Part shown: positions 1 to 26,064 of the stretch, in pieces
How positions within the stretch are numbered: position 1 is the stretch's first letter
Layout of the letters: every line of letters starts with the position of its first letter
Virus record (IMG/VR): IMGVR_UViG_3300048837_000883
Span: 1 to 26,064 of that record
Source of the DNA: a virus
DNA: 26,064 bases
Direction: 5' to 3' (one strand)
Made by a program: the position numbers and the translations under genes
Notes under the pieces: model-generated
The model's database searches: none
What the model was told of the DNA's origin: nothing
The model's input: only the letters and a program-made list of their open reading frames with translations

Positions 1-273
1 CTGAAATGGCTGCTGCAGAATGCCGCGAATGGCAAGCGCGTGCATCGTGTCGCCATCACCGAGACAGCATCCAATGAATTCGCCGAGTTCCCGGACCCTG
101 CACTGCAACCCCAATTCGATGTGCCCGGTCGCAAGTTCGCTGCGGTGGCTAATGCGCATCCGGACAAACCACCCATCTGGCAAGGGGCAGACTGCAAATG
201 GCTGAACTGGTGGCCGCAACTGGATGCTCAGGGTGTCAAGGTCGAGTTTCTCTGTCCAGTGTTTAGACGCTAG
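1..273 (+). CDS. 3' end of an unidentified host-side protein, 5' end outside window
   Basis: The frame is open from base 1 to a TAG at 271-273 and gives 90 residues ending WWPQLDAQGVKVEFL then CPVFRR. The composition looks like real protein rather than shadow translation (few arginine runs, several W and F residues), but I do not recognise the family. The gene runs rightward, towards the convergent late phage block, and lies outside the phage module. If the phage end is at about 260, the last four codons and the stop would be phage DNA and the host gene would be truncated by the insertion. An intact gene ending just before the phage is the alternative. No function is proposed. Confidence 0.45.
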   Translation: MKWLLQNAANGKRVHRVAITETASNEFAEFPDPALQPQFDVPGRKFAAVANAHPDKPPIWQGADCKWLNWWPQLDAQGVKVEFLCPVFRR

Positions 274-335
274 ATAAATAGAAGGCCAAAAGCGCGATAA
301 ATCGATTTTTTCCACAACCATCCGGGGAAAATCGA
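260..335. other. possible phage left-end region with subterminal repeats
   Basis: This noncoding stretch between the host-like frame and gpG is AT-rich compared with its surroundings. It has two copies of GATAAAT (273-279, 296-302), two copies of AGAAGGCC (280-287 and 336-343) and an inverted pair TCGATTTT (302-309) and AAAATCGA (328-335). Transposase-binding subterminal repeats are expected at ends of Mu-like phages. TGTTTAGACGC starting at 260 would give the TG terminus seen in many of them, and TG at 253 is an alternative. BcepMu-type transposases have different end requirements, so the exact boundary is unproven. Confidence 0.3.
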
Positions 336-367
336 AGAAGGCCGCGGAAGAGTGTTCCGTGTGGCGG

Positions 368-389
368 AAAGCGCCGGAACGGCGTTTTT
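368..389 (+). terminator. Rho-independent terminator-like hairpin next to gpG
   Basis: A perfect 5-base stem, CGCCG (372-376) and CGGCG (380-384) around a GAA loop, is followed by five T residues (385-389). A-rich bases at 368-370 can extend the stem, so it could act in both directions, though the T run favours rightward transcription. It sits just beyond the gpG stop, where it could end the leftward late transcript or stop rightward host transcription entering the prophage. Confidence 0.55.
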
Positions 390-393
390 CTGG

Positions 394-894
394 TCAGGCC
401 AGGGCGCGCCCAAGATGGTCCTGGATGATCTCTAGGACCTCCTCGCGCAGGGTGTCCGGGATTCGACCGTCGCGGCTGACCGGCAGGTATGACCGCTTTG
501 GGATGGCAGCGGGGCCGGGACGCATGCCGGCGGTTCCACCGAACTGGTGGATGGCGGCGTAAACATTGCCGGCGCCGACCTCGGCACTGTCTCGGGTGGC
601 TCGACTGTCGACGCTGGCGGCCAGTCCGCCGTCGCGCTGCAGGATGGGGCTGGCCTCGCCACCTCTACCACCCTTACTCCGCTCGCGGTCCACATATGCT
701 GGCGTCAGGGATTCCCAAGGCGCTCCGAACGGCGAGCGCTGGCCCTGGAAGGCGTCCTCGGTGTGGTTGCGTAGCGCCCTGGCGATATCCTCCATCGCGG
801 GGGTCGGGTCCGCTACTGTGGCTCGGAGCGCGGCGAGCTTGCGCCTTGCGTCGGCGTCGTCGATATCGACACGGACGTCGATGCTGCCTGCCAT
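394..894 (-). CDS. G: gpG-like phage virion morphogenesis protein
   Basis: The 166-residue protein matches the Mu gpG / phage virion morphogenesis family (Phage_tail_S type). It has the usual N-terminal alpha-beta start (SIDVRVDIDDADARRKLAAL), a middle segment with SPFGAPWESLTPAYVDRE, and the typical YAAIHQFGG followed by KRSYLPVS near the C-terminus. In Mu-like phages this protein acts in head completion and joining to the tail. The ATG at 894 directly follows the gpF stop (895-897). It is the last gene of the leftward late block. In Mu the next gene would be the protease gene I; here I lies 21 kb away on the other arm. Confidence 0.9.
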   Translation of the reverse strand: MAGSIDVRVDIDDADARRKLAALRATVADPTPAMEDIARALRNHTEDAFQGQRSPFGAPWESLTPAYVDRERSKGGRGGEASPILQRDGGLAASVDSRATRDSAEVGAGNVYAAIHQFGGTAGMRPGPAAIPKRSYLPVSRDGRIPDTLREEVLEIIQDHLGRALA

Positions 895-1719
895 TTACTC
901 GCGCCCCTCTGCCAGTGCCTCCAGGCGCTCGCGCCCGGATCGCCCCGGATTGTAATCCCATCCCAAGTCGGCCATGAGCGTCTCGCGGCCGTGGCCGGTA
1001 CGCGACGGGACGGAGACGCCGCGGCGGATGCGGGTTTCGGTGGTCTCTCCGGTGCGGGGGTCGACCAGCGGCTTGCCCTCATACTCCATCGTCTCGATCT
1101 GGGCGTCCGACTCGACCTTGAGGCCGCGGCGCTCGACTTCGCGCGCGGACAGATTGCGTGCGCGGCAGCGGCAGTTGAAGCCGTTTGGCGGTGCGATGAT
1201 ATCCCACGCCGGGTCGTCGAGCCGGAAGACGCGGTTATGCAGCGCTGCATGGCTGGGCCGGGTGCGGCTGTCCATCACGGCGATGTACTGGACATAGGGC
1301 GCCCGGTCGATCTCCGCGTCGAACTGGCGTTGGCGCCCGGCCATGTAGGCGGTCTGGAGGTTGGTGCGGTAGATGGTCTGGAGGCGCCGCACGCTGCCGG
1401 CCTGGTAGAGCTGGGCCTCGCCGGTGACCGGGTCCACGTCGACCTGTTTTCCCCACCATCCTTTGCGTTGTAGCGTGCCGACGAGTTGCTCACGGAACCA
1501 GCGCTCCGTCTGGCCTTCGGCGAGCGCCTGTTCAACGGCGCCGCGGATGTCGGACAGGATGTCTTGGCGCGCCAGCTTTGCGACCGTAAAGGCGTGGTCG
1601 TGCGCCTCGCGCTGCATCTCCCACCAGTTCCAGGTGAGCCGATAGCCTTTGTCCTCAAGGAGCGCGAGGGCGCGCTCGGGGGTGAGCTGGAAGAGTGCTG
1701 CGAGACCTGGGTCAGCCAC
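895..1719 (-). CDS. F: gpF-like minor head protein (SPP1 gp7/Mu F family)
   Basis: This is a head morphogenesis protein of about 274 residues. The C-terminal third has the family signature: VMDSRTRPSHAALH, then PPNGFNCRCR, a pattern of conserved D, H and CxC residues. The N-terminal part has the FQLTPERALALLEDKGY segment common in gpF proteins. In Mu gpF enters the capsid near the portal. No ATG is available at the right place. A GTG at 1719 gives about ten residues before the first conserved helix, as in relatives, and overlaps the preceding gene by 8 bases. A TTG at 1746 is an alternative. Neither has a clear ribosome binding site, so translation is probably coupled to the gene before it. 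Confidence 0.88.
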   Translation of the reverse strand: MADPGLAALFQLTPERALALLEDKGYRLTWNWWEMQREAHDHAFTVAKLARQDILSDIRGAVEQALAEGQTERWFREQLVGTLQRKGWWGKQVDVDPVTGEAQLYQAGSVRRLQTIYRTNLQTAYMAGRQRQFDAEIDRAPYVQYIAVMDSRTRPSHAALHNRVFRLDDPAWDIIAPPNGFNCRCRARNLSAREVERRGLKVESDAQIETMEYEGKPLVDPRTGETTETRIRRGVSVPSRTGHGRETLMADLGWDYNPGRSGRERLEALAEGRE

Positions 1720-1900
1720 GGCGGCAGGCGATTGTGTTGCGATCAAAAACGCCAGGCAGCTTGTTTAGCCTGATCTCAATCTCCACCCCGTTGAGGGTAA
1801 AGGTGCAGCTCGGGTCCTCTCCTGCATCGAGCAGCGATCCAAAGTTTTGCAGGTTATCAGCGAGCCAGTTCTTGGCGGGCTGCTTAAGGTCTGCGATCAC
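1712..1900 (-). CDS. small protein of unknown function between portal and gpF genes
   Basis: The 62-residue protein begins at a GTG (1900) that overlaps the preceding stop as GTGA, and ends inside the start of gpF. It has an N-terminal amphipathic helix (LKQPAKNWLADNLQNFGSLL) and a short strand-rich part (CTFTLNGVEIEIRLNKLPG). I do not recognise a family. The tight overlap on both sides and good codon third-position GC support it as a real gene. Canonical Mu has no gene here between portal and F, so this and its upstream neighbour are an accessory pair in the packaging/head operon. Confidence 0.6.
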   Translation of the reverse strand: MIADLKQPAKNWLADNLQNFGSLLDAGEDPSCTFTLNGVEIEIRLNKLPGVFDRNTIACRRG

Positions 1901-2349
1901 TTCCGTGGCCCCTTCGCCCGCCTGCGGCGGATCATCTCGACGTTGACCAGCCCGACGCCGCTGACAACATCCTCGGGCAGCAGGGCGTCCCCGCAGTGCG
2001 GGCACACCGGGGTCAAATGCCGGCTCGACCACGCCTCATCCAGCACCTTGGTCGCGCGCCGACGCAGCGTCCGCTCCTCGGCCTCTTTGATGGCGCGCTC
2101 TCTGCTTTCGAGATTTTTCGCCGCGTTATCGAATGCCTCGGCAAGGATCGCGAAGGCGTCGAACCCTTCCACATCGCGCTCGCAATCACGGCACCAGATC
2201 CGGCGCTCGACGTTGTCGTAGCTCAGGGCCTTGTGTTTGCATGCTTCGCGACCGCGCCGCGTGAATCCGCGCGAAACGCGGACATCCCCGATGTCGACGA
2301 CATTGACCCCGTAGGGGAAAGTCTGCTGGTCGATGGGTTCGTGACTCAC
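1897..2349 (-). CDS. zinc-finger-like protein inserted between portal and gpF genes
   Basis: The 150-residue protein has three cysteine sites: ACKH near residue 37, WCRDCE near residue 53, and CPHCGDALLPED near residue 116. Together they suggest one or two zinc-binding folds, with a charged helical region (about residues 65-105, rich in E, R, K) between them. The ATG overlaps the portal stop as ATGA, so it is co-translated with the portal and with the 62-residue gene after it. I do not know the family. A role in head assembly is possible from position only. It might instead bind nucleic acid. Confidence 0.7.
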   Translation of the reverse strand: MSHEPIDQQTFPYGVNVVDIGDVRVSRGFTRRGREACKHKALSYDNVERRIWCRDCERDVEGFDAFAILAEAFDNAAKNLESRERAIKEAEERTLRRRATKVLDEAWSSRHLTPVCPHCGDALLPEDVVSGVGLVNVEMIRRRRAKGPRK

Positions 2350-4025
2350 ATCCCCTCCGGCCGAGCCGCTTCCAGGCGGCCGATCGTCTCGGCCGCGATG
2401 ATCGAGCGCTCCACGAGCGCAACCATCGCGCTGTCATCGAGCGCCGGATACCAGGTGTCGAGTCGCGCGAGGACCTCCTCGGGAGTAAGCCCGTTCTCAA
2501 GCTCGCGCAGCACCGGTGCCAGCAGGGTCTCCATCAACGGATCCCATCCGGGGTCGCGATCTCCTTCGGCGTCGACCATCGCTTGTGGCGAGCCCGGCAT
2601 GGCGGCCTGGCGCAGTGCCGCAAGTCGGGTTGCGGCGGTGTCGTCGCGTGCGACCGTCTCGTCCTTTTCCATCTTCGCCTCGCCATCGGCGTCGTCTTCG
2701 TTGACCTCGCCGGCCTGCCCTGTCGGCGCCGGCAGCTGCGGCTTCGGCGTGCCTTTGAGTTGCTCCTCGCCGTCGGAGGCGATCGGGATCCCGGTCTTCT
2801 CGTGCAGCCACCACAGCGGGATCTTGGCCCCCAGGTCGACAAAGATCGGAAGCGACTCCGCCAAGGTCTTGAAGTCCTCGGTCTCGTCGGTTTCCAGATA
2901 CCAACGCGGCGCGCGCCGCCGATCCACGATGCCGAAATTCAGGGCCGCCATGGGCCACAGTAGGTCGCGACGAATCGTCTCCGCGTATTGCCGTGCGTCG
3001 CTTGCGATCAGGCTATTAAGCCCCTCTTGGTGCACGGCGCCGAGCGCATAGGCCCCGCCTCCGTCGGTCCCGGTGGTGAGTGTGCCGCCGAGGATGGCCT
3101 TGGTCTTGGCGCGCTCGCACCAGGCGATCATGGTGTGATGGCTGTTGCCGTCTGCCTTGGCGGCCTCGAGGTACTCGATCGCCATCGACTCGGGGATGAT
3201 GCCCGCCGCCGAATGTCCGAGCGACGTGACCGCCCGCAACAGCGTGCTCTTCTCCTTCTCGCTGGCGCCGCGCGGGTACTTGCCCAGCCGGGCCGGGATG
3301 CCGAGGATTTCGAGCAGCTCCGCCAGATCCCCGAGCGCGTAGTTCTGGAAGAGGTACGGCCACACGAGCACTCGATGCAGCCCCACGCGGGCCAGATAAC
3401 CCGAGCGCGCCCGGTGCCGGTGGTTCAGCCAGCCGAGCGGCCACAGCTCTTCGCCGTCCACCGTGCCGTTGCGCAGGCGGATCTCTCGCGGGCGCTCCGG
3501 CGCGGTCTGGAACCACGTGTGATCCTGCCAGATCGGTTGCTCCGGGACCCGATAGGCGCCGTCTCTGCCCCACGGCAATTCCATCTGCACCCAGCCATGC
3601 CCGATCGCGTCGCCGAGATCCAGCACCATGCCGGCGACATCCAGCCCGGAGAAGACCTCCGCCGCTTGATCCGCGGCCTTCTTCTCGGCCGCGGACGCGT
3701 TGTCCGGCGGGACAATCTGCCATTCCAGCTCGGCCGCGCCTTGCTTGCGCTTGGAGAGGTCCGCGCTGATCTGGATATCCTTCTCTTCCATGTCGGCAAA
3801 CAGCGCATGCTGCTGCCGCAGGTCGCCAGCCTCCGCCGCTTCCAGTACCTGATACAGCCGGGCCGGCGTCAGTCCGTGGCTCGGGTGCTCGGCGAGCTCG
3901 CGCTTGAGGTTGCCGACCATCGCGCGGTCCGCCCCGGCGTCCTCGGCGTCTGTCTGGCGTGCGCGCAGCGCCTCGGCCTTTCCGGGGCTGCGCAGGATCT
4001 CGGCGAGCTTCTCGATCAGGTTCAT
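2346..4025 (-). CDS. portal protein, DUF935 family (Mu gp29-like)
   Basis: The 559-residue protein is the expected size for the DUF935 portal family of Mu-like phages, which forms the ring through which DNA enters the capsid. The N-terminal part has the family-like region GDLRQQHALFADMEEKDIQI followed by SKRKQG and a W that begins the core. The middle has WFQTAPERPREIRL and the segment around GWLNHRHRARSGYLAR. The C-terminal third is acidic and lower in complexity. The start ATG at 4025 is 7 bases after the terminase stop (4033-4035). It is followed, with ATGA overlap, by the zinc-finger-like gene. Confidence 0.92.
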   Translation of the reverse strand: MNLIEKLAEILRSPGKAEALRARQTDAEDAGADRAMVGNLKRELAEHPSHGLTPARLYQVLEAAEAGDLRQQHALFADMEEKDIQISADLSKRKQGAAELEWQIVPPDNASAAEKKAADQAAEVFSGLDVAGMVLDLGDAIGHGWVQMELPWGRDGAYRVPEQPIWQDHTWFQTAPERPREIRLRNGTVDGEELWPLGWLNHRHRARSGYLARVGLHRVLVWPYLFQNYALGDLAELLEILGIPARLGKYPRGASEKEKSTLLRAVTSLGHSAAGIIPESMAIEYLEAAKADGNSHHTMIAWCERAKTKAILGGTLTTGTDGGGAYALGAVHQEGLNSLIASDARQYAETIRRDLLWPMAALNFGIVDRRRAPRWYLETDETEDFKTLAESLPIFVDLGAKIPLWWLHEKTGIPIASDGEEQLKGTPKPQLPAPTGQAGEVNEDDADGEAKMEKDETVARDDTAATRLAALRQAAMPGSPQAMVDAEGDRDPGWDPLMETLLAPVLRELENGLTPEEVLARLDTWYPALDDSAMVALVERSIIAAETIGRLEAARPEGM

Positions 4026-4032
4026 GTGTGGG

Positions 4033-5622
4033 TTACCAGGCGGTGCCGCCAAAGCTCAAGCCGTCGGCGGCGGTGCCGTCGCGGTCGTCATCGTCATCAT
4101 CGCGCGCCGGGCCGTGGCGCCAGCCGGCGCGCGGTCCGCCGGGGGCGCTCTCCCAGTCGATCTCACCCGGATCCTGGCGCATGGCGTAGTCCGCCAGAAA
4201 CAGCGCGATGGCGCCGTCCCCGTGCCGGTGCTGTTTCTTGTCGTCGCCCTGCTGGGTCGGCGCCGGGCCGAGCTTGGGTACGCCGCGGATCTTCTTGAGC
4301 GCCCGCAGGTCGTCGCGGATCTGGTCGTCGCGCGGGATGTCGAGCAGCGTGCCATCCTGGAACCCGGCCTGGAAGTGCGGCATGTGGTCCAGGTAGAAGC
4401 CGTCGTTGAGCTTCACGGCCTCCACGCGAGTACGCCCGTAGGTGTCTTGGGCGTACTCGGCGAGCGCGAGGCCGTTGCCGGTTGCGTCCATCGCGCCCAT
4501 GCGGAATCGGGGTAGGCGCTTGACGATGTAATCCAGGATCTGCTCCTGCTGGCGATAGGGGCACTTGTCCAGCTCCACCCAGAGGCGGCAGCGCTGGCGG
4601 AGTGTGCTGTCTTCGGCCAGCACGGCGATCACGGACAGATCGCGCAGGCGTCCGAAGTCCTGTCCGAAGCCGTGCACCTCGAGCTTGTTGAGTTTCTCCA
4701 GCGGGCCGGCGAGATGCTCGGCGCACCAGTCGGCGATGTCGACGCGACGCGCCGGCTCGGGCTGCTCGCTGAAGGCGCTCGGCCAGGCGCCGCGCACCAC
4801 CGGGGTGTCGAGCGACATGCGCGCGAGAATCAGGGACGAGGCCAGGAAGGCCCCGGAGCCGCTGGCCGGGATGACGTCCAGCTCCTCGTCGGAGTCGCTG
4901 CCGTAGTAGGCATAGGTCTCCTCGACCCACGCCGCCTCGGCCTCGGCCGACCACGCGATGCCGCGGCGCAGACAGACGCGCCGATACAGCCCATCCGCCA
5001 CCGCGTCGCGAAACGACACGCGTTGCACGGTACCCTTGCGCTTGCCGGCCCGGATGTCCGTCACAAGCTCCGCGAAGGGGTTGTCCTCGCCGTCGTGCGT
5101 CGAGATCAGCCGGACCTTGCCGCCCCAAATCAGGAACGCCATCGCCGCTTTCTGCAGCGCCGGCAGATCGTCCTGAAACGCCGCCTCGTCCCCGACCAGC
5201 ACGCCCTGTCGGCCGCGCAGCTTGCGCGGTCGGCTGGCCAGCGCCGTGATCTTGTGGCCTGACCCCGGGAAGCGGATCGAGAAGGTCCGGATGTGGCTAT
5301 CCTCTTTGGCCTCGTCCCATAGGCCGGTCTCGATCTCGGTCGCCGCGCGGTTGAAGACCTTCGCCCACAGCGCGCACGCGTCGATGTACTCCTCGGTCAT
5401 CTCCTGGTCGGTGCCGACGTAGTAGACGTTCTGGCCGCCCGCGGCCTTGGAGGCGGCGGCGATCAGGACGTCGTCGGATGCCTCGGCCCACGTGATACCG
5501 GTCCGTCGGCCCTTCTCCATCACCTTGAGCGGCGAGGGGTCGGCGATCCAGCGCTGCTGGTAGCCCATCAGTGCAGGCGGGGCGGCGTCGGGCGGGGTGC
5601 GGAGGCGGTCTGGCTCGGTCAC
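4033..5622 (-). CDS. terminase large subunit, Mu gp28-like
   Basis: The 529-residue packaging ATPase/nuclease has a Walker A-like loop KGRRTGIT (about residues 37-44), a Walker B strand GVLVGDEAAF (D145, E146), and a C-terminal RNase H-like nuclease with candidate acidic residues in FGQDFGR (D322), MDATGNG (D379) and HGDGAIALF. The start is a GTG at 5622 overlapping the preceding stop as GTGA, with GAGG about 8 bases upstream. This removes an upstream arginine-rich stretch that is shadow translation. The C-terminus has a run of six aspartates, probably disordered. It packages DNA into proheads with the small terminase encoded two genes upstream. Confidence 0.93.
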   Translation of the reverse strand: MTEPDRLRTPPDAAPPALMGYQQRWIADPSPLKVMEKGRRTGITWAEASDDVLIAAASKAAGGQNVYYVGTDQEMTEEYIDACALWAKVFNRAATEIETGLWDEAKEDSHIRTFSIRFPGSGHKITALASRPRKLRGRQGVLVGDEAAFQDDLPALQKAAMAFLIWGGKVRLISTHDGEDNPFAELVTDIRAGKRKGTVQRVSFRDAVADGLYRRVCLRRGIAWSAEAEAAWVEETYAYYGSDSDEELDVIPASGSGAFLASSLILARMSLDTPVVRGAWPSAFSEQPEPARRVDIADWCAEHLAGPLEKLNKLEVHGFGQDFGRLRDLSVIAVLAEDSTLRQRCRLWVELDKCPYRQQEQILDYIVKRLPRFRMGAMDATGNGLALAEYAQDTYGRTRVEAVKLNDGFYLDHMPHFQAGFQDGTLLDIPRDDQIRDDLRALKKIRGVPKLGPAPTQQGDDKKQHRHGDGAIALFLADYAMRQDPGEIDWESAPGGPRAGWRHGPARDDDDDDRDGTAADGLSFGGTAW

Positions 5623-5777
5623 AGCCAGTCCTCTTCGTTCTTGATTGCATACCACAGTAGCGCGCCGCTCCCGCCTGCCAGACCTGCAAACCAATAGAGC
5701 AGGCGAACCTCCGGAACCGCGACCGGCAAAAGTGCGGCGCCCAGGAGAAACCGAGCGATCGCGACGCCGTATTCCAT
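5619..5777 (-). CDS. small two-helix membrane protein between terminase genes
   Basis: The 52-residue protein begins at ATG 5777, one base after the small-terminase stop, and overlaps the large-terminase GTG. Two hydrophobic helices are visible: about residues 4-22 (VAIARFLLGAALLPVAV) and 27-45 (LLYWFAGLAGGSGALLWYA). The tail ends KNEEDWL. I do not recognise the family. Its exact fit between the two terminase genes, with stop/start overlap, supports it being real. A link with lysis or membrane docking is speculation. Confidence 0.65.
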   Translation of the reverse strand: MEYGVAIARFLLGAALLPVAVPEVRLLYWFAGLAGGSGALLWYAIKNEEDWL

Positions 5778-5778
5778 C

Positions 5779-6345
5779 TCAATCCACTCCAAGAATCTGC
5801 CGCCGCAACGCCTCGACGGTCTCCGCCGAGAGCCCTTGCTGCGTCGCCGCGGCGACGGCCGTGTCTGCGGCCTCGGTGCGGGCGCGCTCGCGGATGTCGG
5901 CCTCGCGCGCGGCGTTGAGGCTGCTTGCGCGCTCGGTGCGCTCGATCGTGGTCGCCAGATCCTTGAGCATCCGCACCACGCCCGGCATGTCCTCGGGATC
6001 GATCCGCCCCATGTCCTCAAGCTGCATGCTGGTCTCGAAGGCCAGCCCGTGGACCATCTGGATGATCAGCTGCCCGAGCTGCCCCTCCGGGATGCGCCCG
6101 AACTGCCCGATCCAGGTCTCGGCGACCTCGTGGCGCTCGCGCTGCTTGGCCAGCAGAGCGGAAAAGCGTTGCGCGTAGCGGTTGACGGCCGAGAGGCTCG
6201 GGCGGGCCTCGTGCCCCATCTCCTCGAGCAGCGCGTCGAGTTGGTCACGCGCGGCCTCCTGCGTCATGGCCGGATCCGACAGCCACGTGATAAGCGCCTG
6301 ACGGGCCTCGGCCGGGAGGGTGTCGATGATCGGCTTGCGGCCCAT
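5779..6345 (-). CDS. terminase small subunit, DUF3486 (Mu gp27-like)
   Basis: The 188-residue protein matches the DUF3486 family, which precedes the large terminase in Mu-like phages and recognises phage DNA for packaging. It begins MGRKPIIDTLPAEARQALI, followed by a small helix-turn-helix-like region (MTQEAARDQLDALLEEMG), the SAVNRYAQRF segment typical of the family, and an alanine/arginine-rich helical C-terminus ending in an ILGVD tail. ATG 6345 shares its A with the stop of the winged-helix gene before it (TGATG). Confidence 0.9.
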   Translation of the reverse strand: MGRKPIIDTLPAEARQALITWLSDPAMTQEAARDQLDALLEEMGHEARPSLSAVNRYAQRFSALLAKQRERHEVAETWIGQFGRIPEGQLGQLIIQMVHGLAFETSMQLEDMGRIDPEDMPGVVRMLKDLATTIERTERASSLNAAREADIRERARTEAADTAVAAATQQGLSAETVEALRRQILGVD

Positions 6346-6638
6346 CAGCGTGGGCCGGGGCGGGCGATGCCGGGGACGCTTGCCAGGCCAGCCGCCACGT
6401 CGGCGCCGCGCTCGGTCAGCTGGGCAATGCTCGCGTGCTCGGCGCTTGCTACCGTGACGGCGCCGAGGTCGGCGAGCCACGCGAGATCCGCGCGCAGCAC
6501 GTCCATGGTGCAGGCAATGCCAAGCGCGCGGAGCTGGTCGCGGATCAGATATTCATGCAGTCCGTAGCCCGGGGCAGTCTGCAGGACCTCCAGCAGAGCC
6601 AGGCGGCGGTGTTCGGCGAGGGTGTCGAGGTAGCTCAT
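6345..6638 (-). CDS. small winged-helix DNA-binding protein (Mu gp26 position)
   Basis: The 97-residue protein has an N-terminal helix (HRRLALLEVLQ), then a winged-helix pattern (YLIRDQLRALGI, LRADLAWLADLGAVTV) like ArsR-type phage proteins often found just before the DUF3486 gene in transposable phages. AAGGA lies 6 bases before the ATG at 6638, a clearer ribosome binding site than most genes here. The 41 bases between this gene and the DUF2730 gene are noncoding. The role is unknown; regulation or packaging-site binding is possible. Confidence 0.75.
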   Translation of the reverse strand: MSYLDTLAEHRRLALLEVLQTAPGYGLHEYLIRDQLRALGIACTMDVLRADLAWLADLGAVTVASAEHASIAQLTERGADVAAGLASVPGIARPGPR

Positions 6639-6679
6639 GAGGGTCCTTGGTTCAGTCGGTCGGCGCGGACATCATCGCG

Positions 6680-7117
6680 TCAGCTTCTTGCTGCTCGGTC
6701 GTGGTCGCGATCGCGCAGGTACCCGTCGATCGCGGTCAGTAGTCGGGTGACGCCGGAGAGCTCGCCGCGCAGGGCGGCGAGGCCCTGCGCGGCGTCGTCC
6801 ACCCGGGCATGCAGGCGCTTGATATCGTCGTCGCTGGGGCCGCGACGGACCGACTCCTCGAGCACCGCGATCCGCGAGTGGGTGGCAGCGTATGTGGCGG
6901 GGCTGGGAGCGTATTGGACGTGCGCCTCGATCGCGCCAAGGCGCCGCTGAATGCTCGCCAAGTGCCCGTCGATATCGTCCTCGAGCTTGCTCAGCGCCTC
7001 GCGCCGCACCTGTTCGCGTTGGGCGAAGTACACGTAGAGACCGACCGCCCCGGTCATCGCGAACTGGGCGATGTCCCAGTACAGGCGCATCTCCGGCGCC
7101 GCGAGGTCCAGGGACAT
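6680..7117 (-). CDS. DUF2730-like membrane-anchored coiled-coil protein
   Basis: The 145-residue protein has one N-terminal transmembrane helix (about residues 12-31, including FAMTGAVGLYVYFA) and then long helices with heptad-like charge patterns (REALSKLEDDIDGHLASIQ; ALRGELSGVTRLLTAI). This layout and the position before the gp26/gp27 genes fit DUF2730 of Mu-like phages, sometimes considered spanin- or holin-associated. The function is not established. It starts at ATG 7117, two bases after the preceding stop. Confidence 0.75.
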   Translation of the reverse strand: MSLDLAAPEMRLYWDIAQFAMTGAVGLYVYFAQREQVRREALSKLEDDIDGHLASIQRRLGAIEAHVQYAPSPATYAATHSRIAVLEESVRRGPSDDDIKRLHARVDDAAQGLAALRGELSGVTRLLTAIDGYLRDRDHDRAARS

Positions 7118-7119
7118 AA

Positions 7120-7437
7120 TCAGCTCTCCGCGGTGCGCAGCCGCAGCACGGCGGTGTCGATGGCCCAGCCGAGCAGCCAGCCGGGGGCGGCCTCGGCGTG
7201 CATGCGCACGGGGCTGCCATCGGCGAGAAGCACAGCGATGACCTGCTGCCGTTTCATGTACCCCTTCATGTCCAGGCTATCCACCTCCAACACCAGGCGA
7301 TCGATCTGTTCGAGCACCAAAATGTTGAGCCGACGCACCGCCACGGCCTTGAGGATCTCGAGCACCCTATCCCACGGGAGGCGGGCGACGATGGCGAGGG
7401 CTGTGCGCAGTGCGGCGTCGAGGACAATCTTGTTCAT
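7120..7437 (-). CDS. conserved-looking small protein of the lysis region, unknown function
   Basis: The 105-residue protein begins at ATG 7437, preceded by AAGGGG at 7 bases, a good ribosome binding site. It has an amphipathic N-terminal half (VLDAALRTALAIVARLPWDRVLEILKA) and a C-terminal part with GSPVRMHAEAAPGWLLGWAIDTAV. The same frame is open upstream to a TTG at 7584, which overlaps the stop of the lipoprotein-like frame. That extra stretch carries SCDACGW and LCADY, which look like a zinc ribbon, and would give a 154-residue protein. I cannot decide between one fused gene and two starts. Confidence 0.6.
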   Translation of the reverse strand: MNKIVLDAALRTALAIVARLPWDRVLEILKAVAVRRLNILVLEQIDRLVLEVDSLDMKGYMKRQQVIAVLLADGSPVRMHAEAAPGWLLGWAIDTAVLRLRTAES

Positions 7438-7580
7438 GGCCGAGCCCCTTTCTGTCGTTGGCCTCGCGCACCAGCGCGAGGCGTAGGCCGGGTAGTAGTC
7501 CGCGCACAGGGCGCGGTCGTGGACGGTGACCGCGACCGGGCGCCATCCGCAGGCGTCGCACGACTCCTTGTCGGCAGCGC

Positions 7581-7760
7581 TCAAAACACGCAGCGCACGC
7601 CCGGCATGAGCGCGAGCGGGTCAAGAGTCATGAAACGGCCCTCGGCCGGCACGCCAATAGCCTGCGGGATCCCCGAGAGCGTCGGGCGGCAGCTCCTCGG
7701 GTCGATCCGATCGCGCGGGTGCGCGCAGGCCGTCGTCATCACCGCCAGGCAAACCGCCAG
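7581..7760 (-). CDS. Rz1-like lipoprotein reading frame overlapping the holin, start unclear
   Basis: In the +1 frame relative to the holin there is a lipoprotein signal: hydrophobic AAAILAVCLAVMTTAC with a lipobox-like MTTAC, then AHPRDRIDPRSCRPTLSG and a short tail with PALMPGVRCVF-like ending (LALMPGVRCVF). The frame ends with TGA at 7581-7583. A short outer-membrane lipoprotein after holin and endolysin would fit an Rz1-type spanin. There is no ATG, GTG or TTG immediately before the signal; the end at 7760 marks a CTG and is only nominal. The real start may be a frameshift from the holin frame or an unusual codon. It could also be chance. Confidence 0.4.
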   Translation of the reverse strand: MAVCLAVMTTACAHPRDRIDPRSCRPTLSGIPQAIGVPAEGRFMTLDPLALMPGVRCVF

Positions 7761-8076
7761 GATCGCCGCGGCGCCAGGTGATCGGCCCTTGGGCCTTGTT
7801 GCGGCCCCAGAGGGCGCCGAGGTCGGCGAAGAAGCTGAGGCACAGCAGGATGATGTCCGTGGTCGCGCCCACATCGATCTGCAGCCCGGACAGACCGGGG
7901 ACCAGGACGACGAGCTTGGCCAGCAGGCTGATCCCGATAAACCAGTAGGTGCGCGACTGCCAGGGCCGCTTGGCCTTGGGCTGCGCGACCTCGGCGGCGA
8001 TGACGGCGCCGAGATCCCAGTCGCTGCGCCGGTCAGGTCCAGAGGAGACATCGGCGGAGGGCTCGGGCATGCTCAT
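7621..8076 (-). CDS. phage holin (two-helix)
   Basis: The ATG at 8076 overlaps the endolysin stop (ATGA). A hydrophilic N-terminal segment of about 40 residues is followed by two transmembrane helices (YWFIGISLLAKLVVLVPGL and TDIILLCLSFFADLGALWG) and then GRNKAQGPITW, an ending typical of phage holins with an A-x-x-GR motif after the last helix. The frame continues another 47 residues that are glycine, aspartate and arginine rich and look like out-of-frame translation over the lipoprotein-like frame, so the true C-terminus may be shorter or altered by frameshift. It would release endolysin by permeabilising the inner membrane. Confidence 0.7.
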   Translation of the reverse strand: MSMPEPSADVSSGPDRRSDWDLGAVIAAEVAQPKAKRPWQSRTYWFIGISLLAKLVVLVPGLSGLQIDVGATTDIILLCLSFFADLGALWGRNKAQGPITWRRGDPGGLPGGDDDGLRAPARSDRPEELPPDALGDPAGYWRAGRGPFHDS

Positions 8077-8660
8077 CGGCGGGGCTCCGGAGTTTTTTTT
8101 TGCGCAGCGCGCAGGATCGCCTCGAAGGCGCGGGCATAGCCCGCGATCGGCGCCGCGCGGTCCATGCCGTTGACGATGCGTCGCGCGTCGAGATAATCGC
8201 AGCGCGACCCTTGGATGTAGTCGGCGAGGCGCTTGCCCGTAAACCAGCCCTCGAGCATGCCGCGGGCGAGGATCCGGTAGGCAATCCCCGGCTCCATCGC
8301 CAGGTCGTAATCCGCAATCAGCGCCCCGCCGAGCGCCAACTCGCGATCGGCGCGGGCGTAGTTGTCCGGCCAGGTGAGTTGCACATAGCCGCGCCCGTAC
8401 GCCACTTGGCCGCCGTGCGGTCCGGGCTTGCCGTAGCGCTTGCCGCGCCCGCGTCCGTACTCGCGGATCGGGCGCATGGTGCGGTCGGTCTCGTGATAGG
8501 CGGTCGCCAGGATGTAGGCGGCGTGGCGCAGATCCGTCAGCGGCCGATCCAGCGCCATGCCGTCGAGAAGGGCGGTGTGGCCGTCGGTCTGCGCCTGCAC
8601 GAGCGCGCCGAAGCGCGCGCGCACCCCGGAGAAATACAGCTCGCGGTCCACGTCGATCAT
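8073..8660 (-). CDS. endolysin, glycoside hydrolase family 19-like muramidase/chitinase fold
   Basis: The 195-residue protein has the phage GH19 pattern: ILATAYHETDRTM (catalytic Glu candidate E57), IREYGRGRGKRYG, and YGRGYVQLTWPDNY (about residues 88-101), a substrate-cleft motif. It has no signal peptide, so export would rely on the holin encoded next. It starts at ATG 8660 overlapping the previous stop (ATGA). The codons near the end contain nine consecutive A residues on the coding strand (8093-8101), encoding QKK. It degrades peptidoglycan at lysis. Confidence 0.87.
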   Translation of the reverse strand: MIDVDRELYFSGVRARFGALVQAQTDGHTALLDGMALDRPLTDLRHAAYILATAYHETDRTMRPIREYGRGRGKRYGKPGPHGGQVAYGRGYVQLTWPDNYARADRELALGGALIADYDLAMEPGIAYRILARGMLEGWFTGKRLADYIQGSRCDYLDARRIVNGMDRAAPIAGYARAFEAILRAAQKKTPEPRR

Positions 8661-8890
8661 CCCGGTCGGCCCTCCCGTTGTGCGCGTGCGACGCGCTTTT
8701 TACAGCGTTCCGCCACCGCATCGGCCCAGCCGGCGGGCACCTGGTGCAGGCGCTCGATGCGCGCGTCCCGCGTCGCGCCGGACTCCACGTAATCCACCCA
8801 ATGCGCAAAGCCCCACAACTCGCGCGCCACGGCGTCGCGCTCGGCGTCGCTGTACATGCGCAGGGGGCGGATTTCTGGAACGCTGGACAT
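8657..8890 (-). CDS. first gene of the leftward late operon, small unknown protein
   Basis: The 77-residue protein is mostly helical and charged (MYSDAERDAVARELWGFAHW, then RIERLHQVPAGWADAVAERCKKR). I do not recognise the family. Its ATG at 8890 lies exactly 33 bases after the shared late-promoter motif, and there is no Shine-Dalgarno sequence, matching the two other late-promoter genes. It overlaps the endolysin start by ATGA. It may be an auxiliary lysis protein or regulator; this is only from position. Confidence 0.75.
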   Translation of the reverse strand: MSSVPEIRPLRMYSDAERDAVARELWGFAHWVDYVESGATRDARIERLHQVPAGWADAVAERCKKRVARAQREGRPG

Positions 8891-8941
8891 GCCCGGAAGG
8901 CTACCGGGCGGATGGCGCGGTGGCAGCTAATCGGGGTTATG
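8891..8941 (-). promoter_or_regulatory. late promoter, leftward, with shared 18-base activator site
   Basis: On the minus strand CATAACCCCGATTAGCTG (8941-8924) is followed after 20 bases by a -10-like TAGCCT (8903-8898) and 7 bases later by the ATG at 8890. The same 18 bases occur at the two rightward late operons with identical spacing. The site would lie about 50 to 34 bases before transcription start, where Mor and C bind in Mu. It should drive the lysis-terminase-portal-gpF-gpG block. Confidence 0.75.
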
Positions 8942-8966
8942 TTATGAGGGCGGAGCGGGGTTTAAC

Positions 8967-8992
8967 GGGGCTTCAGCGGGCGCTGAAACCCC
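8967..8992. terminator. hairpin between early/middle and late leftward blocks
   Basis: GGGG (8967-8970) and TTCAGC (72-77 of the same hundred) pair with GCTGAA (8982-8987) and CCCC (8989-8992) around a GGGC loop, with one mismatch. No T run follows on either strand, so it is not a standard intrinsic terminator. Its place, after the last early gene and just upstream of the leftward late promoter, suggests it ends or slows early transcription. The remaining noncoding bases from 8993 to 9153 show nothing else I can name. Confidence 0.4.
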
Positions 8993-9153
8993 CAGCAAGC
9001 GCATCAACCGGCGCCAGAAACAACAACGCCGTTGATGGCGATTGAAAAGGCATCATCAGACTCGCGGCCAATCAACTCTGCGGGCGCGCCTATATCTGCT
9101 GCCGGATCGCCGCGCTCGCGGGGAACTTGAATTTCGAGTTTTCTCACTTTCGA

Positions 9154-9603
9154 CTATCGGCCAGGCTTTGCTGCCTTCGCGTCGATGTAGTCAGCAAGCT
9201 CTCTTAGAGATTCCGCGACTTGTCGCCACAGGTCGGATGCGGGCGGCTTCAGCTCTTCCGCGCGCCACGGCAGAGCGTCCTCGATCTGCTCGCGAACGAT
9301 CTCGGCAAGCCGAACGTCAAAACTTGGGGTCGAGAATTCGCCGTCGCCAACTTCGAAGTCAGGGAATGTGAAGCGCAGGGTGAGTGGATCAGTGATGCTC
9401 TTGTCCGGCCGAAAGGTCTTGGCAAACGGAAGGCTCACGGATATGCCGCCGCCATCATCATCGTTGAATATGAACTCGAGGATACGCTGAGCCTCTCGCA
9501 GGATGATGGCCTCGAAAGCCGCAGCCGTCTCATCCGTGAGCGGCCAGATAAATTCGGTCAGCGGGATTTCTGTCTTGGCGCCATTCGCGTGTTTGGCTTT
9601 CAT
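9154..9603 (-). CDS. acidic hypothetical protein at end of middle operon
   Basis: The 149-residue protein starts at ATG 9603 with AGAGG seven bases upstream, 23 bases after the Mor stop. It is acidic, with FNDDDGGGISVSLPF and FTFPDFEVGDGEF segments, and ends in a helical ESLRELADYIDAKAAKPGR. No family is recognised. Its GC is lower than the neighbours and it has no gene overlap, unlike most genes of the block, so it may be a late addition (moron-like). It is the last leftward gene before the hairpin at 8967. Confidence 0.7.
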   Translation of the reverse strand: MKAKHANGAKTEIPLTEFIWPLTDETAAAFEAIILREAQRILEFIFNDDDGGGISVSLPFAKTFRPDKSITDPLTLRFTFPDFEVGDGEFSTPSFDVRLAEIVREQIEDALPWRAEELKPPASDLWRQVAESLRELADYIDAKAAKPGR

Positions 9604-9626
9604 TCTTTGCCTCTTGGGTGTGGTGG

Positions 9627-10112
9627 CTATCCCTGCGCCCGCGGGGAACGCTTGTCGGCCGCCGTCAGCCCGGGCGGCGGATGCGTGAACAGGTCGAGCT
9701 GGGTCGACGCCCGGTGCAGTGCGCGCTGTGCGGCGATGATGCGATAGGTGTGGATCGCGGTGAGTCCCTCGCGCCGCGCCAAGGCGTGGATGCCGTGGGG
9801 TCCGTCGACGGTGCCGTCGTACTCCGCCCACAGGCGTTCGTCGCGCAGGGTGCGCTCCAGGGCGTCGGTCTTGGGGATGTAGAGGCCGCCTCCGCCGAAC
9901 TCCCGCGCGATGCGCGCCATCAGCCGACACGCCATGCGACGCGCGGCGACGCTCTCCATCTGGCTGTCGGTGCGGGTGAGCTCGTCGGCGAGGATGTCCG
10001 TGATCTCGGCCATCTGGCGCGGCCAGCGGCCGGGGTCGTCGTGCAGGGCCTCGGCGGCGTCGACGATGTCGGGTACGGGATCGCCGAACAGATCGGTCTG
10101 TGGGGGTGTCAT
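9627..10112 (-). CDS. mor: Mor-family transcription activator (Mor/C type)
   Basis: The 161-residue protein has the Mor signature: an N-terminal helical dimerisation part (ILADELTR...VAARRMACRLMARIAREFGG), the hinge GGGLYIPKTDALERTLRDERLWAEYDG, and a C-terminal helix-turn-helix (IHALARREGLTAIHTYRIIAAQRAL). In Mu, Mor activates the middle promoter and its relative C the late promoters. Only one member is visible here, so it may do both jobs. It starts at ATG 10112 overlapping the GemA stop. It is the likely protein for the three shared 18-base late-promoter sites. Confidence 0.9.
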   Translation of the reverse strand: MTPPQTDLFGDPVPDIVDAAEALHDDPGRWPRQMAEITDILADELTRTDSQMESVAARRMACRLMARIAREFGGGGLYIPKTDALERTLRDERLWAEYDGTVDGPHGIHALARREGLTAIHTYRIIAAQRALHRASTQLDLFTHPPPGLTAADKRSPRAQG

Positions 10113-10576
10113 GCGCTCTCCTCCGTGGTGGCCAGCTTGCGGCGGCGGCGATCGAGCGCCGCAATCACGCCGCGCAGCTCGGGATCGGTCGCGGTCTCCA
10201 GGGGGGCGACAACCCCGGGCCCGCGATCGATGCCGCGCTGCCGCCTTAGGATGGACTCGGCATAGGCCCAGGGCAAGCCGAGCGTCGTGAGGAGCTGCTC
10301 GACGCGGGTCAGCATCGTCTTGCGGTCGAGTGTCTGCGGCTTCGGGGTGCGTCCTGCGCGCTTCGGTTTGGTCACCCGAAACCCCGCCGCCTTGTACTCC
10401 GCGAGGATCGCGCGGCGCTCCGCGGCGTCGCACTCGCGCGTGCTGCGGGTACGGCCCCCGGTCAGGCGGTGCACGCGCTCGGCGTGGCTATCGTCCGGGA
10501 TGCCGAGCTGGCGCCGGGCGATGCCGATGATCTGGCGTTCGCGGCGTGCGCGGGCGGCGGGGTCTTGGGTGGCCAT
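10109..10576 (-). CDS. gemA: GemA / Mu gp16-like regulator, DUF1018
   Basis: The 155-residue protein matches the DUF1018 family: RRERQIIGIARRQLGIPDD then HRLTGGRTRSTRECDAAERRAILAEYKAAGFRV, and a C-terminal helical part after a basic linker. GemA of Mu affects host gene expression and DNA relaxation; the exact mode is not settled. It typically directly precedes mor, as here. The start is ATG 10576, just after the preceding stop at 10581; a longer upstream frame is not needed. Confidence 0.87.
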   Translation of the reverse strand: MATQDPAARARRERQIIGIARRQLGIPDDSHAERVHRLTGGRTRSTRECDAAERRAILAEYKAAGFRVTKPKRAGRTPKPQTLDRKTMLTRVEQLLTTLGLPWAYAESILRRQRGIDRGPGVVAPLETATDPELRGVIAALDRRRRKLATTEESA

Positions 10577-10580
10577 GGGT

Positions 10581-11156
10581 CTAGCTCTCCTCTCTGGGTC
10601 TGAGTTTGCCGAGCAGCGCTCCGACATGCTGCGCCCCGGAGCGCTTGGCGCTGGCCCAGTCCGGCGGGGCCTGGGTCGGCTCGGGCGCGGGGAGCCCCGG
10701 CGTGGACGGGATCTCTGCCGGGCGGTGGCTGGGGTGCATCGGGCGGCTGGAGGCCGCCTGCTGCGCCCCGGCCTTTGTCGCCTGGCGGAAGACGATTTCG
10801 CAGAGCAGGCCGTGCCCTTGCAGGGGCAGCTCCAGGCTGCCGGCGTCGCGCATCTTCAAGACCTCGGCGAGCCCGGCAGACCAGGCGGGGAGCGGTGCCG
10901 GGCGTGACTCGCTGCGGCGCGAGACCTCCCCGGCATTGATGAGCGCGACCAGCTCATCGATCACCCGCGCCAGCTTGGCCATCTGAACTTTGCGCCCGGC
11001 CGGGGCGTGGAGCCCCAGATACGGGATCACCAGGTTGGCGATCCCGCTGGGCATCGCCAGCGCCGCGGCCAGTGCTGCGCGCGCGGCGGCATCCGTGAGC
11101 CCGTGCTCGATCGGGTAGACCGCCCCGCAGCTAGGGCAGGTGGCGTTAATCGGCAC
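10581..11156 (-). CDS. zinc-ribbon protein of the early/middle block
   Basis: The 191-residue protein begins with a possible zinc half-site TCPSCGAVYPIEHG and an alanine-rich helix (TDAAARAALAAALAMPSG), then helices and a proline-rich linker (about residues 145-165). Similar proteins with an N-terminal CxxC occur just before gemA in BcepMu-type phages, but I know no function. It starts at ATG 11156, overlapping the preceding gene by 11 bases. A second CxxC is absent, so zinc binding might need dimerisation. Confidence 0.75.
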   Translation of the reverse strand: MPINATCPSCGAVYPIEHGLTDAAARAALAAALAMPSGIANLVIPYLGLHAPAGRKVQMAKLARVIDELVALINAGEVSRRSESRPAPLPAWSAGLAEVLKMRDAGSLELPLQGHGLLCEIVFRQATKAGAQQAASSRPMHPSHRPAEIPSTPGLPAPEPTQAPPDWASAKRSGAQHVGALLGKLRPREES

Positions 11157-11964
11157 AACCGACCCTCCCCGCCAGGATCTCCACCAGCCAGTACCGATCG
11201 CACCGCCCCGGCAGCCACTCCTGCGGGTGGCGGATCATCCACGCGCGCAGGTCTTTGCGGGTGATGTTCCAGCGCATGACGCGGCCGGTCTTGGGGTCGT
11301 GTTCCGCGCGCCCGCGCAGTCCGCCGCGGGAGAGCCAGCCGAGGATGCGGTGTGCGTCCTCGCCGAGCAGCTCGGCCACGTCGTTGGCGCTGTAGATGTC
11401 GGGGTCGCGCTCCACGCGGTTGGAGATGGCGAAGCGCCGACAGCGCTCGGCGATCGCGGGCTCCGTGCGGTCGGCGTAGCCGGCCCGGATGAGGGCCTTC
11501 TGCATCTTGCGCGGGCCGAAGCCGGCGAGCTCGCGCAGGATGGCGTCCTCGTTCGCCGTCCAGTTGCGACCGCGGATGTGCACGATGGCGCCGAGTTTGA
11601 TCGCCCTGGAGCGCACCCACTGCCGCGGCCGATCGTAGCGGGCGCACAGCTTGGCCATCTGCCCGGCGGCCGGCTTGCCCTTGGCGTAAAGCTTGCGGAT
11701 CGCGGCATCCAACAGGTCGTCGCTGGGGGCTTGGCGGGCGTACTGCGCGTTGTGGCGGATGCCGAGCTTGTTGGCCTTGGAGCGGATGGTGTTCTCGTGC
11801 CGCGCCGGCAGGAACGGCACGCACGCCAGCGCGCCCCCGACGGGATAGCGCTCGCGCAGGACGCGCAACTCCTCGACGCTCCAGCGCGGACCGCGACCGA
11901 CGACGCCCTCGGCCGGGCCGACCGGGGTCTCGATGCTCGGGATGATGCGGGGGCGGGCGCTCAT
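11146..11964 (-). CDS. DNA-binding protein with two Myb/SANT-like repeats
   Basis: The 272-residue protein has two tryptophan-led helical modules: RWSVEELRVLRERYP ... NTIRSKANKLGI (about residues 27-68) and NWTANEDAILRELAGFG ... PAIAERCRRFAI (about 133-180), then a third HTH-like part (YSANDVAELLGEDAHRILGWL) near residue 190. This suggests sequence-specific DNA binding in the early/middle block. I do not recognise a named family. It overlaps its upstream neighbour as ATGA. Confidence 0.72.
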   Translation of the reverse strand: MSARPRIIPSIETPVGPAEGVVGRGPRWSVEELRVLRERYPVGGALACVPFLPARHENTIRSKANKLGIRHNAQYARQAPSDDLLDAAIRKLYAKGKPAAGQMAKLCARYDRPRQWVRSRAIKLGAIVHIRGRNWTANEDAILRELAGFGPRKMQKALIRAGYADRTEPAIAERCRRFAISNRVERDPDIYSANDVAELLGEDAHRILGWLSRGGLRGRAEHDPKTGRVMRWNITRKDLRAWMIRHPQEWLPGRCDRYWLVEILAGRVGCAD

Positions 11965-12623
11965 GCGGGCGCCCCTGTCGTGCGCGCGTAGACGTCCTCG
12001 AGGTCGGCCGCGACGAGCCCGTATTCAAGCGCCTCGAGCGCGGTCCAGCGCCACTCCAGCAGTCGCACGCCCTCGTCGACCGGGCGGGCGAGCACCGTGC
12101 CCTCCTTGCGGTAGCCGGCCAGATAGGCGGCGACGTCGCTCCCGCGGACGGTGCGGGTCGATGCCGTCGGCGGGGTCCGGTCCGGGTCGTTGAGGATGTC
12201 GAGCAGCTCGCGCGTGGTCAGCCAGCGATCGGCCGCGCGCAACACGGCGACGATGCGCCCGGTGAGCGACTCGGGTCGGCGCGCACGGCCCTTGCGCAGC
12301 CCGGCGAGGCGTTGCCTGGCCTGGTCTTGGCTGGCGCGCGAGACGGCCTCGCGCTCCAGCTTGGCGGCCGCGGCACGGCGACGATTGGCGCGCTGAGCCG
12401 TGTCGGAGTGCAGCGGCTGCGCGCCGGCGCCCGTCGCGCCCGCGGAGCGCGCGGCGGCGGCGACCTGCGGGCGCACCCCGAGGTGGACGGATCGCATCTC
12501 CCGGTGCGGGTGGCGCCCGGCCGGCCCGGTGGTCAGCGGGTCCACCTTCAGATCGGGCCAATCCTCCGTCACGGCGGGGCGGTAGACCGGGCCGGCGGTC
12601 TGTCTCGGTGACTTGTCGCTCAT
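11961..12623 (-). CDS. hypothetical protein with C-terminal winged-helix-like domain
   Basis: The 220-residue protein has an arginine- and alanine-rich N-terminal half likely to be disordered or helical and basic (AQRANRRRAAAAKLEREAV). The C-terminal half reads as a winged helix: GRIVAVLRAADRWLTTRELLDILN, then VAAYLAGYRKEGTVLARPVDEG. It ends with a helical tail LEYGLVAADLEDVYARTT. No named family. ATGA overlaps on both sides place it in a single translational unit with its neighbours. Confidence 0.65.
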   Translation of the reverse strand: MSDKSPRQTAGPVYRPAVTEDWPDLKVDPLTTGPAGRHPHREMRSVHLGVRPQVAAAARSAGATGAGAQPLHSDTAQRANRRRAAAAKLEREAVSRASQDQARQRLAGLRKGRARRPESLTGRIVAVLRAADRWLTTRELLDILNDPDRTPPTASTRTVRGSDVAAYLAGYRKEGTVLARPVDEGVRLLEWRWTALEALEYGLVAADLEDVYARTTGAPA

Positions 12624-12916
12624 AGGCCCTCCTGCCAGTGCTGCTCGCAGTCGAGGTATCGGTAGTCGTCGAGGCTTAGAACGAAGCGCAACGCCATTGC
12701 CGCAGTCTGAACAGCCTCTGCGCGGACGTCCGCCCGTCCGCTTTCCCCAGGCTCATAGACGCACTGCAGGGTCGCCTTCGTTAACTCCCCGAACTCCTCG
12801 CCGAGGACCGCAAGGGCGTGCAGCGGGTCGGTGGGCCAGGACGGGTACTTCTCTACGGCGCGACCGAGCTCCGCGAGGATCTCGCTCACGGCAAGACTTT
12901 TTTCGATGGTGCTCAT
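12620..12916 (-). CDS. MazG-like nucleotide pyrophosphohydrolase-type protein
   Basis: The 98-residue protein fits the phage MazG-like pattern: a KYPSW segment, then HALAVLGEEFGELTKA with the metal-binding E-E-x-x-E helix (about residues 39-45), and EAVQTAAMALRFVLSL as the second helix. MazG enzymes hydrolyse nucleoside triphosphates; phage forms may alter nucleotide or alarmone pools. The second metal motif is E-A-V-Q rather than the full E-x-x-D, so activity is uncertain. ATG 12916 overlaps the preceding stop. Confidence 0.75.
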   Translation of the reverse strand: MSTIEKSLAVSEILAELGRAVEKYPSWPTDPLHALAVLGEEFGELTKATLQCVYEPGESGRADVRAEAVQTAAMALRFVLSLDDYRYLDCEQHWQEGL

Positions 12917-13113
12917 GCGCCGACGGCCTCCGCGCGTTGGGCGGCGCGTTCCAGCTCCCCGGCGAGGCGCTCCATGCGCTCGGCCCGGGCCCTCAGGCCG
13001 GCGCGGTGCATGGGCGGGGCGCTGTCGAGGACGGCGCGGGTGTACTGCGCCTCTTGGCGCATGTCTTTGGCCTTGGCGCGAAGCTGGTCCGGGGTGAGGT
13101 GGCGGTCAATCAT
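12913..13113 (-). CDS. small helical hypothetical protein
   Basis: The 66-residue protein begins MIDRHLTPDQLRAKAKDMRQ and is helical and highly charged, with alternating R, E and A residues to its end (ERMERLAGELERAAQRAEAVG). It may form a coiled coil. The start at 13113 gives an ATGA overlap with the membrane protein before it and a GGAG-like site upstream. No family is recognised. Confidence 0.65.
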   Translation of the reverse strand: MIDRHLTPDQLRAKAKDMRQEAQYTRAVLDSAPPMHRAGLRARAERMERLAGELERAAQRAEAVGA

Positions 13114-13274
13114 GGGCGGGTCTCCTTGCGCGGGCGGATGCTGTAACGGGTGCGATCGAGCCCGTCGCGGGCCGCGTCGGTCAGGTCGCGATCGAAGGCA
13201 TCGACGCGGCTGGCGGCGTAGGCACACAGGGCGACGGCGGCGACGAGCAGGGCGAGGACGACGAGGGTGCACAT
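13110..13274 (-). CDS. small single-pass membrane protein
   Basis: The 54-residue protein starts at ATG 13274, sharing a base with the preceding stop (TGATG). Residues 2-21 form one hydrophobic helix (CTLVVLALLVAAVALCAYAA) and the rest is a basic tail with DRDLTDAARDGLDRTRYSIRP. A single membrane helix with a cytoplasmic charged tail in the early block could act on the host envelope or exclude superinfecting phage; there is no direct evidence. Confidence 0.6.
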   Translation of the reverse strand: MCTLVVLALLVAAVALCAYAASRVDAFDRDLTDAARDGLDRTRYSIRPRKETRP

Positions 13275-13537
13275 CAGATCACCTCCCCGAGGCCGTCCCA
13301 TTCGGGGGTGTCCTGCGCGCCGGAGGCGTGTGCCACGAGAGCCGGCAGCAGGCGCTCGGTCGCCGTGGCGCATTTGACGGTCGCGCAGTCGGCCTCGCTG
13401 CGCAGGCTCTCGACCAACGTGGGGTGGACGCCGGGCACCGCCGCCAGGGCGCGGGCCACACCGGCGACGGACGCATACGCGCTGGCCAGGGTCTCGCAGA
13501 GCCCGCGGATCTTCAGGTGACGGAGGTCCGCACTCAT
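13274..13537 (-). CDS. small helical hypothetical protein
   Basis: The 87-residue protein is alanine-rich and helical (LCETLASAYASVAGVARALAAVPG; then SLRSEADCATVKCATATERLL). It starts at ATG 13537 by ATGA overlap with the DUF3164 gene and ends at the membrane-protein start. Two cysteines (about residues 51 and 56) could be functional but do not make a zinc motif. I recognise no family. Confidence 0.62.
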   Translation of the reverse strand: MSADLRHLKIRGLCETLASAYASVAGVARALAAVPGVHPTLVESLRSEADCATVKCATATERLLPALVAHASGAQDTPEWDGLGEVI

Positions 13538-14178
13538 GCCGCGCCCTCCATCCGCTTCGGCGCCACGGCCGAGAAGTCGATCTGCACCTGTCGCCAGGGG
13601 TCGTTGCTGTCGGCTCGGGTGTAGGCGCGGAAGTAGGTCGCGGTGCCGGTGGCCTGCAGCGCGTCGCGGATCGCCTGCACCGCGCGGCGCCAGCGCTCAT
13701 CGTCGATGTCCACGGCGATGAGATCGATCAAACGACTGGCTGAGAGCTCGCCGGTTTTGCGGTCGCGACGGAAGGCCCGGTCGACGATGGCGCGGGCGGT
13801 CGGCTCCTCGATCTCGTCGAGGATCTCGCGCACCAGGTGCTCGGCGGCCTGGATCTGCTCGCCGACGCTGATGCGCTCGGCGGTGACCCGCTCGACCTTG
13901 AGCCGCCCGTCGTAGCTCGTCAGGGCGACGTTGCCGCGGGCGCCGGTGATCTGCACGTCGTATTTCTCGGCGACCAGGGCGATATGGGCGGCCACGTCGT
14001 CGAGTAGTCGCGCCTTCAGGTCCGCGGCCTCGGCGCTGTGGGCTTGGCAGCGCGCGACGAGGTCGCGCACCAGCTCGTCGCGCTGCAGGTCGTGCGGCAG
14101 GACCTTGTCGACGGCGACGAGCCGGCCTTTGGCGTCTTCCAGGTAGCCGGCTGGGATGATGCGTGCGGGGTCGGTCAT
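13534..14178 (-). CDS. DUF3164 family protein
   Basis: The 214-residue protein matches DUF3164, a conserved early protein of Mu-like phages. Signature parts are IIPAGYLEDAKGRLVAVDKV at the N-terminus, LVAEKYDVQITGARGNVALTSYDG in the middle, and DDERWRRAVQAIRDALQATGTATYFRAY near the C-terminus. The function is unknown. It starts at ATG 14178 with ATGA overlap and its position downstream of the transposition genes is as in other transposable phages. Confidence 0.9.
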   Translation of the reverse strand: MTDPARIIPAGYLEDAKGRLVAVDKVLPHDLQRDELVRDLVARCQAHSAEAADLKARLLDDVAAHIALVAEKYDVQITGARGNVALTSYDGRLKVERVTAERISVGEQIQAAEHLVREILDEIEEPTARAIVDRAFRRDRKTGELSASRLIDLIAVDIDDERWRRAVQAIRDALQATGTATYFRAYTRADSNDPWRQVQIDFSAVAPKRMEGAA

Positions 14179-14393
14179 GGCGTGGACTCCTTGGTGCGGG
14201 CGATGTCGATGGCGACGGCGCGCAGGATCTTGGTGATCTCGCGGTCGTGGCGGCCGAAACGGGCCAAGGCGGCGGCCCCGGCGTCGAGGTTGAAGTCGGA
14301 GAGCTCGGCGGCGGCCAGAGCCAGCCGGGCGCAGTCCTGATGGGCGCCGGCCAGGCGCCCGAGCAGGTGGCGTCGGGCCAGATCAGCAGGCAT
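14175..14393 (-). CDS. small helical hypothetical protein
   Basis: The 72-residue protein is alanine- and arginine-rich and helical throughout (LARRHLLGRLAGAHQDCARLALAAAE; FGRHDREITKILRAVAIDIA). It overlaps the preceding HU-like gene by 11 bases and the DUF3164 start by ATGA. No family is recognised. The tight packing is the main reason for calling it. Confidence 0.6.
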   Translation of the reverse strand: MPADLARRHLLGRLAGAHQDCARLALAAAELSDFNLDAGAAALARFGRHDREITKILRAVAIDIARTKESTP

Positions 14394-14841
14394 CGGGGAA
14401 CTCCCGCAGCAGGCTCGGATGGGGCCGGAACTCCACCCGCGCGGTCTTGCCGGGCATCGGTTGGCGACGCAGCATGCCGAGCTCGGGCAGCTCGACGACG
14501 GCCCCGAGCCGCACCAGACGTGCGACCTGGAAGAGCGCCTCGCCGATGATCAACCCCAGATCGGACTTCGGGATGTCGTGCCCGCGCAGGGCCTCGTCCA
14601 CGAGTTCGACGAGGAGCGCCAACGCCACATCGTCCGCGTCGGCCGGCGGATGCGCGCTCGGGTGGGGATGATCGAACTCCGGGACGTAAATCGGAGTGGA
14701 AACGTCACCGTCCGGCAGCGGATGCGCGCTCGGGTGGGTGTCGCCGACGCGGTAGGGGTGTGGGGCGGTCTTGGTCATGTAGCCACCTGCTGGTGGGTGG
14801 GTGTCTGTCTGTGCGTGTCGCGGGTCGAGGGTCTCGGTCAT
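14383..14841 (-). CDS. HU/IHF-like DNA-binding domain protein with repeated His-Pro N-terminus
   Basis: In this 152-residue protein the last 70 residues align with the HU/IHF fold: a helix pair ending IIGEALFQVARLVRLGAVVELPELGML, then RRQPMPGKTARVEFRPHPSLLREF, equivalent to the arm and final helix of HU proteins. The N-terminal 70 residues are rich in His, Pro and Asp with two THPSAHP/PHPSAHP units from a DNA direct repeat and are probably disordered. In Mu, host IHF and HU assist transposition and early transcription, so a phage-encoded relative is plausible as an architectural factor. The start at 14841 gives ATGA overlap. ATG 14778 is an alternative. Confidence 0.68.
   Translation of the reverse strand: MTETLDPRHAQTDTHPPAGGYMTKTAPHPYRVGDTHPSAHPLPDGDVSTPIYVPEFDHPHPSAHPPADADDVALALLVELVDEALRGHDIPKSDLGLIIGEALFQVARLVRLGAVVELPELGMLRRQPMPGKTARVEFRPHPSLLREFPDAC
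14646..14738. repeat. 21-base direct repeat inside the HU-like gene
   Basis: Copies at 14646-14666 and 14718-14738 are identical and begin GCGGATGCGCGCTCGGGT. They are 72 bases apart start to start, a multiple of three, and encode the HPSAHP units of the N-terminal region. The repeat looks like an in-frame tandem duplication with later drift of the intervening sequence. Confidence 0.85.
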
Positions 14842-15122
14842 GACGCACCGCCCATGTCGCCTCTCCGCGCGCCGGACCACTCGATCTGGATGTCTGCGAT
14901 GCGTGCGGCCATGGTGGTGCTCCAGGGGGTGGAGATCTTGCGTCCGGGCTGGATCCAGTCGAGGCGCGGGCGCCGGTCAACGCGGATGACCGGGCGGCCG
15001 TTGGCGCTGGCGGAGAGGATCCGGCAGCCGGCGCGGTGCAGGATGGCGCAGGCCGCCAGCACGCGGCGGGCGTTGGTGAGCGTGCGGCAGCGTACGGTGA
15101 GCATGGGTGTGTACGGGGTCAT
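14838..15122 (-). CDS. small basic hypothetical protein
   Basis: The 94-residue protein is basic and has an alpha-beta pattern (MLTVRCRTLTNARRVLAACAILHRAGCRILSASANG, shown here in parts: MLTVRCRTLTN and VLAACAILHRAGC). It ends with IADIQIEWSGARRGDMGG. The alternating strand-helix layout resembles a small RNA- or DNA-binding fold, but I cannot name it. ATGA overlaps on both sides. Confidence 0.6.
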   Translation of the reverse strand: MTPYTPMLTVRCRTLTNARRVLAACAILHRAGCRILSASANGRPVIRVDRRPRLDWIQPGRKISTPWSTTMAARIADIQIEWSGARRGDMGGAS

Positions 15123-15340
15123 GCCGGATCCTCCAGTTCGCGATCGATGACGGCCAGGAATCGGGTGCTCGCCTCGCGCCAGCGGTTGATGGTGCCCAGC
15201 GCGCGCGCCTCCACGAGGGGGCCGCAGCCCCCGTCGAGCAGCGTGCCGAGGGATGTCAGCAGGGCGTCGCCGGCGTCGAGGATCTCGACGGAGGCGTCTG
15301 CGATGGCGGAGCTACGGCAGGGTGCGGTGGTGTCGGTCAT
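15119..15340 (-). CDS. small hypothetical protein after the transposition ATPase
   Basis: The 73-residue protein starts at ATG 15340, two bases after the ATPase stop. It is helical and acidic (IADASVEILDAGDALLTSLGTLL; WREASTRFLAVIDRELEDPA). No family is recognised. It is placed where Mu has small early genes of unknown role. Confidence 0.6.
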   Translation of the reverse strand: MTDTTAPCRSSAIADASVEILDAGDALLTSLGTLLDGGCGPLVEARALGTINRWREASTRFLAVIDRELEDPA

Positions 15341-15342
15341 GG

Positions 15343-16566
15343 CTAGACCCTCCCCACGGTCGCGGCCGTGATCTGCGGCTGGCCGATCTCGGCGGCGACG
15401 TTCAGCGCCGCGGCAAAGAGGTTGCCGACCAGCAGCGGATAGGCGACCGGGCGTTGCTCGCGCGCCCCGATGCCCAGGCGCAGGCGCATAGCCTCCATGC
15501 CGTCCTCGGTGATCAGGTCCGTGATGTCGCGGCCGGCGGCGGCGAGCTTGTGGCCGAGGTAGCTGCTCAGGTGGTCGGTGAGCGGGTCAAGCGTGACGAC
15601 TTCGCAGCGCTGCACGACCTCGCGTACCTCCGGGTTGCGCTCCGAGAGGCGGATGCCCAGCTCCGGCTGGCCCAGCAGGATGACGGAGAGCAAGCGGGTA
15701 AAGCCGCGCTTGACCTCCAGGAGGCGCTTCAGATGTTTGAGGGTGCTGACCGGCATGGCGTGGGCTTCGTCGAAGGCGACGCACACCACTTGCCCGGCCT
15801 CGCGCGCCCCGATCAGGGCTGCGCGCATCTGCGTGGCGCGGGCCTCCGGGCTCTGGCGCAGGGAGGCGTCCGGGGCCAGAGCGTGGATCACGGCCTCTTG
15901 GATGTGGCCGACGCGCAGCACCTTGCCGCGGGTGTCGGAGAGCTCCATGCCGGTGACGTCCGGGCGCACCAGCAGGATGGGCAGCCCCTCGCGGGCGATG
16001 CGATCCTCCAGGTCATCCAGGAGCGTGGTCTTGCCGGAGCCGGACTCCCCGACGACGGCGAGCAGGCCGCCGTGACGCGCGGTCGCCAGCATGGCCTCGC
16101 GGACATAGCGGATGTCCGGGGAGAGAAAGACATCCTCGTGGGACTCCAGATCGCGCGCGAACGGATCGCACGTGAGCCGGAAGGCGCGGCGCGTGGCTTG
16201 GTGCAGGGGCTGTCTGCGGAGTAGCATGTCGATGGTCTCCTGTGTGTGAGTGGCTTTACGCGGATGGGACCCGGCCGGCGCGCCAACGCCGGCCACCTCT
16301 TCTTGATGCGCCGGGCGGTCCCAGCCCGTCGCCTCCTCTTGCGGTACTCCTTGCTCGATCAGCCAGGCGGTCACGTCCGCCGGGTCGATCGGCGTGCTCT
16401 GGCGTCCGCCCTGGCGGATCGTGCGCGTGCCGATGCCGCCGGGTGCACGGCCGTGGTTGACCCAGGCGTTCAGGGTGCTGCGCGCGATCCCCAGATGGGC
16501 GGCGAGCGCGGCCTGGGTTAGGTCGTGGCGGACCAGGATGGCGGCGAGTTCGATCGGTGCGGTCAT
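15343..16566 (-). CDS. AAA+ transposition ATPase with N-terminal HTH (MuB/ExeA-like)
   Basis: The 407-residue protein has an N-terminal HTH (about residues 15-35, LTQAALAAHLGIARSTLNAW), a linker, then an ExeA/MuB-type ATPase: Walker A GESGSGKTTL (173-182), Walker B VVCVAFDEAH (about 260-269), and SVILLGQPEL sensor region (about 300). MuB-type proteins bind target DNA and activate the transposase. It starts at ATG 16566 overlapping the transposase stop (ATGA). An internal ATG at 16227 with AGGAG nine bases upstream would give a 294-residue form lacking the HTH. Confidence 0.92.
   Translation of the reverse strand: MTAPIELAAILVRHDLTQAALAAHLGIARSTLNAWVNHGRAPGGIGTRTIRQGGRQSTPIDPADVTAWLIEQGVPQEEATGWDRPAHQEEVAGVGAPAGSHPRKATHTQETIDMLLRRQPLHQATRRAFRLTCDPFARDLESHEDVFLSPDIRYVREAMLATARHGGLLAVVGESGSGKTTLLDDLEDRIAREGLPILLVRPDVTGMELSDTRGKVLRVGHIQEAVIHALAPDASLRQSPEARATQMRAALIGAREAGQVVCVAFDEAHAMPVSTLKHLKRLLEVKRGFTRLLSVILLGQPELGIRLSERNPEVREVVQRCEVVTLDPLTDHLSSYLGHKLAAAGRDITDLITEDGMEAMRLRLGIGAREQRPVAYPLLVGNLFAAALNVAAEIGQPQITAATVGRV
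16237..16241 (-). promoter_or_regulatory. strong internal ribosome binding site in the ATPase gene
   Basis: On the coding strand AGGAG is followed after nine bases by ATG (16227), which begins MLLRRQPL, close to where GspA/ExeA-type ATPases without an HTH normally begin. Most genes in this block lack such a clear site, so a second, shorter ATPase product is likely. Confidence 0.45.
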
Positions 16567-18368
16567 TTCACGGCCCGTAGCTGATGGGTCTGAGGTGCTG
16601 CGGGCGTGGTCAGCTCCGCGGTCAGGTGCTCGATCGCCTCCTCCGGCACGCCGTCCGGGTAGCGGCTCACCAGCCAGGCGTAGCGCTCCGGCCCCCACTC
16701 CATGCCGAGGGCGGTCACGGCGGCCCGCAGGCGCTGGGCGGCGGTGACGTGATCCAGCGGCGGGATCTCAAGGCGGGCGGCGGCGATGCCGTGGGCGGTT
16801 CCGTGGCGCGGGATGTAGGTCCGCGGGGCGGTCGTCTCGGCGGCGTGGTACGGGTTGAACCCGTTCGGGGCGACGTCGGCCAGCGGGCGGAAGTCTTTGC
16901 GTCGACGCGCCAGCTCGTCCGCCTGGTCGGTCTGCGTGCCGCTTGCCGCCCGCGACAGCCGCTTGCGCGTCTCGTCGAGCTTGGTGTCGGGCAGGCGCTT
17001 GAACTCCTCGCCGCTCACCGGCGCCTCGATGTCGAAGCCCCATTCGTCGCGGATGACTTCGGCGAGCGGGTAGTGGGCCTCGAATCCGTCATCCCCGGTC
17101 AGTACCGCGACCGCTTGCCCCGGGGCTCCGGCGGTGGCGACGAAGGGCGACCAGTGCACGGCGATCTTCTCGCCGACGCATACGCCCGGCACATCCTTGA
17201 CGCGCCATTGTTTGCCTCGGTACTGGATCGTGAGCCCCCCGCTGACCTTGCAGGGCTTCGGGTCCTCGCTCGCCAGCGTGAGCAGGTCGCGGTAGCCGGT
17301 GGTGATGCGCAGCTCGTGCGGACGGATCTTCAGCCACGCATCGAAGCGCGTCAGCCCGTGGCGGCTGTGCCGCTCGGTGGCGTTGAAGTAGAGCTGGAAG
17401 TGCTCGGCCAGCGCGTTGAGCGCGTTGAAGTCGGTTACGCGATGGCGTTGGAACCGCAGCCCGGACTCGAACACCGTCTCCACCTGGTCGTTGGCCTTCT
17501 CCACCTGGCCTTTGGCGCGCGGGTTGTGGGGGCGCGAGACGATGAGTTCGATCTCGCAGCGCTTGGCGAAGCGCTTCACGGTCCCTGATGCCGTCGCGCC
17601 GGGATCGACGAGGACCTGCTTGGGGGCGCCGTGAAACGGATCGGCCGGGTTGCTTTTTGGCGCCATCATCCACGCGAGGAAGTCCACCGTGTGCGCGCCG
17701 CTCTCCGCGTGCGGGTAGTAGCGCCAGCGGATCACGCCCGACGCGTGGTCGGTGCCGACATAGCGGATGACACGGAACTGCTCGATGGCCTTGAGGTTCT
17801 CGGGCTTGTTCTTGTAGTGGATCGCGCTTTCGAGGTCGACCACTCCGGTGCCGCCGCCGGGCAGGTAGTAGACGACGCAGACGGAGGCGTCGATCTGCCA
17901 CTCGTGGTTCGGGTGCAGAGTCCGCTTGACCTGGTGGGGCGTCGGGCGGTTGAGCTGGTCCGGGTGCTGTTGGCGTGCGCGCAAGGCGCGGGAGATGGCG
18001 CTGTCGGAGAGGCGCGTGATCTCCCCTGTCTCCTGGTTGACGCGCTCGACCTGGATCAGTCCCTGGGAGCCGAGTTGGGCAATCGCGGCTTTGAGCGTCA
18101 GGATCTGCTTGCCGTTGGCGCGCCCGCCCTCGCGCATCGTGCGGGCGATCAGGTCAAGGTCGCGCTCGGAGATGCTGGCCGACCCGGCGTCCGCGCGACG
18201 CTTGCGCGAGGACCCGCGGTGCGGGCGCATCCATTGATAGAGCGTCTGCCTGGAGCATCCGAGTCGGGCGCATGCGGCATCGATCAGTGCCGCCCGCGCG
18301 CCGTGCTCGGCCTCCTCCAGTTGCGCGGCCACGAGCGCGGCCGCTGCAACTTGTTGGGGCGTGGGCAT
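16563..18368 (-). CDS. DDE transposase of the MuA/BcepMu type
   Basis: The 601-residue protein has an N-terminal HTH (CARLGCSRQTLYQWM), a second HTH region, an rve-type catalytic core with D160 (HEWQIDA), D255 (VLVDPG) and E290 (GQVEKAND), and a C-terminal region with Mu-type beta-barrel features (GLTIQYRGKQWRVKDV). The last D and E are separated by 34 residues, close to the integrase/IS3 spacing and shorter than in MuA, consistent with the separate BcepMu transposase lineage. The ATG at 18368 has GAGGG seven bases upstream and follows the preceding stop; an in-frame ATG at 18395 would overlap it. It carries out integration and replicative transposition. Confidence 0.94.
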   Translation of the reverse strand: MPTPQQVAAAALVAAQLEEAEHGARAALIDAACARLGCSRQTLYQWMRPHRGSSRKRRADAGSASISERDLDLIARTMREGGRANGKQILTLKAAIAQLGSQGLIQVERVNQETGEITRLSDSAISRALRARQQHPDQLNRPTPHQVKRTLHPNHEWQIDASVCVVYYLPGGGTGVVDLESAIHYKNKPENLKAIEQFRVIRYVGTDHASGVIRWRYYPHAESGAHTVDFLAWMMAPKSNPADPFHGAPKQVLVDPGATASGTVKRFAKRCEIELIVSRPHNPRAKGQVEKANDQVETVFESGLRFQRHRVTDFNALNALAEHFQLYFNATERHSRHGLTRFDAWLKIRPHELRITTGYRDLLTLASEDPKPCKVSGGLTIQYRGKQWRVKDVPGVCVGEKIAVHWSPFVATAGAPGQAVAVLTGDDGFEAHYPLAEVIRDEWGFDIEAPVSGEEFKRLPDTKLDETRKRLSRAASGTQTDQADELARRRKDFRPLADVAPNGFNPYHAAETTAPRTYIPRHGTAHGIAAARLEIPPLDHVTAAQRLRAAVTALGMEWGPERYAWLVSRYPDGVPEEAIEHLTAELTTPAAPQTHQLRAVK

Positions 18369-18378
18369 GGCTGTTCCC

Positions 18379-19395
18379 TCAGTGTGCGACGTCATCGGGT
18401 CCGTTCCGGTCTGTCGGTGCCGCGGCGTCGATCTGGTCGAGGAGGTAGGACGGATACTCGACGCCGATCTCGGGGCGGATGTTGAACACCTCCTCCAGGT
18501 CGGCGATCCCGTCGCGCAGGGTCGCCATGACGCCCCGCAGGTAACCCTCGATCGGGATGTCGGTGGCGTCTTCGTGCTCGCGCAGTGCGCTGATGGTGGC
18601 CCAGAGGTCGCCCCGGATCGTCTCGTCCAGGCGCGCCGTGACCCGCGTCAGCTCCAGGAGCAGCGCGTTGCGCCGCTCGTCCGGGTCGGCCTTGGCGATG
18701 ACTTGCTGAAGTTTTTCGCGCTCGTCCTCGAGCGCGTCGATGCGCTTCTGGCGTGCGTCGGCCCGCTTGCGGGCGGCTTCCAGGTCGGCCTTGGTGCTGG
18801 CGAGGTCGGCATCCTTCGCGGCGATGTCGCGCTCCTTGTCGCCCAGATCTTTGGCGAACCGCGCGCTGAGCTCGTGCAAGAGCTCGACAACCCGCTCCTT
18901 GTTCTCGCTGGCGATCGCCTGCTTGACGATGGATTGCGATTCGTCCGGGAGCGTCTTGAGGGCGTTGAAGTGGCGCTGTCCAAGGCCGATGCGGGCCGCC
19001 GTCTCATACAGCTCTTCGCCGAGTTCCTCTGCGACGCTCTCGATTTCGCGCATCCGCCGATAACTTTTGCCGAGGAAAACGCGGCATGCCTCCTCTAAAT
19101 CTGCGACGTGTCGCAGATTTCCGGACTGGTCGGTGTAGGGCAACCCTTTGTATTTCTTGTCTTCCTTCAGTTTTTGGAAGGTCGCCAAAAGTGCGACGTC
19201 GCCAATTGTGCGGTGGAACGCCAGCCCGCGCGCGAAGCCGAGGTCTCCTGCGACATCCATCCATTGAGCAAACATGCGCTGCGCTTCGCCGACGGTGTCG
19301 GCCTCTTTCGACATGACCTGCAGGTGTCCCGGCGCGGGGGCTTCCGGGCGGATTGCTTCGGCGCCTTCCGGCGGGGTGTCGGTGGTGCGCGACAT
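18379..19395 (-). CDS. coiled-coil early protein of unknown function
   Basis: The 338-residue protein has an N-terminal globular part with ATFQKLKEDKKYKGLPY and CRVFLGKSYRRMREIESVAEELG, a pattern seen in phage or plasmid proteins with ParB/KfrA-like recognition regions. Residues about 165-245 form a coiled coil (LGDKERDIAAKDADLASTK and KRADARQKRIDALEDE). The C-terminal 80 residues are helical. It is the gene just upstream of the transposase and is followed by it within 10 bases. A structural role on DNA is inference; no enzyme motif is seen. Confidence 0.75.
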   Translation of the reverse strand: MSRTTDTPPEGAEAIRPEAPAPGHLQVMSKEADTVGEAQRMFAQWMDVAGDLGFARGLAFHRTIGDVALLATFQKLKEDKKYKGLPYTDQSGNLRHVADLEEACRVFLGKSYRRMREIESVAEELGEELYETAARIGLGQRHFNALKTLPDESQSIVKQAIASENKERVVELLHELSARFAKDLGDKERDIAAKDADLASTKADLEAARKRADARQKRIDALEDEREKLQQVIAKADPDERRNALLLELTRVTARLDETIRGDLWATISALREHEDATDIPIEGYLRGVMATLRDGIADLEEVFNIRPEIGVEYPSYLLDQIDAAAPTDRNGPDDVAH

Positions 19396-19396
19396 C

Positions 19397-19678
19397 TTAT
19401 TCTCCGGTCTCCAGTGTGCGGGCGGCCAGCGCGGCGGCGCGCTCGACCCATCCGTCTCTGCGCATGGCGGCGAGAGCGAACGTCAGTCGCGGGTGATCTT
19501 CGGATGCGGTGCGCCACGCGTCCGCCAGCAGCGAGGCTTCCTCGCGGACGCCCTCGTCGTACGTGAGCCCGAGACCCCGGTCTAAGCCGCTACCAAAGCA
19601 GAGATCCACGGCCTCCGCCCACAGGAGCGTCTGGAGCATGGCGTCAAGGTCGGCGGTCAGAGCGCGTTGCTGTTTCAT
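19397..19678 (-). CDS. small hypothetical early protein
   Basis: The 93-residue protein is helical (LTADLDAMLQTLLWAEAVDLCFG; EEASLLADAWRTASEDHPRLTFALAAMRR). No family is recognised. ATG 19678 overlaps the winged-helix stop as ATGA. It lies between regulators and the transposition genes. Confidence 0.65.
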   Translation of the reverse strand: MKQQRALTADLDAMLQTLLWAEAVDLCFGSGLDRGLGLTYDEGVREEASLLADAWRTASEDHPRLTFALAAMRRDGWVERAAALAARTLETGE

Positions 19679-19977
19679 AACAAAACCTCCAGTCGTTGGC
19701 GGGTCTCGGCGAGCCGCCGCGAGGCGTCGTCGAGGGATTGCAGGAGCCTGACCGCATCGCGGGCCAGGCCGTGGCTCAGGCGCAGCCGGCCGGTTTCGGG
19801 GATGCGCTCGGCATACCCGTCCTCGATCAGCCGCTGAGTAATGCGTGTCACGGAGCTGGCCGGGACGCGCAGTTCGCGGGCGATCTCGCTCGGCGAGACG
19901 CCGTGGATAAAGTCGGCCCGGCGCAGCAGGGTCAGCACGGCGAGCCCGCGCCCGAGGCTTCGCATCTCGTCGCTCAT
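19675..19977 (-). CDS. IclR/MarR-like winged-helix protein
   Basis: The 100-residue protein has an IclR-type winged helix: GRGLAVLTLLRRA, then VSPSEIARELRVPASSVTRITQRLIEDGYAERIPETGRLRLS. There is no C-terminal effector domain, only a helical tail (LLQSLDDASRRLAETRQRLEVLL). It is the third of three DNA-binding proteins at the head of the early operon and probably regulates early promoters or the host. ATGA overlap with the HTH gene. Confidence 0.8.
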   Translation of the reverse strand: MSDEMRSLGRGLAVLTLLRRADFIHGVSPSEIARELRVPASSVTRITQRLIEDGYAERIPETGRLRLSHGLARDAVRLLQSLDDASRRLAETRQRLEVLL

Positions 19978-20399
19978 TCGGCTGCTCCGTAGTGGGCTTC
20001 GGCGGCTTCGATCCAGGCGAGGCGCGCGGCCTCGAAGCGGCCGAGAGCGTGCTTCTCTTCGCGCTGGGCGGCGGCGAGAGCTTGGCGGGCCTCTTTGGTC
20101 AGGGTCCGCGCGGCGTCCAGTGCGGCTTCTGCGTCGACCTTGCTCTGTCGGAGGGTGCGGATTTCGTTGGGCATGGCGGTGTCCTGGTTGGTGTTGAGCA
20201 ACGGGTTGCCGATGCCGTTGAGGATGTAGTTGGCATTGATGCCGGTGCCGGAGCAGAGCGCGGCAAGTTGGTGGGCGGCCGGGCTGCGCTTCCCTGATAG
20301 GTACTGCATGAGGGTCGGGTAGCTCACCCCGGTCGACCGGGACGCCTCTGCGAGGCTGACGCCTGCTGCCTCTATCGCCTGGCGAATGCGCTGATTCAT
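19974..20399 (-). CDS. Cro-like HTH protein, paralogue of the repressor
   Basis: The 141-residue protein starts at ATG 20399 with AGGAGAG just upstream and an ATGA overlap. The N-terminal XRE-type HTH (VSLAEASRSTGVSYPTLMQYLSG ... LAALCSGTGINANYILNG, in parts) closely resembles the repressor's (Y-P/R-TL/SL-x-QY-x-x-G-x-R-x-P). The C-terminal half is a long helix rich in A, R, E. As the oppositely transcribed partner of the repressor with a shared DNA-binding design, it probably acts as Cro or antirepressor at the same operator. Confidence 0.82.
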   Translation of the reverse strand: MNQRIRQAIEAAGVSLAEASRSTGVSYPTLMQYLSGKRSPAAHQLAALCSGTGINANYILNGIGNPLLNTNQDTAMPNEIRTLRQSKVDAEAALDAARTLTKEARQALAAAQREEKHALGRFEAARLAWIEAAEAHYGAAE

Positions 20400-20665
20400 G
20401 GCCTCTCTCCTGAAGCGCGCCGATGCGTTGCCCGGGGCAGGATCTCGGCCCCAAGCTCTTTGCGTAGGTCGGCGATGATTTGCCGGCTGATTCCGCCGTG
20501 CGGAAGCTGCTCGGGGCGCCATGCCCAGCGCATGACGACGGCCGAGACCGTCCCAGGGCGGTGCCCCTTCTTCAGCGACCAAGCGCGGAGGCTGGAGCCT
20601 CGCCTGGCGAGCTCCTTCCTGATTCGGCTGGCGGCGTGACGAGGGTCGGGTGTCGTTTTGCTCAT
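20396..20665 (-). CDS. Ner-position DNA-binding protein, BcepMu gp16 family
   Basis: The 89-residue first gene of the early operon resembles the BcepMu gp16 family of small phage-associated DNA-binding proteins: IRKELARRGSSLRAWSLKKGHRPGTVSAVV forms the HTH (in parts: LARRGSSLRAWSLKKG, PGTVSAVVMRW), then ISRQIIADLRKELGAEI. In this group it takes the place of Mu Ner, which represses early transcription. The ATG at 20665 lies about 23 bases after the predicted transcription start and there is no Shine-Dalgarno sequence. Confidence 0.82.
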   Translation of the reverse strand: MSKTTPDPRHAASRIRKELARRGSSLRAWSLKKGHRPGTVSAVVMRWAWRPEQLPHGGISRQIIADLRKELGAEILPRATHRRASGERP

Positions 20666-20671
20666 TTGCGC

Positions 20672-20700
20672 TACACTGTGTTCATGATGTCCACAGTGTA
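20672..20700. promoter_or_regulatory. operator: 9-base perfect inverted repeat between repressor and early genes
   Basis: TACACTGTG (20672-20680) and CACAGTGTA (20692-20700) are perfect complements around an 11-base spacer. The right arm contains the -10 hexamer of the leftward early promoter, so binding would block it. The repressor (20717) and the Cro-like protein (20399) are the obvious candidates to bind. I found no second copy in the window. Confidence 0.8.
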
Positions 20701-20723
20701 GGTACAGACGAACGTCATGTCAA
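20688..20723 (-). promoter_or_regulatory. leftward early promoter (Pe)
   Basis: On the minus strand the -35 is TTGACA (20723-20718), a perfect match to the sigma-70 consensus, and the -10 is TACACT (20700-20695), 17 bases apart. Transcription would start near 20688 and read into the early operon. The -35 overlaps the repressor start codon (ATG 20717) and the -10 lies in the operator, so repressor binding and promoter firing are mutually exclusive. Confidence 0.82.
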
Positions 20724-21217
20724 CGGAAAAAGACGTGCCTTTGAGCGTTGGTGAACGTCTGCGATTGGCGGTCGATGCGTCGGGCATGAGTGCCGCGGGG
20801 TTTGCTCGACTGACCGGGATCCCTTATCGCAGCTTGCAGCAGTACTTTGCGGGAGACCGGCATCCATCCGCGGATGCGCTGGCGAGGCTGTGTGTCGCTT
20901 CGAGCCTAGACATAAATTGGCTGCTGACTGGAAAGGGTTCGATGTGGCGAAACGCGATCGCGGCCGTCGGCCCTGCGGATGGTCTTTCTTTTGGCGAGCT
21001 TGGTCCGCTCAACGAGGACGAGGTTCGCCTCATTCATCTGTTCCGGCAGGTCGAGCCTGACGGGCAGAAGGCGGTGGTGTCGCTGGCTGCAGAGCGGAGC
21101 GACGTTATCGCGACAAAGACTCGGCTTGCCGCTCTGGCGGCCGATCTTGAGTCGCGCATCGCCGAGCTGGACCGACGGGGCATCCGCCCCGAGGAGGCTG
21201 CGGCCGACGAGAGCTGA
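20717..21217 (+). CDS. prophage repressor (c), XRE-type HTH
   Basis: The 166-residue protein has an N-terminal HTH (MSAAGFARLTGIPYRSLQQYFAG, about residues 20-45) followed by RLCVASSLDINWLLTGKG. It has no S24 protease domain, only a helical C-terminal region with LIHLFRQVEPDGQKAVVSLAAE, so it is probably not induced by RecA-stimulated self-cleavage. It is the only rightward gene at the divergent control region and starts inside the -35 of the early promoter. No Shine-Dalgarno sequence precedes the ATG. Confidence 0.87.
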   Translation: MSTEKDVPLSVGERLRLAVDASGMSAAGFARLTGIPYRSLQQYFAGDRHPSADALARLCVASSLDINWLLTGKGSMWRNAIAAVGPADGLSFGELGPLNEDEVRLIHLFRQVEPDGQKAVVSLAAERSDVIATKTRLAALAADLESRIAELDRRGIRPEEAAADES

Positions 21218-21266
21218 CACGGCCGCGGATTGTGCAGGTGGACTGGAAGCATCACGGAGGTGTGGA

Positions 21267-21515
21267 ATGCGCGGGATGGTCTTGTTGGCGTGTGCATTGG
21301 CGTTCGGGGTTGGGGCGGCGGCGGCCGAGGGGCCGACGAAGCCGAAGCCGCAGCCGCAGAAGACGTCGGAGTCCGGCTTCAGTTGCGGGGATAAGCGCTA
21401 CTGCAAGGAGATGCGGAGCTGTGCCGAGGCGCGGTTCCACTTTGAGCAATGTGGCGAGCGAAAGCTCGACCGAGACGGAGATGGACGGCCATGCGACAAC
21501 GTATGCAAGCGCTGA
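21267..21515 (+). CDS. secreted Excalibur-domain calcium-binding protein
   Basis: The 82-residue protein has a signal peptide (MRGMVLLACALAFGVGAAAA), a Lys/Pro/Gln linker, and an Excalibur-type domain: SCGDKRYCKEMRSCAEARFHFEQC, then a DRDGDGRPCDNVC calcium loop (parts shown). GGAGG lies seven bases before the ATG, one of the best ribosome binding sites in the window. It overlaps the nuclease gene by 25 bases, and the pairing of Excalibur domains with secreted nucleases is known in other bacteria. Confidence 0.85.
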   Translation: MRGMVLLACALAFGVGAAAAEGPTKPKPQPQKTSESGFSCGDKRYCKEMRSCAEARFHFEQCGERKLDRDGDGRPCDNVCKR

Positions 21516-21979
21516 TCGGGGCTGCGGCCCTGCTGCTCGCCTGGCCGCTGGCGGCCGAGATCCTGGAGGGTCGGGTGGTGGCGGTGACCGACGGGGATAC
21601 GGTCAAGGTGCTCACGGCAGAGCTGGTCGAGGAGCGGGTGCGGCTGGCGACGATCGACGCGCCGGAGCGTAAGCAGCCGTTCGGGTCGGTCTCCAAGGCG
21701 CATCTCTCCGACCTGGTGTTCGGTCGGGAGGTTGCGGTGGACTGGCATAAGCGTGACCGCTGGGGCCGGATCATCGGCGTGGTGCTGGTGGACGGGCGCG
21801 ATGCGGGGCTGGAGCAGATCGGCGCCGGCCTGGCCTGGCACTATACGGACTATGCGCGCGAGCAGTCCGAGGCGGACCGGGCGCGCTATGCGCGCTCGGA
21901 GATCGACGCCCGTGCCGAGGCGCTGGGATTGTGGTCCGAGGAGGGGCCGATTCCGCCCTGGGAGTGGCGTCGGCGCTAG
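21491..21979 (+). CDS. secreted staphylococcal-type nuclease (SNase/thermonuclease)
   Basis: The 162-residue protein has a signal peptide (ALIGAAALLLAWPLAAEI), then the SNase fold: GRVVAVTDGDTVKV, ERVRLATIDAPER with the catalytic Arg and Glu candidates, and KRDRWGRIIGVVLVDG with the second Arg. It ends with the GLWSEEGPIPPWEWR tail typical of bacterial SNase proteins. It would degrade DNA outside the cytoplasm in a calcium-dependent way. It sits between repressor and late operon, a common place for lysogenic-conversion genes. Start at 21491; ATG 21503 is also possible. Confidence 0.88.
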   Translation: MRQRMQALIGAAALLLAWPLAAEILEGRVVAVTDGDTVKVLTAELVEERVRLATIDAPERKQPFGSVSKAHLSDLVFGREVAVDWHKRDRWGRIIGVVLVDGRDAGLEQIGAGLAWHYTDYAREQSEADRARYARSEIDARAEALGLWSEEGPIPPWEWRRR

Positions 21980-22020
21980 TGTGATCGAGCCACCCCGGTT
22001 CGATTGGTGTCATGAACACC

Positions 22021-22044
22021 GGAGCGCGCCTCTGGGCGCGCTCC
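22021..22044 (+). terminator. strong hairpin after the nuclease gene
   Basis: GGAGCGCGCC (22021-22030) and GGCGCGCTCC (22035-22044) form a perfect 10-base stem with a TCTG loop. No T run follows, so it may be a Rho-assisted terminator or simply a structure that shields the late promoter at 22130 from repressor/nuclease transcripts. The rest of 21980-22129 shows nothing else I can identify. Confidence 0.45.
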
Positions 22045-22129
22045 CGGTTGCGGGCGGGCCATCGCAGCGCCGAAACCAGCGGGCGCCCGAGCGGCCTGTT
22101 TTGGCCGCGCCATCAAAACCCCCGAATCG

Positions 22130-22180
22130 CATAACCCCGATTAGCTGACGGCCTCCCCGCTGTCGCGCACCATGCGCGAC
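22130..22180 (+). promoter_or_regulatory. late promoter for the protease-capsid operon
   Basis: CATAACCCCGATTAGCTG (22130-22147) is identical to the site at the leftward late operon and at 25484. A -10-like CACCAT (22168-22173) follows after 20 bases, and the ATG at 22181 begins 7 bases after it. Of the -10 only the A in position 2 and the T in position 6 are conserved among the three promoters. Confidence 0.75.
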
Positions 22181-23263
22181 ATGAACCCTCTCGATCTCCA
22201 CGTTGTCGCGGCTTGCGCTGCGTCCCCTCTACAGCCGGGTGGTGCTGTCGGGTTGCTGGCGGCATGCACCCTGGAGGTGCCGGCCGACCAGCCTTTTATT
22301 CGCCTGATCCCCGCGGGGGCGTTCGACGCCAGCCGCGGGGCGTTGATGGGCGCCGGCCCGTGGCGCCTGGACGCGGACCTTGCCGCGGCGCTGATGGCGC
22401 GGGTGCGCGAGCGTGCACCGCTGCCCATCGACTATGAGCATCAGACCCTGCTCGCGGAGCGCAACGGCTTGCCGGCTCCGGCGGCCGGCTGGATTGATCC
22501 GGCCGGGCTCGAGTGGCGCGAGGACGGCCTCTACGGGCCGGTGACCTGGACCCCGCGCGCGGCCGCGATGCTGCGCGAGGGCGAGTACCGCTATCTCTCC
22601 CCTGTGTTTACCTACTCGGACGAGGACGGCGCCGTGCGCGATCTGCTGCACGCCGCGCTGACCAACCAGCCGGCCATCGATACCGAATCACTGCATCGCG
22701 CGGCGGCCCGCCTGGGTTGCGCGCATCAATCGTCAACGGAGACCCCGAAGATGCCCGATCCGATCCGCGCCAAACTCGGCGTGCCCGAAGAGTCCGACAC
22801 GGATGCCGTTGTGCAGGCGATCGACGCCTTGCAGGCCCGGGTCGCGCAGACCCAAGAGCAGGTGGCCGCGGCGAGCCGTGCCGCCGCGCCGGACCCGGCG
22901 CAGTACGTGCCGATCGCGGCGCATCAAGAGCAGGTGGCGGCGCTGCGCGCGCGGCTGGCCGCGCAAGACGAGAGCGAGCTGGAGCGGGAGATTGCTGCTG
23001 GGCTCGAGGACGGGACGATCGCCGGGCCGGCGATGGCTGCGCATCTGCGCACGCTGGGGGTGGCGGCCTGTCGCGAGCACCGCGCGTCGATGGGGTCGAT
23101 CGCGGCCCTGACGCGCACCCAGACGCAGGGCCGCGCGCCCGAGGGCAAGCGGGCAGATGCGCCGGCGCTCTCGGGCGAGGAGCTGGCCGTCTGCAAGGCA
23201 ATGGGGCTTGACCCCAAGGATTATCTGGCGGCGAAGCCGTCCGCTGAGGAGGCGACCCGATGA
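22181..23263 (+). CDS. I: head maturation protease and scaffold (Mu gpI-like)
   Basis: The 360-residue protein matches the Mu gpI family: FIRLIPAGAFDASRG near the N-terminus, PIDYEHQTLLAERNG, and YRYLSPVFTY ... LHAALTNQPAI, features of the prohead protease. The C-terminal half is a scaffold: helical, acidic (ARVAQTQEQVAAAS; LEREIAAGLEDG). I chose ATG 22181 rather than the in-frame ATG 22172 because 22181 is exactly 33 bases after the late motif, as at the two other late promoters. In Mu the next-but-one product Z is an internally started scaffold, and a matching internal ATG is present at 22751. Confidence 0.9.
   Translation: MNPLDLHVVAACAASPLQPGGAVGLLAACTLEVPADQPFIRLIPAGAFDASRGALMGAGPWRLDADLAAALMARVRERAPLPIDYEHQTLLAERNGLPAPAAGWIDPAGLEWREDGLYGPVTWTPRAAAMLREGEYRYLSPVFTYSDEDGAVRDLLHAALTNQPAIDTESLHRAAARLGCAHQSSTETPKMPDPIRAKLGVPEESDTDAVVQAIDALQARVAQTQEQVAAASRAAAPDPAQYVPIAAHQEQVAALRARLAAQDESELEREIAAGLEDGTIAGPAMAAHLRTLGVAACREHRASMGSIAALTRTQTQGRAPEGKRADAPALSGEELAVCKAMGLDPKDYLAAKPSAEEATR
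22751..23263 (+). CDS. Z: scaffold form from internal start in protease gene (Mu Z-like)
   Basis: The ATG at 22751 is in frame with the protease and is preceded by GGAG at nine bases. It would give a 170-residue protein (MPDPIRAKLGVPEESD...) containing only the scaffold region. In Mu gene I and its internal start product Z give protease and scaffold in unequal amounts, so the same arrangement is likely here. Confidence 0.65.
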   Translation: MPDPIRAKLGVPEESDTDAVVQAIDALQARVAQTQEQVAAASRAAAPDPAQYVPIAAHQEQVAALRARLAAQDESELEREIAAGLEDGTIAGPAMAAHLRTLGVAACREHRASMGSIAALTRTQTQGRAPEGKRADAPALSGEELAVCKAMGLDPKDYLAAKPSAEEATR

Positions 23264-23671
23264 GCGCGTTGACCGAGTCCCGCAACACGCCGGAGAAAAC
23301 CGGCCTGTATTTTCATGACCCCGTGGCGGCGACGACGACGCTGCATGCCGGGGGGTTGGCGTGCCTGAATGCGGCGGGCAACCTGGTGCCGGGGTCGGTG
23401 TCCACGACGCTCAAGGCGCGCGGTCGGGCCGAGGAGACCGTGGTGAACGCGGGCGCTGCGGGCGCGGCGAACTGCCAGGTCAAGGCGGGCGTGTTCCGCT
23501 TCAACAACTCCGCCGCGGGGCGATGCGATCGCGCGCGCGGACATCGGTGCGGACTGCTACATCGTCGATGACCAGACGGTGGCGAAGACGAGCGGGACGA
23601 ATACGCGCAGCGTCGCCGGCACCGTGATGGATGTCGACGCGGTCGGCGTCTGGGTCCGCATCGGGCTCTGA
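23260..23671 (+). pseudogene. capsid cement/decoration protein gene with a +1 frameshift
   Basis: Frame one gives MSALTESRNTPEKTGLYF ... GVFRFNNSAAG and then switches; the +1 frame continues DAIARADIGADCYIVDDQT and SVAGTVMDVDAVGVWVRIGL to a stop at 23671. Together these give a full-length protein of about 136 residues like the capsid-stabilising proteins that follow the protease in Mu-like phages. The break is in GGGG at 23517-23520, where one G too many shifts the frame after GCG GGG. Left as is, the product is a 103-residue protein with an unrelated tail. It overlaps the protease stop as ATGA. Mutation, assembly error and recoding are all possible. Confidence 0.8.
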
Positions 23672-23697
23672 GCCCATCTAATCGAGTAGAGATATCC

Positions 23698-24606
23698 ATG
23701 GATCTGAATCACGCCGCATTCCAGGCCCTGCTTACGGGGTACAAGGTCAGCTTTCAGGCCGGCTTTTCGTCGCTCGGTGCCGAGGCCGAGCAGTACCGCG
23801 CACTCGTCACCGACGTGCCATCCACCGGTCCGCGCGAGGTCTATCCGTGGCTGAAGAGCCTGCCGCGCATGCGCGAATGGCTGGGCGATCGGGTGATCCA
23901 CGGCATCGGCGCCGCGCAGTTCGCGATCAGCAACCGCAAGTTCGAGTTGACGGTCGCGGTGGGTCGCGACGCAATCGAGGACGATACCTACGGGCTGTAT
24001 AACCCGATGATGCAGGAGATGGGGCGCTCCAGCGCGGAGCATCCGAACCTGCTGGTCACCGAGATCCTCGAGGCCAACCCGATCTGTTACGACGGGCAGA
24101 ACCTGTTCGACACGGATCATCCGGTGCTCGCCGCGGACGGCGTAACCGAGGTCAGCGTCTCCAATGATATGGGCGGGGCGGGCGTGCCCTGGTACGTGAT
24201 GGATCTGAGTCGGGCGATCCGGCCGCTGATCCTGCAGCGCCGTCGGCCCTATGAGTTCCGTGCGCTCACCAACCTGCAAACGGACCGGGTCTTCATGACC
24301 GAGGAGTTCCTCTACGGCGTGGACGCGCGGCTCAATGCCGGGCCCGGGCTGTGGCAGTTGGCGGTGCGCTCGCGCCAGACCTTCAACGCGGAGAACTATG
24401 CGCTGGCGCGGGCCAGGCTGCAGGGGTTGACCGGGGATCACGGCCGCCCGCTGGGGCTGCGGCACACGCACACCGTGGTTCCGCTCTCGCTGGAGGCGGC
24501 TGCGCGGGCGGTGCTCAACAACGCCTTCGATGCGGCAGGTGCGACCAACACGTGGGCCGTCACCTCGCAGCTGCTGCTCAACCCTTGGCTGAAGCAGACG
24601 GCATAA
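23698..24606 (+). CDS. T: major head subunit, Mu gpT-like
   Basis: The 302-residue protein matches the Mu-like gpT major capsid family: FQAGFSSLGAEAEQYRALVTDVPS, REVYPWLKSLPRMREWLGDRVIHG (parts), FELTVAVGRDAIEDDTYGLYNPMM, and the DTDHPV loop. Its length is normal and the frame is intact, unlike the cement gene before it. A weak AGAG precedes the ATG. It forms the icosahedral shell after processing by the protease. Confidence 0.94.
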   Translation: MDLNHAAFQALLTGYKVSFQAGFSSLGAEAEQYRALVTDVPSTGPREVYPWLKSLPRMREWLGDRVIHGIGAAQFAISNRKFELTVAVGRDAIEDDTYGLYNPMMQEMGRSSAEHPNLLVTEILEANPICYDGQNLFDTDHPVLAADGVTEVSVSNDMGGAGVPWYVMDLSRAIRPLILQRRRPYEFRALTNLQTDRVFMTEEFLYGVDARLNAGPGLWQLAVRSRQTFNAENYALARARLQGLTGDHGRPLGLRHTHTVVPLSLEAAARAVLNNAFDAAGATNTWAVTSQLLLNPWLKQTA

Positions 24607-24610
24607 GGCG

Positions 24611-24919
24611 ATGGTCGCGCGCTACACGGCGACCGTCATCCGTGCGCCCGGCAGTGTGCCGCGACGTGCGGGCCGCACCTGGCCGCTCGGGGCGACGGCA
24701 GCCGAGGGCCTCGGCGCCGAGCAGCTCGCCGCGCTGCGGCATACGCGGGGGTACAGCTTGATGGATATCCAAGAGTGCGCGCCCCAAGGGCGCGCCGTCA
24801 TTGCCGGCGATGGACCGCCTGGCGGGGACGGCGGCGATGCGCAGGCCGGAGCGCCTGCGCCCGCCCCGGATCCGGCTCCGCGTTCCGCGCGACGCAAGCG
24901 CGTTGCGGCTGACGCATGA
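24611..24919 (+). CDS. FluMu N-terminal-domain-like protein (Mu gp35 position)
   Basis: The 102-residue protein has the N-terminal pattern of HI1506/FluMu-type proteins (TVIRAPGSVPRRAGRTWPLG, LGAEQLAALRHTRGYSLMDI) followed by a low-complexity proline/alanine tail and a basic end. It lies between gpT and DUF1320 as in related phages. A perfect 8-base hairpin (24777-24784 with 24788-24795, CAA loop) falls inside the gene. Role unknown. Confidence 0.75.
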   Translation: MVARYTATVIRAPGSVPRRAGRTWPLGATAAEGLGAEQLAALRHTRGYSLMDIQECAPQGRAVIAGDGPPGGDGGDAQAGAPAPAPDPAPRSARRKRVAADA

Positions 24920-25335
24920 GCTGGGCGAGCGTCGAGGACATGCTCGCGCGATTCAATCGCGACGAGCATCCGGAGCTTGCGCAACTCACCGGCGCCGCCG
25001 GGGGGTTGGTTGACGAGTCCGCGGTGCAGGCGGCGCTGGACGTGGCCGCCAGCACGATCCGCGCGCACCTCGGTGCGCGAGCGATGCCGGGCGCGCAGAG
25101 TGATCCGGCTCTGCGCGAGATCCAGTGTGATCTGGCCCGCTGGAATCTGTACCGGGACGATGTGACGGATCGCGTCCAGCAGCGCTATGAGGCGGCGATC
25201 AATACGCTCAAGGCGATGGCGAAGGGCGAGCAGCAGGCGGGCGCTGCCGATGCTGGCGACCCCGGTGGGCTGGTGGCGGTGATGATCTCCGGCATCGACC
25301 CGGCCGCGACGACGCCGCGTCGCCGCGGCTTTTAA
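24916..25335 (+). CDS. DUF1320 protein (Mu gp36-like)
   Basis: The 139-residue protein matches DUF1320: WASVEDMLARFNRDEHPELAQLT, AALDVAASTIRAHLGAR, then LREIQCDLARWNLYRDDVTDRVQQRYEAAINTLKAMAKGE (parts). These proteins form part of the head-tail connector region in Mu-like phages. ATG 24916 overlaps the previous stop as ATGA. Confidence 0.9.
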   Translation: MSWASVEDMLARFNRDEHPELAQLTGAAGGLVDESAVQAALDVAASTIRAHLGARAMPGAQSDPALREIQCDLARWNLYRDDVTDRVQQRYEAAINTLKAMAKGEQQAGAADAGDPGGLVAVMISGIDPAATTPRRRGF

Positions 25336-25347
25336 CCGGAGATTGCG

Positions 25348-25467
25348 ATGGGCGATGTGTTGATCGGGACGTCCGTGCGTGCGGGGCGTGGGCGGGCGCG
25401 CACAGGTCGAGGTGAGTGCGACGGACCGCAAGGCGGACTTGTTCCGGCTCGCCGCGACGCTGTAACG
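25348..25467 (+). pseudogene. small gene after DUF1320 with an apparent +1 frameshift
   Basis: ATG 25348 has GGAG seven bases upstream and begins MGDVLIGTSVRAG. In the original frame the rest is arginine-rich and runs over the next promoter. In the +1 frame it continues VGGRAQVEVSATDRKADLFR and ends LAATL at TAA 25465-25467, with GC-rich third positions and a stop just before the late promoter. The shift would occur at GGGG (25383-25386) in GCG GGG CGT, the same codon context as in the cement gene. The joined product is only about 38 residues, and I do not recognise it, so a degraded gene is possible. Confidence 0.45.
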
Positions 25468-25483
25468 ACCTGTCTGGATTACA

Positions 25484-25534
25484 TAACCCCGATTAGCTGC
25501 CCCCCTGCCCCGCAACGCCGATACTGTCGGCCAT
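25484..25534 (+). promoter_or_regulatory. late promoter for DUF1834 and downstream genes
   Basis: CATAACCCCGATTAGCTG (25484-25501) is followed after 20 bases by GATACT (25522-25527) as -10 and, after 7 bases, by ATG 25535. It is the best -10 of the three. A second rightward promoter so close to the first one would let tail-side genes be transcribed separately from head genes. Confidence 0.78.
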
Positions 25535-26064
25535 GACCTCGCACCCCCCATCGTCCAGCATCTCGGCGCTGCAAGGCGCCATCTGCGCAGACCTCGGCGC
25601 ACTGCCCGGCGTTGCCACCTGTCAGCCCTATGCCGGTGAGCTGCAAGAGTCCGCGCGCGCGACCCTGCGCGTGCCGGCGCTGCTGGTGCTGTTGACCCGC
25701 TTGCGGGTGCTGGATGATCCCGGTACGGGGGAGGTGCTCGCCAGGACCTATTGGTCGGTGTTCGCGTGCGTGCGGCATGCCGGCGGCGAGGAGGCGCGCG
25801 GCGCCTTGGCATGGGCGCTGGCCTCGGAGGTCCTGCTGCGCGCGCGTGCTAACCGGTGGTGGGTTGCGGGAGTGTCGCCGGCGCTGCTCGCGGCGCCGAG
25901 CCGCCTCGTCGAGGACGAGGCCGGCGCCGTGCCGCTTTGGGCGCTTGAGTCTCACGGCGTTGCGGTGCGCGAGGTGCGCTGGACGCACGACGTGCGCATC
26001 GGCGCCTCGGACTGGGACGGTGCGGGTCTGGCCCCGGCCGAAGTGTGGCTGGGCATCGCCCCGC
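25535..26064 (+). CDS. DUF1834 protein (Mu gp37-like), 3' end outside window
   Basis: The frame is open from ATG 25535 to the end of the window (176 residues seen, no stop). It begins MTSHPPSSSISALQGAICAD and has LRVPALLVLLTRLRVLDD, TYWSVFACVRHAGG and ALAWALASEVLLRARANRWW, a pattern fitting DUF1834 (connector/tail-terminator region). The ATG lies 33 bases after the late motif and has no Shine-Dalgarno sequence. At about 180 to 200 residues it should be almost complete. Confidence 0.82.

What the first reader, a model, noticed from the sequence alone, without database searches (positions are those of the whole stretch)
21267..21979. Secreted Excalibur and nuclease pair beside the repressor
Two signal-peptide proteins, one calcium-binding and one SNase-type nuclease, overlap by 25 bases between repressor and late promoter, with one of the best ribosome binding sites in the window. 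They are not needed for a standard Mu-like cycle. They could be expressed in the lysogen and degrade extracellular or incoming DNA, affecting uptake, biofilm or competing phages.
Basis: partly seen in the sequence, partly recalled or inferred. Interest (0 to 1): 0.55.

Follow-up and report, generated by a model that had tools for sequence, protein, structure and literature searches.

The report
Phage-borne secreted DNase with calcium partner
A dormant virus of bacteria carries, right behind the gene that keeps it dormant, two small genes for exported proteins - a DNA-cutting enzyme and a probable calcium-binding partner - that probably let the infected cell destroy DNA arriving from outside, a job that many other phages seem to do with one fused protein.

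Summary
Window 21267-21515 (+) encodes an 82-aa Excalibur protein and 21491-21979 (+) a 162-aa staphylococcal-nuclease (SNase) homologue. Both have signal-peptide-like N-termini, they overlap by 25 bp, the SNase keeps the catalytic residues, and the first gene has the second-best Shine-Dalgarno of 44 called genes. They follow the repressor gene by 50 bp on its strand. A perfect 18-bp repeat at the head of three late-type operons lies after the pair, not before it, so the pair sits outside those late units. 46 of 79 viral Excalibur relatives are fused to an SNase in one frame; in one Mu-like phage (L303) such a fusion occupies the same slot between repressor and protease I. SPbeta YokF has the same two domains and is reported to lower transformation tenfold. 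The window's SNase belongs to another branch (unfused, mostly host enzymes), so the pair looks like an independent two-gene assembly of a YokF-like secreted nuclease. Neighbouring slots in other phages hold RexA and defence candidates. Most likely: an accessory module expressed in the lysogen that destroys DNA outside the cytoplasm, against transformation and/or superinfection. Expression, export and activity are untested. New variant of a known kind.

The parts
20671..20701 (.). operator-like palindrome CTACACTGTG-11 nt-CACAGTGTAG between the divergent ner-like and repressor genes
   Evidence: the repeat finder; single copy, none expected by chance; overlaps the leftward sigma-70-like promoter 20723-20695
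20717..21217 (+). repressor-type HTH protein, 166 aa
   Evidence: HTH_31 30.9 bits, HTH_3 26.9 bits; PHROG transcriptional regulators/repressors
21256..21260 (+). Shine-Dalgarno GGAGG of the Excalibur gene
   Evidence: sequence; 2nd of 44 genes by anti-SD pairing
21267..21515 (+). secreted Excalibur protein, 82 aa; signal-peptide-like N-terminus; motif D68-R-D-G-D-G-R-P-C76
   Evidence: PF05901 34.5 bits, PHROG 5854 78.5 bits, alignment A2
21491..21979 (+). secreted SNase (thermonuclease) homologue, 162 aa; D36, R51, D56, E59, R93 match SNase D21, R35, D40, E43, R87
   Evidence: PF00565 68.8 bits; alignments; AlphaFold pLDDT 93.8; Foldseek to staphylococcal nuclease E 3.5e-11
21980..22075 (+). 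structured spacer with several hairpins, among them a perfect 10-bp GC arm pair at 22021-22044; possible transcription barrier, no T run
   Evidence: fold z-score -3.8, inverted repeat, no terminator by scan
22130..22147 (+). 18-bp element CATAACCCCGATTAGCTG, late-operon head (copy 1, before protease I)
   Evidence: three perfect copies, 0 expected; the only 18-mer present three times
25482..25499 (+). 18-bp element, copy 2, before the gene at 25533
8924..8941 (-). 18-bp element, copy 3, before the leftward operon that starts at 8890 (endolysin, terminase, portal follow)
   Evidence: gene identities
22172..23263 (+). Mu-like protease I (spacing to the 18-mer suggests a start at 22181); first gene after the slot
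   Evidence: PF10123 245 bits; alignment of operon heads

Best explanation
The pair is an accessory module in the lysogeny slot of a Mu-like phage. It is most likely transcribed with the repressor gene in the uninduced lysogen. It makes two exported proteins: a periplasmic or extracellular SNase-type nuclease, and a small Excalibur protein that works with it, by inference as a calcium-binding partner or surface tether. Together they act like the single-chain SNase-Excalibur nucleases of other phages (SPbeta YokF): they cut DNA outside the cytoplasm while the host chromosome stays out of reach. The likely benefit is to the prophage: less uptake of transforming DNA that could replace it, and/or damage to DNA of a competing phage on its way in. 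Shown: the genes, domains, catalytic residues, predicted fold, position, absence of the late element in front of the pair, and fusions of the two domains elsewhere. Inferred: co-transcription, export, activity, cooperation of these two proteins, and purpose (anti-transformation about 0.35, superinfection exclusion about 0.3, the rest split among other uses).
For: Domains and catalytic residues; nuclease fold. Same-strand position 50 bp after the repressor, upstream of and without the 18-bp late-type element. Domain link: 46 of 79 viral relatives of the Excalibur protein carry an SNase in the same frame; 11 of 30 Excalibur loci fetched from 369 genomes of one class are such fusions; SPbeta YokF and Moraxella phage Mcat8 too. 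Same slot: L303, Mu-like by protease I (311 bits), has repressor - 69 bp - SNase-Excalibur fusion - protease I. Lysogeny-slot bias of phage SNases: 12 of 26 dereplicated viral SNases have a repressor-type HTH gene within 2.5 kb on the same strand against 6 of 51 host-genome SNases (Fisher p 0.0014) and 56 of 359 other genes in the same viral loci (p 0.0005). Exclusion-type neighbours in that slot: RexA (197.7 bits), PADLOC defence candidates M66A/B, M24B, M04A, KAP NTPase. Reported phenotypes of prophage DNases: YokF lowers transformation about tenfold, CJIE1 Dns about a thousandfold (passages of PMC4774983); CJIE1 is Mu-like (passages of PMC8955182).
Against: No expression, secretion or activity data. 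14 of 26 viral SNases have no detected repressor nearby, and of 41 fused Excalibur loci with enough upstream sequence only 14 do; the HTH model misses some repressors, but this also weakens the rule. 33 of 79 viral Excalibur genes stand alone with no SNase within 2 kb, so Excalibur may have a job of its own. None of 80 host SNase relatives has an Excalibur motif in the fetched flanks, so this SNase type works without it. The two-gene arrangement, in the order Excalibur-SNase, reverse to the fusions, was found only here. No promoter for the repressor unit and no terminator before the late element were found. The tree groups the SNase with unfused enzymes, so the fusions are analogues, not its parents.
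Confidence: 0.55

Rival explanations
1. Excalibur and SNase are two independent lysogeny-slot genes that happen to be neighbours; Excalibur acts alone (for instance as an envelope or receptor-blocking exclusion factor) and the SNase is an ordinary secreted nuclease.
For: 33 of 79 viral Excalibur relatives are stand-alone, 20 of 29 with enough upstream sequence behind a repressor-type gene; P2-like Aeromonas LPM4 and Mannheimia PHL101 carry Excalibur without SNase there. SNases of the window's branch lack Excalibur.
Against: 46 of 79 relatives are fusions; 11 of 30 in bacterial genomes; here the two genes overlap by 25 bp, which suggests coupled translation; no other locus seen has both as separate genes, so chance adjacency is unlikely.
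Confidence: 0.22
2. A lytic-phase tool: expressed late, it degrades host or released DNA, lowers viscosity or frees nucleotides at lysis.
For: The pair lies directly before protease I on the same strand; in Curvibacter phage TJ1 the SNase is followed by an inner membrane protein, a murein transglycosylase and later virion genes; YokF is annotated in some SPbeta-like records as a chromosome-degrading nuclease.
Against: The 18-bp element that heads three late-type operons is downstream of the pair and absent before it; signal-peptide-like N-termini would keep the enzyme off the chromosome before lysis; repressor adjacency.
Confidence: 0.13
3. A host-benefit gene (lysogenic conversion for its own sake): extracellular DNA as phosphate or carbon source, biofilm dispersal, escape from DNA traps.
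For: The nearest SNases are stand-alone enzymes in genomes of Nitrosospira, Gallionellaceae, Hydrogenophaga; the prophage DNase CJE1441 of C. jejuni affects biofilm (passages of PMC4372405).
Against: Slot neighbours in other phages are exclusion or defence genes; the host of this phage is unknown, so no benefit can be argued.
Confidence: 0.15

Closest known systems
SPbeta prophage nuclease YokF (SNase + C-terminal Excalibur)
   Same: the same two domains (SNase 113 bits, Excalibur 52 bits), phage-borne, exported (annotated putative lipoprotein); reported to lower transformation about tenfold
   Different: one chain in the order SNase-Excalibur, Gram-positive host, SNase only 31% identical; no repressor among the genes shown around it
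SNase-Excalibur fusion of Mu-like phage L303 (IMGVR_UViG_3300022240_000051)
   Same: same kind of phage (protease I 311 bits), same slot: repressor - 69 bp - gene - protease I; signal-peptide-like N-terminus
   Different: one fused gene; its SNase is not of the window's branch
Island of L002 / Oxalobacter MAG L105
   Same: same genome layout, SNase 57% identical in the same slot
   Different: no Excalibur; the SNase stands with a TM protein, a lipoprotein, a DUF6731 protein and a weak RexB-like protein
CJIE1 Dns of Campylobacter jejuni (Mu-like prophage DNase)
   Same: exported DNase of a Mu-like prophage that blocks natural transformation
   Different: nuclease family of Dns not compared here; no Excalibur reported in the passages read
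SNIPE (membrane-bound GIY-YIG nuclease that cuts phage DNA during injection)
   Same: idea of a nuclease placed at the entry route so that the chromosome is spared
   Different: different nuclease domain, anchored with the nuclease in the cytoplasm, needs DUF4041; here an exported SNase

Membership tests
SNase / thermonuclease (PF00565) | SNase domain above the curated cut-off | tested here: met
   68.8 bits against 21; Foldseek to staphylococcal nuclease, top hits TM 0.81-0.86 on the target
SNase / thermonuclease (PF00565) | catalytic Asp, Arg, Asp, Glu, Arg | tested here: met
   D36, R51, D56, E59, R93; the first four invariant in 25 of 25 aligned rows, R93 in at least 90%; the S. aureus numbering and roles are recalled
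SNase / thermonuclease (PF00565) | Ca2+-dependent nuclease activity | not testable with these tools
   needs a biochemical assay
Excalibur (PF05901) | domain above the curated cut-off with the DxDxDGxxC[E] loop | tested here: met
   34.5 bits against 22; loop DRDGDGRPCD, D instead of the last E; motif consensus recalled
Excalibur (PF05901) | binds calcium | not testable with these tools
   AlphaFold model poor (pLDDT 58.6)
YokF-type SNase-Excalibur nuclease | both domains in one polypeptide, SNase first | tested here: not met
   two ORFs in different frames, Excalibur first
YokF-type SNase-Excalibur nuclease | SNase of the fused branch | tested here: not met
   P0002 in a 51-row branch without fusions (SH-aLRT 97); one clade with the 40 fused rows rejected, p-AU 0.0003; quick tree, group named after the tree was seen
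Prophage lysogenic-conversion / exclusion gene | beside the repressor, same strand, outside lytic operons | tested here: met
   50 bp gap; 18-bp late-type element only downstream
Prophage lysogenic-conversion / exclusion gene | expressed in the lysogen and alters host phenotype | not testable with these tools
   no transcriptome, no strain

The most novel reading that the evidence does not exclude
A two-protein DNA-entry barrier outside the cytoplasm: the prophage arms the envelope of its host with a nuclease whose activity or location depends on a separately made calcium-binding Excalibur subunit, and so cuts both transforming DNA and the genomes of incoming phages in transit. Phages have built this at least twice, as a single fused protein (common) and as two coupled genes (here), which would make secreted SNase-Excalibur a widespread, so far unrecognised superinfection-exclusion and anti-transformation device of temperate phages.
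Probability: 0.27. Interest if true: 0.68.

Novelty: new variant of a known kind. Interest (0 to 1): 0.46.

Why it matters
Secreted prophage DNases are known in a few hosts and are cited as evidence that mobile elements fight transformation, which can delete them. The survey here suggests that an SNase-Excalibur combination, often beside the repressor, is common in temperate phages (46 of 79 Excalibur relatives fused), and this window offers a natural two-gene version in which the role of the Excalibur part can be tested by removing one gene. If it cuts DNA in transit it would also be an exclusion mechanism that needs no recognition of sequence.

Tried and rejected
A split fusion gene (frameshift of a YokF-like ORF) was considered and rejected: the gene order is reversed, the two frames overlap, each ORF has its own start and signal-like N-terminus, and the SNase belongs to another branch. 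A late-operon gene was considered and disfavoured because of the 18-bp element. A chance ORF was rejected by domain scores. Finding close phage relatives through the transposase failed (no relative). Consensus scans gave no promoter or terminator around the pair. The Excalibur model was poor and was not used. Host SNases were searched for an Excalibur neighbour: none in 80 loci. Literature searches for a printed description gave nothing on phage SNase-Excalibur genes; the library lacks most subscription journals. I kept the name 'pair' although Excalibur-only phages argue for independence.

Limits: the gene caller and the repressor HTH model were home-made; viral loci are partly fragments and partly near-copies; the loci came from searches seeded with this window's proteins. 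One search printed 28 of the 40 protease-I loci; one search asked for 37 of 80 host loci and its output was cut; the automatic test used every locus among L002-L174 and the window with a called SNase and at least 2.5 kb upstream, without L001 and L105 (copies of the window and of L002), dereplicated at 85% identity. One search counted 40 fusions from called genes; one search recounted from open frames and gives 46, the number used here. The tree has 40 fused rows after removal of identical domains, Mcat8 included.

Full report
OBSERVATION. The window is a 26,064-base IMG/VR virus record; its host is not given. Window 21267-21515 + encodes 82 aa with a signal-peptide-like N-terminus and an Excalibur domain (PF05901 34.5 bits, cut-off 22; PHROG 5854), and 21491-21979 + encodes 162 aa with a signal-peptide-like N-terminus and an SNase domain (PF00565 68.8 bits, cut-off 21). 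They overlap by 25 bases. The Excalibur gene's Shine-Dalgarno ranks 2nd of 44 called genes, the SNase's 19th.

SURROUNDINGS. The record is Mu-like but rearranged. Leftward from the control region run two HTH genes, a phrog_4623 gene, the transposase (phrog_310), endolysin, small and large terminase, portal and a minor head protein; rightward run the repressor-type HTH gene (20717-21217), the pair, protease I (245 bits) and the major head protein gpT (354 bits). Between the divergent ner-like and repressor genes lies a palindrome, 20671-20701, that overlaps a leftward sigma-70-like promoter.

LATE ELEMENT. A perfect 18-mer, CATAACCCCGATTAGCTG, occurs exactly three times: before protease I (22130-22147), before the gene at 25533 (25482-25499) and, on the minus strand, before the leftward operon starting at 8890 (8924-8941). 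No copy is expected by chance, it is the only 18-mer present three times, and in all three places an ATG lies at the same distance behind it. I read it as the head of the late operons (inference). The pair lies upstream of it, with no copy of its own, and is separated from it by a strongly folding spacer (z -3.8). This supports transcription with the repressor rather than with late genes.

THE NUCLEASE. D36, R51, D56, E59 and R93 match staphylococcal nuclease D21, R35, D40, E43 and R87 (roles recalled). The predicted structure (pLDDT 93.8) matches staphylococcal nuclease (Foldseek E 3.5e-11). The closest sequences are stand-alone SNases in genomes of betaproteobacteria (Nitrosospira, Gallionellaceae, Nitrosomonadales, Polaromonas, Hydrogenophaga; 56-59% identity for the best seven) and the SNase of phage L002 (57%).

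THE SLOT. In phages with the same layout the space between repressor and protease I varies. L002 has a TM protein, a lipoprotein, an SNase, a DUF6731 protein and a TM protein with a weak RexB match. L060/62/63/64 (one phage) has a small secreted Cys-rich protein followed at once by an SNase. L077 has a lipoprotein only, L078 a TM protein only. L303, Mu-like by protease I (311 bits), has a fused SNase-Excalibur gene 69 bp after the repressor. In lambda-like phages the SNase follows the repressor and variable genes such as RexA (L005, Pfam 197.7 bits) and PADLOC candidates M66A/B (L010) and M24B (L003). Automatic count: 12 of 26 dereplicated viral SNases have a repressor-type gene within 2.5 kb on the same strand, against 6 of 51 SNases of genome contigs (p 0.0014) and 56 of 359 other genes of the same viral loci (p 0.0005). 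14 of 26 do not, and several of the 12 are related.

LINK OF THE TWO DOMAINS. Of 79 fetched viral relatives of the Excalibur protein (219 confirmed, best 80 kept), 46 carry an SNase in the same open frame, 33 do not, and none of the 33 has a separate SNase frame within 2 kb. Counted as distinct Excalibur domains: 34 fused, 22 alone. With at least 2.5 kb upstream, 14 of 41 fused and 20 of 29 stand-alone genes have a repressor-type gene within 2.5 kb; 8 and 3 of these within 150 bp. In 369 genomes of the class of a Nitrosospira genome, 26 have an Excalibur match; of 30 fetched loci 11 are SNase-Excalibur fusions. YokF of SPbeta and a protein of Moraxella phage Mcat8, placed 14 bp after the repressor, are such fusions. 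Hence the two domains belong together functionally in many proteins, but Excalibur also occurs alone.

ORIGIN. In a quick tree of 137 SNase domains the window's SNase lies in a 51-row branch (35 host, 15 phage, the window; support 97) that contains none of the 40 fused ones; a tree that unites it with the fused ones is rejected (p-AU 0.0003). The Excalibur domain is nearest to phage Excaliburs, fused (L296, 66%) and alone (L287), in a tree with few columns. So the pair looks like a separate assembly of the same two functions. The two-gene form was seen in no other locus.

MECHANISM. Best reading: the lysogen exports both proteins and they destroy DNA outside the cytoplasm. Precedents, read as passages only: YokF lowers transformation about tenfold, CJIE1 Dns about a thousandfold (PMC4774983); CJIE1 is Mu-like (PMC8955182); a C. 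jejuni prophage DNase affects biofilm (PMC4372405); SNIPE shows that a nuclease at the entry site can cut phage DNA during injection (PMC13190303). The primary papers on YokF and Dns were not read (Dns paper not held).

VERDICT. A real, accessory, probably lysogeny-expressed secreted nuclease module; a new two-gene variant of the phage SNase-Excalibur nuclease. The function is inferred, not shown.

Noticed in passing
window 8924-8941 (-), 22130-22147 (+), 25482-25499 (+): Perfect 18-bp repeat at the heads of three operons at a constant distance from an ATG: probably the late promoter or activator element of this phage. Its 15-bp core was found in no other fetched locus except the window's own copy L001.
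   Followed up: partly
L206-L285, e.g. L063:7039-7410: A family of tiny secreted Cys-rich proteins (PCSGKKGGxSHC...FVCNDGS) in 80 viral loci, 33 with a repressor-type gene upstream and 5 with an SNase within 1.5 kb: perhaps another widespread lysogeny-slot exported protein.
   Followed up: partly
L002:6709-9735: Five-gene island in the same slot of a same-layout phage: TM protein, lipoprotein, SNase, DUF6731 (42 bits) and a TM protein with a weak RexB match (16.5 bits): possibly a Rex-like pair beside a secreted nuclease.
   Followed up: partly
window 23260-23680 (+): The gene between protease I and gpT appears frameshifted relative to the intact 134-aa homologue at L002:11182-11586: its 3' half continues in another frame (seen by eye).
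   Followed up: no
L364:6779-8155: A KAP-family P-loop NTPase (121 bits) a little downstream of an SNase-Excalibur fusion in the repressor slot.
   Followed up: no
L053:6242-7051: In Mannheimia phage PHL101 a DUF3800 protein (PADLOC PDC-M04A, 111 bits) directly follows the stand-alone Excalibur gene downstream of CI.
   Followed up: no
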